DNA from: Pseudomonadota bacterium | GTDB lineage: Bacteria; Pseudomonadota; Gammaproteobacteria; Steroidobacterales; Steroidobacteraceae | Assembly (NCBI GenBank): GCA_025355105.1 | Contig: JANYAE010000058.1 | Location: forward strand, 1-64,000 | Direction of reading: 5' to 3' | DNA: 64,000 nucleotides | Part shown: piece after piece, positions 1-64,000 of the stretch | Layout of the letters: each line of letters opens with the position of its first letter | How positions within the stretch are numbered: the stretch's first letter is position 1 | Made by a program: the position numbers and the translations under genes | Notes under the pieces: generated by a model | The model's input: only the letters and a program-made list of their open reading frames with translations | The model's database searches: none | Told to the model about the DNA's origin: nothing

Positions 1-1213
1 GCGCTTTCGCATCCGCTTCCCGAACGAGGAGCTCGAGGCCGCGCGGCCGCTGCGGACCACGCCGATCTACGAGCGCCTGACGGCCGAGAATGCCGTCTGG
101 GGCGACTACTGCGGCCTCGAGCACGCGCTCTGGTTCGCGCCGAAGGGCACGCGGCCGCGCGAGGACATCACCTTTCGGCGCTCGAACGCCCACGCACACG
201 TCGCCGCCGAGTGCCGCGCGGTGCGCGAGTCGGCCGGGCTGCTCGAGATCTCGAACTACGGCAAGTTCGAGGTCACCGGACCCAAGGCCGCCGAGTGGCT
301 CGGCACGGTAATGGCCAACCGCGTGCCGGCGATCGGCCGCATGGTGCTGACGCCGATGCTCAACGAGCGCGGCCGCCTGATCGGCGACTTCACGATCGCG
401 CGGCTCGCCGAGGAGCGCTTCTTCGTCGTCGGCACCTATGCCGCCGAGGTGTTCTACATGCGCTGGTTCGCGCACACGCTGCCGCCGGCAGGCGTCACGG
501 TGCGGCCCTGCGCGATGGAGTACGTCGGCCTCTCGGTTGCCGGGCCGCGCTCGCGCGACATCCTGCAGCCGCTCGTCAGTGTCGACCTCTCGACCGCGGC
601 GTTTCCGTTCATGTCCTTTCGCCAGGTGGACGTCGGCATGGTGCCGGCCCTGCTCGGCCGCGTCTCGTTCACCGGCGACCTCGGCTACGAGATCTGGGTC
701 ACGACCGACTACCAGCGCGCGCTCTACGACCTCGTGACGGCCGCCGGCCGCGGCGCCGGCCTGAAGCTGGTCGGTGGCCGCACGCTCAACTCGCTGCGCC
801 TCGAGAAGGGCTTCGGCACCTGGGCGCGCGAGTTCCGGCCGATCTACGGGCCGTTCGAGGCCGGCCTCGGCCGCTTCGTCGACCTCAAGAAGGCCGACTT
901 CATCGGCCGCGCGGCGGCGCTCGCCGAACAGGCGAGCGGCGGTGAACGGCGCCTGATCACGCTCGACGTCGCCGCCCAGGACGCCGACGCCATCGGCGAC
1001 GAGCCGATCTACCACGACGGCCAGGTCGTCGGCTGGGTGACCTCCGGCGGCTACGGCCACTCGGTCGCCAAGTCGCTGGCGCTCGGCTACGTCGACAAGT
1101 CGGTGGCGGACGCGACCGGCGGCTTCGAGGTCGAGCTGATCGGCGAACGCCGCGCGGCCACGCGCCTCACGAGCGCCGCCTTTGACCCGGAAGGCAAGCG
1201 GATGCGCGCCTGA
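1..1213 (+). CDS. Dimethylglycine/sarcosine dehydrogenase-like protein, C-terminal part with GcvT-type aminomethyltransferase fold (5' truncated by window edge)
   Basis: Frame open from base 2 (RFRIRFPNEELEAARPLRTTPIYERLTAENAVWGDYCGLEHALWFAPKG...), continuous with the 330 aa ORF; GcvT-like segments (FEVTGPKAAEWL, VSFTGDLGYEIWV, LRLEKGFGTW). Confidence 0.8.
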   Translation, partial: RFRIRFPNEELEAARPLRTTPIYERLTAENAVWGDYCGLEHALWFAPKGTRPREDITFRRSNAHAHVAAECRAVRESAGLLEISNYGKFEVTGPKAAEWLGTVMANRVPAIGRMVLTPMLNERGRLIGDFTIARLAEERFFVVGTYAAEVFYMRWFAHTLPPAGVTVRPCAMEYVGLSVAGPRSRDILQPLVSVDLSTAAFPFMSFRQVDVGMVPALLGRVSFTGDLGYEIWVTTDYQRALYDLVTAAGRGAGLKLVGGRTLNSLRLEKGFGTWAREFRPIYGPFEAGLGRFVDLKKADFIGRAAALAEQASGGERRLITLDVAAQDADAIGDEPIYHDGQVVGWVTSGGYGHSVAKSLALGYVDKSVADATGGFEVELIGERRAATRLTSAAFDPEGKRMRA

Positions 1214-1304
1214 ACCGGCCCGCGCCGCGGCCGGCTTTGACGCCGGCCGCGGCCGCCCGCCAGAATCGGTGCCCGCCCTCTGCGGGCACGAGATCCCAGC
1301 TCCG

Positions 1305-2693
1305 ATGACGCTCCCGGCCGAACAGCTCGCGGCACTCACGGCCATCGTCGGCTCCGCGGCAGTGCGCACCGCCGCCGAGCTGGCCGGGCGCGACCCGGGC
1401 GTCGATCCGCGCAACTTCGGCGCCGCGCTGATGCTGCGCCCGGCGAACACCGCCGAGGTGAGCCGCGTGCTCGCCTACTGCCACGCGGCGCGCATCGGGG
1501 TCGTGCCGCAGGGCGGACGGACCGGCTTGTCCGGCGGCGCGGAATCGGCGCCGGAGCAGGTGATCCTGTCGCTCGACCGCTTCGACCGCATCGAGACGCT
1601 CGACGCCGTGAGCCGCACGGCCGTCGCCGGCGCCGGCGTGACGCTCGGGGCGCTGGCCGCGGCGGCCGCCGAGCAGGGCCTCGCGCCGGGCATCGACCTT
1701 GGCGCCCGCGACAGTGCGACGCTCGGCGGACTGGTGTCGACCAACGCCGGCGGCAACGACGCGTTCCGCTACGGAACCATGCGCGAGCGGGTCCTCGGCC
1801 TCGAGGCGGTGCTCGCCGACGGCAGCGTACTGTCGGCCCTGGCCGAGGTCAGGAAGCGCAACGAGGGCCTCGCGGTCGAGCAGCTGCTGATCGGCGCCGA
1901 GGGCACGCTCGGCGTGGTCACGCGCGTGGCGCTCGCGCTGGTGGCGGCGGACGGCCCGGTGGCGACCGCGCTCGCGGCGGTCGGCGACCTGGCGGCGGCG
2001 GTCGCGCTCGCCGACGCGCTGCGCCGTGCCGTCACGCTCGCCCCGGCAGCGATCGAGCTGATGTCCGGCGGCCATGCGCGCGCGGTCTGCCGCGCCGCCG
2101 GCGCCGGCGCCGGCGAGTTCGAGCCGCTCGCGCGGGCTCCGTACCTCGTGCTGGCGGAGGTCACGGCGGTCACCGCCATGGACGCCGCCGAGGCGCTCGT
2201 GGCGCTGCTCGGCAGCGCGGCCGAGCGCGGCCTGGTGTCGGACGCGATCGTCGCCCAGAACGAGGCGCAGCGCCGCGCCATGTGGCACCTGCGGGAGGAC
2301 TGGGCGATCGACCGCGAGCGTCCGGGCGGGCTCTGGTATGACGTCTCGGTGCCACTCGCGGGCGTCGCCGGCTACCTGGACGGCTGTGCCCGGCGCCTCG
2401 CCGCCCACGACCCGGCGCTCGACCTCGTCGTGATCGGCCACCTCGGCGACGGTAACCTGCACGTCACGGTGAACGCCGCGCGACCACTCAGCGAGCGCTA
2501 CGAGGAGATTGCGCCGCTCGTGACCGACGTGCTGCCGGCGCTCGGCGGCTCGTTCTCGGCCGAGCACGGCGTCGGCCTCGAGAAGAAGGCAACCCTGGCG
2601 CGCCTCAGCTGCCCGACGCGGCTCGCCGTGATGCGCCGCGTCAAGGACGCCCTCGATCCGCACGGAATCCTCAACCCGGGCAAGGTCCTCTAG
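1305..2693 (+). CDS. FAD-binding oxidoreductase (GlcD / D-2-hydroxyglutarate or D-lactate dehydrogenase family)
   Basis: VVPQGGRTGLSGGAE, NAGGNDAFRYGTMRERVLGLEAVLADG, GHLGDGNLHV, EHGVGLEKK motifs; ATG at 1305 in frame. Confidence 0.85.
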   Translation: MTLPAEQLAALTAIVGSAAVRTAAELAGRDPGVDPRNFGAALMLRPANTAEVSRVLAYCHAARIGVVPQGGRTGLSGGAESAPEQVILSLDRFDRIETLDAVSRTAVAGAGVTLGALAAAAAEQGLAPGIDLGARDSATLGGLVSTNAGGNDAFRYGTMRERVLGLEAVLADGSVLSALAEVRKRNEGLAVEQLLIGAEGTLGVVTRVALALVAADGPVATALAAVGDLAAAVALADALRRAVTLAPAAIELMSGGHARAVCRAAGAGAGEFEPLARAPYLVLAEVTAVTAMDAAEALVALLGSAAERGLVSDAIVAQNEAQRRAMWHLREDWAIDRERPGGLWYDVSVPLAGVAGYLDGCARRLAAHDPALDLVVIGHLGDGNLHVTVNAARPLSERYEEIAPLVTDVLPALGGSFSAEHGVGLEKKATLARLSCPTRLAVMRRVKDALDPHGILNPGKVL

Positions 2694-2696
2694 CGA

Positions 2697-3968
2697 TCAC
2701 GGGACCGGCGCGGCGGCCTCGCCGTGCGACCCGTGCCAGCGGATCGGCTCGATCTTCGGCAGCACGAACACCCAGCCGACGAAGCCGATCAGGTTGATCA
2801 CGCCGGCGAGCACGAAGGCACTGACGTAGGAGCCGCCGGTCGCGTCGATCAGGATCCCGGTGATGAACGGCGCGATGATGCCGGGCAGGTTGCCGCAGCT
2901 GTTCTGCACGCCGACCCAGCGTGCCGCCGCCGTCGGGCCGGCCAGGATCTGCGGAATGCCGAAGTAGCCCGGCGACGAGAAGCCCATGAAGAGCTCGAAG
3001 ACGAACAGGCTGATGATGCAGCCCTGGATCGGCAACACCGCCATCCCGACCATGCAGACGATCGAGATCAGGTGCGACACGCCCATCGGCGTCTTGTAGC
3101 CGATGGTCGCCGAGCGGCCGGACCTGACCCAGCGGTCGATGCTCCAGCCGGCCGCCAGCGCCGCCGCGGCGTTGATCGCATAGGCCGCGGTCGCGACCCA
3201 CGCCATCTCGTCGATCGAGAAGCCGCGCACCTTGACGAAGTAGGTCGGCAGCCAGGTGAGGATGAAGTAGAACGTATAGTTGCCCGAGAAATGGCCGATC
3301 GCGGCGCCCCACAGGCCGCGCTGCGCGAGGATCTCGCGCATCGCCGGCGGGTCGACGCTGGCGGCGTGCTTGCGGGTGGTCGGCTCGGCGACGGCCACGC
3401 GGCTCCACGGCAGCAGCCACAGCAGCGACAGGGCGCCGAAGATCACGAACACCGGTCGCCAGCCGAGGCGTGCGGTCAGGAGCCCGCCGGCGAAAGTGCC
3501 GATCGCCGGCCCGAACAGGTAGCCGAAGCCCGTGACGCCGTTGGCGATGCCGATGTGCTCGCGCCGAACGCCGGTGGCGATCAGCTTCGAGGTGCAGGGG
3601 AACGCCACCGACTCGCCGAGCCCGAGCAGCAGCCTGAGGGCGAACAGCGAGGCGAAGCCGCCGACGAAGCCGGTCAGAAGCGTCGCGATCGACCAGATCG
3701 CGGCGCCGAGGGCCAGCACGCGTTTGGCGCCGTAGCGGTCGGCCAGCGCGCCGGCCGGAATCATCGCGAGCACGTAGGTGACGAAGAAGGCCGAGCCGAG
3801 CGCCCCGAATTGCGTGGCCGAGAGGTGCAGCTCGTCCTGCAGCAGCGGGCCGGCGGTGGCGAGGTTGCCGCGGTCGACGTAGTTGATGAACAGCGCTGCT
3901 GCCATCAGCAGCACGAGCCGCACCGGGGACGTCAGCGCGCGCGGCGCCGGAGCATTCGACAACGGCAT
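2697..3968 (-). CDS. MFS transporter (anion:cation symporter-like)
   Basis: Hydrophobic 423 aa protein with multiple TM segments; INYVDRGNLATAGPLLQDELHLS and PAGALADRYGAKRVL MFS motifs. Confidence 0.85.
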   Translation of the reverse strand: MPLSNAPAPRALTSPVRLVLLMAAALFINYVDRGNLATAGPLLQDELHLSATQFGALGSAFFVTYVLAMIPAGALADRYGAKRVLALGAAIWSIATLLTGFVGGFASLFALRLLLGLGESVAFPCTSKLIATGVRREHIGIANGVTGFGYLFGPAIGTFAGGLLTARLGWRPVFVIFGALSLLWLLPWSRVAVAEPTTRKHAASVDPPAMREILAQRGLWGAAIGHFSGNYTFYFILTWLPTYFVKVRGFSIDEMAWVATAAYAINAAAALAAGWSIDRWVRSGRSATIGYKTPMGVSHLISIVCMVGMAVLPIQGCIISLFVFELFMGFSSPGYFGIPQILAGPTAAARWVGVQNSCGNLPGIIAPFITGILIDATGGSYVSAFVLAGVINLIGFVGWVFVLPKIEPIRWHGSHGEAAAPVP

Positions 3969-4055
3969 CTCCCCCCACCCCCGGCCGATGCTACGTGAGG
4001 GGCGCCCGCGGCGCCACGGCGGCAGAGCCGACCTGCCCCGTAAAGCGGCGCGCCG

Positions 4056-5219
4056 TCAGCCGCCGAGCGGCCGCAGCAGGCTGCGCGAGATGATGTGGCG
4101 CTGGATCTCGCTGGTGCCTTCCCAGATGCGCTCGATGCGCGCGTCTCGCCAGATGCGCTCGAGCGGCAGGTCGGACATCAGCCCCATGCCGCCGTGGATC
4201 TGCAGCGCCTCGTCGGCGACCATCGCCAGCATCTCGGTGGCCTTGAGCTTGGCGATCGCCATGTCCATATCGGTGGCGATCTTCTGGTCGAACTTCCAGG
4301 CGGCATCGAGCGTCAGCAGCTCGGCAGCCCGCAGCTCCACCGCCATGTCGGCGAGCTTGAACGACACGCCCTGGAACTTGCCGATCTGCTGGCCGAACTG
4401 CTTCCTCTCGACCGCCCATTGCTGGGCGAGCTCGAGCGCCCGCTCGGCGCGGCCGAGGCAGGTCGAGGCCACCTGCAGGCGCGTCGCGCCGAGCCAGGAG
4501 TTCGCGACCTCGAAGCCCTCGTGGACCCGGCCGAGCACGGCCGACTTCGGCACGCGGCAGTCGTTGAACTCGAGGATGCAGTTGTTGTAGCCGCGGTGCG
4601 AGACGTTCTTGTAGCCCGCGCGCACTTCGAAACCCGGCGTGCCCATGTCGACCAGGAAGGCCGTGATCAGCTTCTTGGTGCCGCGCGGCCCGGTCTCCTC
4701 GCCGGTGGCGGCGAACAGGATCACGAAGTCGGCATGGTCGGCGTGGCTGATGAAGTGCTTGACGCCGTTGATCACGAAGTCGCCGCCCTTCTCGATCGCG
4801 CTCGCCTTCATGCCGCGCACGTCGGAGCCGGCGCCGGGCTCGGTCATCGCCAGGCAGTCGACGCGTTCGCCGCGCACCGACGGCAGCAGGTAGCGCTCGC
4901 GCTGCTCACCCTCGCAGGCGCAGAGGATGTTCGACGGCCGGCCGACGCAGTTGTAGTGGAGCGCATAGCCGGTGCGGCCGAGCTCCTTCTCGTACAGCAC
5001 CCAGGTGACCGTGTCGAGGCCGGCGCCACCGACCTCGGCCGGCATATTCGCCGCATACAGGCCGGCGTCGATCGCCTTGGCCTTGAGCTCGCGGTGCAGC
5101 TCCGGGCGCAACACGCCGGTCTCCTCGATCTCGGCCTCGTGCGGCATCAGCTCGTTGGTCACGAAGTCGCGCGTGGTCTTGATGATGAGGCGCTGCTCGT
5201 CGCTCAGTGAGAAATCCAT
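4056..5219 (-). CDS. Acyl-CoA dehydrogenase family protein
   Basis: AMTEPGAGSDVRGM, RKQFGQQIGKFQGVSFKLADM, QIHGGMGLMSDLPLERIWRDARIERIWEGTSEIQR. Confidence 0.93.
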   Translation of the reverse strand: MDFSLSDEQRLIIKTTRDFVTNELMPHEAEIEETGVLRPELHRELKAKAIDAGLYAANMPAEVGGAGLDTVTWVLYEKELGRTGYALHYNCVGRPSNILCACEGEQRERYLLPSVRGERVDCLAMTEPGAGSDVRGMKASAIEKGGDFVINGVKHFISHADHADFVILFAATGEETGPRGTKKLITAFLVDMGTPGFEVRAGYKNVSHRGYNNCILEFNDCRVPKSAVLGRVHEGFEVANSWLGATRLQVASTCLGRAERALELAQQWAVERKQFGQQIGKFQGVSFKLADMAVELRAAELLTLDAAWKFDQKIATDMDMAIAKLKATEMLAMVADEALQIHGGMGLMSDLPLERIWRDARIERIWEGTSEIQRHIISRSLLRPLGG

Positions 5220-5235
5220 CGTCGTCCCCCTCTCG

Positions 5236-5907
5236 CTAGCCGGCCGGAGCCCGCGCCCGGCCAGGCTTTCGCGCGGCCCGCGCCTCGATGGCGCCGCCGC
5301 CGGTGCGGGCGGCCTCGGCTGCCCAGGCGCGCCACAGCTCGAGCTGCAGCGCGAGTTGTCCGAGCAGCCGTTCGGCCGGCCACTCGGACGGGCTCAGCAC
5401 CGCGCTCGGCGTAAGCCCGTTGATAAAGGTCGTGACCGCGCCCAGCACCTGCGCGCGCACCGGCTGCGGCCAGCCGGGCCATTCCGGCCAGTGCGCCGCG
5501 AAGCTGCGTTCGTAGAGGCGCATGTACTCGCGGTGCACCCACGAGTTGATCCGCTTCAGGCGCCTGTCGGTCGGCACCTGGCCCCAGAAGCCGATCCAGA
5601 ACGCGCACTCGGTGGTGCGCTGCTCGTCGAGCGGCAGCGACTCGGCCAGCAGGTCGAGCAGGCCGATCGGCGCGCCGGCCGAGCGCGCCCCGAGCCGCTC
5701 CTCCATGCGCTTCAGGATGAGGCGCAGCGCAGCGAGGATGATCTCCTGCTTCGAGTCGAAGTAGTGGGCGATCATGCCGGTCGTATAGCCGGCCTCGCGC
5801 GCGATCTTGACGACCGTCGCCTGCTGGAAGCCGTGCTGCGCGACCACGCGGCACGCGACGAGGGCGATCTCGTCGCGTCGTGCCGCGTGGTCGACGATCT
5901 TCGGCAT
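5236..5907 (-). CDS. TetR/AcrR family transcriptional regulator (BetI-like)
   Basis: N-terminal HTH MPKIVDHAARRDEIALVACRVVAQHGFQQATVVKIAREAGYTTGMIAHYFDSKQEIILAAL. Confidence 0.88.
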   Translation of the reverse strand: MPKIVDHAARRDEIALVACRVVAQHGFQQATVVKIAREAGYTTGMIAHYFDSKQEIILAALRLILKRMEERLGARSAGAPIGLLDLLAESLPLDEQRTTECAFWIGFWGQVPTDRRLKRINSWVHREYMRLYERSFAAHWPEWPGWPQPVRAQVLGAVTTFINGLTPSAVLSPSEWPAERLLGQLALQLELWRAWAAEAARTGGGAIEARAARKPGRARAPAG

Positions 5908-5914
5908 GCCGGGA

Positions 5915-7399
5915 TCAGTCCCGCTGCATCGAGATGCCGCGGCCGGCCTCGGCCGGCCGCGGCAGCCCGGCGTGCAGCGCAGCGAGCGCCGCGAGCGCGG
6001 CCAGCACTTTGCCCGGCATCGGCACGGTCTTGCCCGCCCGGGTGTCGACGTGCAACCACATCTGCTCGGCGGTCGCGGCAACCACGTCGTCGCGGCTGCG
6101 GTGCAGGCGGTGGAACAGCCGGAAGCGCTTGGCGTCGACGTCGAGCACCTGGGTGGTGACGTAAATCGACTCGTTCTGGCCGACCTCGCCGAGGTAGCTG
6201 ACGTGGGTCTCGGCGGTGTACGGCGACTGGCCGGCGGCGCGGTAGGCCTCGTCGATGCCGAGCCGGCGCAGCAGCACGTCGACCGCGTCGCCGAACACCT
6301 GGAAGTAGCGGGAGTCGGTCATGTGGCCGTTGTAGTCGATCCACTCCGGCCGGACGGCGGTCTCGACCAGCCGCAGCGGCGCGTCGCTGGCAGCCGATCG
6401 GGCCGCGGCCTTGGCCGCGGCGTCGTTGAATAGGCGCGTCTCCAGCGCCTTGAGCGTGCCGCCCGCGCCGATGTCGAACTGCCGCAGCACCTGCTGGATC
6501 GCGACCAGATAGTCGTCGCGCAGCCGCTCGAGCTCGCGGATCGAGCGGCCGGCGGCCTGCGCCGCGGTGCCGTCGACCATGCGATCGATCAGCTGCTCAG
6601 TGAGCTCCGGTGCCTCGAGCTTGGTCCACGGCCACTTCAGGCACGGTCCGAACTGATGCAGCATGTGGCGCATGCCGGGCTCGCCGCCGGCCAGGTGATA
6701 GATCTGGTTGGTGCCCATCGCGGCCCAGCGCAGGCCCGGCCCGTAGATGATCGACTCGTCGAGCTCGCCGGTGGTCGCGACCCCGTCGTTGACCATGTGC
6801 AGGATCTCGCGCCACAGGGCCTCCTGCAGGCGGTCGGTCAGGTGACCCGGGATTTCCTTGCGGACCTTGAGGGCGTGCATGCCGATGTAGGTGTAGAAGC
6901 GCTTGGCCGCCTCGATCGCCTGCGGCGAGGTCCTGGCGCCGCCGACCAGCTCGACGAGCGGCAGCAGGTAGACCGGGTTGAACGGGTGGCCGACGATCAG
7001 CCGCTCCGGCGCCAGCATGTCCTTCTGCAGGTCGGACGGCATCAGGCCTGAGGTGCTCGAGGCGATCACGACGTCGGCCGGCGCGTGGCGGCTGACCTCG
7101 GCCAGCACCCGCTGCTTGAGCGGCAACTGCTCGGGGATGTTCTCCTGGATGAAGTCAACCTTCGCCGCCATCGCGTTGAGGTCGGTCGTGAACGACAGCT
7201 TGCCCTTCGGCGGCAGCGGCGCCGACGTCAGCCGCGCGAGCGCCGGCTCGGCGTTGGCGACCGCGCCGCGGATCCACGCCTCCATCTCCGGCTTCAGGTC
7301 GGCGGCGATGACGTCGATGCCGAAATGCAGTGCGCGCGCGGCCCAGCCGCCGCCGATCACGCCGGTGCCGAGGAGGCCCAAGGTTTTGACTTGCCGCAT
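5915..7399 (-). CDS. Carnitine 3-dehydrogenase-like (3-hydroxyacyl-CoA dehydrogenase family) fused to a hotdog thioesterase (betainyl-CoA thioesterase-like)
   Basis: Rossmann motif LGLLGTGVIGGGWAARAL, IASSTSGLMPSDLQ, GHPFNPVYLLPLVELV; C-terminal VRPEWIDYNGHMTDSRYFQVFGDAVD is thioesterase-like; single uninterrupted 494 aa ORF. Confidence 0.88.
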   Translation of the reverse strand: MRQVKTLGLLGTGVIGGGWAARALHFGIDVIAADLKPEMEAWIRGAVANAEPALARLTSAPLPPKGKLSFTTDLNAMAAKVDFIQENIPEQLPLKQRVLAEVSRHAPADVVIASSTSGLMPSDLQKDMLAPERLIVGHPFNPVYLLPLVELVGGARTSPQAIEAAKRFYTYIGMHALKVRKEIPGHLTDRLQEALWREILHMVNDGVATTGELDESIIYGPGLRWAAMGTNQIYHLAGGEPGMRHMLHQFGPCLKWPWTKLEAPELTEQLIDRMVDGTAAQAAGRSIRELERLRDDYLVAIQQVLRQFDIGAGGTLKALETRLFNDAAAKAAARSAASDAPLRLVETAVRPEWIDYNGHMTDSRYFQVFGDAVDVLLRRLGIDEAYRAAGQSPYTAETHVSYLGEVGQNESIYVTTQVLDVDAKRFRLFHRLHRSRDDVVAATAEQMWLHVDTRAGKTVPMPGKVLAALAALAALHAGLPRPAEAGRGISMQRD

Positions 7400-7561
7400 G
7401 GTGATGTCACTCCGGCGGCGCCCGGAGGGGCCCGCGTCTTTTTAATCTGAGGACAATAATATAACACGCGCCGGCGGACGGCACGTTCGGGTGCGAGCTC
7501 GGAAAATAGAGTCAAGCCGCAGGCGGCGCGCCCCGCGCCCGGCCGGATGGCCGGGTGGGGG

Positions 7562-7587
7562 GCTGGCGGGCCGGACGGCCCGCCAGC
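7562..7587 (-). terminator. Terminator-like hairpin downstream of TonB receptor gene
   Basis: Perfect 11-bp inverted repeat gCTGGCGGGCC-GGAC-GGCCCGCCAGc just 3' of the stop; no clear U-tract. Confidence 0.45.
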
Positions 7588-7600
7588 ACATCACATCGCT

Positions 7601-10261
7601 CTAGAACCTCTGGCCGATCTTCAGTCCGACGGTGCGCGGCTGCGCCGGGATGATGTACGGCTGCAACGCATTGTTGGACTGCACGAAGCGCGAGTACTCG
7701 GCCCGCTTGTCACCAAGGTTGGTGATGAACAGCTCGACGTGCAGGCCGTTCTTCTCCACCCCGCCCGACACATCCAACATGCCGTAGGCCGGCTGCATGC
7801 CGACGATCGTCACGTCCGCGGTCTTCAGCGCCGGCGCCACCTGCGTCTGGTAGACGTAGGCCGCCTGCATGTTGCCTTCCCAATCGTTGCCGAAGCCGAA
7901 GCTGTAGCGCGCGACCGCGTTACCCTTGAACTTCGGCGCGATCGGCAGGTTCGAGCCGGCCGGCGCCTTCGGCGTCGACGGCCCACCAGTCACCAGGTTG
8001 CCCGCCGAGTCGTGGTAGGTGTAGCTGCAGTCGGCACTGGTCACCGCCGCCTGCGTGTCCGGGTTGGTCACGCCGCAGTAGTTGGTCGTCATCTTCGGAT
8101 CGAGCAGCGACGCGTTCAGCGACACCACCAGGCCGCCGCCCACCGCCCACTCGAGCTCGGACTCGATGCCCTTGATCCTCGCCGTACCGCCGTTGGTGAT
8201 GATCGTCAGGCTGTTCGGGCCGAGGAACGAGAACTGGAAGTCCTTCCAGTCCTCCTGGAACAGCGAGCCGTTCCACCGCAGGTGGTGGTTCATCCACTGG
8301 GTCTTCCAGCCGAACTCGTAGTTGGTCAGGAAGTCCGCCTTGTAGGGGCCGAGGTTGCCGTTGCGGTTGACGCCGCCCGGCCGGAAGCCCTTCGAGTAGG
8401 TTGCATAGAGCATCGCGTCCGGCGTGATCTTCCACGTCAGGTTGGCACGCGGCACGTGGCCGGTCTCCTTGACCTCCTTGTCGAGGTTGGAGCACGGGTT
8501 GCCGGAAATCGTCGGCCCCTCGAAGCAGCTGTTCATGCCCGGCCCGAAGCCGAACCAGTTCTGCGCCTGGCTCGAATAGCCGTAGAAGCCGGCCAGCGAG
8601 TTGTCAGCCTTGAAGTAGCGGTAGCCGACGGTCGCGGACCACTGCTTGCTGATGTCCCACGTGACCTGGGCGAACGCCGCCTGGTCGCGATCAACGCGCT
8701 GCTCGTCGGTGAGCCAGATCGTGTTGTTGAGCGTCGGGATCGACAGCAGCTGCGCGAAGCCGTTGGCATTCTGCATGTACGGGTTCGTGAAGCCGTAGCC
8801 CGGCATGACGTACTGCTCGAAGATGTTGTGCAGCTGGCGCTCGACGAACAGGCCGACGGTGCCCTTGACCGGCAGGTCCTGCGGCGTCGTCAAGCGCAGC
8901 TCGTGGCTCCACTTCTCGAAGTGGCCCTTCGAGATGACGAGCTCCTGCGGCATGATCGGGATGCCGCCGTTGACCTGGCCGGTCGCATTGGTCGTCAGGC
9001 CGGCGTTGCCAAGCCAGTAGTGGCCCGAGCCGAAGCGGTTGTCGTAGAAGAACGAGTAGTCGGCGTAGTCGGCGATCGAGTGGACCTCGCGCTTCATGAA
9101 CGCACCGGCGTACACGAGGTCGAAGTTGCCGATCTTGCCCTCGACCGTGAGCGCGCTCTGCACCCAGGAGTCCTGCGAATTCTCGGGCCCGAAATGCGCC
9201 AGCTGCAGGTCGCCCATGCCGGGGTCGTAGCCGAAGAAGCCGTCGGTGGTCACCGACTGGCCCATCATGGTCGGCGTGATGATCAGGCGGTTGTCCAGCA
9301 GGTTCAGGCGCAGCGCCACCCGGCCGCCCTGCGTGTCCGCCGTGTTGTAGGCGTTCTTGGTGTAGGCCGAGTTGTTGATCGAGCCGGCGCCCACCGGGCA
9401 GGTCGTGTTCGAGGCCGTCGGCAGACCATTGCCGTTCGCCGCGCACCAGGTCGGGAAGAAGCGCTGGCCATTGACGATGCCGGCCGTCGTCGCGGCGTTG
9501 GCCGAATTGTTGGTCCCGGCGACGTTGTTGACGAAGCCCGCCGCATGCTCGTCCCAGGCGACGAGACGGATCGCCGCGATCGGCGACAGCGGGATGTTGA
9601 TGAAGCCCTCGGCGCCGTAGCCGACACCGCCGTGATAGACGTTGTTGGCGCTGAAGTCGTAGCCGGCCGAGAACTTGGTCGGATCGGGCTTGTTGGTGAT
9701 GATGCGGATCGTGCCCGCCTGCGAGCTGGCGCCGTACAGGGTGCCCTGCGGCCCCTCGAGGACCTCGACCCGCGCGATGTCGTAGACGTGTACGTCGACC
9801 GTCCCGTCGATCGTCGTCACCGGCTGCTCGTCGAGGTAGGTACCGACGCTCGGCTGCGAGCCCGAGTGGTTCTCGTTGGCGCCGCTGACGACGCCGCGCA
9901 TGTAGACGTGCGAGGAACCCGGCTGGCCGTTGCCGCCCTGACCGTCGCCGCGACTGAAGGACACGCTCGGCAGGTACTTCACGTAGTCGTCGAGGTTGGT
10001 GATCTTCAGTTCCTCGAGCTTCTCGGTGCCCAGGGCGATGATCGCCACCGGCACGTCCTGCATGCGCTCGCTCTTCTTCTGCGCGGTCACGACGACCTCT
10101 TCAAGGCCGGAGTCCTTCTGCTGGGCGTACGCCGGAACGCCGGCGAGTACCGCCGAAATCGCCGAGGCGAGCGGCAAGTAGGTGTGCACCCGGCTCCGCC
10201 TGGCGGCGGCGTCCGCCGCCTGGCCAGCTCGCGGATGGGATAGATGTCGGCTACGGTTCAT
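7601..10261 (-). CDS. TonB-dependent receptor
   Basis: Signal peptide, EEVVVTAQKKSERMQDVPVAI plug start, VEVLEGPQGTLYGASSQAGTIRIITNKP, C-terminal aromatic GLKIGQRF. Confidence 0.95.
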   Translation of the reverse strand: MNRSRHLSHPRAGQAADAAARRSRVHTYLPLASAISAVLAGVPAYAQQKDSGLEEVVVTAQKKSERMQDVPVAIIALGTEKLEELKITNLDDYVKYLPSVSFSRGDGQGGNGQPGSSHVYMRGVVSGANENHSGSQPSVGTYLDEQPVTTIDGTVDVHVYDIARVEVLEGPQGTLYGASSQAGTIRIITNKPDPTKFSAGYDFSANNVYHGGVGYGAEGFINIPLSPIAAIRLVAWDEHAAGFVNNVAGTNNSANAATTAGIVNGQRFFPTWCAANGNGLPTASNTTCPVGAGSINNSAYTKNAYNTADTQGGRVALRLNLLDNRLIITPTMMGQSVTTDGFFGYDPGMGDLQLAHFGPENSQDSWVQSALTVEGKIGNFDLVYAGAFMKREVHSIADYADYSFFYDNRFGSGHYWLGNAGLTTNATGQVNGGIPIMPQELVISKGHFEKWSHELRLTTPQDLPVKGTVGLFVERQLHNIFEQYVMPGYGFTNPYMQNANGFAQLLSIPTLNNTIWLTDEQRVDRDQAAFAQVTWDISKQWSATVGYRYFKADNSLAGFYGYSSQAQNWFGFGPGMNSCFEGPTISGNPCSNLDKEVKETGHVPRANLTWKITPDAMLYATYSKGFRPGGVNRNGNLGPYKADFLTNYEFGWKTQWMNHHLRWNGSLFQEDWKDFQFSFLGPNSLTIITNGGTARIKGIESELEWAVGGGLVVSLNASLLDPKMTTNYCGVTNPDTQAAVTSADCSYTYHDSAGNLVTGGPSTPKAPAGSNLPIAPKFKGNAVARYSFGFGNDWEGNMQAAYVYQTQVAPALKTADVTIVGMQPAYGMLDVSGGVEKNGLHVELFITNLGDKRAEYSRFVQSNNALQPYIIPAQPRTVGLKIGQRF

Positions 10262-10277
10262 GTCGTCGCTCCCCTGC

Positions 10278-12341
10278 TCATTGAGATTGGATCAAATTGA
10301 CGTCGATGTTCTCGACAGACTCTAGAAAGACCGGGACCTGCGGATAGAGATCGAGGACCGGGCCGAGCGCCGCCTTGAGCGGGCCGAGCCAGGGCTCGAA
10401 GTGCTTCCAGTGGTCTACACCCTCGCGGTAGATCGGCCGCCGTACCTGCTCCGAGCTTGCGGTCCGGACGGCGCGTTCGTTCTCGTAGAACTTGAGGCAG
10501 CGTTCGTCGAACGGCAGGCCGCAGTAGGCCAGCAGCCGGCGCACCTCCGCCTCGGTGTCGTCGATCATCCGCTCGTAGCAGACGCGATGGACGCGTCCGG
10601 GCAGCACGGCGTCCATGTGCGCCATGACCTCGACATAGTCGCGGTAGTAGCGGCCCACGCCGTCGAGCGAATACGAGAAGCTCTGGCCGCGGGCGAAATG
10701 CTGTTTGAAGTTGGAGAAACAGCAGCCGAGCGGGTGGCGCCGGGCGTCGATGATCTTCGAGTTCGGCAGGATCAGGTGAATCAGCGCGACCTGCAGCCAG
10801 TTGTTCGGCATCTTGTCGATGAAATACGGCGCGTCGGTCTTGCGCTGGATCCGCGTCTGCTCGAGATACTGTTCGCCGAGCGCGCGCAGCCGCTCGCCGT
10901 CGAGCCCGGCGACCACGCCGGGATAGCGCCGCTCGTCGTCCTTCGGCCGGTCGCCGGCGAGGTCGCGGGCGATGCGGCCGATGTCCGGCAGCTCCATCGT
11001 GCCCTCGACCAGCGGGTGGCTCGACAGGATCTGCTCGAGCAAGGTCGAGCCGGCCCGTGGCATGCCGATGACGAAGATCGGATCCGCAGCCGGACTGCCG
11101 GCAGCGGCGCGGGCGGCGAAGAATTCGCGCGTGTACAACGCCTTGAATCGCCGCACGTAGGCGCTCGTCTCGTCGGCGTCGTACGGCGTCAGCTGCCGTC
11201 GGATGGCGCTGCCGGCCTCGTAGTGCGCGAACGCGTCGGCGTACGAGCCGCGATCCTCGAGCGCCTTGCCGAGTGCGAAATCGAAGTGCAGGCGGTCCTC
11301 GGGGTCCAGGTCGTCGCGACGCAGCGCCGCGCGCATCGCCGCAACGTCGGACTCGGAGAACTCGAAGGTCTTGAGGTTCGCCAGGCTCCAGTAGGCCTCG
11401 CCGAGGCCTGGCTGCAGCGCGATGCCGCGCCGGTAGGCGGCGATGCTCTCGCCCTGGCGGCGCGCAGTTTTGAGCGCATGGCCGTAGCTCAACCACACCT
11501 TCGGCTGCTCCGGGTACTCCTTGAGCACGGCCTCGTAGACCTCGAGCGACTCGGAGTAGTCTCCGAGGTGCGCGAGGATCGCGGCCTTGAGGTTGCGGTA
11601 CGACGGGTTACGCGGCTCCTTGGCCAGCAGCCGCTTGATCTGCGGCAGCGCTTCGTCGGCTTTGGTCTGACGAAACAGCACGACCGCGTAGTTGTGCCGG
11701 GCCGCATCGAAGCTCGGCGCGAGCGCGAGACAGCGCTCGAGCAGCGCCTGTGAGTCCGGATAGCGGCGCAGGCGCGCCGCGACCTCGGCCAGCATGCGCA
11801 GCGCCGCCACGTCGGTCTCGTGCTGCAGCAGGTGCTGGCGCAGCAAGGCTTCGGCCTCGGGGATCCGGTTGTCGACGAGTGCGGCGGCCGCGCTCATCAG
11901 CCGCGGATCGCGGTTGGCCGACTTGATGAAGCGCGCGCGCGCCGCGTCGGCCCCGACGCTGTCACCGTTCGCGTCGAGGCAGTCGGCCAGCCGGCGCCAG
12001 GCATCCGGCAGGTCGGACTTGAGCTCCGTCGCGCGCTGAAGCGCCGCGATCGCCTCGTCGGCGCGCCCGGATTCGCCCAGCGCGATGCCCAGTTCAAGCT
12101 GTGCGGCGGCCCAGCGCGGCTGTTCCCGCGCGAGCGGCTCGAGCACTTCGAGGGCAGCACCCGGCTCGCCGGCGATGCGCCGCGCGATGCCCTGGATGAG
12201 TCGCGCCGGTGGGTGGCCTGGAACCGCCTTGAGGATCTCGCCAGCCTGCTCTGACGCGAGCTGCGGCTGCGTCTCCAGCAGCCGCGCGGCGTGCGCGAGC
12301 GCGACGTCGAGCGTCCCTACGGGCTCCGAAGCGGTGCTCAA
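10278..12341 (-). CDS. Tetratricopeptide repeat protein with C-terminal sulfotransferase domain
   Basis: N-terminal TPR repeats; IFVIGMPRAGSTLLEQILSSHP (PAPS-binding loop); TTG start inferred. Confidence 0.88.
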   Translation of the reverse strand: MSTASEPVGTLDVALAHAARLLETQPQLASEQAGEILKAVPGHPPARLIQGIARRIAGEPGAALEVLEPLAREQPRWAAAQLELGIALGESGRADEAIAALQRATELKSDLPDAWRRLADCLDANGDSVGADAARARFIKSANRDPRLMSAAAALVDNRIPEAEALLRQHLLQHETDVAALRMLAEVAARLRRYPDSQALLERCLALAPSFDAARHNYAVVLFRQTKADEALPQIKRLLAKEPRNPSYRNLKAAILAHLGDYSESLEVYEAVLKEYPEQPKVWLSYGHALKTARRQGESIAAYRRGIALQPGLGEAYWSLANLKTFEFSESDVAAMRAALRRDDLDPEDRLHFDFALGKALEDRGSYADAFAHYEAGSAIRRQLTPYDADETSAYVRRFKALYTREFFAARAAAGSPAADPIFVIGMPRAGSTLLEQILSSHPLVEGTMELPDIGRIARDLAGDRPKDDERRYPGVVAGLDGERLRALGEQYLEQTRIQRKTDAPYFIDKMPNNWLQVALIHLILPNSKIIDARRHPLGCCFSNFKQHFARGQSFSYSLDGVGRYYRDYVEVMAHMDAVLPGRVHRVCYERMIDDTEAEVRRLLAYCGLPFDERCLKFYENERAVRTASSEQVRRPIYREGVDHWKHFEPWLGPLKAALGPVLDLYPQVPVFLESVENIDVNLIQSQ

Positions 12342-12379
12342 TAGACGATCCTTACGCCCCGTTGCGCAATTCCATGCCG

Positions 12380-12408
12380 ATGAGAAACCGGCAGGTCCTC
12401 ATTGTCAA
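12380..12408 (-). promoter_or_regulatory. Candidate sigma70 promoter of the sulfotransferase/TonB receptor unit
   Basis: On the minus strand: TTGACA, 17-nt spacer, TCTCAT (4/6), ~40 nt upstream of the start codon. Confidence 0.35.
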
Positions 12409-12613
12409 TTAAGCGACGCCGCAGTGCCATCAAATACGGGCCCGGGCCGGCGTTGTTGCGATTGTACAACGGGTCGTCTGCAAACGTGAGCGGTCGTCGC
12501 GGCGAGCGTGTCGCCGATCTGGGGCGGCGGCCTCGCGGGGTGCCGGCGACGACGGCGACGGCGATGGCGGCCACAGGCTGGCGCTAGAATCAGCGCCCCT
12601 AACGGAACCTGCC

Positions 12614-13842
<1,229 letters not shown>

Positions 13843-13846
<4 letters not shown>

Positions 13847-14175
13847 CCGAAGCGCTCGCTGACCGCCGCTGCGTCCCGTGCGAGGGCGGCGTGACGCCCT
13901 TCACTGAGTCCGAGGCCCGCGCGGCGCTCGGCTCGCTCGACAAGGCCTGGCAGCTGGATGGCGCGGCGCGCCACCTGGAGCGCGCCTACCGGTTCAAGGA
14001 CTTCTACCGCGTCATGAGCTTCGCCAACGCCGTCGCGCACATCGCCAACCGCGAGGATCATCACCCGGATCTCGAGCTCGGCTACGACTACTGCCGCGTG
14101 CGTTACACGACGCACGCGATCAAGGGGCTTTCGGAAAACGACTTCATCTGCGCGGCCAAAATCGACCGGCTGTGA
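13843..14175 (+). CDS. phhB: 4a-hydroxytetrahydrobiopterin dehydratase (PCD/DCoH)
   Basis: F+[59 protein letters not shown] overlaps ispG stop. Confidence 0.92.
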
Positions 14176-14179
14176 GCGC

Positions 14180-14713
14180 TCAGGTTCCGGGCCGCCGGCC
14201 GAGCCGGGTCGCGAGGCGCGCCCGAAACGCGAGGTAGGCGCCGAGGATCAGACCGCAGAACAGCAGCAGGCCGGCGCCCTCGACGGCCTGGTAGAGCGGA
14301 TCCAGCAACTGCGCGCGCCGCGCTGCGAGCGCACCGAGACCGGCCGCGAGACGCGCCGGCGACCCGCCTGCCGACCACAGCCGCGCCTCGTAGGCCGCGT
14401 AGCGCACGGCCAGCAGCCCGGGCTCGAACACCGCGTACAACAGGTAGAGGCCGAGGCCGTCGAGCAGCGCCACGAGCGCGGTGATCAACGCCGCCGCCGC
14501 GAGTCGCGGCCCGAAGCCGCCAGCAAGCGGCTGCTCCGCCGCGGCCCGCGCGCCGAGCTGCACGGCGATCAGCGTGACGAGGAGCGCGGCGTAGCCCGCG
14601 AAGCGGCCGTCGCCGCCCGGCGCCACGAGCACAGGCACGACGCCGGCCAGCCCGGCGAGGATCCCGCCGACCAGCCCGGCCACCGCGGCGAGCGCGAACG
14701 CGCGCCGGCTCAC
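14180..14713 (-). CDS. Hypothetical membrane protein
   Basis: 177 aa ORF with several hydrophobic segments; 4-bp overlap with the upstream gene on the same strand. Confidence 0.55.
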   Translation of the reverse strand: MSRRAFALAAVAGLVGGILAGLAGVVPVLVAPGGDGRFAGYAALLVTLIAVQLGARAAAEQPLAGGFGPRLAAAALITALVALLDGLGLYLLYAVFEPGLLAVRYAAYEARLWSAGGSPARLAAGLGALAARRAQLLDPLYQAVEGAGLLLFCGLILGAYLAFRARLATRLGRRPGT

Positions 14714-15912
14714 GGCGCGCCGAGGGCGCGGTCGATCAGCAGTCGCTTGAGCGGCGCCGCCCGGTTGACCAACGCAAGCCCCAGCCGGCGGCCGCGGCGC
14801 ACCGCGGCGCGCTGGTCGGTGAACAGCCGAAAGAGCGCATCAAGCGCCGCGCCCATCAGCGCGTTGTCGGCGCGGCGCGCGCGCGCGTAGCGGCCGAGTG
14901 CGCGGGGATCGCCCGGATCGCCGCCCTCCGCCAGCGCGCGCCCGAGCTCCTCGGCAAGCGCCAGCACGTCGAGGAAACCCTGGTTGACGCCTTGCCCGGC
15001 GAGCGGGTGCACCGTGTGCGCCGCGTCACCGACGAGCACGAGCCGCGTCGCCGCGTAGCTCGCGGCATTGAAGCGCCGTAGCGGAAAGCGCACACGCGGC
15101 GCGCTCACCGCGAGCGCGCCCAGCGCGCCGTCGCTCGCCGCCGTGACCGCCGCGGCGAAGCCGGCGTCGTCGAGCGCGACCAGCCGCGCGGCCTCCGCCG
15201 GAGTCGTCGACCAGACGATCGACACGCGCCCATCCGCGAGCGGCAGGATGCCGAGCGGGCCGGTCGCGAGGAAGCGCTGCCGCGCCGCGCCGCCGTGCGG
15301 CAGCTCAGGGCGCAGGTGCGTGACGATGGCCTCGGCCGGGTAGACCTCGCCGTCGCCGCCGAGTCCGGCGAGCTGCCGAAGCGGCGAATCGGCACCGTCC
15401 GCGGCAACGACGAGGCCGGCGGTCACGGTGCGGCCACCGACGCTGGCGCGCGCCACGTCCGGCGCGAGCTCGAGGGCGGTGACCGGGCTGCGCAACAGCG
15501 TCACGCCGAGCGCGAGCGCGCGCTCGATGAGCGCCGCTGCGACGACCCGGTTCTCGACGATGTGCCCGAGGTTCGGCTCGCCGGCCTCGGCGGCGTCGAA
15601 GCTCAGGGTCTCGGCGCCGGCCGGCGCCGAGGCGCCGTCCCAGACGAGCATGCGCTCGTAGGCACACGGCCGGCGCCGCTCGACCAGCGACCAGGCGCCG
15701 ACTGACACGAGCAGCCGCTCGGCCGCGCGTGACAGCGCCGAGACGCGCAGCTCCAGCGGATCCGCGGGCAGCGGCGGCAGCGCCGGTTGCGGCTCGACGA
15801 GCCCGACTCGCAGCGGCCGGGTCCGCTCGCCACCGGCCAGCAGCGCCGCGAGCGCGGCACCCACCATGCCGCCGCCGGCGATCAGTACGTCGAACTCGCG
15901 CCGCACGCTCAA
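14710..15912 (-). CDS. FAD-dependent UbiH/UbiF/VisC-family hydroxylase
   Basis: FDVLIAGGGMVGAALAALLAG, VVAADGADSPLRQLAG, LVLVGDAAHTVHPLAGQGVNQGFLDV; TTG start overlapping upstream TGA (TTGA) inferred. Confidence 0.88.
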   Translation of the reverse strand: MSVRREFDVLIAGGGMVGAALAALLAGGERTRPLRVGLVEPQPALPPLPADPLELRVSALSRAAERLLVSVGAWSLVERRRPCAYERMLVWDGASAPAGAETLSFDAAEAGEPNLGHIVENRVVAAALIERALALGVTLLRSPVTALELAPDVARASVGGRTVTAGLVVAADGADSPLRQLAGLGGDGEVYPAEAIVTHLRPELPHGGAARQRFLATGPLGILPLADGRVSIVWSTTPAEAARLVALDDAGFAAAVTAASDGALGALAVSAPRVRFPLRRFNAASYAATRLVLVGDAAHTVHPLAGQGVNQGFLDVLALAEELGRALAEGGDPGDPRALGRYARARRADNALMGAALDALFRLFTDQRAAVRRGRRLGLALVNRAAPLKRLLIDRALGAP

Positions 15913-17177
15913 GTTCGCGACGCCGCCGCGCCGCTCGGCGCTGACTCGAGGAGCGGCAGGCCCCGCGCCAGGCGCGGCAGGCGGCCGGCGAAGCCGAGCG
16001 ACAGCCGCGACAGCGCCGACTTCGCGGTTGGACTCAGGTCGAACAGGACGAGGCCGAGGCTGCGTGCCGCACGGAGCGGCCCGAAGGGGCTCGCGAACAG
16101 GCGCACGAGGCCGTCGGTGAAGGCGATCAGCGCATGGCGGTCGGTGCGACGCCAGTTTGCGTAGCGCTCGAGCAGTGCCTCGCCGCCCGGATCGGCCTCG
16201 GGGCCTGCGTCGGCGAGCACCTCGGCGAGCGTCGCTGCGTCGCGCAGTCCGAGATTGAATCCCTGGCCGGCGATCGGGTGCAGGCCCTGCGCGGCGTTGC
16301 CGATGATCGCGGTGCGCGGCGCGCGCTCGGCGGCTGCCTGCGTCAGCGCGAGCGGGTAGGCCTGGCGCGGCGTGACCGCGACCAGGCGGCCGAGCCGCCA
16401 GCCGAAGCGATCCTGCAGCGCGCCGAGGAAGAGCGCGTCGTTGAGTGCCAGCACGCGCTCGGCCTCGGCAGGCGCCAGCGTCCAGACGACGACGACCTGG
16501 CCGTCCGGGCCCGGCAGCACCGCGAGCGGGCCGGTCGGTGTGAAGCGCTCGTAGGCGACGTGCTGATGGGCGCGCTCCGGCGTCACCAGGCTGATGACCG
16601 CGGTCTGGCCGTAGTCCCAGCGCGCGGCACCGACGCCGACCGCCTGGCGGACCAGCGAGCCGGCGCCGTCGGCGGCGACCACGAGCCGTGCGGTCAGCGT
16701 ACGCGCGCCGCCTGCTCCCTCGAGCGTGAGCAGGGTGCCATCGCCACCGGGCACGACCGCGGTCACGCGGGCCGGCGCCAGCAGCCGGGTCCGCGCCGAC
16801 GCCCGCAGGCGGCGCCACAGCGCGCGACCGATGACGCGGTTCTCGGCAACGTAGCCGAGGGCCGGCACGCCCTGGTCCGCGGCGTCGATCAGCGCGCTGC
16901 CGAAGCGCCCGCAATCGGAGACGTGGATCTTGCGGATCGGAGTCACTTCGCGGCCGATCTCCTCCCAGGCGCCGAGCCCGGCGAAGATCCGGCGCGTGCC
17001 GTTCGAGAGCGCGATGGTGCGCGAGTCAAAGCTCGGCTGCGAGCCGTCCTCCGGCTCGACCGCCTCGATGACGACTACCTCAAGCGGCAGCGCGGCGAGC
17101 GCGAGTGCCAGGCTCGCGCCCACCATGCCGCCGCCGACGATGGCGACGTCGCAGCCGTCGGTGGCGGCGACGCTCAT
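15909..17177 (-). CDS. ubiH: UbiH-like 2-polyprenyl-6-methoxyphenol hydroxylase
   Basis: CDVAIVGGGMVGASLALALA, VVAADGAGSLVRQAVG, AIIGNAAQGLHPIAGQGFNLGLRD; linked to pepP as in many Gammaproteobacteria. Confidence 0.88.
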   Translation of the reverse strand: MSVAATDGCDVAIVGGGMVGASLALALAALPLEVVVIEAVEPEDGSQPSFDSRTIALSNGTRRIFAGLGAWEEIGREVTPIRKIHVSDCGRFGSALIDAADQGVPALGYVAENRVIGRALWRRLRASARTRLLAPARVTAVVPGGDGTLLTLEGAGGARTLTARLVVAADGAGSLVRQAVGVGAARWDYGQTAVISLVTPERAHQHVAYERFTPTGPLAVLPGPDGQVVVVWTLAPAEAERVLALNDALFLGALQDRFGWRLGRLVAVTPRQAYPLALTQAAAERAPRTAIIGNAAQGLHPIAGQGFNLGLRDAATLAEVLADAGPEADPGGEALLERYANWRRTDRHALIAFTDGLVRLFASPFGPLRAARSLGLVLFDLSPTAKSALSRLSLGFAGRLPRLARGLPLLESAPSGAAASRT

Positions 17178-18487
17178 GCCGCGGCGCTTGCCATGAAGCG
17201 CTCGATGTCGTCCGGATCCTTGAGCAGTTCCGCCGTCAGCACCTCGGCCGCGCCGCGCGTCACCGCGACGTCATCCTCGATGCGGATCCCGATGCCGCGG
17301 AACTCCTTCGGTGCGCGCCGCGAGCCGGGCGCCACATAGATGCCGGGCTCGACGGTCAGCACCATGCCGGGTTCGAGCACCCGCCACGCGTCGCCGACCT
17401 TGTAGTCGCCGACGTCGTGCACGTCGAGGCCGAGCCAGTGGCCGGTGCGGTGCATGAACCACTCGCGGTAGGCGCCATCCTTGATGAGCTTGGCGAGCTT
17501 GCCCTTGAGGAAGCCGAGCGACACCAGCCCCTGCGTGATCACCCGTACCGCCGCGTCGTGCGGGTCGTTCCAGTGGTTGCCGGCCACGCAGGCACGGATC
17601 GCCGCCAGCTGCGCAGCGAGGACGACCTCGTACAGGGCGCGCTGCGCCGGGCTGTAGCGGCCGTTGACCGGGAAGGTCCGGGTGATGTCCGAGGCGTAGT
17701 AGTCGTACTCGCAGCCGGCGTCGATCAGCACGAGGTCCCCGTCGCCGAGCGGCGCGGCGTTCGCCCGGTAGTGCAGCACGCAGGCGTTCGCGCCGCCGCC
17801 GACGATCGGCTCGTAGGCGACCTCGGCGTGGTGGCGGTGGAATTCGTGCAGCAGCTCGGCGGCGAGCTCGTACTCCATGATGCCGGGGGCCGCCAGGCGC
17901 ATCGCGCGACGGTGCGCCTCGGCCGCGATCGCCGCCGAGCGGCGCATGGTGTGCAGCTCAGGGCGGCTCTTGTAGAGCCGCATGTCATGCAACAGGTGGT
18001 CGAGGGCGACGAACTCCTGCGGCGTATGCAGGCCGTGCTTGGCCTGGGCGCGCAGGCCGTTGACCCAGCCGATCACGCGCTGGTCGAACTCCGGATGCAG
18101 CCCCATCGTGTGGCAGACCCGCGCCCGGCTCTCGAGTAAGCCCGGCAGGATCTCGTCGATGTCGCCGATCGGGAAGGCGTCGTCGGCGCCGTAGCGCGAC
18201 ACCGCGCCGTCCGGACCTGCCCGGTCGCCGTCCCACAGCTCGCGGGTCACGTCCCGCTCGCGGCAAAACAGCACGTACTCACCCTCGGCGCGGTGCGGGA
18301 TCAGCACCGCGACCGCCTCCGGCTCCGGGAAGCCGGTCAGGAAATGGAAGTCGCTGTCCTGGCGGTAGGCGTACTCGACGTCGCCATTGCGCAGGCGCAC
18401 CGGCGCCGCCGGCAGGATCGCGATCGCGTCGCGCCCCATCTCGCGCAGCAGCTGGCGGCGGCGGCGCGCGAACTCGTCGCGCTTCAT
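17174..18487 (-). CDS. pepP: Xaa-Pro aminopeptidase P
   Basis: MKRDEFARRRRQLLREMG, FLTGFPEPEAV, LIDAGCEYDYYASDITRTFPV, HRTGHWLGLDVHDVG, MVLTVEPGIYV. Confidence 0.96.
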   Translation of the reverse strand: MKRDEFARRRRQLLREMGRDAIAILPAAPVRLRNGDVEYAYRQDSDFHFLTGFPEPEAVAVLIPHRAEGEYVLFCRERDVTRELWDGDRAGPDGAVSRYGADDAFPIGDIDEILPGLLESRARVCHTMGLHPEFDQRVIGWVNGLRAQAKHGLHTPQEFVALDHLLHDMRLYKSRPELHTMRRSAAIAAEAHRRAMRLAAPGIMEYELAAELLHEFHRHHAEVAYEPIVGGGANACVLHYRANAAPLGDGDLVLIDAGCEYDYYASDITRTFPVNGRYSPAQRALYEVVLAAQLAAIRACVAGNHWNDPHDAAVRVITQGLVSLGFLKGKLAKLIKDGAYREWFMHRTGHWLGLDVHDVGDYKVGDAWRVLEPGMVLTVEPGIYVAPGSRRAPKEFRGIGIRIEDDVAVTRGAAEVLTAELLKDPDDIERFMASAAA

Positions 18488-19035
18488 CGCGCCCCACCGG
18501 CGCGGTGCGCCTCGAGTTCCTCGTACGCGAGCTGCGTGCCGGCGCGCAGGTACTCGACGATCTCGGCGTAGGAGGCTTCGTTGGACTCCTCGGATTCCTC
18601 GGCGTCGATCGACGCCCGGCTGATCTCGCCGAAGTCGCGCACCACCTCGTGGACCGCCTCAGGCACCGCGCCGTCCTCCGGGCGCAGGCCGCCGGTGCCG
18701 ACGCCGTACAGGAACCCCGCGCACCATTCGGCGAGCGCCTCCACCCGTCGGGCGAGCGGCGCCTCGTCGTCCGGCAGCAGCGCCTCGAAGTCCATGTCCT
18801 GGCTGGTGAGCGCGGTCTGCGTCTCCTCAGCGAGCCTCGCCAGCAGGTTGCGCGTACGCAACGTATCGTCGCCGCCGCGGTGTTCCGGCAGGATGGTGGC
18901 CACCCAGGTGTCGAGGTCGAAGCGTGCGGTCGCGGCCAGAGTGCCGCACAAGGAGCCATGCACCTCGGCGGCCCCTGCCGGCGCCTCGCCGGCGGCCAGG
19001 GCTTCCTCGAGTTCGTCGAAGCTAATGGTCAACAT
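18484..19035 (-). CDS. UPF0149 (YgfB/YecA-like) family protein
   Basis: VHGSLCGTLAA, EWCAGFLYGVG, SNEASYAEIVEYLRAGTQLAYEEL; located between pepP and zapA. Confidence 0.9.
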   Translation of the reverse strand: MLTISFDELEEALAAGEAPAGAAEVHGSLCGTLAATARFDLDTWVATILPEHRGGDDTLRTRNLLARLAEETQTALTSQDMDFEALLPDDEAPLARRVEALAEWCAGFLYGVGTGGLRPEDGAVPEAVHEVVRDFGEISRASIDAEESEESNEASYAEIVEYLRAGTQLAYEELEAHRAGGAR

Positions 19036-19091
19036 AAGCGGGGGATTCTAGCGCGTTGACCCATGGGACGGGCCGCGCCTATAGTGCGGCC

Positions 19092-19325
19092 ATGAACGAG
19101 GGGACCGCACGATCGGCGCTGGATCTCGAGCTCAAGCGGCTCGAAAAGCGCCTTGAAGAACTGATGGTCACGGTCGCTCACCTCAAGGAAGAGAACCGCG
19201 CCCTGAAGACCCGCCACGAGACCCTCTCCGCCGAGCGCTCGGCGCTGCTGCAGAAGAACGAGCAGGTGCGGACGCGGGTCGAGGCGATGATCGGCCGGCT
19301 GAAATCCATGGAGCACGGCGCATGA
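19092..19325 (+). CDS. Small coiled-coil protein (TIGR02449/ZapB-like)
   Basis: DLELKRLEKRLEELMVTVAHLKEENRALKTRHETLSAERSALLQKNEQVRTRVEAMIGRLKSME. Confidence 0.85.
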   Translation: MNEGTARSALDLELKRLEKRLEELMVTVAHLKEENRALKTRHETLSAERSALLQKNEQVRTRVEAMIGRLKSMEHGA

Positions 19326-19639
19326 CCGAGGCCGCCCTCGCCCGGGTCAGCGTGCGCATCCTCGAGAAGGAATACCAGTTCGCCTGCGCGCTCGACGAGC
19401 GCGCCGCCCTGCTGGACTCCGCCGAATACCTGAACACCGAGATGAAGAAGATCCGCGACAGCGGCAAGGTCATCGGCCTCGACCGCATCGCGGTCATGGC
19501 GGCGCTCAACATGGCGAACGAGCTGCTGAAGAACCGCTCGCGCGACACGTCGCTGGAAGGCGACGTCGTGCACCGCGTGCGGCTGCTGCGCGAGCGGGTC
19601 GAGGCGACGCTCGAGCGCGGGCAACAGCTCGAGTTGTGA
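19322..19639 (+). CDS. zapA: Cell division protein ZapA
   Basis: VRILEKEYQFACALDERAALLDSAEYLNTEMKKIRDSGKVIGLDRIAVMAALNMANELL. Confidence 0.94.
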   Translation: MTEAALARVSVRILEKEYQFACALDERAALLDSAEYLNTEMKKIRDSGKVIGLDRIAVMAALNMANELLKNRSRDTSLEGDVVHRVRLLRERVEATLERGQQLEL

Positions 19640-19727
19640 TCTAGGGCACGATCCGTGCCAGCGCCGCGAGGCGCAACCCCGCCGCCGGCTCTTCCGTCCG
19701 TCACGACGGATGGAGTAGTCTGATGTC

Positions 19728-19916
19728 GGCGCCGCCTGCGGTGTTCGACTCGGGTTGTGAGTACCTCTCGACCCTAATGCGTTAACCCCGGGGCATCTGT
19801 TTGCGACAACAGTGTGCAAGTCCGTCTCGAACGGAAAGCCTAAAGTGTTGCAGCACGCCCCACTTGTTGCTCTGGCTCGAGAGCAACGGCCCTTGACGGC
19901 ACAGGTGGGTGGCGCC
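19728..19916 (+). ncRNA. ssrS: 6S RNA
   Basis: Directly downstream of zapA; ~189 nt bounded by complementary GGCGCC ends; conserved-looking AAGTCCGTCTCGAACGGAAAGCCTAAAGTG resembling E. coli GGTCCGTCCGAGAAGCCTTAAAACTG, and CCTGCGGTGTTCG 5' segment. Confidence 0.85.
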
Positions 19917-19931
19917 GCTTCCTTCCCCCCT

Positions 19932-19955
19932 CAGCCTGCCGCCTTCGGCAGGCTG
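19932..19955 (+). terminator. Terminator-like hairpin after 6S RNA
   Basis: Perfect CAGCCTGCCG-CCTT-CGGCAGGCTG inverted repeat. Confidence 0.4.
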
Positions 19956-19975
19956 GCCACCGCCGTGTCACCGCC

Positions 19976-20437
19976 ATGCAGTACTGGTTGATGAAGAGCG
20001 AGCCGAGCACCTTCGGCATCGACGATCTGGCGCAGGCGCCGCGGCGCCGTTCCCACTGGGACGGCGTGCGGAATTACCAGGTCCGCAACATGATCCGGGA
20101 CGACATGAAGCAGGGCGACCTCGCCTTCTTCTACCACTCGAGCTGCGAGCGACCGGGCATCTACGGCATCGCCCGCATCGTTCGCGAGGCCTACCCCGAC
20201 TCGACCGCGTTCGACCGGCGCCATGCGCACTTCGACCCGAAGAGCGATTCGGCGGCGCCGACCTGGTACATGGTCGACGTCGAACTCGTCACGCGCTTCG
20301 CGACGCCGATCAGCCTCGAGAAACTGAAGGCGAATGCGCCCGCGCTCGACGACCTGATCGTCGTGAAGCGCGGCAACCGTCTGTCGATCACGCCGGTCAC
20401 CGCGACGCAGTGGCGCAAGGTGAATGCGCTCGCGTGA
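19976..20437 (+). CDS. EVE domain-containing protein
   Basis: MQYWLMKSEPSTFGIDDL...W+GVRNYQVRNMIRDDMKQGDLAFFYHSSCERPGIYGIARIVREAYPD. Confidence 0.93.
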   Translation: MQYWLMKSEPSTFGIDDLAQAPRRRSHWDGVRNYQVRNMIRDDMKQGDLAFFYHSSCERPGIYGIARIVREAYPDSTAFDRRHAHFDPKSDSAAPTWYMVDVELVTRFATPISLEKLKANAPALDDLIVVKRGNRLSITPVTATQWRKVNALA

Positions 20438-20530
20438 TCGTGCGTCGCGCGCGTCGCGCGTGCGCGCAGTCACGATGCACTTGTGATGTGTGAACGGTGC
20501 ACGGTGCTAGCACATCAACGTTGTGCTTGC

Positions 20531-20558
20531 TTGTAATTTGACTTTTTGTGTATATACT
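20531..20558 (+). promoter_or_regulatory. Candidate promoter of the Lys/Ala-rich peptide gene
   Basis: TTGTAA, 16-nt spacer, TATACT in an AT-rich patch of an otherwise very GC-rich region. Confidence 0.45.
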
Positions 20559-20592
20559 CCGTCCTCGGACTAACCCGACATGGAGAACTACT

Positions 20593-20658
20593 ATGGCGAC
20601 GAAGAAGAAAGCTGCTAAGAAGAAGGCGACGAAGAAAAAGGCTGCGAAGAAGAAGTAA
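20593..20658 (+). CDS. 21-aa Lys/Ala-rich repeat peptide (histone H1-like), MATKKKAAKKKATKKKAAKKK
   Basis: ATG with GGAG 7 nt upstream; two 30-nt repeat units differing at only three, all synonymous, positions; flanked by promoter-like sequence and a hairpin. Confidence 0.65.
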   Translation: MATKKKAAKKKATKKKAAKKK

Positions 20659-20728
20659 GCCTTCGAAGCAGCCGGGGATCGAGGTCGGAAGGCCTCCGGG
20701 TCACCGACCAAGTCCCCGCTCTTCACTG

Positions 20729-20754
20729 ACTGTGCCCGCGAAAGCGGGCACAGT
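20729..20754 (+). terminator. Intrinsic-terminator-like hairpin
   Basis: Perfect ACTGTGCCCGC-GAAA-GCGGGCACAGT followed by CGTTT. Confidence 0.65.
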
Positions 20755-20829
20755 CGTTTCTGAATCCCGCACTTTCGCGCACTGCCCGGCGCGACCGCGA
20801 AAGGCCTTAAAACAGGGGGTTTCGCAACG

Positions 20830-21489
20830 ATGGCCGCCGATGATCAGAAGCGCGTCGCCGCCGAGGCGGCACTGGCCTACGTCCCCGAGGGCAGCGTCCT
20901 CGGCGTCGGCACCGGCTCCACGGTCAATCACTTCATCGCCGCGCTCGGCCGCAAGCGGATCCCGATCGCGGGCGCCGTGTCGAGCTCGGAGTCGAGCACG
21001 CGCCTCCTCAAGGCCGCGGGCATCGACGTCGTCGACCTCAACTCGAGCGGCGACCTCGACGTCTACATCGACGGCGCCGACGAGGCCACCCGTCACCTCG
21101 CCCTGATCAAGGGAGGGGGGGCGGCACTGACCCGCGAGAAGATCGTCGCCGCCGCATCTCGCCGCTTCGTCTGCATCGTCGACCGGTCGAAGCTGGTCGA
21201 CGTGCTCGGCCGCTTCCCGCTACCGGTCGAGGTGATCCCGATGGCGCGCTCCTACGTCGCGCGCCAGCTGGTCAAGCTCGGTGGCCAGCCGGTGCTGCGG
21301 GAGGGCGTGACCACCGACAACGGCAACGTGATCCTCGACGTGCACAACCTCGTGATCACCGACCCTCAGGGTCTGGAGACCGAGATCAACCAGATCGCCG
21401 GGGTCGTGGCGAATGGCTTGTTCGCGCGGCGCGGCGCGGACCTGCTGCTGGTCGGCACTGACGCCGGGGTTGACGTCATCCGGCCGTGA
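20830..21489 (+). CDS. rpiA: Ribose-5-phosphate isomerase A
   Basis: [62 protein letters not shown]. Confidence 0.96.
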
Positions 21490-21499
21490 CCGGCGCGGC

Positions 21500-22432
21500 T
21501 CAGTCGCCGCCGGCATCCTTCAGGATTTCACCGAGGCGCGCGTCCTTGGCGACCCACAGCGCGGCCAGCCACTGCTGGAAACGCAGGCGAAAGTCGGCGT
21601 CGGCGGCGTAGTCGCCGGCCGACAGCCAGCCCTCGAGCGGCCGCCGCCGGACCTCGATGTGGATCGCTCCGATCCGCCCGCAGCACAGCTCCCAGAAGCC
21701 GCCACTGCCGGCCGGATAGGCGATCGTCACGTCGAGAATCTCGTGCAGGATCGGGCCCATCGCCCCGATCACGAAGCCGATGCCGCCGGCGCGCGGGTTC
21801 AGCAGGTGCCGGTATGGCGATCCGGTCCGGTCGCGCTTGCCGGGCGCGAAGCGCGTGCCCTCGACAAAGTTGATCACCGAGGTCGGCAGGTCCCGGAAAC
21901 GCGCGCAGGCGCGGCGGGTCGTTTCGAGGTCGACGCCCCGCAGCTCCGGCCGGCGCTCCAGCTCCTCGCGCGAGTAGCGCTGCATGAACGGCATGTCGAG
22001 CGCCCACCAGGCGAGGCCGAGGACCGGCACCCAGCGCAGTTGCCGCTTGATGAAGAACTTCAGGAACGGCACGCGCCGGTTGAAGACCGCCTGCAGCGCC
22101 AGGATGTCGACCCAGGAGCGGTGGTTGGCAATGACGAGATACCAGCCGTTGCGGTTGAGGCCCTCGAGTCCCTGCAGATCCCAGCGCGTCTCCTGCATCC
22201 GCCGCAGCAGCAGCGAGTTGATGGCGATCCAGTCCTCGGCGATCGCGGTCAGGACCCGCCCTGCCGCGCTCCGGAACCGCGGCCACGGCACGGCCAGCTT
22301 CACGACCGCGATCAGGATGATGGGCGTGCCGTGCAGCAGCGTATTGATGACGATCAGCAGCAGCATCACGGCGCCCCGCAAGGGGCCAGCAGGCAGTCGT
22401 GGCACGGCGTTGGCCTCCGAGGTTGCCGGCAT
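21500..22432 (-). CDS. Acyltransferase (PlsC/LPLAT family, YihG-like)
   Basis: VIANHRSWVDILALQAVF (NHxxxxD), NFVEGTRFAPGKRDR, PRAGGIGFVI. Confidence 0.9.
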   Translation of the reverse strand: MPATSEANAVPRLPAGPLRGAVMLLLIVINTLLHGTPIILIAVVKLAVPWPRFRSAAGRVLTAIAEDWIAINSLLLRRMQETRWDLQGLEGLNRNGWYLVIANHRSWVDILALQAVFNRRVPFLKFFIKRQLRWVPVLGLAWWALDMPFMQRYSREELERRPELRGVDLETTRRACARFRDLPTSVINFVEGTRFAPGKRDRTGSPYRHLLNPRAGGIGFVIGAMGPILHEILDVTIAYPAGSGGFWELCCGRIGAIHIEVRRRPLEGWLSAGDYAADADFRLRFQQWLAALWVAKDARLGEILKDAGGD

Positions 22433-22494
22433 TCTGCCCGACGTCGGCAGCCCGCGGCGATGGCGTCGCTTCGATCGCGGCCCCGGCCGGCGCG

Positions 22495-24024
22495 TCAGCC
22501 GGCCGGCCCGGAACCGCCGCCGAGCCGGGCGCGGAGTTCGCGCTTCAGGACCTTGCCGATCGCGTTGCGCGGCAGCTCCGGCGCGATCTCGAGCGCCGCG
22601 AGCCGCTGCGTCGCACCGAGACGGAGGTTGGCCCAAGCGCGCAGCGCCTCGCCGTCAACCTGCGCCCCGGACTTCAGCACGACGACCGCCACCGGCGTCT
22701 CGCCCCAGCGTTCCGACGGCACGCCGACGACCGCTGCCTCGGCCACCGTGTCGTGGCTGCAAAGCACCGCCTCGAGGTCGCTCGGGAACACATTGAAGCC
22801 GCCCGAGATGATCAGGTCCTTGCGCCGGTCGAGCAGCGTGAGAAAGCCCTCGGCGTCGAAGCGTCCGACGTCGCCGCTGCGCAGGTAGAGCGCGCCGTCC
22901 GCATCACGCCAGTACGCTTCGGCGGTGGCCTGCGGCTGGCGGTGGTAGCCGCTCATCATCGCCACCGAGCGGCCGACGACTTCGCCGGTCGCGTCGGCCG
23001 GCAGTGCGTTGCCGGCCTCGTCGATGACGCGAAACGCGCTGCCCGGCGCCGGGCAGCCGACCGTATGCAGCTTGTCCGGGCGCTCGTGCGCGGCGAGGAT
23101 GCAGACCCCGCCGCCTTCCGTCAGGCCGTAGAACTCGGTGAGTCCGCCTGGCCAGCGAGCCAGCACCTCGGCCTTGAGGGCCGCCGGGAACGGCGCGCTG
23201 GTCGCGTATTTCATGCGGAAGCTCGAGAGGTCGTGACGCCCGAAGTCGGGGTGCGCCATCAGCCGCCGGTACTGGGCGGGCACCAGCATCGTGTGGGTCA
23301 CGCGGTGCCGCACGGCGAGCTCGAGGTAGGCCGCGACGTCGAACTTGTGCATCAGCACGACGGTGCCGCCACGCGCCAGCGTCGGCACGACCGACACCAG
23401 CGTGGTGTTCGAGTAGAGCGCCGTCGAGATCAGCGTCACCGCGTCGTCGCCGTAGTCCACCCGCTGGATATGCTGCCAGCGCATGCGATGCGACTGCACG
23501 ATGCCCTTCGGCGTGCCGGTGGTGCCGGACGAGTACAGGACGTTGAACACGTCGTCCGGCTCGATCTCGACCGGCGAAGGTGTCGCCGGCGCGCTGCTCA
23601 GCCAGGCGGCGACCGAATCGCGATCGAGCAGCACCTGCCGCGGTGCCGGACCACCGGCCGGGGTCGGGGCGCGGTGCTCGACGAACAGCACGCGCGGCGC
23701 GGCGTCGGTCAGCATGCGGGCCCAGGCGTCAGCTGCCGCCGACACCGGTAGCGGCGCGACCGCCGCGCCGGCACGCAGCGCGCCGATCAGGATCGCCAGG
23801 TAGTCGAGCGAGCTCGGTGCCGAGATGGCGACCGCGTCGCCGCGCCGGGTACCGTCGCGCTGCAGCGCCGCCGCGATCCGATCAGCGAGCTGGTCGAGCT
23901 CGCGGTAACTGAGCTGCACGCCGTCGTGGATGAGCGCGGTGCGCGCCGGACGCTCGCCGGCATGCGCTTTGATGAGCGCCGGCAGCGTGCCGAAGGGCGC
24001 CGCGAGCAGCGACTCGACCGACAT
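22495..24024 (-). CDS. AMP-dependent acyl-CoA synthetase/ligase
   Basis: YSSGTTGTPKGIVQSH, YLRSGDVGRFDAEGFLTLLDRRKDLIISGGFNVFPSDLE, PRNAIGKVLKREL. Confidence 0.93.
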   Translation of the reverse strand: MSVESLLAAPFGTLPALIKAHAGERPARTALIHDGVQLSYRELDQLADRIAAALQRDGTRRGDAVAISAPSSLDYLAILIGALRAGAAVAPLPVSAAADAWARMLTDAAPRVLFVEHRAPTPAGGPAPRQVLLDRDSVAAWLSSAPATPSPVEIEPDDVFNVLYSSGTTGTPKGIVQSHRMRWQHIQRVDYGDDAVTLISTALYSNTTLVSVVPTLARGGTVVLMHKFDVAAYLELAVRHRVTHTMLVPAQYRRLMAHPDFGRHDLSSFRMKYATSAPFPAALKAEVLARWPGGLTEFYGLTEGGGVCILAAHERPDKLHTVGCPAPGSAFRVIDEAGNALPADATGEVVGRSVAMMSGYHRQPQATAEAYWRDADGALYLRSGDVGRFDAEGFLTLLDRRKDLIISGGFNVFPSDLEAVLCSHDTVAEAAVVGVPSERWGETPVAVVVLKSGAQVDGEALRAWANLRLGATQRLAALEIAPELPRNAIGKVLKRELRARLGGGSGPAG

Positions 24025-24295
24025 GCACTGACTCCCGCCACTCGACGGTGACCGGTGACTACCGGCCAGCCGCTCGCGATCGTCTCGGACGGCGCCGCGC
24101 GCCGCCCGCACCTGCCGGTCCGTGGCGTCGTGCGCAACGATAGGCGCCGAGCCGCAGTGAATTCAAGCGCGCGAGGTCGACGCGCGGATGGCGCGACCGG
24201 GCCCGCGCCATGCGCGCGTCGCGCCGGCCAGCGGGCTACCGGCCTGCGTCGGTCGTGACCCGAGCATCCGTGGCGACCGCGGTCGCCAACAACAG

Positions 24296-24319
24296 AAGGG
24301 CCCGCATGAGCGGGCCCTT
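24296..24319 (-). terminator. Terminator-like hairpin downstream of tRNA-Gln
   Basis: Perfect AAGGGCCCGC-ATGA-GCGGGCCCTT inverted repeat 5 nt beyond the tRNA CCA. Confidence 0.5.
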
Positions 24320-24324
24320 CGGTT

Positions 24325-24398
24325 TGGCTGGGGGACTAGGATTCGAACCTAGATTGACGGAGTCAGAGTCCGCTGTCCTACCGTTAGACGATCCCCCA
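24325..24398 (-). tRNA. tRNA-Gln (anticodon CTG), CCA encoded
   Basis: Minus strand TGGGGGATCGTCTAACGGTAGGACAGCGGACTCTGACTCCGTCAATCTAGGTTCGAATCCTAGTCCCCCAGCCA; acceptor TGGGGGA/TCCCCCA, T-loop GTTCGAATC, anticodon loop CTCTGAC. Confidence 0.95.
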
Positions 24399-24488
24399 AT
24401 TCCGGGAGAGCAGGTCCTCGGGGGATTACACCGGTCCAGCGGAGACCGGTGCCGCCGGGCGTCGCCGCCCGGCCGGACCCCGTGCGCG

Positions 24489-24881
24489 TTAGCGCTTCGA
24501 GAACTGCGTGCCGCGACGTGCCTTGCGGCGACCCACCTTTTTGCGCTCGACCTCGCGCGCATCGCGCGTGACGAAGCCGGCGACGCGCAGCTGCTTGCGC
24601 AGCGTCTCGTCGTACTGCATGAGCGCGCGGGTGATGCCGTGGCGGATCGCGCCGGCCTGGCCGGTGATGCCGCCGCCGTCGACGGCGACCTCGACGTCGA
24701 AGCGGGTGCCCATCTGCACCAGCTCGAGCGGCTGGCGCACGATCATGCGGCCGGTCTCACGACCGAAGAACTCGTCGATCGAGCGCGCGTTGATGGTGAT
24801 CTTGCCCGAGCCGGGCTTGAGGTGGACGCGCGCGGTGGAGGACTTGCGGCGGCCGGTTCCGTAATACGTAGTAGCGGGCAT
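24489..24881 (-). CDS. rpsI: 30S ribosomal protein S9
   Basis: [29 protein letters not shown] ... [19 protein letters not shown]. Confidence 0.99.
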
Positions 24882-24906
24882 GGTCTAACCTTGAATGTCG
24901 GATTCG

Positions 24907-25338
24907 TCAGGCGAGCTCGATCGCCTTCGGCTGCTGCGCGGCGTGCGGGTGCTTGTCGCCCGCGAACACGTGCAGCTTCTTGTACATCTTCCGGCCGAGC
25001 GGGCCCTTGGGCAGCATGCCCTTGACCGCGATCTCGATCGCGCGTTCCGGGTGTTCGGCCAGCATCTTGCCGAGCGCGATGCTCTTGATGCCGCCGATCG
25101 CGCCGGTGTGGTGGTAGTACATCTTGTCGCGCAGCTTGTCGCCGGTGACGGCGACCTTCTCGGCGTTGACGACGATGATGTTGTCACCGCAGTCGACGTG
25201 CGGCGTATAGGCCGGCTTGTGCTTGCCGCGCAGGCGCATCGCGATCGCGCTCGCCAGGCGACCGAGCGTCTTGCCGGCAGCGTCGACGACGAACCAGTCG
25301 CGGCGCACTGTCTGGGAATTCTCGAAAACCGTCTTCAT
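24907..25338 (-). CDS. rplM: 50S ribosomal protein L13
   Basis: [54 protein letters not shown] ... [15 protein letters not shown]. Confidence 0.99.
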
Positions 25339-25372
25339 GGGGGCGACTCAGGGGATCGGCGAAAGACCGCTA

Positions 25373-25400
25373 AGTTTACCCACTGGGGTCGCTCTTGGAA
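25373..25400 (-). promoter_or_regulatory. Candidate promoter for rplM-rpsI
   Basis: Minus strand TTCCAA, 16-nt spacer, TAAACT, ~35 nt upstream of rplM. Confidence 0.4.
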
Positions 25401-25476
25401 AGGCCGGCATTGCACCGCGCCAAAAGCGCCCCCGGCCGGTCTTTGCGAGCCGGGAGGTCCATATAATAGAGACCGC

Positions 25477-26142
25477 ATGGGCGACACGTTCCGCACGCTG
25501 ACCGCAATTGACCGACTATTATCGGTTATAGATCAAGGACTTAGGTCGTCCTGGGCAGACCCTGCGGGGATCGGCGGCAGCGGCCGGGCTTCCCCCAAGC
25601 CTGCCGGCGAGCGGCTGCCCCCGGCGCTTGAGCCAGCCGCCGCGAAGCACGCCGCCGGCCTGATGCGGGTCAATCACGCCGGCGAGGTCGCCGCGCAGGC
25701 GCTGTACCACGGCCAGGCGCTCGTCGCCCGCGAGCCGGAAGTGCGGGATTTCCTGCTTGCCGCGGCTCGCGAAGAAGGCGATCACCTGATCTGGTGCGCC
25801 GAGCGCCTCGCCGCCCTGCACTCGCGACCGAGCCTGCTGAACCCGCTCTGGTACGGCGGCGCAGTCGCGATCGGCGCGCTCGCGGGACTGCTGGGCGATC
25901 GCATCAGCCTCGGCTTCATCGCCGAGACCGAGCGGCAGGTGGAAGGTCACCTCGACGAGCACCTCGCGCAGCTGCCGCCGGAGGATGGCGCGAGCCGCGC
26001 GATTCTCGAACAGATGAAGGCCGACGAGGTCCGCCATGGCGCGCACGCGCTCGAGCGCGGCGGCGAATCTCTGCCGGGACCCGTCGCGACGCTGATGCGC
26101 TTCACGTCCAAGCTCATGACCCGCAGCGCCTACTGGCTCTGA
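25477..26142 (+). CDS. coq7: 2-polyprenyl-3-methyl-6-methoxy-1,4-benzoquinone monooxygenase
   Basis: [50 protein letters not shown] diiron motifs. Confidence 0.95.
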
Positions 26143-26171
26143 CGGCGCGACAACGAGAATCCGTCTTTGGC

Positions 26172-26213
26172 TTGCGATTCAGAGCGTTATGTTCTATATC
26201 TGCCGAATCGCAA
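26172..26213 (+). promoter_or_regulatory. Candidate crp/vfr promoter embedded in a 9-bp perfect inverted repeat
   Basis: TTGCGA, 17-nt spacer, TATATC; arms TTGCGATTC (26172-26180) and GAATCGCAA (26205-26213). Confidence 0.55.
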
Positions 26214-26246
26214 ATCGCTGAGCGCGGTACAACGAGGGACCGACTG

Positions 26247-26987
26247 ATGGAAGAACAAGTAAAAGCGTTGAGCGATCTGCCGGCGATCAACCGCTTTCTG
26301 AGCTACTGCCGCATCCGCACCGTGCCGTCGAAGACGGTCATCATCCATGCGGGTGACCTGCCAGACGTTCTCTACTACATCATCAGCGGCTCCGTTGAGG
26401 TGATGATCGAGGACGAGGAAGGCAACGAGATGGTGCTCGCCTACCTCAACAAGGGGCAGTTCTTCGGCGAGATGGGTCTGTTCCACGAGACCCCGACGCG
26501 CAGCGCCTGGGTGCGCACCCGCCAGAGCTGCGAGCTCGCCGAGATGACCTACCCGCGCTTCCGGCAGATCGCCGCCGAGAGCCCCGGCCTCATCTTCGAG
26601 CTCGCGACGCAGCTGGCGACGCGCCTCGACCGCACCAACAAGAAGCTCGGCGACCTCGCCTTCGTCGACGTCACCGGCCGGGTCGCGCACGCCATCATGG
26701 ACCTGTGCGGCGAGCCGGACGCCATGACGCATCCGCAGGGCATGCAGATCAAGGTCAGCCGCCAGGAGCTGTCGCGCCTGGTTGGCTGCTCGCGCGAGAT
26801 GGCCGGTCGCGTGCTCAAGGTGCTCGAGGAGCAGGGCCTGTTGAAGGCCACCGGCAAGACCATCGTGGTGTTCGGCGCGCGTCCCAAGCTGAAGACGCGG
26901 CCGGTGGTCGTGCCGACCAAGGAAATGCGCGAGAAGCTCGCCAAGGCGCGCGTCGAGGACGACGACGAGGACGAGGACGACCAGTAG
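26247..26987 (+). CDS. crp: CRP/FNR-family transcriptional regulator (Vfr/Crp/Clp-like)
   Basis: Cyclic nucleotide-binding region (ISGSVEVMIEDEEGNEMVLAYLNKGQFFGEMGLF) and HTH (VSRQELSRLVGCSREMAGRVLKVLEEQGLL). Confidence 0.92.
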   Translation: MEEQVKALSDLPAINRFLSYCRIRTVPSKTVIIHAGDLPDVLYYIISGSVEVMIEDEEGNEMVLAYLNKGQFFGEMGLFHETPTRSAWVRTRQSCELAEMTYPRFRQIAAESPGLIFELATQLATRLDRTNKKLGDLAFVDVTGRVAHAIMDLCGEPDAMTHPQGMQIKVSRQELSRLVGCSREMAGRVLKVLEEQGLLKATGKTIVVFGARPKLKTRPVVVPTKEMREKLAKARVEDDDEDEDDQ

Positions 26988-27011
26988 TCGCCGCAGCGCC
27001 GTCCGAGTGCA

Positions 27012-27040
27012 GCCGACGCCCCGCCCGGCGGGGCGTCGGC
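27012..27040. terminator. Bidirectional terminator-like hairpin between convergent crp and rpe
   Basis: Near-perfect 14-bp inverted repeat GCCGACGCCCCGCC-C-GGCGGGGCGTCGGC. Confidence 0.6.
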
Positions 27041-27050
27041 GTCTGGGGAC

Positions 27051-27731
27051 TCAGGCGCTGACGGTGCCGACGGCGGCGATTTCCTGGCGCATGCGCCGGA
27101 TGGTCGCCGCGTAGTCCTTGGCGCCGAAGATCGCCGAGCCCGCGACGAAGGTGTCGGCACCGGCGCGCGCGATCGCACCGATGTTGTCGACCCTCACGCC
27201 ACCGTCGATCTCGAGCCTGATCTCGCGCCCCGCGGCGCGGATCCGCTCGCGCACCGCCGCCAGCTTGGTGAGCGCGCCGGGGATGAACTTCTGGCCGCCG
27301 AAGCCGGGATTCACCGACATCAGCAGGATCATGTCGACCTTGTCCATCACGTGATCGAGGTAGCTGAGCGGCGTCGCCGGATTAAACACGAGGCCAGGAC
27401 GGCAGCCGTGTTCACGGATCAGGCCGAGCGTCCGGTCGACGTGCTCGCTGGCCTCCGGATGAAAGGTGATCCAGCTCGCGCCGGCGGCGGCGAACTCCGG
27501 CACGAGGCGGTCGACCGGCTTCACCATGAGGTGCACGTCAATGGGCGCGGTGATGCCGTGCTTCCTCAGCGCCTCGCACACCAGCGGCCCGATGGTCAGG
27601 TTCGGAACGTAATGATTGTCCATGACGTCGAAGTGGATGAGATCGGCGCCGGCGGCGAGCACGGCCTCCACTTCCTCGCCCAAGCGGGCGAAATCCGCGG
27701 ACAGGATCGACGGAGCGATAAGCGGCTGCAT
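27051..27731 (-). CDS. rpe: Ribulose-phosphate 3-epimerase
   Basis: [60 protein letters not shown]. Confidence 0.98.
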
Positions 27732-27763
27732 GCGGTCAGCTCAGGCGGTCGGGAGAAGAGGGT

Positions 27764-28177
27764 TCAGCGGCCCGACAGGAGGTGGGCCACGGCCACCAGC
27801 GCATCGACGCCGCCGTCCATCATGTAATGGACCGGCGTCTCGCCCTTGAACGGCAGCTCGCGGCGCGGCTCGTGGATCCAGCGAAACGCGCGCTCGCCCG
27901 AGACGCCGTTCTTGGACAGCGCCGCGTGGATGCCGGTAATGATCTGGATGCGCTTCTGCTGCGCCGGCGTCAGGCGCGGCCCCTGGCCGACGCGGTAGCG
28001 GCGCAGCACCGCCGACGACGGGCAGCGCAGCAGCTTGCACTGCTGGATCTCGGACAGCTCCCACGCGTCGGCAACCCTGAAGAAGGCCGACAGCGCCGCA
28101 GGCACGCGCCCGGCCGGCTGGGCCGCAGGCGCGCTAGCGGAGGCCGCGGGCTTCGCAGATGACTTCGTAGGCTTCAC
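27764..28177 (-). CDS. MbcA/ParS/Xre antitoxin-like (DUF2384) domain protein
   Basis: FFRVADAWELSEIQQCKLLRCPSSAVLRRYR ... RIQIITGIHAALSKNGVSGERAFRWIHEP ... MMDGGVDALVAVAHLL; GTG start at 28177 overlaps the upstream gene, an internal GTG (28105) is possible. Confidence 0.7.
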   Translation of the reverse strand: MKPTKSSAKPAASASAPAAQPAGRVPAALSAFFRVADAWELSEIQQCKLLRCPSSAVLRRYRVGQGPRLTPAQQKRIQIITGIHAALSKNGVSGERAFRWIHEPRRELPFKGETPVHYMMDGGVDALVAVAHLLSGR

Positions 28178-28940
28178 GGATGCGCTGCGTCTTTTCTGTC
28201 GCCAGATCCTGCATCGACTCCGGCAGCCCGCGCGCGACGAGCTTATCCGGGTGGTTCTCGCTCATCTGCCGACGATACGCCTTCTTGACGTCCTCGTCGC
28301 TGGCCGACTGCGCGAGCCCGAGAACCGCGTAGGCGCTCGCGAGCCGGGCTCCGGGCGCCGGCGGCGGCGCGGTCCAGCCGCGCCCCTGCTGCAGCCGCAG
28401 CGCGGCCTCCAGGTGGGCAACCTCGAGGCCGCTGAAGCCGAGCCGCTCGGCAACGCCCATGATCAGCCCGCGGACCGGGCCCTTGAGGTCGTTGCCGGCC
28501 AGCGCGGCGCGCACCTGGATCTCCAGGAACAATCGCAGCAGGTCGTGGCGCGGACCGCACAGGGCCCGCAGGCGCGCGATCTCGGCCTCGACCGGGTAGT
28601 CCGGCTGCTTGCCACGGTTAAATGCGGCGATCGCGCGCTGGACGTGCGCCTCGTCGAGGTGCATCTGCCGCATGATCGCGCGCGCCGCGTCGATTTCGGC
28701 CTCCGATACCCGACCGTCGGCCTTGGCGAGGTAGCCCATGACCGCGAACGCGGTCTGGAACAGGGCGCCGCCGATCGCCGCAGGGTCCTCGTCAGCGCCG
28801 GGGCCTGTGCCCGCCCCGGCGCGCGGCCCCTGCGAGAGGTCGTAGCCGTGGCCGATCAGCGCGCCGACCGCGGCACCGACCGGGCCGCGGCCGACCAGCA
28901 GGCCGAGTAACGCCCCGATGATCTTTCCGGTCCATTGCAT
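28134..28940 (-). CDS. djlA: DjlA-like co-chaperone (TerB + DnaJ domains)
   Basis: N-terminal Gly-rich TM GKIIGALLGLLVGRGPVGAAVGALIGHGYD, TerB-like region, J domain AYAVLGLAQSASDEDVKKAYRRQMSENHPDKL. Confidence 0.92.
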   Translation of the reverse strand: MQWTGKIIGALLGLLVGRGPVGAAVGALIGHGYDLSQGPRAGAGTGPGADEDPAAIGGALFQTAFAVMGYLAKADGRVSEAEIDAARAIMRQMHLDEAHVQRAIAAFNRGKQPDYPVEAEIARLRALCGPRHDLLRLFLEIQVRAALAGNDLKGPVRGLIMGVAERLGFSGLEVAHLEAALRLQQGRGWTAPPPAPGARLASAYAVLGLAQSASDEDVKKAYRRQMSENHPDKLVARGLPESMQDLATEKTQRIREAYEVICEARGLR

Positions 28941-29037
28941 CGAGTTTCTTGACCCTGCTTTCCACGCCTTGCCAGAATGCCGGGCGCCGTGACGGACCCG
29001 CCGATCATGGTAGCAGCGACGAGGCGCTAACCGTCCC

Positions 29038-29937
29038 ATGAACCATTCCCCTACCGACCCGGTCTTCGAGACCCAGCTGAGCGGGCTCGAGCTGCTCCAC
29101 CGCGGCAAGGTGCGCGACGTCTACGCGCTCGGCGATGACCTGATGCTGCTGGTGGCCACCGACCGGCTGTCGGCCTTCGACGTGGTGCTGCCGGACCCGA
29201 TCCCGGAGAAGGGTCGCGTGCTGACCGAGATCTCGAGCTTCTGGTTCGCGCGCACCGGCCACATCGTCGCCAACCACCTGGCCGACCGGCGGGTCGAGGA
29301 GTTCGTCAGCGATCCGGCCGAGCGGCAGATGCTCACGCACCGCGCGCTGGTGGTCCGACGCCTGCGCGCGCTGCCGGTCGAGGCCGTGGTGCGCGGCTAC
29401 CTGATCGGCTCCGGCTGGAAGGACTACCAGCGCACCGGTGCGATCTGCGGCGTCCGCCTGCCCTCAGGCCTAAAGCAGGCGGATGCGCTGCCTGAGCCGA
29501 TCTTCACGCCGGCCACCAAGGCGGCCGTCGGCGAGCACGACGAGAACGTGCCTTTCGACGCCGTGGCCGAGACCATCGGCCGCGAGCTCGCCGAACAGGT
29601 GCGCCGCAACGCGCTCGCGCTCTACGCCTTCGCCGCCGACCACGCCCGCCGCCGCGGCATCATCATCGCCGACACCAAGTTCGAGTTCGGCGTCGACGGC
29701 CACGACCGACTGGTGCTGATCGACGAGGCGCTGACGCCCGACTCGTCGCGCTTCTGGCCGGTGTCGAGCTACCAGCCCGGCAAGAGCCCGCCGTCCTTCG
29801 ACAAGCAGTACGTGCGCGACTATCTGGAGACGCTCGACTGGAACAAGCGCGCGCCCGGGCCGCGACTGCCGGCCGAGGTGATCCGGCGCACCACCGCGAA
29901 CTACCTCGAGGCGCTGCGGCTGCTGACCGCGCCCTAG
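29038..29937 (+). CDS. purC: Phosphoribosylaminoimidazole-succinocarboxamide synthase
   Basis: [81 protein letters not shown]. Confidence 0.98.
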
Positions 29938-30746
29938 CCTGGCGGCCGCTCGGCCCAGCGCGCAATGATCCGGGCGATCGCGCGCACGCCGTCGGTCAGC
30001 GCGGCCGGACCCGGCTGCAGGATCAGCGAGGACTTCACCTCGTGCAGCTCGCCGTCGCGCACCGCCGGCACCGCCGCCCAGCCCGGCCGCGAGCGCACGC
30101 GCTCGGCGCGGAACTTCTTGCCGCACCACGAGCCGAGGATCAGGTCCGGCGCGCGGCGCGTGACCTCGAGCGGATCGGCGATGATGCGCCCGCGCCCCAG
30201 CGGCTCGCGGGCCAGCTCCGGGAAGCAGTCGTCGCCGCCGGCGACGCCGACGAGCTCCGAGACCCAGCGGATCGCCGAGATCTGCGGCTCGTCCCACTCC
30301 TCGAAGTAGACGCGCGGCCGGCGCGGCAGGTGCGCCGCCGCGGCGCGCACCTCGGCGAGCCCGGCCTCGAGCCGCGCAACCAGTGCCGCGGTCTTGGCCT
30401 CGCAGCCGATCAGGCCACCGAGCGTGCGGATCATCGTCAGGATCTCGGCGACGCTGCGCTGGTTGAAGACGTGCACTGCGATGCCGGCGCGGATCAGCTG
30501 CGCGGCGATGTCCGCCTGCAGGTCCGAAAAGCCCAGCACCAGGTCGGGCTCGAGCGCCCGGATGCGCTCGATGCGCGCGCTCGTAAACGCCGAGACTCGC
30601 GGTTTCTCGCGCCGCGCGCGCACCGGCCGCACCGTGAAGCCCGAAATGCCGACGATCCGCCAGTCCTCGCCCAGCAGGTACAGCGTCTCGGTCGTCTCCT
30701 CGGTGAGGCAGACGATCCGCTCGGGAAAACCGCTCGCTGGGCGCAC
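29934..30746 (-). CDS. BtuF/TroA-type (cobalamin/heme/iron) substrate-binding-like protein, no evident signal peptide
   Basis: [80 protein letters not shown] start. Confidence 0.82.
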
Positions 30747-30832
30747 CAGGACCTCCTCGGCGAGCGCCGAGCTTAGACCGGGGTCCCGCTCACTTGCCAG
30801 CGAGCGGGGCGAAGTGCAAGGCTTGCCGTCGC

Positions 30833-32155
30833 GTGCTGCCCAATCTCCACAAGCTCGAGGCGCTGCTGTTCGACCCGCCCGGCGTGCCGCTCGGCCGCGC
30901 CGGCAGCGCGGCGCTCGGCGTGCTGCGCTACAGCTACGCGCTGAGCCGCGATCTGGTGGTCGGCGACCTCAACATGCGCGCCATGAGCCTCGTCTATACG
31001 ACGCTGCTGTCGGTCGTACCGCTGCTCGCGTTCTGCTTCTCGATCGTCAAGGCCTTCGGCTTCCACCGCGAGTTCGAGCCGCTCATCTTCGAGTTCTTCC
31101 GGCCGCTCGGCGACAAGGCCCCGGAGCTGACGGCGCGGGTGCTCGGCTTCGTCGACCACCTGCAGGGCGGCGTGCTCGGCTCGCTCGGCCTTGCCTTCCT
31201 GCTCTGGACCGTGGTGTCGGTGGTGCAGAAGGTCGAGGAATCCTTCAACCACGTCTGGCACGTCGACCGGCCGCGCAGTCTCGCGCGCCGCTTCAGCGAA
31301 TACCTGTCGGTGCTGATCATCAGCCCGGTGCTGATGGTCGCCGCGCTCGGCCTGGTGGCGTCGCTGGCCACGCACACGGCGCTGGCGTGGCTCGAGTCGC
31401 ACCCGCCCTTCGGCCTGCTGCTGTCGACCGCCGGCAAGCTCGGGCCGCTGGCCATCGTCACGGCCGGCTTCACCTTCCTGTACTCGTTCGTGCCGAACAC
31501 CAAGGTCCGGTTCCGCTCGGCGGCGCTTGCCGGCCTCGCCGCCGCCACGGCCTGGGTCGCTGCGAGCTTCGGCTTCACGCAGCTGGTCGCCTACTCCACC
31601 GAGATGATGGCGGTCTACGCGGGCTTCGCGATCGTGCTGCTGGCGCTGATGTGGGTCTGGCTCAACTGGCTCATCCTGCTGACCGGCGCGCTGCTGGCCT
31701 TCTACCTGCAGAACCCCGGCTACCTGCGCGCCGGCGACCGCGACGTGCTGCCCACGGCGCGGCTTCGCGAGCGGCTCGCGCTCAGCGTCATGTACCTCGT
31801 GACCCGGGCCTTCGAGAGCGGCACGACCCGCTACCGGGTGGCGACGCTGGCCGAGGCGCTCGCGATCCCGTCCATGGCGCTCGCTCCGGTAATCGATGCG
31901 CTCGAGCAGGCCGGGATCCTCGAGACCACCGAGGGCGAGACGCTGCTGCCAGGGCGCGATCCGGCGCGCGTGACACTGGTCGAGGTGCTGGCCGCGGTGC
32001 GCGACGGCGGCCACGGCCGGGCGCTGACGCTGACCCGCGCGGCGATCGTGCCGCCGGCTGAGCTCGTCTGCCGGCAGGTGGACGAGGCGATCCGGCGCGA
32101 GCTCGGCAGCACGACGCTGCGCGACTTCGCCGCCGGCGGCGAGCCGCCCGCCTAG
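30833..32155 (+). CDS. YihY/virulence factor BrkB family inner membrane protein
   Basis: [83 protein letters not shown] start assumed. Confidence 0.92.
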
Positions 32156-33432
32156 ACCTGCGCCAGCGCCTGGCGCATGTCCTCGATCAGGTCGTCGGGA
32201 TGCTCGATGCCGATCGAGACGCGGATCATCGACGCGGAGATGCCGAGGCGATCGCGAACCTCGGCCGGAACGCCGGAGTGCGTCATCGCCGCCGGGTGGC
32301 TGGCGAGGCTCTCGGTACCGCCGAGGCTGACGGCCAGCTTGATGACCTGCAGCGCGTCGAGGAAGCGGAACGCGCCGGCCTCGCCGCCCTGCACCTCGAA
32401 GGAGAACGTCGAGCCTGCCGCCTGACACTGGCGCTCGAACACCGTGCGACGCGGGTCGCCGGCGGCCAGCAGGCCGAGATGCTTGACCGAGATCACCTTC
32501 GGCTGGCCGGCGAGGAACTCGGCGACGCGCTGCGCGTTGTCGTTGGCGCGCTCCATGCGCAGCTTCAGCGTCTCCATCGAGCGCAGCAGCATCCACGCCG
32601 AGTTCGGATCGAGCTGCGTGCCCATCGCGCCGCGCAGCATGCGGATCGGCTGCACCACCGCGCGCCGCCCGGTGACGCCGCCGGCGACGAGGTCCGAGTG
32701 GCCGCCGACGTACTTGGTCAGCGAGTAGACGTTGAGGTCGGCGCCGCACTGCAGTGGATTCTGGTACAGCGGCCCGAGCATCGTATTGTCGGTGACCACC
32801 AGCGGCCGGTGACCCTGGCGGCGGCCGATGTCGTCGGCGGTCTCGGCCATCAGCGCGAGGTCGACCAGCGCGTTGGTCGGATTCGCCGGCGTCTCGGTCA
32901 TGATCATCGCCACGCGCCCCTGCGCCAGCGCCGCCGTGGCCGCCGCGCTCACCACCTCGCGGCTCAGGCCGTCGGCGAAGCCGACGTGCCGGATGCCGTA
33001 GTTCGGCAGCGCCCTGGCGATCAGCGTCTCGGTGCCGCCATAGAGCGGCTGGCAGCACAGCAGCACGTCGCCGGCGCGCAGGTAGGCGAGGAAGGTGGTC
33101 GCGATCGCCGACATGCCCGACGAGAACACCGCCGCCGACTCGGCCTCATCCCAGAGCGCGAGCCGGTCCTCGAGCACCTCGAGATTCGGATTGTTGAAGC
33201 GCGAGTAGACGAGGCCGCCGGCCTGGCCCTCCGGCAGCGGCTTGCGCCCTGAGGTGTAGTCGAAGAAGTCCTTGCCGTCCTGCGCGGTACGGAACACGAA
33301 GGTTGAGGTCAGGAACACCGGCGGCTTGAGCGAGCCCTCCGAGAGGTGCGGTTCGAAGCCGAAGCCCATCATCTGGGTTTCGGGTGCCAGTGTCCGCTGG
33401 CCGATGGTGCGCTTGTGGTAGGTATCGGCCAT
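32152..33432 (-). CDS. Cystathionine gamma-synthase family PLP-dependent enzyme
   Basis: [52 protein letters not shown] (PLP lysine), [21 protein letters not shown]. Confidence 0.94.
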
Positions 33433-33474
33433 GGTCGCTGCTCTCCCGCTACGGACTGGCGCGCAGGCGCCTGA

Positions 33475-34809
33475 CTACTCGCCGGCGATCGTCATCTCAT
33501 CGACCAGCATCGAACCGACGCGGATCGAGCCGCGCTCGTCGATATCGCGCCCGACCGCGACCAGACGCGCGAACATGTCCTTGAGGTTGCCGGCGATCGT
33601 GATCTCGTGCACCGGGTACGCAAGCTCACCGCCCTCCACCCAGAAGCCCGCGGCACCGCGTGAGTAGTCGCCGGTGACGCCGTTGACGCCCTGGCCCATG
33701 AGCTCGGTCACGACCAGGCCGCGGCCCATGCGGCGCAGCAACCCGCCGAAGTCCTCGGCGCCCGGATGCACGTTCAGGTTGTGCACGCCGCCGGCGTTGC
33801 CGGTCGTCTTGAGCCCGAGCTTGCGGGCCGCGTAGGTGTTGAGCACGTAGCCCTGCAGCACGCCGCCGGCCACCAGCTCGCGGTCGCGCGTCGCGCAGCC
33901 CTCACCGTCGAACGGCGCGCTGCCGAGCGCGCGCGGCAGGTGCGGGCGCTCCGAGATGCCGAAAAACGACGGGAACACCTGCGTCCCGGCGGCATCGAGC
34001 AGGAAGGTGCTCTTGCGGTACTGCGCGCCGCCGCGCACCGCGGCGATGAAGTGGCCGACCAAGCCTCGCGCGAGCTCCGGAGCGAACAGCACCGGTGCGC
34101 GCGTGGTCGGGATGCGCCGCGCGCCGAGGCGCCGCACGGTGCGTTCGGCGGCCTGCCGGCCGACGGCCTCGACGTCCTCGAGCGTGCGCCAGTCGCGCGA
34201 CGCGGTGTACCAGTAGTCGCGCTCCTGCTGCTCGCCCTGCTGGCCCATCACGACGCAGCTGACGCTGTAGTACGTCGACGGGAAGCCGCCGAGGAAGCCG
34301 AGCGAGTTGCCGTAGACGCGCAGCGAACGATGGCTGCCGACGCTCGCGCCCTCGGAGTTCGTGACGCGCGGATCAAGCGCGAGCGCGGCCGCCTCGCAGC
34401 GCTTGGCGATCTCGATGCCGGCCTCGGCCTCGAGGTCCCACGGATGCGAGAGGTTGAGGTCCGGCACATCGCGCGCCAGCGTGTCGGGATCGGGCAACCC
34501 CGCGCACTCATCCTCGGCCGTGAAGCGGGCGATCGAGACGGCCTTGCGCACGGTGTCGGCGATCGCCGCCCACGACAGGTCGCCGGTGGTCGCCGTGCCC
34601 TTGCGCCGGCCGACGTAGGCGGTGATGCCCATGCCGCGGTCGCGCTGGTACTCCAGCGTTTCGACCTCGCCGAGCCGGACGCCGATCGACAGCCCGGTGT
34701 CGACGCTGACGCCGACGTCGGCCTCGGTGGCACCGGCGGCACGCGCCTCCGCGAGCGACTGCTCGACGAGGGCGGCGAGATCGGCGTGCGCGAGAGCGGG
34801 CGTCTGCAT
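33475..34809 (-). CDS. pmbA: Metalloprotease PmbA (TldE)
   Basis: ECAGLPDPDTLARDVPDLNL, GLVGHFIAAVRGGAQYRKSTFLLDAAG, MGQGVNGVTGDYSRGAAGFWVEGGELAYPVHEITIAGNLKDMF. Confidence 0.97.
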   Translation of the reverse strand: MQTPALAHADLAALVEQSLAEARAAGATEADVGVSVDTGLSIGVRLGEVETLEYQRDRGMGITAYVGRRKGTATTGDLSWAAIADTVRKAVSIARFTAEDECAGLPDPDTLARDVPDLNLSHPWDLEAEAGIEIAKRCEAAALALDPRVTNSEGASVGSHRSLRVYGNSLGFLGGFPSTYYSVSCVVMGQQGEQQERDYWYTASRDWRTLEDVEAVGRQAAERTVRRLGARRIPTTRAPVLFAPELARGLVGHFIAAVRGGAQYRKSTFLLDAAGTQVFPSFFGISERPHLPRALGSAPFDGEGCATRDRELVAGGVLQGYVLNTYAARKLGLKTTGNAGGVHNLNVHPGAEDFGGLLRRMGRGLVVTELMGQGVNGVTGDYSRGAAGFWVEGGELAYPVHEITIAGNLKDMFARLVAVGRDIDERGSIRVGSMLVDEMTIAGE

Positions 34810-34858
34810 GGGGCTCCGGGAGCGGGAATCGGGCCGTCATTCTAGGCTAGGATGGGCC

Positions 34859-35383
34859 ATGGCGGAGCGCGACGAAGACCCCGGGCCAATCGAGCCTCCC
34901 AGCAAGAGCCAGCGCAAGCGGGACGCCGAGGACCTCAAGGACCTGGGCGACGAGCTGGTGGCGCTGCCAGCGGCCGACCTCGAGGCGCTGCCGCTCGCGG
35001 AGAAGCTGCGCGACGCGATCGACCTCGCCCGGCGCATCACCGCCCACGGCGCCGCCGCCCGGCAGCGGCAGCTGATCGGCAAGATCCTGCGCAAGGTGGA
35101 CGTCGACGAGATCCGGGCGGCGCTGGCCTCGCGTGCCCTCGAGATCCGATTCGAGGCCCGCGAATTCCACCGCATCGAGGGCTGGCGCGACCGGCTGCTG
35201 GCCGAGGGCGAGACGGCGGTGGCGGCGCTCACCGCCGCGGTCCCCGAGCTCGACGCCGGCCGGCTGCGGGCGCTGCTCGCCCAGGCCCGCGCCGAGGCCG
35301 CGGCCGGTCGGCCGCCAGCGGCGGCGCGCGAGCTGTTCCGCTACCTGCGCGGCGCGCTCGCCGCAGAAGCGCCGAGCGCGTAA
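34859..35383 (+). CDS. yjgA: Ribosome-associated protein YjgA/DarP
   Basis: PSKSQRKRDAEDLKDLGDELVALP...LPLAEKLRDAIDLARRITAHGAAARQRQLIGKILRKVD; divergent from pmbA. Confidence 0.94.
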   Translation: MAERDEDPGPIEPPSKSQRKRDAEDLKDLGDELVALPAADLEALPLAEKLRDAIDLARRITAHGAAARQRQLIGKILRKVDVDEIRAALASRALEIRFEAREFHRIEGWRDRLLAEGETAVAALTAAVPELDAGRLRALLAQARAEAAAGRPPAAARELFRYLRGALAAEAPSA

Positions 35384-35392
35384 AATCCGTCT

Positions 35393-35893
35393 ATGAAGCC
35401 CCTCGTTGGAATCATCATGGGCTCGTCTTCCGACTGGGAGACGATGCAGTCCGCGGCCGACACGCTGACCCAGCTCGGCGTCCCGCACGAGGTGCGGGTG
35501 GTCTCCGCCCACCGCACGCCGGACCTGTTGTTCGAGTACGCCGCCGCCGCCAAGGGCCGCGGCCTCGAGGTCATCATCGCCGGTGCCGGCGGCGCCGCCC
35601 ACCTGCCGGGTATGACCGCCGCCAAGACCTCGCTGCCGGTGCTCGGCGTGCCGGTGCAGTCAAAGACCTTGTCAGGGCTCGACTCGCTGCTGTCGATCGC
35701 GCAGATGCCGGCGGGCATCCCGGTCGGCACGCTCGCAATCGGCCCCGCCGGGGCGACCAACGCGGCATTGCTGGCCGCCGCGATCCTCGCCAACAAGCAC
35801 GCCGCGATCGGCAGCGCGCTCGAGCGCTTTCGCGCCGCGCAGACCGAGAAGGTGCTGGCGAAGCCGGACCCCCGAGCGGGCGCGACCACGTGA
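35393..35893 (+). CDS. purE: 5-(carboxyamino)imidazole ribonucleotide mutase
   Basis: [54 protein letters not shown]. Confidence 0.98.
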
Positions 35894-36972
35894 AGGTCGC
35901 GGTCATCGGCGCGGGCCAGCTCGGTCGGATGCTGGCCCTCGCGGGCTATCCGCTCGGTCTCAGCTTCGAGTTCTACGACCGCACCGCGGACACGCCGGGT
36001 GGCCAGGTCGGGCCGATCGTCAGCGGCGAGTTCGACGACCTCGCGCGCCTCGAGCAGCTCGCGCGACGGGCCGACGTCGTGACCTTCGACTGGGAGAACG
36101 TCCCGGTCAGCTCGCTCGAGCCGCTCGTCCGGCACGCCCCGGTCTACCCGCAGCCGGCCGCGCTCGCGGTGGCGCAGGACCGGCTGCTCGAGAAGACTCT
36201 GTTCCGCGACCTCGGCATTCCGACGCCGCCGTTCGCCCCGGTGGACCTGCGCCAGGATCTCGAGGCGGCCGTGACGCGCATCGGCCTGCCGGGCATCCTG
36301 AAGACGCGCCGCTTCGGCTACGACGGCAAGGGCCAGGCGCGCATCCGGACCCGCGCCGACATCGCGACCGCGTGGACGGCGCTCGGCGGCGAGCCGCTGA
36401 TCTACGAGGGTTTCGTGCGCTTCAGCCGCGAGTTGTCGCTGATCGGCGCGCGCAGCAGCCGCGGCGAGGTCGCCTTCTACCCGCTCGCCGACAACGTCCA
36501 CGCGCACGGCATCCTGTCGGTGACGCGCGCGCCGGTGAGGAGCGCGCCGCTGCAGCGCGCCGCGCAGCGCCACATGCGCGCGATCCTCGATCACTTCGGC
36601 TACGTCGGCGTGCTGGCGATCGAGTTCTTCGTCGAGCGCGGCCGCCTGGTCGCCAACGAGATGGCGCCGCGCGTGCACAACTCCGGCCACTGGACCATCG
36701 AGGGCGCTGAGACCAGCCAGTTCGAGAACCACCTGCGGGCGATCCTCGGCCTGCCGCTCGGCTCGACCGCGGCACGCGGCTATGCGGCGATGCAGAACTT
36801 CGTCGGTCGCCTGCCGGCGCGGGCCGCCGCGCTTGCGGTGCCGGGCCTGCACCTGCACGACTACAGCAAGCGCGAGGCCCGGCCCGGCCGCAAGCTCGGC
36901 CACGCCACCGTCGTCGCCGGTTCGGCACGCGCCCGCGAGGCGGCGCTGCGACGCCTGCAGCGGCTGCGCTGA
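35890..36972 (+). CDS. purK: 5-(carboxyamino)imidazole ribonucleotide synthase
   Basis: [70 protein letters not shown] start overlapping purE stop (GTGA). Confidence 0.97.
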
Positions 36973-37016
36973 TCGCCGGCCTGCCGCCGGCCGCGCGCAC
37001 CCTGCCGGGCCCGACT

Positions 37017-37045
37017 TTGGCGGTATTTTGACGGTACCGTATAGT
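37017..37045 (+). promoter_or_regulatory. Candidate promoter/operator upstream of AAA-FHA gene
   Basis: TTGGCG, 17-nt spacer, TATAGT; spacer contains palindrome ACGGTACCGT (37031-37040). Confidence 0.45.
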
Positions 37046-37090
37046 GGGCTGTCGTTGGCCAGCGGACCGGCAACTCAGGCACCCCAGTCG

Positions 37091-38371
37091 ATGTATCTCG
37101 ACCTGTTCCGACTGAAGGAGCTCCCGTTCCGGCTGAGTCCGGACCCGCAGTTCCTGTACCTGTCCAAGCACCATGCGCGCGCCAAGGCGTACATGGAATC
37201 GACCATCTGGTTCACCGACGGCTTCGTCGTGATCACCGGCGAGATCGGTGCGGGCAAGACCACCCTGATCGAGAGCTTCCTGCGCGAACTCGACAAGGAC
37301 GTGGTGGTCGCGCAGATCAACCAGACGCAGATCAGCCCGCTCGGCTTCCTGCAGGGGCTGCTGGTGCAGTTCGGATTCTCGCCGTTCAAGATGAACAAGG
37401 CGGAGCTGCTCGCGACCATCAACAGCTTCCTGGTCGAGCAGTACGCCGCCGGCCGCAAGGTGGTGCTGGTGATCGACGAGGCTCAGAACCTGTCCAGCCG
37501 GGTGCTCGAGGAGGTGCGGCTGCTGTCCGGCGTCGAGACGACCAAGGACAAGACGCTGCGGATCATCCTCGCCGGCCAGCCGGAGCTCAACGACAAGCTT
37601 GACTCGCCCGAGATGGTCCAGCTCGCGCAGCGCATCCGGCTGCGCTTCCACCTGACGCCGCTGTCGCGCGAGGACTGCAGCGCCTACATCCTGCACCGCC
37701 TCGAGATCGCCGGCGCCGGCGGCCGGTCGATCTTCAGCGAGAGCGCGCTCGGGCTGGTGCACCGCTACACGGGCGGCGTGCCGCGGCTCATCAACACCCT
37801 GTCCGACACTTCGATGATGAGCGCCTTCGCCATCGACAAGGACACCGTCGACGAGGCCGAGGTCAAGGCGGCGGTCGATGAACTGCAGTGGGTGGAGTAC
37901 GCGGCCCGTACCAACCGCATGCAGCGCGCCGAGATGGTGGTGCCGGTGCTGCGCCACATCTCGCCCGACACCGTGCTCGGGCGGATCTACGTGGCGACCG
38001 ACGGCCGCACCGTGGCCGAGAAGGAGCTGAAGCTCGGACGCCTGCTGGTCGGGCGCACCTCCGAGAACGACCTGCAGATCGACTCGAAGTACGTCAGCCG
38101 CCACCACTGCCAGATCACGGTGACGCTCGAGGGCACGGTGGTCGAGGACCTCAACAGCACCAACGGCCTCGTCTGCCGCGGCAAGCGCGTGCGCCGGCAG
38201 CTGCTCAAGGACGGCGACGTGATCGTCATCGGCCAGCACACGCTGAGCTACGTCGACGAGCGCCCGAACACGCCGCGCGGGCCCACCGACACCGGCAGCG
38301 GCGACACCAACGCCACGGGCTCCCACGAGATGCTGAGCGCGAACCCGGAGTCCGGTTCAGGCCCGCACTGA
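37091..38371 (+). CDS. ExeA/GspA-type AAA ATPase with C-terminal FHA domain
   Basis: MYLDLFRLKELPFRLSPDPQFLYLSKHHARA, Walker A GEIGAGKTTL, Walker B VLVIDEAQNL; FHA core LLVGRTSENDLQIDSKYVSRHHCQI...EDLNSTNGLVCRGKRV. Confidence 0.93.
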   Translation: MYLDLFRLKELPFRLSPDPQFLYLSKHHARAKAYMESTIWFTDGFVVITGEIGAGKTTLIESFLRELDKDVVVAQINQTQISPLGFLQGLLVQFGFSPFKMNKAELLATINSFLVEQYAAGRKVVLVIDEAQNLSSRVLEEVRLLSGVETTKDKTLRIILAGQPELNDKLDSPEMVQLAQRIRLRFHLTPLSREDCSAYILHRLEIAGAGGRSIFSESALGLVHRYTGGVPRLINTLSDTSMMSAFAIDKDTVDEAEVKAAVDELQWVEYAARTNRMQRAEMVVPVLRHISPDTVLGRIYVATDGRTVAEKELKLGRLLVGRTSENDLQIDSKYVSRHHCQITVTLEGTVVEDLNSTNGLVCRGKRVRRQLLKDGDVIVIGQHTLSYVDERPNTPRGPTDTGSGDTNATGSHEMLSANPESGSGPH

Positions 38372-38388
38372 GCAGGCGGCGGCGAGGG

Positions 38389-38610
38389 CTACTCGTCGAG
38401 CGGGCGGTGGTCGTAGCGCGCCGCGTCGTCGCGGTAGGAGCGGCGCCTCAGGATCAGCACGGCACCGCCGACGATGCCGATCACCCCGGCGGCGAAGGCC
38501 GCGTTGCTCCAGGCTGATGCCCGACCGGCGTAGGACGCGAGGCCGGCGCCGAGGCCCGCGGCGAGGTAGGCGTACGGCAGCGCTTCGTAGAGGCCGCGCG
38601 GCAGGTGCAT
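38389..38610 (-). CDS. Small hypothetical membrane protein (two predicted TM segments)
   Basis: 73 aa MHLPRGLYEALPYAYLAAGLGAGLASYAGRASAWSNAAFAAGVIGIVGGAVLILRRRSYR... Confidence 0.6.
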   Translation of the reverse strand: MHLPRGLYEALPYAYLAAGLGAGLASYAGRASAWSNAAFAAGVIGIVGGAVLILRRRSYRDDAARYDHRPLDE

Positions 38611-38660
38611 CAGCGGATCTCCCAGGCGCGCGCCGCGGCCGGCGCGTCGCCGACACGGTG

Positions 38661-40130
38661 TCAGCCGGTGCCGCCGACTGTCAACCCTTCGACCTTCATG
38701 GTCGGCTGGCCGACTCCGACCGGGATGGTCTGGCCCTCCTTGCCGCAGTTGCCGACGCCGGCGTCGAGCTTCAGGTCGTTGCCGAGCATCGACACGCGCT
38801 GCAGCACCTCCGGGCCGGAGCCGATCAGCGAGGCGCCCTTCACCGGCCGGGTCACCCGGCCGTCCTCGATCAGGTAGGCCTCGCTGGTCGAGAACACGAA
38901 CTTGCCGCTGGTCGTGTCGACCTGACCGCCGCCGAAGTTGACGGCGTAGAGGCCCTTCTTGACCGAGCGGATGATCTCCTCCGGATCGTGCGGCCCGGCG
39001 AGCATGTAGGTATTGGTCATGCGCGGCAGCGTGCTGTGCGCAAACGACTCGCGGCGGCCGTTGCCGGTCGGCGCCATGCCCATCAGCCGCGCGTTCAGCC
39101 GGTCCTGCATGTAGCCCTTGAGCACGCCGTTCTCGATGAGCGTCGTGCAACGCGTCGGCGTGCCCTCGTCGTCGATGTTGAGCGAGCCGCGGCGCCGGGC
39201 GAGGGTGCCGTCGTCGACCACCGTGCAGAGCGCGCTTGCGACCGTCTCACCCATGCGCCCGGAGAATGCCGACGTGCCCTTGCGGTTGAAGTCCCCTTCC
39301 AGCGGGTGGCCGACCGCCTCGTGCAGCATGACGCCCGGCCAGCCGCCGGCGAGCACCACGGTCATCGTCCCGGCCGGCGTCGGCACCGCCTCGAGGTTGA
39401 CGCTCGCCGCGTGCACGGCCTGGCGCGGCAGGTCGTGCACCGCGGGATTGGCAAGCAGTTCGGCCATCGTGTAGCGGCCGCCCATGCCGACGTAGCCCTG
39501 CTCGCGCCGGCCGCCGTCCTCCATGATCACGCTGACGTTGACCCGCACCAGCGGCCGCACGTCGGCGGCCAGCGTGCCGTTCGAATTCAGGATCAGGATC
39601 ACCTCGTGGATGCCCGACAGGCTCGCCATCACCTGCTTGACGCGCGGATCGAGACGCCGCGCCTCGCGGTCGAGCACTCCGAGGAACGCCACCTTGTCCG
39701 CGTCGGCCACGGTGACGATCGGGTCGGCCGGTAGGTAGAGCTTGTGGCCGGTGATCGCGCTGCCGGCACGGATACCGGGGCCGCCGGGGGCCGTGCCGCC
39801 GGTGCGGGCGATCGCGCGTGCCGCGCGCGCCGCCTCCTCGAGCGCCGGTCGCGAGACCTCGTCCGAGTAGGCAAAGCCGGTCCGCTCACCGGAGATCGCG
39901 CGCACGCCGACGCCCTGATCGATGCTGTGGCTGCCTTCCTTGACGATGCCGTCCTCGAGCGCCCAGGACTCGTCGCGCGCCAGCTGGAAGTAGAACTCGG
40001 CCTCGTCGAGCGTGTGGCTGTGCATCGAGCCGAGCACGCGCTCGAGGCTGGCCAGATCCAGTCCCGAGGGCTCGAGGATGCAGGCGAGCGCGATGTCGAG
40101 CGGGTCGTCGGTCTTGAGCACGGCGGCCAT
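38661..40130 (-). CDS. tldD: Metalloprotease TldD
   Basis: [34 protein letters not shown] (HExxxH), [34 protein letters not shown]. Confidence 0.98.
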
Positions 40131-40140
40131 GGATCTCCTG

Positions 40141-40962
40141 TCAGCAGCTGAGGACGCGGTTCTGCAGCGCCGGGAACTCGGCCCGCACCCGCCCGAGCGC
40201 CGCGCGGTCAATCACGGCGCTGATGAAGCCTGAGCCACGCGGCAGGCGCGTCAGCACGCGCCCCCAGTAGTCCACGATCAGGCTGTCGCCGTAGGTCTCG
40301 CGGCCGTTCGGGTGCACGCCCGACTGCGCGGCGGCGGCAACGTAGCACAGGTTCTCGACGGCGCGCGCACGCAGCAGCATCTCCCAGTGCGCGCGTCCGG
40401 TCGGCACGGTAAACGCGGCGGGCATCACCAGGATCTCGGCGCCGCCGGCCGACAGCCGGCGGTAGAGCTCCGGGAAGCGCATGTCGTAGCACACCGACAA
40501 GCCGACCCGTCCGGCCGGCGTGTCGACCAGCACCACTTCGCGTCCCGGCGCGACGTGGCTGCTCTCGCGGTAGGTCTCGCCGGGCTTGCCGGGGACGTCG
40601 ACGTCGAACAGGTGGATCTTGTCGTAGCGCGCGACGCACTGCCCGCCGGCGTCGTAGACCAGCAAGCTGTTGGTGACGCGCCCATCGGCCGCCTCGCTCC
40701 TCAGCGGCTGCGTGCCGCCGATGATCCACAGGCCGTGGCGCTGCGCGGCCGCGGCGAGGAAGTCCTGCGTCGGGCCAGTGCCGTAGCGCTCGGCGACGGC
40801 GCGCTTGTCGGCGTCGCGCCGGCCGAGGAAATTGAAGTTCTCCGGCAACAGCACGACGCTCGCGCCGGCGCCGGCAGCCGCCTCGATCAGGCTCCCGGCC
40901 GCGGCCAGGTTGGCCGCGACCTCAGGGCCGGAGGTCATCTGCAGTGCCGCGAGACTCGTCAC
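40141..40962 (-). CDS. Carbon-nitrogen hydrolase (nitrilase/omega-amidase-like superfamily)
   Basis: [10 protein letters not shown] (Glu), [13 protein letters not shown] (Lys), [17 protein letters not shown] (Cys); GTG start. Confidence 0.94.
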
Positions 40963-40972
40963 GCTGTCCTCC

Positions 40973-43900
40973 TCATCGCGGTCCGCCCTCGGCCGCCGCA
41001 TTCTCGGCGGCCTCCTTGGCCTGGCTGGCGCCGATGCGCTCCACCTTCGGCTCGTCCCAGCCGCCGGTGATGCGATAGTAGCCGCGCGTGAGGCCCGACA
41101 GCGGCTCTTTGAACACGGTCGAGAACAGCAACAGCGCCGCCCCGACGGCCGGACCCCCGAACACCGCCCCGGCGGCGGCCACCGAGCCGCCGATGTGGCC
41201 GGCGACCTTGGCGGTCTGGTCATAATCGCGGGCCTTGAGCCCGGTCCGGCCGACCACGCCGATCTCGGCTGCCGGTCCCTTCAGCACCAGATTGCTCGTG
41301 TAGGCGTTGCCGTCGCGCAGCTCGAAATCGCCGTGGATCGTATCGAAGGCGAAGCCCTTGTCGGTCAGGTCGCGAAAATCGAGCGTCAGCCGCCGCGGCA
41401 GGGCCGCCACCGACAGCAGCCCGAGCACCCGGCCGGCGCCCGGGTCAACGGCCATGACCTGACCCTGCTCAACCGACAGCTTCACGTGGCCGGCCAGACG
41501 GCCGAAAACCTCGTCGTCGATGCCGCCGCGCCAGTGCAGCTCCGCGGTCGCGTGGCCGGCGTGGCCGGTCAGCGTCGGCGCGAAGCCCCACGCGTTCAGC
41601 GTGTCCAGCAGGTCGGTGCTGTCGAGCGTCAGCGACACCTGGGTCGCCTGACCGTTGCCCGCCAGCGTCCAGCTGCCGCGCCCGGAGGCCTCGAAGGAAT
41701 TGCCCTTCAGCGTCGCGCGATCGAGCTGCAGGCCTTCGGCGGTGCGCGACAGGTGCGCCTCCAGCGAGCCGAAGCGGCGCTTCTGGATCTCGAGGCTCTT
41801 GACGCGGATCGCCATCGCTGGCAGCTGCGTCGGGTCGCTGCGGTCGTCGCTGTCGCCTGCGCTCGCGGTGCGCTCGCCGAGCACGAGCCGTTCCATGTCG
41901 AGCGTCAACGCGTCGCTGCCGGGCAGCTGCCAAGGCACCACGATCTGCCCGCGCGCCGACGGCCCGTCGACCGCGGCGTGCCACGCCTCACCGCGGCCCT
42001 CGAGCGTCAGCGTCACGTCCGGGAACGCGAAGCCGAAGATGCCGAATCGGTCCACCGCGACGGTGCCGCCCTTCAGCACGTCCGAGAGCGCGTGGCTGGT
42101 GCCCTCCGAGAGCTTGACCCGCAGCCAGGCCGACAGGTCGTACTCCTCCATCCGGCCCTCGATCCAGACGCCCGCGGAGTCCTTGAGCTGGGCGCTGCCG
42201 CTGCCCATGTGCAGCGTGCCGCGGGTGAGGTGCCACTCGTCCTCGCGGCGCCACTCGAGCGCGCCGCTGTCGGTGCCGAGCGCCAGCCGCGCGACGATCG
42301 ATGGCGGCCGCGCCAGGTCGCGGCGGCGGAAGGCAGGCGGCAGGCGCGGCGCGTCGGCGGCAAGACCCGGGTCGATCGTCAGGTCAACGCGCAGCGCGCG
42401 CGCCTCGTCGGCGTCCTTGGCCAGCGGCTCCGGCAGGTTGATCTCGAGCCCGGTGAGGCCGGCATCGAGGCGCACCGTGGCCGGCAGGTGACGGATCTCG
42501 ACGTCCTTGATCTGCGGCAGCGCATCGAGCGGCGCGTCCTCGGGCAGCGCTTCGGTGTCCGGCCGCCACTCGAGCCGCGGCAGCCGCGCTTGCAGGCGCC
42601 AGTCGGCGCCGCCGCTCAGCCAGCGGCCGTGGGTGATGCCGAGCAGCGGCTGCAGGCGCGCCGCCGCGGCCCGGCCGCTGCCGTCGATCACCAGCACCCG
42701 GTCGCCGGCGAGCCCGGAGGCGCCGGCGACGGTGCGGGCGCGCAGTTTCAGCGGCCCGTCGAGCACGGTGCCGTTCAGCTGCGGCACGTCGAGCTCGCGG
42801 TCGTGCAGCGCGAAGCGGCCGGCGAGATTCTGGATCTCCTCGTCGAGACCCGGGATGCGTGCCGTCGTTCGCTCGAGCTGACCGTCGACGTTGATCGTGC
42901 GCAGCGCGAACTGGCGGAACGGGAAGTCCAGCGCCACGTGAGCGCTGAACGGCCCGCTACCGGACACTTTCATGAAGAATTCGCCGAGCTTCGGACCGAT
43001 CGGCGAGGACTGCAGGAAGTGCAGCGCATCCTTGACGTCGCCCTCGGCGCGGGCGCGCGCGACGAGCTCGGCGTCGCGGTAGTCGGCGAGCCGCACGACG
43101 GGTTCCCGGACGCTGAGCCCGCCGATCGTCGCGCCGTCGCCCTTGATGCTGAAACCCTCGTTGCGGAACTCCGCTTCGCCGGCGGCGTCCTCGATGTCGG
43201 CGAAATTGTCCTGGTAGTGCAGGCGGATGCCCTCGTACTTGAGGCGCACGCGGAACAGCCCGCCGCCGCCACGGAACGGGAAGCGCGTCACGTCGCCGGC
43301 GAACTCGATGCGTGCCTGCGGCACGTGTCCGGCCAGGAACGCGCGGTCGAGCCACGCCATGGTCTTCGGCGGGATGCTGCGCGCCGGCAGGTACTTGGAG
43401 GCCGCGCGTGCGTCGACGTTGCGCACCTGGAAATCGAGCACGAGGCGCGGTGACTCGTCGGCGTCGGCCGGCAGCCAGAAGCGCGCGTAGCCGCTGGTCG
43501 AGGCATCCGGCGAGCGGCTGCGCACGCCGTCGGCGGCGAAGCGCCAGCCGTCCGGGCGCCACCACCAGTCAACGGTCGCGGCGACGCTGTCCGCGCCGAC
43601 CGGATCCTTGAGCACGGTCGGCAGCGCCAGCGTGAAGCGGTCCGAGCGCAGCTGAACGCGCCCGCTCGTACCGCTCGCGACCAGCTCGCCGTCGAGGCCG
43701 CCGAGCCCCGGCAGCGAGCGCCACGGCCCGAAGCCGAGGCCCGTGAAGCGCAGCCCGCCGTCGATGTGCCACTCGCCGGCGGCGGTGCCGCGCGCCGTCT
43801 TGAGATCGACCAGCGTCAGCGCACCGCGTGGCGCGAAGGCACTGCCGGCCTCGCGCACCGCGCCTTCCGGCAGCAGCGAGACGAGCGCCGCCAGGCCTTC

Positions 43901-44959
43901 CAGCCGGATCGCCGGCGAGCGCAGCGACGCCGCCGTCAGCGCGCCGTCCTGCCAGTCGCTCTCGAACTCGAACTCGCCGCGGCGCCAGCCGTCACGCCCA
44001 GGGTCGATCGTCAGGTCGTGGCCGGCTGCCGTCCAGCGCGTGCCCGCGTGCCGGACACTGACGACGCCGGCCAGCACCGCGAGGTGTCCGGCTGCGGCGC
44101 CGGCGAGCGCCGGCGTCGCGACCTCGCGCAGGTCCAGCTGCGTCTCGAGGTGACCGAGCACGCTGCCGCGGCCGCCGGCGGTGAGCGCGAGGTCGCCGTG
44201 GCCGCCGACCGGCAGCCACGGCCATTGCGGCCAGAACGCACTCCAGCCGGCGAGCACGGCACCCTTGAGCGTGACCTGGGCGTGCCAGTCAAGCGCCGCC
44301 GGCGTCGCGAGTTCGCCTTCGAGCGCCGCATCGACGTCGAAGCGCGTGCCGAGCGCCTCGGGCAGCGGCACGCGGCCGCTGAGCGTCAGGGCGCGCGGGT
44401 CGCGCTCGAGGTCCAGGCTGACGCGGTCGACGCGCCAGGTGCGGCCCTCGCGCCGCACGTCCTGCACCCAGACCGTCGCGTTCTCGATCCGCACGTGACC
44501 CACCGGCAGCTCGCCGAGCCCGAGGTGGGCGCCGCCATCGGCGGCCGCGACCGCGCCCTGGCCGCGCAGCTCGACGCCGGTTGAACTCAGGAACAGGTAG
44601 ATCCGCGCGCCATCGAGCACCACGCGGCCGGAGGCCAGCCGCCCGGTGCGCAGCGCCCGCCACAGGTCGAAGCCGACACGGCCGGCGCCGGCCGTGACCA
44701 GCGCGTCGTGCTGCCCCGGCACCGTGACGCGCGCGTCGCGGAACACGAGCTCGGGTCCATAGAGACCGAGCCGCACGTCGAGCTTGGCGAAGGAGAACTC
44801 GAGCCCGGTCAGGCGCTGCACCCGCGCGACGAGCTCGGGGCCGAGCCCGGGCGAGTGCTCGAGCCACAGCCTCAGGGCCCCGACCGCAATCGCGAGCAGC
44901 ACGACGAGGCCGCCGAAAACGGCCGCGCTCCACTTCCAGATCGTGCGTGCCCGGCTCAT
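40973..44959 (-). CDS. yhdP: YhdP family (AsmA-like, DUF3971) protein
   Basis: 1328 aa with N-terminal TM; C-terminal ...LTLDFRDLTDKGFAFDTIHGDFELRDGNAYTSNLVLKGPAAEIGVVGRTGLKARDYDQ; position next to rng. Confidence 0.93.
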   Translation of the reverse strand: MSRARTIWKWSAAVFGGLVVLLAIAVGALRLWLEHSPGLGPELVARVQRLTGLEFSFAKLDVRLGLYGPELVFRDARVTVPGQHDALVTAGAGRVGFDLWRALRTGRLASGRVVLDGARIYLFLSSTGVELRGQGAVAAADGGAHLGLGELPVGHVRIENATVWVQDVRREGRTWRVDRVSLDLERDPRALTLSGRVPLPEALGTRFDVDAALEGELATPAALDWHAQVTLKGAVLAGWSAFWPQWPWLPVGGHGDLALTAGGRGSVLGHLETQLDLREVATPALAGAAAGHLAVLAGVVSVRHAGTRWTAAGHDLTIDPGRDGWRRGEFEFESDWQDGALTAASLRSPAIRLEGLAALVSLLPEGAVREAGSAFAPRGALTLVDLKTARGTAAGEWHIDGGLRFTGLGFGPWRSLPGLGGLDGELVASGTSGRVQLRSDRFTLALPTVLKDPVGADSVAATVDWWWRPDGWRFAADGVRSRSPDASTSGYARFWLPADADESPRLVLDFQVRNVDARAASKYLPARSIPPKTMAWLDRAFLAGHVPQARIEFAGDVTRFPFRGGGGLFRVRLKYEGIRLHYQDNFADIEDAAGEAEFRNEGFSIKGDGATIGGLSVREPVVRLADYRDAELVARARAEGDVKDALHFLQSSPIGPKLGEFFMKVSGSGPFSAHVALDFPFRQFALRTINVDGQLERTTARIPGLDEEIQNLAGRFALHDRELDVPQLNGTVLDGPLKLRARTVAGASGLAGDRVLVIDGSGRAAAARLQPLLGITHGRWLSGGADWRLQARLPRLEWRPDTEALPEDAPLDALPQIKDVEIRHLPATVRLDAGLTGLEINLPEPLAKDADEARALRVDLTIDPGLAADAPRLPPAFRRRDLARPPSIVARLALGTDSGALEWRREDEWHLTRGTLHMGSGSAQLKDSAGVWIEGRMEEYDLSAWLRVKLSEGTSHALSDVLKGGTVAVDRFGIFGFAFPDVTLTLEGRGEAWHAAVDGPSARGQIVVPWQLPGSDALTLDMERLVLGERTASAGDSDDRSDPTQLPAMAIRVKSLEIQKRRFGSLEAHLSRTAEGLQLDRATLKGNSFEASGRGSWTLAGNGQATQVSLTLDSTDLLDTLNAWGFAPTLTGHAGHATAELHWRGGIDDEVFGRLAGHVKLSVEQGQVMAVDPGAGRVLGLLSVAALPRRLTLDFRDLTDKGFAFDTIHGDFELRDGNAYTSNLVLKGPAAEIGVVGRTGLKARDYDQTAKVAGHIGGSVAAAGAVFGGPAVGAALLLFSTVFKEPLSGLTRGYYRITGGWDEPKVERIGASQAKEAAENAAAEGGPR

Positions 44960-44969
44960 GGAGGGTCGC

Positions 44970-46439
44970 CTACAGCAGCACCACGTCGTACTGGTCCTGG
45001 GCGTAGAGCGCCTCGGTCTGCAGTCGGATCGGCTTGCCCACCAGCACTTCGAGCTCGCCGAGCGCCGCCGATTCCTCGTCCAGCAACAGCTCGATGACGT
45101 CCTGGTGCGCGAGCACCATCAGCCCCTGCACCTCGAACTGGCGCGCCTGGCGGACGATCTCGCGGAAGATCTCGTAGGCCACCGTCTCGGGAGTCTTGAC
45201 GTAGCGCCGACCCTCGCAGGTCGGGCACGGGCAGCACAGCAGGTGCTCGAGGCTCTCGCGGGTGCGCTTGCGGGTCATCTCGACCAGGCCGAGCGGCGAC
45301 ACCGACGAAATGTGCGTGCGCGCATGGTCGGTCGCCAGGCTCTTCTCGAGCGCTTGCAGCACCTGGCGGCGGTGGTCCTCGTCCTGCATGTCGATGAAGT
45401 CGATGATGATGATGCCGCCGAGGTTCCTGAGCCGCAGCTGCCGCGCGATCGCGACCGCGGCCTCGAGATTGGTGCGGAAGATCGTGTCCTCGAGGTTGCG
45501 GTGGCCGACGAAGGCGCCGGTGTTGACGTCGATCGTCGTCATCGCCTCGGTCTGGTCGATGATCAGGTAGCCGCCGGACTTCAGCGGCACCTTGCGGTCG
45601 AGCGCCTTCTGGACCTCGTCCTCGACGCCGTACAGGTCTAAGATCGGCCGGTTGCCGCGATAGAGCTCGATCTTCGACTCCGACTCCGGCATGAACGTGC
45701 GCGCGAACTCGAGCATCCGCGCGTGCGCCGCCGGCGCGTCGACCTGCACCCGCTCGACGTCCTGACCGAGCAGGTCGCGCAGCATGCGCACGTGCAGCGG
45801 CAGGTCCTCGTGGACCATCTGGCCGGCAGCAGCGGCGAGGCCGGCCTGCGCCACGAGCTCCCACAGACGCTGCAGGAACAGCATGTCGGCCCGCAGCGCC
45901 TCGGGCACCACGCCCTCGGCGACGGTGCGGATGATGTAGCCGCCCGGACGCTCGCCGGGCATGAAGGATTCGACCAGCGTGCGCAGCCGCGCCCGCTCGA
46001 CCTCGTCCTCGATCCGCGCCGAGACGCCGACGCCGTGGCCCTGCGGCATGTAGACGAGGTAGCGCGACGGCAGCGTGATGAAGGTCGTGAGCCTCGCGCC
46101 CTTGGTGCCGAGCGGGTCCTTGAGCACCTGCACCAGCAGCTCGTCGCCCTCGCTGACCGCGGCGCGGATGTCGTCGGTGCGCGGCGCCTCGAACTCGGCG
46201 TCGACGTCGTCGCGGCGCGCGATATCGGAGACGTGCAGAAACGCGGTGCGATCGAGGCCGACGTCGATGAACGCCGCCTGCATGCCGGGCAGCACGCGCG
46301 ACACGCGGCCCTTGTAGATGTTGCTGGTGATGCCGCGGCGGTTGGCGCGCTCGATATGCACTTCCTGCAGCACGCCGTTCTCGAGGAACGCGGCGCGGCT
46401 CTCCCGCGGCGTCACGTTGACGAGGATCTCGGCGGTCAA
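44970..46439 (-). CDS. rng: Ribonuclease G
   Basis: EILVNVTPRESRAAFLENGVLQEVHIER, IYKGRVSRVLPGMQAAFIDVG, GGYLIIDQTEAMTTIDVNTGAFVG, CPTCEGRRYVKT; TTG start overlapping maf stop. Confidence 0.97.
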   Translation of the reverse strand: MTAEILVNVTPRESRAAFLENGVLQEVHIERANRRGITSNIYKGRVSRVLPGMQAAFIDVGLDRTAFLHVSDIARRDDVDAEFEAPRTDDIRAAVSEGDELLVQVLKDPLGTKGARLTTFITLPSRYLVYMPQGHGVGVSARIEDEVERARLRTLVESFMPGERPGGYIIRTVAEGVVPEALRADMLFLQRLWELVAQAGLAAAAGQMVHEDLPLHVRMLRDLLGQDVERVQVDAPAAHARMLEFARTFMPESESKIELYRGNRPILDLYGVEDEVQKALDRKVPLKSGGYLIIDQTEAMTTIDVNTGAFVGHRNLEDTIFRTNLEAAVAIARQLRLRNLGGIIIIDFIDMQDEDHRRQVLQALEKSLATDHARTHISSVSPLGLVEMTRKRTRESLEHLLCCPCPTCEGRRYVKTPETVAYEIFREIVRQARQFEVQGLMVLAHQDVIELLLDEESAALGELEVLVGKPIRLQTEALYAQDQYDVVLL

Positions 46440-47032
46440 GCGGCCTCCTCCGTATTCCACAGCCGCACGCCCGCGGCGGCCAGCAGCGTCGCGGTCTCGG
46501 CGAGCGGTAGTCCCATGACGCCGGAGTAGCTGCCCGCGAGGCGCGTGATGAAGGTCGCGGCGAGCCCCTGGATCGCATAGCCGCCGGCCTTGCCGCGCGG
46601 CTCGCCGCTGGCCCAGTAGCGGCGGCAGTCCGCGTCGCTGAGCGCCCGGAAAGTGACCTCGCTGACCGACAGCGCGGCGCCGATGCCGGCGGCGCTGCGC
46701 ACCGCGACCGCGGTCAGCACGCGGTGCGTGCGCCCGGCGAGCGTCGACAGCATCCGCACGCCGTCTGTCTGATCCTCGGGCTTGCCGAAGAGTTCCGCGC
46801 CGAGCACGACCGCGGTGTCGGCCGCCAGCACCGGCCGCGACGGGTCGGCCGCCCACGCGGCCTCGGCCTTGTCCGCGGCGAGGCGGGCGACGTAGGCCTC
46901 AGGCCGTTCCCGCGGCCGCAGGCGCTCGTCGAGGTCGGTGGCCCGCACGAGGTGCCGCACGCCGATCTGCTCGAGCAGCTGGCTGCGGCGCGGGGAGGCA
47001 GAGGCGAGCGTGATGGCGTCGTACGGGGTCAT
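46436..47032 (-). CDS. maf: Maf family nucleoside triphosphate pyrophosphatase (YhdE-like)
   Basis: ITLASASPRRSQLLEQIGV, VLAADTAVVLGAELFGKPED, GKAGGYAIQGLAATFITRLAGSYSGVMGLPLAET. Confidence 0.96.
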   Translation of the reverse strand: MTPYDAITLASASPRRSQLLEQIGVRHLVRATDLDERLRPRERPEAYVARLAADKAEAAWAADPSRPVLAADTAVVLGAELFGKPEDQTDGVRMLSTLAGRTHRVLTAVAVRSAAGIGAALSVSEVTFRALSDADCRRYWASGEPRGKAGGYAIQGLAATFITRLAGSYSGVMGLPLAETATLLAAAGVRLWNTEEAA

Positions 47033-47165
47033 GGCTGCGCCGCCCGGGCGCGAACTTGCGGGGAGGTTCCGAGCATAGCGTGGCAGCGGCGGCGCCGGCA
47101 GGTAATTGGCCACAGATTCCAAGGCTTACGAGCGCGCGGACAGCGCACGGCGGGCCGGGGACGAA

Positions 47166-47636
47166 TCATTCGCGGTGGTACGGGTGACCCTTCAGCAGGC
47201 TGATCACGCGGTACAGCTGCTCGGCCAGCAACACCCGCACCAGCCCGTGCGGGAAGGTGAGCGCGGACAGCGACAGCCGCTCGTCAGCCCGCGCCAGGCA
47301 GTCCGGCGCGAGCCCGTCCGGTCCGCCGATCAGGAACGCGAGGTCGCGCCCGTCGCGCAGGCGCGCGGCCCACCAGCGCGACAGGGCCGCGGTGTCGAGC
47401 GTCCGCCCGCCGACATCAAGCGCCACCACCCAGGCCCGCGGCGGCAGCGCCGCCAGCATTCGCTCGCCCTCGCCCTTGACCGCGCGGCCGGCGGCACCCT
47501 GCGCCGTGCCGCGCGCGACCGCGATCTCGACCAGTTCGAGCGGCGTCTCCGGGGGCAGGCGCCGCTGGTACTCGGCGAACCCGGCGCCGATCCACGCCGG
47601 CAGCTTGGTCCCGGCCGCGACCAGGCGGAGCTTCAC
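47166..47636 (-). CDS. rlmH: 23S rRNA (pseudouridine1915-N3)-methyltransferase RlmH
   Basis: VKLRLVAAGTKLPAWIGAGFAEYQRRL, VVALDVGGRTLDTAALSRWW, FLIGGPDGL, LSLSALTFPHGLVRVLLAEQLYRVISLLKGHPYHRE. Confidence 0.97.
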   Translation of the reverse strand: MKLRLVAAGTKLPAWIGAGFAEYQRRLPPETPLELVEIAVARGTAQGAAGRAVKGEGERMLAALPPRAWVVALDVGGRTLDTAALSRWWAARLRDGRDLAFLIGGPDGLAPDCLARADERLSLSALTFPHGLVRVLLAEQLYRVISLLKGHPYHRE

Positions 47637-47774
47637 GACGGACTCGCCGGACCGGCAGGTCTCAGGCCATGGGGCAGGACGATCACGGCGCACACCTCGG
47701 ACTGCGGCGGCCGCGTGGGCGGCCCGGGCGGATTATCGGCCGGCGACGCGGCCGGCGCAGCGTGGACTGCCCGC

Positions 47775-49298
47775 TCAGCCGGCGCGGCGCAGCGGATCGA
47801 CGCCGAGCGCCGCCGCGAGCAGCGCAGCCGGGGTCACCGCGGCGCGCTCGAAGCGGCCGCCGATCCTGCCGTCGCGCAGCATCAGGATCCGGTCGCTGAG
47901 CTCGATCAGCTCGACCAGCTCGCTCGAGACCAGCAGTATCGCAGTGCCGGCGGCGGTGAGCCGGTCGATCAGCGCGTAGATCTCGCGCTTCGCGCCGATA
48001 TCGATGCCGCGCGTCGGCTCGTCAAGCATCACGACGCGCGGCCGGGTCATCAGCACCTTGCCGAGCACGACCTTCTGCTGGTTGCCTCCGGAGAGCCGTC
48101 CGACGACGGAGTCGAGGCCGGTGGCCCGGATCTGCAGCGCGCCGAACCAGTGCCTGTTGGCCGCGGCCTCGGCGGCCTGCTGGATCACGCCGGCCCGCGA
48201 CAGCGCACGCAGCGAGGCCAGCGACAGGTTGAAGCCGACCGACTCCTCGAGCAGCAGCCCGAAGCGACGCCGGTCCTCGCTCACCAGCGCGAGTCCCGCG
48301 GCGAGCGCAGCGCGTGGATCGCCGGCCGGCAAGCGCTGCCCGCCGACGGTCACCTCGCCGGCGCGGCGGCGACCGGCGGCACCGTAGAGGTGCATCAGCA
48401 GCTCGCTGCGCCCCGAGCCCATCAGCCCGCCGACGCCGAGCACCTCGCCGGCGCGCAGCTCGAAGCCGATGTCCGCAAGCCGCGGCGCGCCGTCCTCGCC
48501 GTCGACCGCGAGCCCGTTCACCGCGAGCAGCGTCGCGCCCGGTGCCTGCGGCACGCGGCGGTCGCGCTCGGTGAGCTCACGTCCGACCATGTGGCGCACG
48601 ACTGCGGCTTCGTTCGCCTCGACGCCCGCAAGCGTGCAGACGCTGCGGCCGTCGCGCAGCACGCTCACCCGGTCGGCGATCCGGAACAGCTCCTCGAGCC
48701 GGTGCGAGATGTAGATGCAGGCGATGCCGCGGGCGCGGAGCTCGCGCAGGACGCCGAGCAGTCGCTCCACCTCGTGCCCGGCAAGCGCCGCGGTCGGCTC
48801 GTCGAGGATCAGGATGCGCGACTCGCGGGCCAGCGCCTTGACGATCTCGACGAGCTGCTTCTGGCCGATGCCGAGCGAGCCCATCGGCGCCGCCGGGTCA
48901 AGCGCCACGCCGAATCGTGCCCGCGCCTCGGCGGCGCGCGCGAGCGCGCGCCGGCGGTCGACGAGCACGCCCCAGCGCCGCGGCTCCTGGCCGAGGCAGA
49001 TGTTGTCGGCGACGCTGAGCTCGTCGACGCAGGTGAGCTCCTGGTGGATGACGGCGATACCCGCGGCACTCGCGTCGCGGCTCGAGCGGAAGCGCGCCTC
49101 GGACCCGGCCACGCTGATGCGTCCCTGGTAGCTGCCGTACGGATGGCTGCCAGACAGCAGCTTGATCAGGGTGCTCTTGCTGGCGCCGTTCTCGCCGCAG
49201 AGCGCGTGGATCTCGCCGGCGCGCAGCTCGAAGCCGACGTCGTCGAGTGCCGGGACGCCACCGAAGCGCTTGGTCAGGTGCTCGGCGACGAGCATCAT
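47775..49298 (-). CDS. Sugar (ribose-type) ABC transporter ATP-binding protein, two NBDs
   Basis: RbsA-like: LTKRFGGVPALDDVGFELRAGEIHALCGENGASKSTLIKLLSG, SIGQKQLVEIVKAL-type signature, LSGGNQQKVVLGKVLMTRPRVVMLDEPTRGIDIGAK. Confidence 0.94.
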   Translation of the reverse strand: MMLVAEHLTKRFGGVPALDDVGFELRAGEIHALCGENGASKSTLIKLLSGSHPYGSYQGRISVAGSEARFRSSRDASAAGIAVIHQELTCVDELSVADNICLGQEPRRWGVLVDRRRALARAAEARARFGVALDPAAPMGSLGIGQKQLVEIVKALARESRILILDEPTAALAGHEVERLLGVLRELRARGIACIYISHRLEELFRIADRVSVLRDGRSVCTLAGVEANEAAVVRHMVGRELTERDRRVPQAPGATLLAVNGLAVDGEDGAPRLADIGFELRAGEVLGVGGLMGSGRSELLMHLYGAAGRRRAGEVTVGGQRLPAGDPRAALAAGLALVSEDRRRFGLLLEESVGFNLSLASLRALSRAGVIQQAAEAAANRHWFGALQIRATGLDSVVGRLSGGNQQKVVLGKVLMTRPRVVMLDEPTRGIDIGAKREIYALIDRLTAAGTAILLVSSELVELIELSDRILMLRDGRIGGRFERAAVTPAALLAAALGVDPLRRAG

Positions 49299-50233
49299 CG
49301 CCCGCGGCGCCAGTTGTCGGCGAGCACGGCGGTCACGATCACGAGTCCCGTCACCACCCGTTTGACGGGTTCCGAGGCGCCCATCTGCACGAGCCCGGCC
49401 TCGAGGGTCGCGATGATCAGCACGCCGAGCAGGCTGCGCGCGACCGAGCCGCGCCCGCCCAGCAGGCTGGTGCCGCCGACCACGACCGCCGCGATCACCG
49501 AGAGCTCGAAGCCGACGCCTGCGTTCGGGTCCGCCGAGCCGAGCCGCGAGCAGTTGACCACCGCCGCGAGCCCGGTGAGCGCGCCGAGCACGGCGTGCGC
49601 CCACAGGCGCGGCCGGTCGACGGCGATGCCCGAGATCGCCGCCGCCTCGCTGTTGGCGCCGACCGCGATCAGGTGGCGGCCGAACACCGTGTACGACAAC
49701 GCCGCTTGCCCGAGCGCGACGGCCGCGAGCGCCAGCAGGAACGCCGGCGAGACGATCCAGCCGGCGATCGGCGTGCCGATGCCCTCGATCGCGGGTCCGA
49801 TGTACTTGGTCTGCGACTCGGTCGCGAGGAACGCGAGACCGCGGGCCACCTCGAGCATGCCGAGCGTGACGATGAACGACGGCAGTCTGAGCTTGACGCT
49901 GATCAGGCCACTGACACCGCCGAGCGCGACGCCGACCCCGAGCGACAGCGCCATCGCAGCGGGCAGGCCCCAGCCCCAGTCGGCCATGGCGACACCGACC
50001 ACCGCGCCGCACAGGCCGAGCAGCGAGCCGACCGAGAGGTCGATGCCGCCCGTGACCATCAGCAGCGTCATGCCGGTCGCGGTCAGCAGCAGCGCCGGGA
50101 TGCGGTTCGCGACCGAACCGAAGCTCGCTGCGCTGAGGAAGCCCGTGCTCAGCTGGCCGAACAGCAGCAGCAGGCCGCCCCACACCACGAGCAGCACGAG
50201 GAGGTCTGAGGCCCGTCCCACCCGGATGCGCAT
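49295..50233 (-). CDS. Sugar (ribose-type) ABC transporter permease
   Basis: RbsC-like: MLLMVTGGIDLSVGSLLGLCGAVVG, FGRHLIAVGANSEAAAISGIAVDRPRLWAHAVLGALTGLAAVV. Confidence 0.93.
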   Translation of the reverse strand: MRIRVGRASDLLVLLVVWGGLLLLFGQLSTGFLSAASFGSVANRIPALLLTATGMTLLMVTGGIDLSVGSLLGLCGAVVGVAMADWGWGLPAAMALSLGVGVALGGVSGLISVKLRLPSFIVTLGMLEVARGLAFLATESQTKYIGPAIEGIGTPIAGWIVSPAFLLALAAVALGQAALSYTVFGRHLIAVGANSEAAAISGIAVDRPRLWAHAVLGALTGLAAVVNCSRLGSADPNAGVGFELSVIAAVVVGGTSLLGGRGSVARSLLGVLIIATLEAGLVQMGASEPVKRVVTGLVIVTAVLADNWRRGR

Positions 50234-50246
50234 GAGCCCGCGGCGC

Positions 50247-51179
50247 TCAGCGCGTGACGAGGTCGACGGTGGTCGCGCGATCGGCGCCCGGCTTGCCGTC
50301 CTTGAGCGCCTGCAGCGCGAGCTCGATGCCAGATACCGCCAGCAAGTCGGCGTGCTGGTCGGCGGTGGCGAGCACGCGGCCGTCGGCGAGCAGCGGCCTG
50401 ATCGCGGCGATGTCGTCGAAGCCCGCGACCAGCACGGCGCGCGAGCGGCCGGCGGCGGCCACCGCGGCCGCGGCGCCGATGGCCATGTTGTCGTTGGCGC
50501 ACAACAGCGCCTTGAGGCCGGGGTGCGCGCTCAGCAGGTTGGCGGCGACGCCGTTCGCCTTGTCCATTTCCCAGGCGCCGCTCTGCACCGCGACGATCTT
50601 GAGGCCGGCGGCCTGCATCGCATCCTCGAAGCCGGCGCGCCGCTGCTGGCCGTTGTAGGCGGTCGTCACGCCCTCGATGATCGCCACCTCGTCGCCTGCC
50701 GTCAGCTTCGCGGCGAGCGCGAGCCCGACGCGCCGCGCGCCCTCGCGGTTGTCGGGGCCGACGAACGCCGCCGTCAGCCCCGCCTGGCGCACGACCTCGG
50801 CGTCGAGACGGTTGTCGATGTTGACGATCACCACGCCCCGGTCCTGCGCGCGCTTGAGCGCCGGGACCAGCGCCTTGGAGTCGGCCGGCGCGATTACGAT
50901 CGCCGCCGCGCCCTGCGCGACCGCCTGCTCGACGAGGTTCACCTGCTCGTTGAGGTCGGTCTCGTTCTTGATGCCGGAGACCAGCAGCTCGTAGTCCGCC
51001 GCGTGCTCGGCCTGGTGGTGGGTCGCGCCTTGCGCCATGGTCGCGAAGAAGTCGTTGGCGAGCGACTTCATGACGAGCGCGACCCGGGGCCGCGCGCCGG
51101 CGGCGGCCTGCGGCGCCGGCGCCGGCCGGCAGGCGGTCGCCGCGACCAGCACCGCGAGGCTGAGCAGGATCTTGCGCAT
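50247..51179 (-). CDS. Sugar (ribose-type) ABC transporter substrate-binding lipoprotein
   Basis: RbsB-like: lipobox LVAATAC, RVALVMKSLANDFFATMAQGA, IVIAPADSKALVPALKRAQDRGVVIVNIDNRLD, LLCANDNMAIGA. Confidence 0.93.
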   Translation of the reverse strand: MRKILLSLAVLVAATACRPAPAPQAAAGARPRVALVMKSLANDFFATMAQGATHHQAEHAADYELLVSGIKNETDLNEQVNLVEQAVAQGAAAIVIAPADSKALVPALKRAQDRGVVIVNIDNRLDAEVVRQAGLTAAFVGPDNREGARRVGLALAAKLTAGDEVAIIEGVTTAYNGQQRRAGFEDAMQAAGLKIVAVQSGAWEMDKANGVAANLLSAHPGLKALLCANDNMAIGAAAAVAAAGRSRAVLVAGFDDIAAIRPLLADGRVLATADQHADLLAVSGIELALQALKDGKPGADRATTVDLVTR

Positions 51180-51210
51180 GCCGCGTCCTTTGCCTGTGGC
51201 GCGCCTTGAA

Positions 51211-51230
51211 TTGCGCGATCGATGGTGCAA
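51211..51230. promoter_or_regulatory. Candidate LacI/PurR-like operator between divergent rbs-type and phosphoribosyltransferase genes
   Basis: TTGCGCGATCGATGGTGCAA, 16/20 self-complementary with central ATCGAT. Confidence 0.4.
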
Positions 51231-51321
51231 GTCTGGCTCCTCATGGTCAAGCCGCATCCATCCGCACCGGCGGTCGCCGCGACGAGCGGCACCGCTGTCT
51301 GCCCGCGCTGACGGCGAGCGC

Positions 51322-51945
51322 ATGTCCGACGTCCACGGCCCCGACCGCTTGTACATCACGGCCGACCAGCTGCTGGCCGATTCTTTTCGGCTCGCGCTCA
51401 AGGTCCTCGACAGCGGCTTTCGGCCGACGCACATCGTCGGCATCTGGCGCGGCGGCACGCCGGTCGGCATCGCCGTGCAGGAACTGCTCGACTTCTGTGG
51501 CGTCAAGACCGACCACATCGCGATCCGCACTTCGCTGTACACCGGCATCGGCACGGCCGCGGCGAGCGTGCAAGTCCACGGCCTCGGCTACATCGTCGGT
51601 CAGGTGCACGCGGGCAATGCGCTGCTGATCGTCGACGATGTCTACGACTCCGGCCGCAGCATCCGCCGGGTCATCGACGACCTGCGGCAGGAGTGCGGCG
51701 CCGCGGCTCCTGAGATCCGCATCGCGACCGTCTACTGCAAGCCGAAGAGCGCGCTGCCCTGCGGCGTGCCGCACTACTACCTGCACGAGACCGACCGCTG
51801 GCTGGTGTTCCCGCACGAGCTCGCCGGGCTCACGGTCGAGGAGCTGCTGGCGCACAAGCCCGGCATCGAGGCGATCCGCGAGCGCCTGACGGCGATGCGC
51901 GAGCAGACGCCTGACGGTCTGCCGCCGCGAACTCAGGCGAGATAG
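51322..51945 (+). CDS. Phosphoribosyltransferase (hypoxanthine/xanthine-guanine type)
   Basis: IVGIWRGGTPVGIAVQELLDF, LLIVDDVYDSGRSIRRVIDDL (PRPP loop). Confidence 0.88.
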   Translation: MSDVHGPDRLYITADQLLADSFRLALKVLDSGFRPTHIVGIWRGGTPVGIAVQELLDFCGVKTDHIAIRTSLYTGIGTAAASVQVHGLGYIVGQVHAGNALLIVDDVYDSGRSIRRVIDDLRQECGAAAPEIRIATVYCKPKSALPCGVPHYYLHETDRWLVFPHELAGLTVEELLAHKPGIEAIRERLTAMREQTPDGLPPRTQAR

Positions 51946-53252
51946 ACGAAGCGCCCGATGCACAGCGCGGCGAGCACGTAGACCAGCCAGTCGCGCGGCC
52001 GCGCCTCGCCGCGCACCAGCTTCAGCAGCGCGTGGCTCGTGATCCCGAAGGCGAGGCCGTTCGCGATCGAGTAGCTGAGCGGGATCATGATCACGGTCAG
52101 GAACGCCGGGATCGATTCGCCAGGGTCGGCCCAGTCGACCTCGGCGAGCGCACCCATCATCAGGCCGCCGACGAGGATCAGCGCCGGCGCGGTCGCCGCG
52201 GCCGGGATGGCCTGGACCAGCGGCGCGAACAGCAGCGTGACGAGGAACAACAGGCCGACCACGACGCTCGTGAGTCCGGTGCGCCCGCCGGCGGCGACGC
52301 CCGCCGCGCTCTCGATGTAGCTGGTCACCGGGCTGGTGCCGACCAGCGCCCCGGCCGCCATCGCGATCGAGTCCACGACCAGAATGCGGTTGAGCCGCGG
52401 GATCGAGCCGTCCGGCGCCGTGAGCCCGGCCTTCTTGCTGACCGCGACCAGCGTGCCGACGTTGTCGAACAGGTCGACGAACAGGAACACGAACACGATT
52501 TCGAGCAGCGACAGGCCGATGCCACCCTTGAGATTGAGCGCGGCCGGCACGTCGAGCCGCAAGGCGGCGGCCGACAGGTCGGCGAGCTGGTAGGCGCCGG
52601 GAGCGAAGTGCACGAGGCCGATCGCCCAGCCGGTGAGCGCGGTCGCGAGGATGCCGAACAGCATCGCGCCGCGGACCCGGCGCGCCTGCAGCGCGGCGAT
52701 CAGCAGCAGCCCGAGCAGCGACAGCGCCGCGGTCGGCGTCGTCAGGTTGCCGAGGCCGACCATCGTGCCGGGCTTGGCGACGATGACGCCGGCGGCGCCG
52801 AGGCCGATGAAGGCGATGAACAATCCCACGCCGCCCGCGACCGCCGCGAACAACGCACGCGGCATCGCGCGGATGATGAGCTGGCGCACTCCGGCGAGCG
52901 TCAGCAGCAGGAAGGCGACGCCGGACAGGAACACGCAGCCGAGCGCCGTCTGCCACGGCACGCCCATGCCCTTGACGACCGTAAACGTGAAGTAGGCGTT
53001 GAGCCCCATCCCGGGCGCGAGCGCGAGCGGGTAGTTCGAGACGAGCCCCATCAGGATGCTGCCGAAGCCGGCGGCCAGGCAGGTGGCGGCGGCGACCGCC
53101 GCGATCGGCATGCCGGCCTCGCCTAGGATCACCGGGTTGACGACCACGATGTAGGCCATCGTCAGGAAGGTCGTCACGCCGGCGAGCAGCTCGGTACGCA
53201 CGCTGGTGCTATGCGCCGCGAGTCGGAAGTAGCGCTCGAGCAAACCGGTCAT
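51933..53252 (-). CDS. NCS2/AzgA-type adenine/guanine/hypoxanthine permease
   Basis: RTELLAGVTTFLTMAYIVVVNPVIL, NYPLALAPGMGLNAYFTFTVV, FLFVDLFDNVGTLVAVSKKAGL, VGTSPVTSYIESAAGVAAGGRTGLTSVV. Confidence 0.95.
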   Translation of the reverse strand: MTGLLERYFRLAAHSTSVRTELLAGVTTFLTMAYIVVVNPVILGEAGMPIAAVAAATCLAAGFGSILMGLVSNYPLALAPGMGLNAYFTFTVVKGMGVPWQTALGCVFLSGVAFLLLTLAGVRQLIIRAMPRALFAAVAGGVGLFIAFIGLGAAGVIVAKPGTMVGLGNLTTPTAALSLLGLLLIAALQARRVRGAMLFGILATALTGWAIGLVHFAPGAYQLADLSAAALRLDVPAALNLKGGIGLSLLEIVFVFLFVDLFDNVGTLVAVSKKAGLTAPDGSIPRLNRILVVDSIAMAAGALVGTSPVTSYIESAAGVAAGGRTGLTSVVVGLLFLVTLLFAPLVQAIPAAATAPALILVGGLMMGALAEVDWADPGESIPAFLTVIMIPLSYSIANGLAFGITSHALLKLVRGEARPRDWLVYVLAALCIGRFVYLA

Positions 53253-53474
53253 TGCTTCGGCCACCTGTGGCGTTCGGATCCCAGCCGCGCGCGGGCGACT
53301 GCCCGGGCTCCCTGAGGATAACCGCCGGCGGTGCTTCGCGCTGCCCCGCTGCGCGGCCCCGGAGCGTTACGCGCGGGCGGCGAGTCGCTACACTGCGGAC
53401 GCGCTCCTGGGCACCGAGAGGTGAGCTGGTGATGAGGCAGGCGACAGCGGCGATCGACCTCTCGGGTGGCGGTC

Positions 53475-54449
53475 ATGGCGACTGAGGCCGCGCGCGCCAC
53501 GGCGCTCGAGCGCCACGGCGTGCTGGTCATCGGCAGCGCCAACGTCGACGTGTCGGTCAGCACCGCGGTCCTGCCGCGCCCCGGCGAGACCGTGTTCGGC
53601 GACGGCGCCATGATCGGCGTCGGCGGCAAGGGCGCGAACCAGGCGGTCGCCGCCGCGGCCACCGGCGCCGCCGCGACCCTGGTCGCGCGCGTCGGCGAGG
53701 ACGCCTTCGGTCGCCTGGTGCGCGACCAGCTCCGCGCCCGCGGCGTTGCGATCGACGAGCTGCGCGGCCTCGCCGACGCCGAGACCGGACTCGCGGCGAT
53801 CTACGTCGAGCGCAGCGGGCAGAACTGCATCGTGGTCGTTCCCGGCGCCAATGCGCGGTTCACGCCCGCCGATCTCGAGCCACTCGCGCCGCGGATCGCC
53901 TCGGCCGCGGTCGTGGTCCTGCAGGGCGAGATCGCGGCTGAGACGGTCTACCGCGCCGCGGCGATGGCCGCGGCGCGCGGCACGCCCGTGATCCTGAACC
54001 CGGCACCCCGCGGCGTCCTCGAGCTCGGCCGCATGGCGCGCTCGCTCAGCTATCTCGTGCCCAACGAGACCGAGGCCGCGGAGCTCACCGGTGCGCCGGT
54101 GAAAACGCCCGAGCAAGCCGCGACCGCCGCCGTGGCGCTGCAGCGCCAGGGCATCGGCTGCGTCATCATCACGCTCGGCGCGCAGGGCTGCGTGGTGGCG
54201 GACGGTGGCGCACCGCGCCACGTCGCCGCGCACCCGGTGACCGCGGTAGACACGACCGGCGCCGGCGACGCGTTCGTCGGCTGCCTCGCGGCGTCGCTGG
54301 CGGGCGGCAGCCCGCCTGACGAGGCGGTGCGCCGCGCGGGAGTTTACGCGGCACTGTCGACGACGCGCCGCGGCGCGCAGCAGTCCTACCCGCCGCGCGA
54401 GGAGTTCGAGGGGGCCTGGCGCGCGCTTGCGCCGCCGGGTCGCGGCTGA
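53475..54449 (+). CDS. rbsK: Ribokinase
   Basis: VLVIGSANVDVSVSTAVLPRPGET, GGKGANQAVAAAATGA, TLGAQGCVV, VDTTGAGDAFVGCLAASL. Confidence 0.93.
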   Translation: MATEAARATALERHGVLVIGSANVDVSVSTAVLPRPGETVFGDGAMIGVGGKGANQAVAAAATGAAATLVARVGEDAFGRLVRDQLRARGVAIDELRGLADAETGLAAIYVERSGQNCIVVVPGANARFTPADLEPLAPRIASAAVVVLQGEIAAETVYRAAAMAAARGTPVILNPAPRGVLELGRMARSLSYLVPNETEAAELTGAPVKTPEQAATAAVALQRQGIGCVIITLGAQGCVVADGGAPRHVAAHPVTAVDTTGAGDAFVGCLAASLAGGSPPDEAVRRAGVYAALSTTRRGAQQSYPPREEFEGAWRALAPPGRG

Positions 54450-54496
54450 AGGGGCGCGGCCGCGCGGTGGAGCGGCTTCGGTTGCGAGGAGCACAC

Positions 54497-55630
54497 ATGA
54501 GACGGACGCTGTACACGCTGTTGCTGACGCTGGCCGCACTGCTGCCGGCGGCAGCCGCCGGCGCCGAGCGGCGCATGGTGGTCATCGACCAGGACGGCTC
54601 GGGGCCTGGCGGCTCGAACATGATGTCGATGCTGGTGCTGTTGCAGTCTCCGCACGTGGACGTGCTCGGCATCACGATCGTCACCGGCAACGCCTGGCGC
54701 GACGACGAAGTGCGACATACGCTGCGCCTGCTCGAGCTGACCGCCCGCAGCGACGTGCCGGTGGTCCCGGGCGCGGTGTTCCCGCTGCTGCGCACCGTCG
54801 AGGAAACGCGGCTCGCGACGCCGCTCGTCGGCCAGGTCGGCTGGCTGGGCGCGTGGGGACAGAAGCCGGACGCCGTGCCGCCCCAGCCCGGCATGGTCGA
54901 GCCGCCGAAACCGGCGCACGTGCTCGGGCCGTTCGACACGCCAGCGCTGCTCGAGGGCGAGCCGCACACGCGACCGCTCGCCGAGGACGCCGCCCACTTT
55001 CTGCTGCGCCAGGTCCGCGCGCACCCTCACGAGGTGACGATCTACGCGGCAGGGCCGCTGACCAACATCGCGCTCGCGATCGCGATCGATCCGCTGTTCG
55101 CCGGACTCACGCGCGGCATCGTCATCATGGGCGGCAGCCTGAACCCGCACACCGACGATCCGGAGTTCGCCTCGAGTCCGCGCCACGAGTTCAACTTCTG
55201 GTTCGACCCGGAGGCGGCGCGCATCACGCTGCGCGCCCACTGGCCGCGCATCGACCTGACGACCGTCGACGTATCGATCAAGGCGATGTTCACGCAGCAG
55301 ATGGTCGACACAATCGCGCGCTCGCCGCATCCGGCGGCGCGTTACATCGCGAACTACTCGCAGGAGCGCTACTACCTGTGGGACGAGCTCGCCGCCTGCG
55401 CATGGCTCGAGCCGTCAATCATTACCAAGAGCGTGGACCTCTACATGGACGTCGACGTCAGCCACGGACCGGCCTACGGCGAGACCCTGACCTGGAGCGC
55501 CGCGCTCAAGCCGGCGCTCGACCTGCAGCTCGTGCATGCGCAGCTTGACGTCGACCTGCCGCGCTTCACGCGCCAGTTCGTCGAGCTGATGTCAGCGCCG
55601 ACGCCGCCGGTGACGGCGGCGAAACGCTAG
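54497..55630 (+). CDS. Nucleoside hydrolase with N-terminal signal peptide
   Basis: MRRTLYTLLLTLAALLPAAAAGAERR; DQDGSGPGGSNMMSMLVLLQSPHVDVLGITIVTGNAW, IYAAGPLTNIALAIAIDPLF, IVIMGGSLN, EFNFWFDPEAARITL. Confidence 0.92.
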   Translation: MRRTLYTLLLTLAALLPAAAAGAERRMVVIDQDGSGPGGSNMMSMLVLLQSPHVDVLGITIVTGNAWRDDEVRHTLRLLELTARSDVPVVPGAVFPLLRTVEETRLATPLVGQVGWLGAWGQKPDAVPPQPGMVEPPKPAHVLGPFDTPALLEGEPHTRPLAEDAAHFLLRQVRAHPHEVTIYAAGPLTNIALAIAIDPLFAGLTRGIVIMGGSLNPHTDDPEFASSPRHEFNFWFDPEAARITLRAHWPRIDLTTVDVSIKAMFTQQMVDTIARSPHPAARYIANYSQERYYLWDELAACAWLEPSIITKSVDLYMDVDVSHGPAYGETLTWSAALKPALDLQLVHAQLDVDLPRFTRQFVELMSAPTPPVTAAKR

Positions 55631-55734
55631 GCCGGACCGAGCGGGATGGCGGCCGGACACCGGTCCGCCGACCGCTCTCGCCGGCTGCGGACCGGCGCGT
55701 GACGCCGGCCCGCGGCGGCTACTGCGGGCGCGGC

Positions 55735-56187
55735 CTACGACGTCGCGGCGCGGCCGGACGAGCGCACGTCCCAGAGCTTTTCGAGGGCGTAGAACTCGCG
55801 GATGCGCGGCAGCATCACGTGCACGATCACGTCCTGGAGGTCGACCAGCACCCACTCCCCCTCCCGTTCCCCCTCGGTGCCGAGCGGACGGAATCCCGCC
55901 GCCTTGGCGCGCTCGAGCACGCGCCCGGCCAGCGACTTCACGTGCCGGTCCGAGGTCCCTGAGGCGATGACGATGGTGTCGGTGACGTCGGTCAGCTCGC
56001 GGACGTCGAGCACGGCGACGTTCTGCGCCTTCAAGTCGTCGAGGGCCGCGGTCACGAGCTCGGCGAGCCGGGGCCGGGCCACCTTTTTGGCCTTGGCAGG
56101 CCGTTTGGCGGGTTTGGGGGCAGTCTTGCTGGCAGTCTTGCTGACCGATTTGCTGGCGGTCTTGCGGGCGGTCTTTCTGGCGGTCAT
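55735..56187 (-). CDS. rsfS: Ribosome silencing factor RsfS with Lys/Ala/Thr-rich N-terminal extension
   Basis: LVTAALDDLKAQNVAVLDVRELTDVTDTIVIASGTSDRHVKSLAGRVLERAKAAG, EGEWVLVDLQDVIVHVMLPRIREFYALEKLW; ATG overlaps nadD stop. Confidence 0.96.
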   Translation of the reverse strand: MTARKTARKTASKSVSKTASKTAPKPAKRPAKAKKVARPRLAELVTAALDDLKAQNVAVLDVRELTDVTDTIVIASGTSDRHVKSLAGRVLERAKAAGFRPLGTEGEREGEWVLVDLQDVIVHVMLPRIREFYALEKLWDVRSSGRAATS

Positions 56188-56885
56188 CCCCTTGCTTCTT
56201 CCTTTCGGGCGTAACAGCCCGATTCACGGATGATACGGCGCACGCCGTCGGGCATCAGATAGCGCGGGTCGCGCCCCGCGTGAATCAGCGCCCGGACGTC
56301 GGTGGACGAGATCTCCAGCTGCGTTACGGCGTGAATGTAGATGCGTCCGGCGACGCCTTCATGAAGGTCGAGCACCGTGCCGGTGCCGCGGTCGACGAGC
56401 ATTTCGCCGAGCGGGCCCATCGTCGGCGCGCGCCAGCCGGGGCGATGCGCGACGACCAGGTGCGCGAGCGACAGCAGCTCGCGCCACTGGTGCCATTTCG
56501 GCAGCCCGAGGAACGCGTCCATGCCGACGATCAGGCACAGCGGCCGCGTCGGGAATTCGGCCCTGAGCTCGGCGAGCGTCTCGACCGAGTACGAGGGTCC
56601 GGTCTTGTGCATCTCGCGGTCGTCAACCGTGAAGCCCGGCTGACCGGCGGTCGCCGCGCGCACCATCTCCAGGCGCTGCGCGTTGCTCGCGACCGTGTGC
56701 TCGCGGTGCGGCGGGTTGCCGGCGGGCATGAAACGCATCTCGGGCAGGCGCAGGGTCTCGAGGAGCTCGAAGGCCGTGCGAAGGTGGCCATAGTGGATCG
56801 GATCGAAGGTACCTCCGAAGATACCCATCGGACCGCCACTCGCCGCACCCGCCGCGGGCGGCGTGCTTGGTCGAGACGTCGACAT
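56184..56885 (-). CDS. nadD: Nicotinate-nucleotide adenylyltransferase
   Basis: MGIFGGTFDPIHYGHLRTAFELLE, FMPAGNPPHR, LIVGMDAFLGLPKWHQWREL, ISSTDVRALI. Confidence 0.97.
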   Translation of the reverse strand: MSTSRPSTPPAAGAASGGPMGIFGGTFDPIHYGHLRTAFELLETLRLPEMRFMPAGNPPHREHTVASNAQRLEMVRAATAGQPGFTVDDREMHKTGPSYSVETLAELRAEFPTRPLCLIVGMDAFLGLPKWHQWRELLSLAHLVVAHRPGWRAPTMGPLGEMLVDRGTGTVLDLHEGVAGRIYIHAVTQLEISSTDVRALIHAGRDPRYLMPDGVRRIIRESGCYARKEEARG

Positions 56886-56891
56886 CGGATC

Positions 56892-57899
56892 TCACCCTGC
56901 CCGATTTCGCGTCGCGATGCAAAGTTCCGTGGCGATCCGCGCGAGCTCGCCCCAGGCCTCGTCCTTGCGCGGACCCTTGATCAGGCCGTCGGTGCGCGCC
57001 GCGGCCGTCAGCAGCTCGAGCGCGGCACGGCGCGGCACCCGCCGCGCGGCGCTTGCGAGCAGCTCCTTGCGTCGCCGGCCGCCGCGGAACAGGCGGCGCG
57101 CGCCACCCGAGGCCTGACCGGTCCACTGCAGGATCGAGCGCAGCTCCTCGGCGATGCACCACAACACCAGCGTCGGCTCCTCGCCCTCGGCGGCGAGTCC
57201 GTCGAGGATCCTGAGGGTGCGGGCAGGATCCCCGGCGAGCATCGCCTCGCCGAGCTGGAAGACGTGATAGCGCGCGCTGGTCGCGACCGACTCGGCGACG
57301 CTGTCGACGCTGACCGGCCCGGGCCCGCACAGCAGGCGCAGGAGCTCGATCTCCTGGTGCGCGGCCACCAGGTTACCCTCGCAACGGTCGGCGAGCAGCT
57401 GCGCGGCGTCCGCTTCCGGAACCAGGCCGACGCGCCGCATCCGCGCCTCGACCCACGAGGGCAGCTGCTCGGGGAGCAACTGCTCGGCATCGATGCAGCA
57501 GCCATGCTCCTCGAAGGCCCGCACCCAGGCGCTCGAGCGGTCGGCGTACTCGATCTTGTCGGTGATCACCAGCAGCAGCACGTCCGGCGCCGGCTCGGCC
57601 AGCGCCGCGACGAGCGCCTTGCCACCCTCGGTGCCGGGCTTCGGCGTCGGCATCCTGAGCTCGACGATGCGCCGCTCGGCAAACAGCGACATCGCGCGAA
57701 GACCGGCGGCGAACTCGTCCCAATCGAAGCTGCGCTCGACGAACGACACCTCGCGGCCGGTGTAGCCGAGCGCGCGGGCGCGGGCGCGGATCGCGTCGGC
57801 GGTCTCGCCGACGCGCAACGGCTCGTCGCCGGCCACGAGCCACGCCGGCGCGAGGCTCGCCTCGAGGGCGCGCGACAGCGTTTCGGGGACCAGCCGCAT
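56892..57899 (-). CDS. holA: DNA polymerase III subunit delta
   Basis: LAPAWLVAGDEPLRVGETADAIR, EGNLVAAHQEIELLRLL, ARYHVFQLGEAMLAGDPARTLRILDGLAAEGEEPTLVLWCIAEELRSI. Confidence 0.96.
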   Translation of the reverse strand: MRLVPETLSRALEASLAPAWLVAGDEPLRVGETADAIRARARALGYTGREVSFVERSFDWDEFAAGLRAMSLFAERRIVELRMPTPKPGTEGGKALVAALAEPAPDVLLLVITDKIEYADRSSAWVRAFEEHGCCIDAEQLLPEQLPSWVEARMRRVGLVPEADAAQLLADRCEGNLVAAHQEIELLRLLCGPGPVSVDSVAESVATSARYHVFQLGEAMLAGDPARTLRILDGLAAEGEEPTLVLWCIAEELRSILQWTGQASGGARRLFRGGRRRKELLASAARRVPRRAALELLTAAARTDGLIKGPRKDEAWGELARIATELCIATRNRAG

Positions 57900-59530
57900 C
57901 AGCGGCCGGCCGCCGGGTGCGTGCGACGGATGAAGGCGGCGACGTTGGCCTCGAGCGCCGCGAGCGCCGGCTCGTTGGCATAGACCATGTGGCCGGACGG
58001 ATACAGCCGCACCTCGATGTTGGCCGCGATCGACGCCGGCACCGGCAGGTGATGTAACTCGTAGAGCGCCGCGAAGTACGGCGTGGCGAGGTCGTAGTAG
58101 CCGCCGTTCACCATCAGCTTGAGGTTCGGGTTCTGCTTCATCGCCGCGGCGAGGTCCGGCATCACGTTGACGGCCTGCGGCAGCTTCTGCGGCACGCCGG
58201 GAGGCTGGTGCGCGAAGTCCCACGCCTTCTCGACGTCGATCTCGAACTTGTAGGCCTGGCCGTCGCCGAACTTGAGCTCGCGGCGCACGTAGTCGTTGAA
58301 CGCCGAGACGTAGGCGGAGGAGATCGCGCTCGACTGCGGGTCGTACTCGGCTTCCTTGCTGAGCGGGTCGATGGTCGGCCCGGTGAAGCGCGTGTCGAGG
58401 CGGCCCGCGGCGGTGCCATCGCCGAGCACGTGCTGGTTGAAGACGCCGACGTTGATCCGCAGGTTCGCACGCTCGAGGTACTCCGCCGGCAGGCCGGTGT
58501 AGGCGTGCAGCTTCGCCACCAGCGCCGCGCGGCGCGCGGCGTCCAGCCGGTCGCCGGCGGCGAGCGCGCCGTAGTACTCGCCGAGCGCGAACTGCTCGAC
58601 CTCGGCCAGGAACGGCTCGAGCGCGGCCGGCTGCTCCGGCAGCTTCTTGTGGTACCAGGCGGTGGCCGCGTAGGTCGGCAGCGCGAGCGCGTACGGCTGG
58701 TCGATGCCGGGGTTGACCTGCGGCGTGTCGGCATTGATGTCGTAGCACAGGCTCTGCGACAGCAGGATCACGCCGTTGAGGTCGATGCCTTTCTCGTTCT
58801 GCAGCACGAACGCGAGCGCCGCGGCGCGCGTCGTCCCGTAGGACTCGCCGAACACGTACTTCGGCGAGTTCCAGCGGCCGTGGCGCGACAGAAACTCGGT
58901 GACGAAGGTCGCGAAGGCGTGCGCGTCCTGGTCGACGCCGAAGAACGCGCGCTCCTTGTCGGCGCCGCGCAGGTGGCTGAAGCCGGTGCCGGGCGCATCG
59001 ACGAACACGAGGTCAGCATCGGCCAGCAGGGTGTAGGCGTTGTCGACGATCCGGTACGGCGCGGCCGGGCTGTGGCTCGCGTCGGCCGCGAGCACGCGCT
59101 TCGGGCCGAAGGAGCCCATGTGCAGCCAGACCGTCGACGAGCCGGGGCCGCCGTTGAACAGGAACATGATCGGCCGCCGCGGGTCCGCCTCCTTGCCAAG
59201 GAAGTACGCGGCGTAGGACATGCTCGCCTCGGCCGCCGCCGCAGGCGCTGCGCCACCGTGATCGCCGGCCGGCGGCGCGGCTTCCTCGTCGAGCGGGTCC
59301 TTGACGTGCACGACCAGCACGCCGGCCTCGGTCTGGTAGGCGAGCGTGCGCCCGCCGGTCGCGATCGTCTGGCTGGTGCGCTGCGAGTCGTCCTTGAGAT
59401 GTCGCGGCGCCTCGCGTTCCTCGCCGGCGTCGGCGGCCTTGTCGGCGCGCTCCTTGGCAGGGAGCGCGGCGAACGCGGAGCCGGCCACTGCCAGTGCCAG
59501 CGACACGATCCACAGCGGTTTGCTCGTCAT
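57899..59530 (-). CDS. Secreted serine carboxypeptidase (peptidase S10 family)
   Basis: PIMFLFNGGPGSSTVWLHMGSFGPKRV, LVFVDAPGTGFSH, YVFGESYGTTRAAAL, YYDLATPYFAALYEL, YPSGHMVYA; N-terminal signal peptide. Confidence 0.92.
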   Translation of the reverse strand: MTSKPLWIVSLALAVAGSAFAALPAKERADKAADAGEEREAPRHLKDDSQRTSQTIATGGRTLAYQTEAGVLVVHVKDPLDEEAAPPAGDHGGAAPAAAAEASMSYAAYFLGKEADPRRPIMFLFNGGPGSSTVWLHMGSFGPKRVLAADASHSPAAPYRIVDNAYTLLADADLVFVDAPGTGFSHLRGADKERAFFGVDQDAHAFATFVTEFLSRHGRWNSPKYVFGESYGTTRAAALAFVLQNEKGIDLNGVILLSQSLCYDINADTPQVNPGIDQPYALALPTYAATAWYHKKLPEQPAALEPFLAEVEQFALGEYYGALAAGDRLDAARRAALVAKLHAYTGLPAEYLERANLRINVGVFNQHVLGDGTAAGRLDTRFTGPTIDPLSKEAEYDPQSSAISSAYVSAFNDYVRRELKFGDGQAYKFEIDVEKAWDFAHQPPGVPQKLPQAVNVMPDLAAAMKQNPNLKLMVNGGYYDLATPYFAALYELHHLPVPASIAANIEVRLYPSGHMVYANEPALAALEANVAAFIRRTHPAAGR

Positions 59531-59759
59531 CAAGCCAGCTCCGCGACACGCCCGGGGACGGGGTGAGGAGTCTCACACCGCGGCGCGAGCGCGGCAAGCC
59601 GGCGGCGGCGGATTCGCGCCGGGCGGAGCACTCACCGCGGCTGCCGTCGAGCAATGCGCGGAACGACCCGGCAGGCGCTTGCCGCGGAGCGGCTTCGCAG
59701 CCCAGTATCAGGCGGCGCCCGGCCGGGCGCGGGCAGTCTTTCAACCAGGGGATAGGCTC

Positions 59760-60110
59760 ATGAACAGGATCGCCGCGATTGCCACGACGGTGGCGCTCTT
59801 CGTGCCGGGCTGGGCGTCGGCGCAGGACGCGATGCAGTACAAGGTCAAGCACCTCTCGGTGCTCGCCGAGGACGACAAGGTCCGCGTGCTGCGCTGGGCG
59901 CCGATGAAGGGCGACAAGACACCCATGCACTCGCACCCGGCGGCAGTCGTCTACGTCGTCAAGGGCTGCCGCGTCCGCTATAACTTCCCGGATGGCACGA
60001 GCAAGGACGCCGAAATCAAGACCGGCGCCGTGGCGCTGCGACCACCGGTGACGCACGCCGACGAGGCGCTCGATGACTGCGAGGCGATCCTGACCGAGCT
60101 CAAGAAGTAG
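59760..60110 (+). CDS. Secreted cupin-domain protein
   Basis: Signal peptide MNRIAAIATTVALFVPGWASAQ; cupin-like HSHPAAVVYVVKGCRVRYNFPDGTS. Confidence 0.8.
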   Translation: MNRIAAIATTVALFVPGWASAQDAMQYKVKHLSVLAEDDKVRVLRWAPMKGDKTPMHSHPAAVVYVVKGCRVRYNFPDGTSKDAEIKTGAVALRPPVTHADEALDDCEAILTELKK

Positions 60111-60125
60111 CCGCTCGCCACGGCC

Positions 60126-61352
60126 TCAGCGCGGCGCGAGCGCCGCGCGACGCTCGGCGAGGCGCGCGCACAGCGTCGCCGTGCCGAGGCCGATGCGAGG
60201 CCCCATGCGGTTGACGAGGTCAGGGTCCAGTGTGATCACGCTGCCGCCGGTCACGGCGCGCAGCGGCGCGCGCGTCCGCCAGCGCCTCAGCCACTCGCCG
60301 GCCTCCGCTACCGTGCCGGCCAGCGCGACGACGTCAGGATCCCGGGCATAGACGGCCTCCTCGTCGACCACGAAGGCGCTCACCGGCTGGTCCGCGAACG
60401 CGTTCTCGGCGCCGCAGACGCGCAGCATCTCGGTGGCGACGTGCCGCCCACCAAGCGTGTAGAGCGGCATGCTCCAGACCTGGTAGAAGACGCGCAGGCG
60501 CCGCTCGCCCTGGTAGCGCTGGCGCAGCGCGTCGAGCTCACGGCGCAGCGCCTCGGCCGCCGCGCGCGCGACCGGCTCGGTGCCGAGCAGCACGCCGAGG
60601 CGCTCGAGCGAGGCCGGCACGTCGGCGAGCGAGTGCTGCTCGAGGCTGACCGCCCGCAGCCCGAGGCGCGCGACGAGCTCGCGCTGCGCGGTCGGCGAGC
60701 CGTCACCCCACAGCAGCACGAGGTCCGGCCGCAGTGCCACCAGCCGCTCGGCGTCGAGCCGATCGACGTCGCCGACGCGCGGCACCAGCCGTGCGGCCGG
60801 CGGGTAATCGCTGGTGTCGAGGGTGCCGACGAGGCGCTCGCCGGCGCCTGCCGCGTAGACGAGCTCGGTCAGGTTCGGGGCCAGCGTGACGATCCGTTGC
60901 GGCAGCGGCGCCGCGGCCGCGGCCGGCTCGCGGACCTCGAGCATGGCGGTGATCACGCCGGCGTGTTCGAAGCGCAGCTCGAGCGGCACTTGCTCGCCCG
61001 CGACGAGCGGCGCGGCGAGACCGACCAGCATCAGGTGCAGCCTGCCGGGCTCGAACCGCAGGCTCGCGCCGGGCGCCAGCGTGACGCCATCGACCGGGCG
61101 CATGCGCGCCATCCCGCCTTCCAGCTGCGACTCGTGCATCTCGACGCGCGTCGCGCGCGGCGAACTCGCGCCGGCCAAGCGCTCCGTCGCGGCGCCGGCG
61201 TTGCGGATCACGAGATAGGCCGCGCCGACCGTGACGCCGGGGGCCGTCGGCCGGGCCCAGCCGGCCTCGACCGCGATCGGGCCCGCGGCGCAGGCCGCGC
61301 CGCCGAGCGTCAGCGCCAGCACCGCGACCGCCGCCGGCAGCCCGCGGCGCAT
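60126..61352 (-). CDS. Fusion: PCu(A)C copper chaperone domain + BtuF/TroA-type periplasmic metal/cobalamin-binding domain
   Basis: Signal peptide; H-X10-M-X21-H-X-M copper motif (MHESQLEGGMARMRPVDGVTLAPGASLRFEPGRLHLML), then RIVTLAPNLTELVYAAGAGERLVGTLDTSDYPP...LRPDLVLLWGDGSP. Confidence 0.9.
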   Translation of the reverse strand: MRRGLPAAVAVLALTLGGAACAAGPIAVEAGWARPTAPGVTVGAAYLVIRNAGAATERLAGASSPRATRVEMHESQLEGGMARMRPVDGVTLAPGASLRFEPGRLHLMLVGLAAPLVAGEQVPLELRFEHAGVITAMLEVREPAAAAAPLPQRIVTLAPNLTELVYAAGAGERLVGTLDTSDYPPAARLVPRVGDVDRLDAERLVALRPDLVLLWGDGSPTAQRELVARLGLRAVSLEQHSLADVPASLERLGVLLGTEPVARAAAEALRRELDALRQRYQGERRLRVFYQVWSMPLYTLGGRHVATEMLRVCGAENAFADQPVSAFVVDEEAVYARDPDVVALAGTVAEAGEWLRRWRTRAPLRAVTGGSVITLDPDLVNRMGPRIGLGTATLCARLAERRAALAPR

Positions 61353-62224
61353 CAGCCGGCCTGCCGCGACGGCGGTGCCGCGAGGAAGCGCACGATCGCC
61401 TCGTAGAGCTCGTCGCCGCCGCGGTAGAAGCGGGCGAAGCGCTTCAGGACCGCGGTGTGGCCCTCGCCCGGCAGCATCCGCAGCTCAACCGGCACGCCGC
61501 TCGCACGCAGCTTGGCCGCCAGCGACACGCTATTGCGCGGCTCGGTCGTCACGTCGTCGGCGCCGTGCACGAGCAGCGCCGGCGCGCTCGAGGCGTCGAC
61601 GAAATTCACCGGCTGCGAGGCCGGGTAGCGCTCCGGCGGCCCGAAGTAGTCGCGCAGGTCATCGTCGGTCAGCGGCAGGAAGTCGTAGGGGCCGGCGAGG
61701 CCGACGAGCGCGCGCACCGGCACGCCGCCGGCGTCGGCGATCCAGTGCTGGTCGGTGGCGACCAGCGCCGCGAGCTGCGCGCCTGCCGAGTGCCCCATGA
61801 CCGCGACCGCGGCCGGATCGGCGCCGTAGCCGGGCGCCGCGTGCTCGGCCCAGGCCACGGCGCGCGCGACGTCCTCGGCCGAGGCCGCCATGTGCACCGA
61901 GGGGTACAGCCGGTAGTTCGGCACCACCACGACGATACCGCGCTCGGCGAGGCCGGCGGCGAGGAACCGATACTGGTCCTTGGAGCCGTAGCTCCAGCGA
62001 CCGCCGTGCACGAACACGACCAGCGGCCGTGGCCCGGCAGCCGGTGCCGTCGGCACGTAGACGTCCAGCCGCTGGCGCGGTTGCGGGCCGTAGGCGAGGT
62101 CGCTGTCGCGCCGGTAGCTGCTGCGACCAAGCTCGAGCGCGTTGACGGCCCCGAGCTCGAGCGCCGTGCAGCCCGCGAGCAGCGCGAGTGCGAACACGGC
62201 GCCGGCGGCGAACGCGGCCCGCAT
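61352..62224 (-). CDS. Alpha/beta hydrolase (esterase) lipoprotein
   Basis: Lipobox ALLAGC; VVFVHGGRWSYGSKDQYRFLAAGLAERGIVVVVPNYRLYP, VMGHSAGAQLAALVA, LLVHGADDVTTEPRNS. Confidence 0.9.
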   Translation of the reverse strand: MRAAFAAGAVFALALLAGCTALELGAVNALELGRSSYRRDSDLAYGPQPRQRLDVYVPTAPAAGPRPLVVFVHGGRWSYGSKDQYRFLAAGLAERGIVVVVPNYRLYPSVHMAASAEDVARAVAWAEHAAPGYGADPAAVAVMGHSAGAQLAALVATDQHWIADAGGVPVRALVGLAGPYDFLPLTDDDLRDYFGPPERYPASQPVNFVDASSAPALLVHGADDVTTEPRNSVSLAAKLRASGVPVELRMLPGEGHTAVLKRFARFYRGGDELYEAIVRFLAAPPSRQAG

Positions 62225-62757
62225 CAGCGACGCGCCTGATAGGTCAGCCGGCCGGCGTCGTCGGTCAGGCCCTCGCGTCGCAGCCAGCCGCGCGCCTCGT
62301 CTGCCTCGGCCTCGAACCAGCGGCGCGCGGAACCGAGGCGGAAGGTGTAGCCCCAGCGGTCCATGTCGTCCATGAGCCGCACCGTGCCGACGCCCGGCAG
62401 CTCGTCGGCCAGCAGGATCTGCAGGCAGCAGACCGCGTTCTCCTCGTCGAAGTCCCCACCCGCGTCGCGCTCGAGCGCGGCGCGGCGCGCGCCGTCCATG
62501 CACAGCGCGTGGCTCGCCTCGTGCAGTGCCGAGTGCAGCGGCGTGTCGCTGCGCACCCAGACCTGCCGTCCCTCGAGGCCGGCCTCCGGCTCGCCCCAGT
62601 AGCTGAACGGGATCGGCGCGCCGTCGGCGACGCAGTGCAACGTCAGGCCGAAGCGCGCCAACAGCGTGGCCACCGGCCGCAGCCAGCCCGCGGCGAGCGT
62701 GATCACGCCCTCGCCGGCGGCCGCTGCGCCGCCGCTCGCCGCCGCCACGGCGCTCAC
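62224..62757 (-). CDS. Uncharacterised protein with HExxH (HEASH) putative metallohydrolase motif
   Basis: 177 aa ORF overlapping lptE stop (GTGA) and the downstream esterase start (ATGA); SALHEASHALCMDG. Confidence 0.75.
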   Translation of the reverse strand: MSAVAAASGGAAAAGEGVITLAAGWLRPVATLLARFGLTLHCVADGAPIPFSYWGEPEAGLEGRQVWVRSDTPLHSALHEASHALCMDGARRAALERDAGGDFDEENAVCCLQILLADELPGVGTVRLMDDMDRWGYTFRLGSARRWFEAEADEARGWLRREGLTDDAGRLTYQARR

Positions 62758-63236
62758 GGGCCGAGCGCCGACAGGCGGCGCATCACGAGCGCGGCGAGCT
62801 CGCGCGCGAGCGCAGCGCGGATCTGCTCCTGCTCCTGCTCCTTGGCGAGCACCGCGGTCGCCTCGAAGCTGTAGCCGCGCGTCAGCGTCAGCAGCTTGGG
62901 CGACAGCACTTCCTTGTCGCCGAGCCGCGCGCGGTAGCGGATCGTGTAGTAAACCTCGTACTCGGTCGGCGTGTTGCTCGCCGACACCGACAAGACGCGC
63001 TGGCCGCTGTCGTCGGTCAGCACCTCGACGGTCGCGGTTGCGCCGCTCGCGGCGAGCTGGCTGCCGGAGGCGCGCAGCGCGTCCGCGAGCGCTCGGTGAA
63101 AGTCGGTGTAGCGATCCTCAGCGATCAGCTGCGTCGTCGCGAAGGCAGGTGGCAACCGCGCCACGCCCTGCAGATGGAAGCCGCAGGCGCCGAGCGCCGG
63201 CAGCAGCAGGACGACGGCGAGCGGTAGCGCTCTCAT
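62754..63236 (-). CDS. lptE: LPS-assembly lipoprotein LptE
   Basis: Lipobox LLLPALGACGFHLQGVARLPPAF; VLSVSASNTPTEYEVYYTIRYRARLGDKEVLSPKLLTLTRGYSF; adjacent to leuS. Confidence 0.94.
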   Translation of the reverse strand: MRALPLAVVLLLPALGACGFHLQGVARLPPAFATTQLIAEDRYTDFHRALADALRASGSQLAASGATATVEVLTDDSGQRVLSVSASNTPTEYEVYYTIRYRARLGDKEVLSPKLLTLTRGYSFEATAVLAKEQEQEQIRAALARELAALVMRRLSALGP

Positions 63237-64000
63237 CCGGCGACCACGCTGACCAGCTTGCCGGGCACGACGATGACCTTGCGGACCGCGAGCGCACCGA
63301 CGAAGCGCAGCACGGTCGGATCGGCGAGCGCGAGCGCGCGCACGGTCGCCTCCGGCGCGTCGACGGCGACCGTGATGCGGCTGCGCACCTTGCCGTTGAC
63401 CTGCACGACGAGCTCGACCGCGTCCTGCTTGAGCGCCTCTGGATCGGCCGCCGGCCACGGTTCGTCGACCACCGCGCGCGCGTGGCCGAGCGCCTGCCAG
63501 AGCGCGTGGGCCGCGTGCGGCACCACCGGCGACAGCGTCAGCACTGCGATCTCGAGCGCCTCGTGAACCACCGCGCGCCCGTCGGCCGCGGTGGCATCGT
63601 GGCGCGTGACCGCGTTCAGCAGCTCCATGACGGCGGCGATCGCCGTGTTGAACGTTCGGCGCCGACCGTAGTCGTCGCCGACCTTGGCGAGTGTCTGGTG
63701 CGCCAGGCGCCGCAGCGCGCGGTCCGCCGGCGCGAGCGTCGCGGGGGCAAGCGGCGCGCGCTCGCCGGCGGCCAGGTGGCTGTGCACCGCCTTCCAGAGC
63801 CGCTTCAGGAAGCGGAATGCGCCCTCGGCACCTTCGTCGGACCAGTCAAGCGACAGCTCCGGCGGCGCCGCGAACATCATGAACAGCCGCGCCGTGTCGG
63901 CGCCGTAGCGGTCGATGAAGGCCTGCGGGTCAACGCCGTTGTTCTTGGACTTCGACATCGTGCCGATGCCGCCGCTGTCGACCGGCTGGCCGTCGCTCTT
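63233..64000 (-). CDS. leuS: Leucyl-tRNA synthetase, C-terminal part (5' truncated by window edge)
   Basis: ...MSKSKNNGVDPQAFIDRYGADTARLFMMFAAPPELSLDWSDEGAEGAFRFLKRLW; frame open to window end. Confidence 0.97.
   Translation of the reverse strand, partial: KSDGQPVDSGGIGTMSKSKNNGVDPQAFIDRYGADTARLFMMFAAPPELSLDWSDEGAEGAFRFLKRLWKAVHSHLAAGERAPLAPATLAPADRALRRLAHQTLAKVGDDYGRRRTFNTAIAAVMELLNAVTRHDATAADGRAVVHEALEIAVLTLSPVVPHAAHALWQALGHARAVVDEPWPAADPEALKQDAVELVVQVNGKVRSRITVAVDAPEATVRALALADPTVLRFVGALAVRKVIVVPGKLVSVVAG

Follow-up and report, generated by a model that had tools for sequence, protein, structure and literature searches.

The analysed window is a stretch of 64,000 nucleotides, and the gene under study is a short open reading frame on its forward strand (20593–20658, stop codon included), the predicted product of which is the 21-residue peptide MATKKKAAKKKATKKKAAKKK, having 12 lysines, the other residues being solely methionine, alanine and threonine. 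The start codon is found 7 nucleotides after the Shine-Dalgarno sequence GGAG (20582–20585), which closes a conserved 5' leader, CGGACTAACCCGAC (20566–20585, forward strand). Further upstream is a promoter-type site, TTGCTTGTAATTT...GTGTATATACT (20527–20558, forward strand), in which TTGTAA-N16-TATACT (20531–20558) is embedded. Downstream of the stop codon there is a partly structured 3' untranslated stretch (20659–20727, forward strand) and a terminator-like hairpin, GACTGTGCCCGC-GAAA-GCGGGCACAGTC-GTTT (20728–20759, forward strand). The syntenic neighbours, on the same strand, are a gene for an EVE-domain protein (19976–20437; the name is from the first-pass annotation), belonging to a family conserved in the relatives, and an rpiA-like gene (ribose-5-phosphate isomerase A, named by sequence, 20830–21489). 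A 6S RNA (RF00013, 78.4 bits) is found at 19730–19915, just 5' of the EVE gene. The reading frame with its coordinates, the GGAG and the TTGTAA-N16-TATACT site are all as the first-pass annotation had them, and the two 30-nucleotide copies from which it described the frame as being built do differ at exactly three positions, each of them a synonymous third-codon position. The GNRA-capped hairpin that it placed downstream is also present, with a GAAA loop, but its stem has 12 base pairs (20728–20739 with 20744–20755) and not 11.

The composition of the reading frame is unusual when compared with its surroundings, the GC fraction being 0.455 in the frame versus 0.712 across the window. It is the single ATG-initiated frame of 14 to 61 codons in the window with at least 50% lysine, and among 100 windows simulated with its dinucleotide composition, none has an ATG-initiated frame with at least 50% lysine. 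A chance reading frame was considered as an explanation and rejected.

The region 20530–20770 is present at the locus in all same-genus genomes searched, with 79–95% DNA identity; the neighbouring EVE protein has just 64–77% amino acid identity in same-genus genomes. In the wider family, the gene was read in 113 genomes (30 family loci read first, 16 genomes, and 67 new genomes among 70 further loci), in which 110 closed, intact frames are found, with two frames cut off where a contig ends and a third interrupted by an assembly gap; the frameshifts or stops in relatives that the first-pass annotation had set against the gene are not seen in these genomes. The closed frames encode 14–28 residues, save one of 61 residues, and the intact frames are spread over more than 20 genera and more than 100 genomes. 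At each of the first 30 loci, a GGAG is closely followed by a frame for a lysine/alanine peptide of 15–26 residues with KKK at its end. Variants such as MAKAKKKAKKKAAKKK, MAAKAKKAKKKVAKKKAAKKK and MATKAKKSAKKKGGKKKAAKKK are found between genera, with the composition and the KKK end being kept. The short form is also carried by two loci named Steroidobacteraceae (L068 and L072), and by this association the family of the window is probably Steroidobacteraceae. Of 200 family genomes, 162 have the pattern of promoter and leader, almost always as a single copy; among the 114 high-quality ones the number is 107.

The pattern of nucleotide changes suggests that it is the peptide that is being preserved. 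The exact 21-residue peptide is encoded in 15 near relatives by 13 distinct DNA sequences, in which the 11 variable columns are all third-codon positions. By parsimony, 30 of 30 changes are synonymous, whereas 19–26% would be expected for random changes, although this count is partly circular, as these relatives were picked for having the identical peptide. The other five frames are not constant in the same 15 relatives, as 4–11 residues are altered in each of them, and an antisense reading frame was rejected because the minus-strand frames vary. In the two remaining close relatives the sole differences are the loss of one five-residue unit and synonymous codons elsewhere. In the family, a five-residue unit is gained or lost in frame, the length differences always being whole codons. 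The protein-level selection proposed in the first-pass annotation is thus borne out by the synonymous changes and by the variation of the other frames, and these data argue that the purifying selection on the peptide is strict.

This pattern also bears on the alternative that the conserved entity is a regulatory or small RNA, in which the reading frame is incidental or merely aids the stability of the RNA. The stretch 20560–20765 folds 5.7 SD better than its shuffled versions, and the leader and the hairpin are highly conserved, as such an RNA would require; nevertheless, the confinement of the changes in the reading frame to synonymous sites, and the variation of its length by whole codons only, are not what this alternative predicts. 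The 3' stretch, moreover, is not conserved between genera: 20659–20727 is partly structured and is conserved within the genus, with a few pair-keeping changes, and in other genera it is absent or different. As other sequence stands between stop codon and hairpin outside the genus, RNA structure at this place is not the common denominator of these loci. The Rfam search of the transcript gives no match, including for the 3' stretch, the match to mraW being far below the cut-off. An RNA-only function is, considering these points, highly improbable.

The flanking elements point to a gene that is transcribed by itself. The promoter-type site, in the form TTGCTTGTAAT...GTGTATATACT, and the leader, CGGACTAACCCGAC...GGAG, are conserved among the relatives, and the site in the window is the sole such site in the genome at the stringency used. 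The hairpin GACTGTGCCCGC/GCGGGCACAGTC is kept family-wide, with variants in which the pairing is preserved (for example, GACGAGGCCCGC/GCGGGCCTCGTC). The T-run that follows it is weak (GTTTCTG), which is why a simple terminator scan made no call. A second strong hairpin, TTTCGCTCGGCGGCCGC, is seen in many downstream stretches of the family. The conserved promoter, leader, Shine-Dalgarno sequence and hairpin are in agreement with the stand-alone gene suggested in the first-pass annotation, and the peptide gene looks like its own transcription unit.

A short lysine-rich reading frame followed by a terminator-like hairpin is also the arrangement of a leader peptide, in which translation of the lysine codons would control the hairpin and thereby the expression of rpiA, and rpiA is indeed found 3' of the peptide gene in 30 of 30 family loci tested. 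However, the hairpin folds alone rather than with the reading frame, the spacing between stop codon and hairpin ranges from 4 to 76 nucleotides, and rpiA is not a lysine-pathway gene, so that neither competing hairpins, nor a fixed spacing, nor a related downstream gene is found. The orthologs in other families, described below, have 94–209 residues, and in some distant loci more than 2 kb separates them from rpiA. Long orthologs, a hairpin that stands free and a spacing that is not constant all speak against a lysine attenuator, which is very unlikely. A dependence of the peptide gene on the EVE gene was looked for and not found: in one genus (g19, loci L247–L276) the EVE gene is near the peptide gene in 12 of 30 loci and rpiA in all 30.

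In other families of the order, the place 3' of the EVE gene and 5' of rpiA is occupied by a lysine/alanine repeat protein of 94–209 residues, composed of K, A, R, T, V and P. As a query for direct searching, a long form of 174 residues is insensitive because of its low complexity, and therefore synteny anchored on the EVE gene was used. Upstream of nearly all long forms there is a promoter-type site, TTGCTGGAATTT...TGTATATACTC, with a leader of the type CGGAC..ACCCGACACGGAG, and a GTGCCCGC/GCGGGCAC hairpin is found 3' of the stop codon in many, not all, of them. Three families (f7, f10 and f14) have no long-form gene at the place between EVE and rpiA. Among named gammaproteobacterial loci that are more distant, forms of 65–188 residues are found, some of these being the loci in which rpiA is more than 2 kb off. 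When the window gene is compared with the long forms (for example, those of genomes G037, G093 and G072), it has the same place between EVE and rpiA, a matching promoter and leader, lysine/alanine repeats and, in common with many of them, the terminator-like GTGCCCGC hairpin. It differs in lacking a repeat array of at least 94 residues, the long form being about 4 to 13 times longer than the peptide of the window and having repeat variants with Arg, Pro, Val and Thr.

In a tree of the EVE and RpiA proteins (73 loci, with identical ones merged, midpoint-rooted), the 37 short forms are one clade, with a support of 0.97, adjoining the long forms. Placement and shared flanks together indicate that the window gene is a contracted ortholog of the histone H1-like repeat protein, a relationship missed by the first-pass annotation. 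The 61-residue version, found inside the short-form family (L316, genome G284), is apparently a re-expansion, and the simplest history would be one contraction, followed later by this partial re-expansion. A gene that is the contracted version of a longer one could also be a decayed remnant, functionless by itself. This reading is contradicted by the selection data: the frame is intact in more than 100 genomes and more than 20 genera, under strict synonymous constraint and with a conserved promoter and Shine-Dalgarno sequence, and a remnant is scarcely credible.

The 21-residue peptide has no match among the Pfam and NCBIfam models. The best long form scores 37.4 bits against Pfam HC2 (PF07382), just under the cut-off of 40, and 20.1 against a cut-off of 80 in the NCBIfam comparison; the curated cut-offs of the HC2 family (PF07382, NF038052 and NF038053) are thus not reached, and no named family was found for the long form among the Pfam and NCBIfam models. 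The DNA-binding protein Hc2 is built of lysine-rich pentamers (PMC2848022), and chlamydial Hc2 (PF07382, NF038052) and the H1-like proteins of NF038053 have tandem lysine-rich pentamers that vary in number in frame, as does the peptide of the window, in whose family a five-residue unit is gained or lost; chlamydial Hc2, however, has 165–237 residues, and the window peptide 21. The first-pass annotation had likened the peptide to a free histone H1-like tail, and the HC2-like long orthologs at the EVE–rpiA locus lend substance to this kinship. Another comparison is with AlgP and PhaF of Pseudomonas, which share with the window peptide a disordered, lysine/alanine-rich tail; in AlgP, peptides of the KPAA-repeat tail bind DNA in vitro (PMC9239181). 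In AlgP and PhaF, however, the tail consists of KPAA tetrads and comes after an N-terminal domain that is folded or helical (for AlgP, PMC9239181), whereas in the window peptide the tail is the whole protein, having neither an N-terminal domain nor proline. Nothing relevant was found when the literature was searched for the peptide strings and for small bacterial proteins rich in lysine.

The comparison shows a constrained reading frame, a conserved promoter, leader, Shine-Dalgarno sequence and hairpin, and the orthology with the long form, whereas we infer that the gene is transcribed and translated, how abundant the peptide is, what it binds and what its biological role would be. The gene is genuine and kept throughout the family; it is probably transcribed independently, as a microprotein gene for a lysine/alanine peptide of 14–28 residues that is a contracted ortholog of the long form and acts as a polycation binding DNA, RNA or polyphosphate. 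In the ancestor of the family, the repeat array would have contracted until a few pentamer-like units were left (A-A-K-K-K, for example), and would then have been held under strict purifying selection. The product would be a short disordered polycation, which may bind DNA, RNA or polyphosphate by charge, in the manner of a free histone tail, and may thereby neutralise its partner and compact it loosely, but would not give the long-range bridging that is possible for the long form. That the peptide binds nucleic acid or polyphosphate is the leading reading, because the long form is HC2-like, Hc2 binds DNA and AlgP peptides bind DNA. A polycation of 16–21 residues would bind weakly at physiological salt, and the peptide would therefore need to be abundant.

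It is possible, though less likely, that the main partner is polyphosphate or ribosomal RNA instead of chromosomal DNA, in which case the peptide would not be a nucleoid protein. Lysine/alanine tails can bind any polyanion, and AlgP, which has a tail of this kind, is located at polyphosphate granules (PMC9239181), whereas the long orthologs are most like HC2, which is DNA-binding, even if this likeness is weak.

Weak matches of the long form in two same-genus genomes are to a SET-domain protein with a peptide-like tail. In the genome of the window a SET-domain (PF00856) protein is encoded outside the window (G000:C22:38437-38892), and others are at loci L317–L346. In one sample, 35 of 37 family genomes have a SET gene (34 with the Pfam model), and in a second sample 186 of 200 do (109 of the 114 high-quality genomes); in the order's other families such a gene is rare, with about 10 cases in some 150 genomes. 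Many of the 30 SET proteins that were read have basic, Lys/Arg-rich C-terminal tails, and a few (G012, G007 and G011) have almost none. The SET gene and the peptide gene are 30 and 38 kb apart in two single-contig genomes, and the median distance is 31 kb in 48 same-contig cases, a sample that is biased toward near pairs; in most assemblies having both genes on a single contig, they are about 30 kb apart. Some family genomes, such as G022, have the peptide and no detected SET gene. The co-occurrence does not count as evidence of interaction, being a single coincidence at the level of the lineage. One idea is that the SET-domain lysine methyltransferase of the family has the mini-peptide as its substrate, or as a partner bound to nucleic acid, in which case the peptide would be a minimal histone tail with its own writer; this is unlikely. 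The parallel is found in chlamydiae, and this precedent is itself disputed: a SET enzyme of Chlamydia pneumoniae is reported, in a study cited in PMC3980110, to methylate Hc1, whereas for NUE of C. trachomatis methylation of Hc1 was not seen (PMC2904774). If the link were true, it would be a compact bacterial pair of writer and tail.

The gene is short enough to be skipped by gene finders, and it is an example of a strongly conserved gene that is too short and of too low complexity for profile libraries, being revealed only by synteny and conserved flanks. It documents, in many genomes, a histone H1-like repeat protein that has been reduced to 14–28 residues and then frozen by selection. It thereby offers the study of polycationic tails in bacteria a natural minimal unit, as the whole peptide can be synthesised and the long and short orthologs can be swapped.
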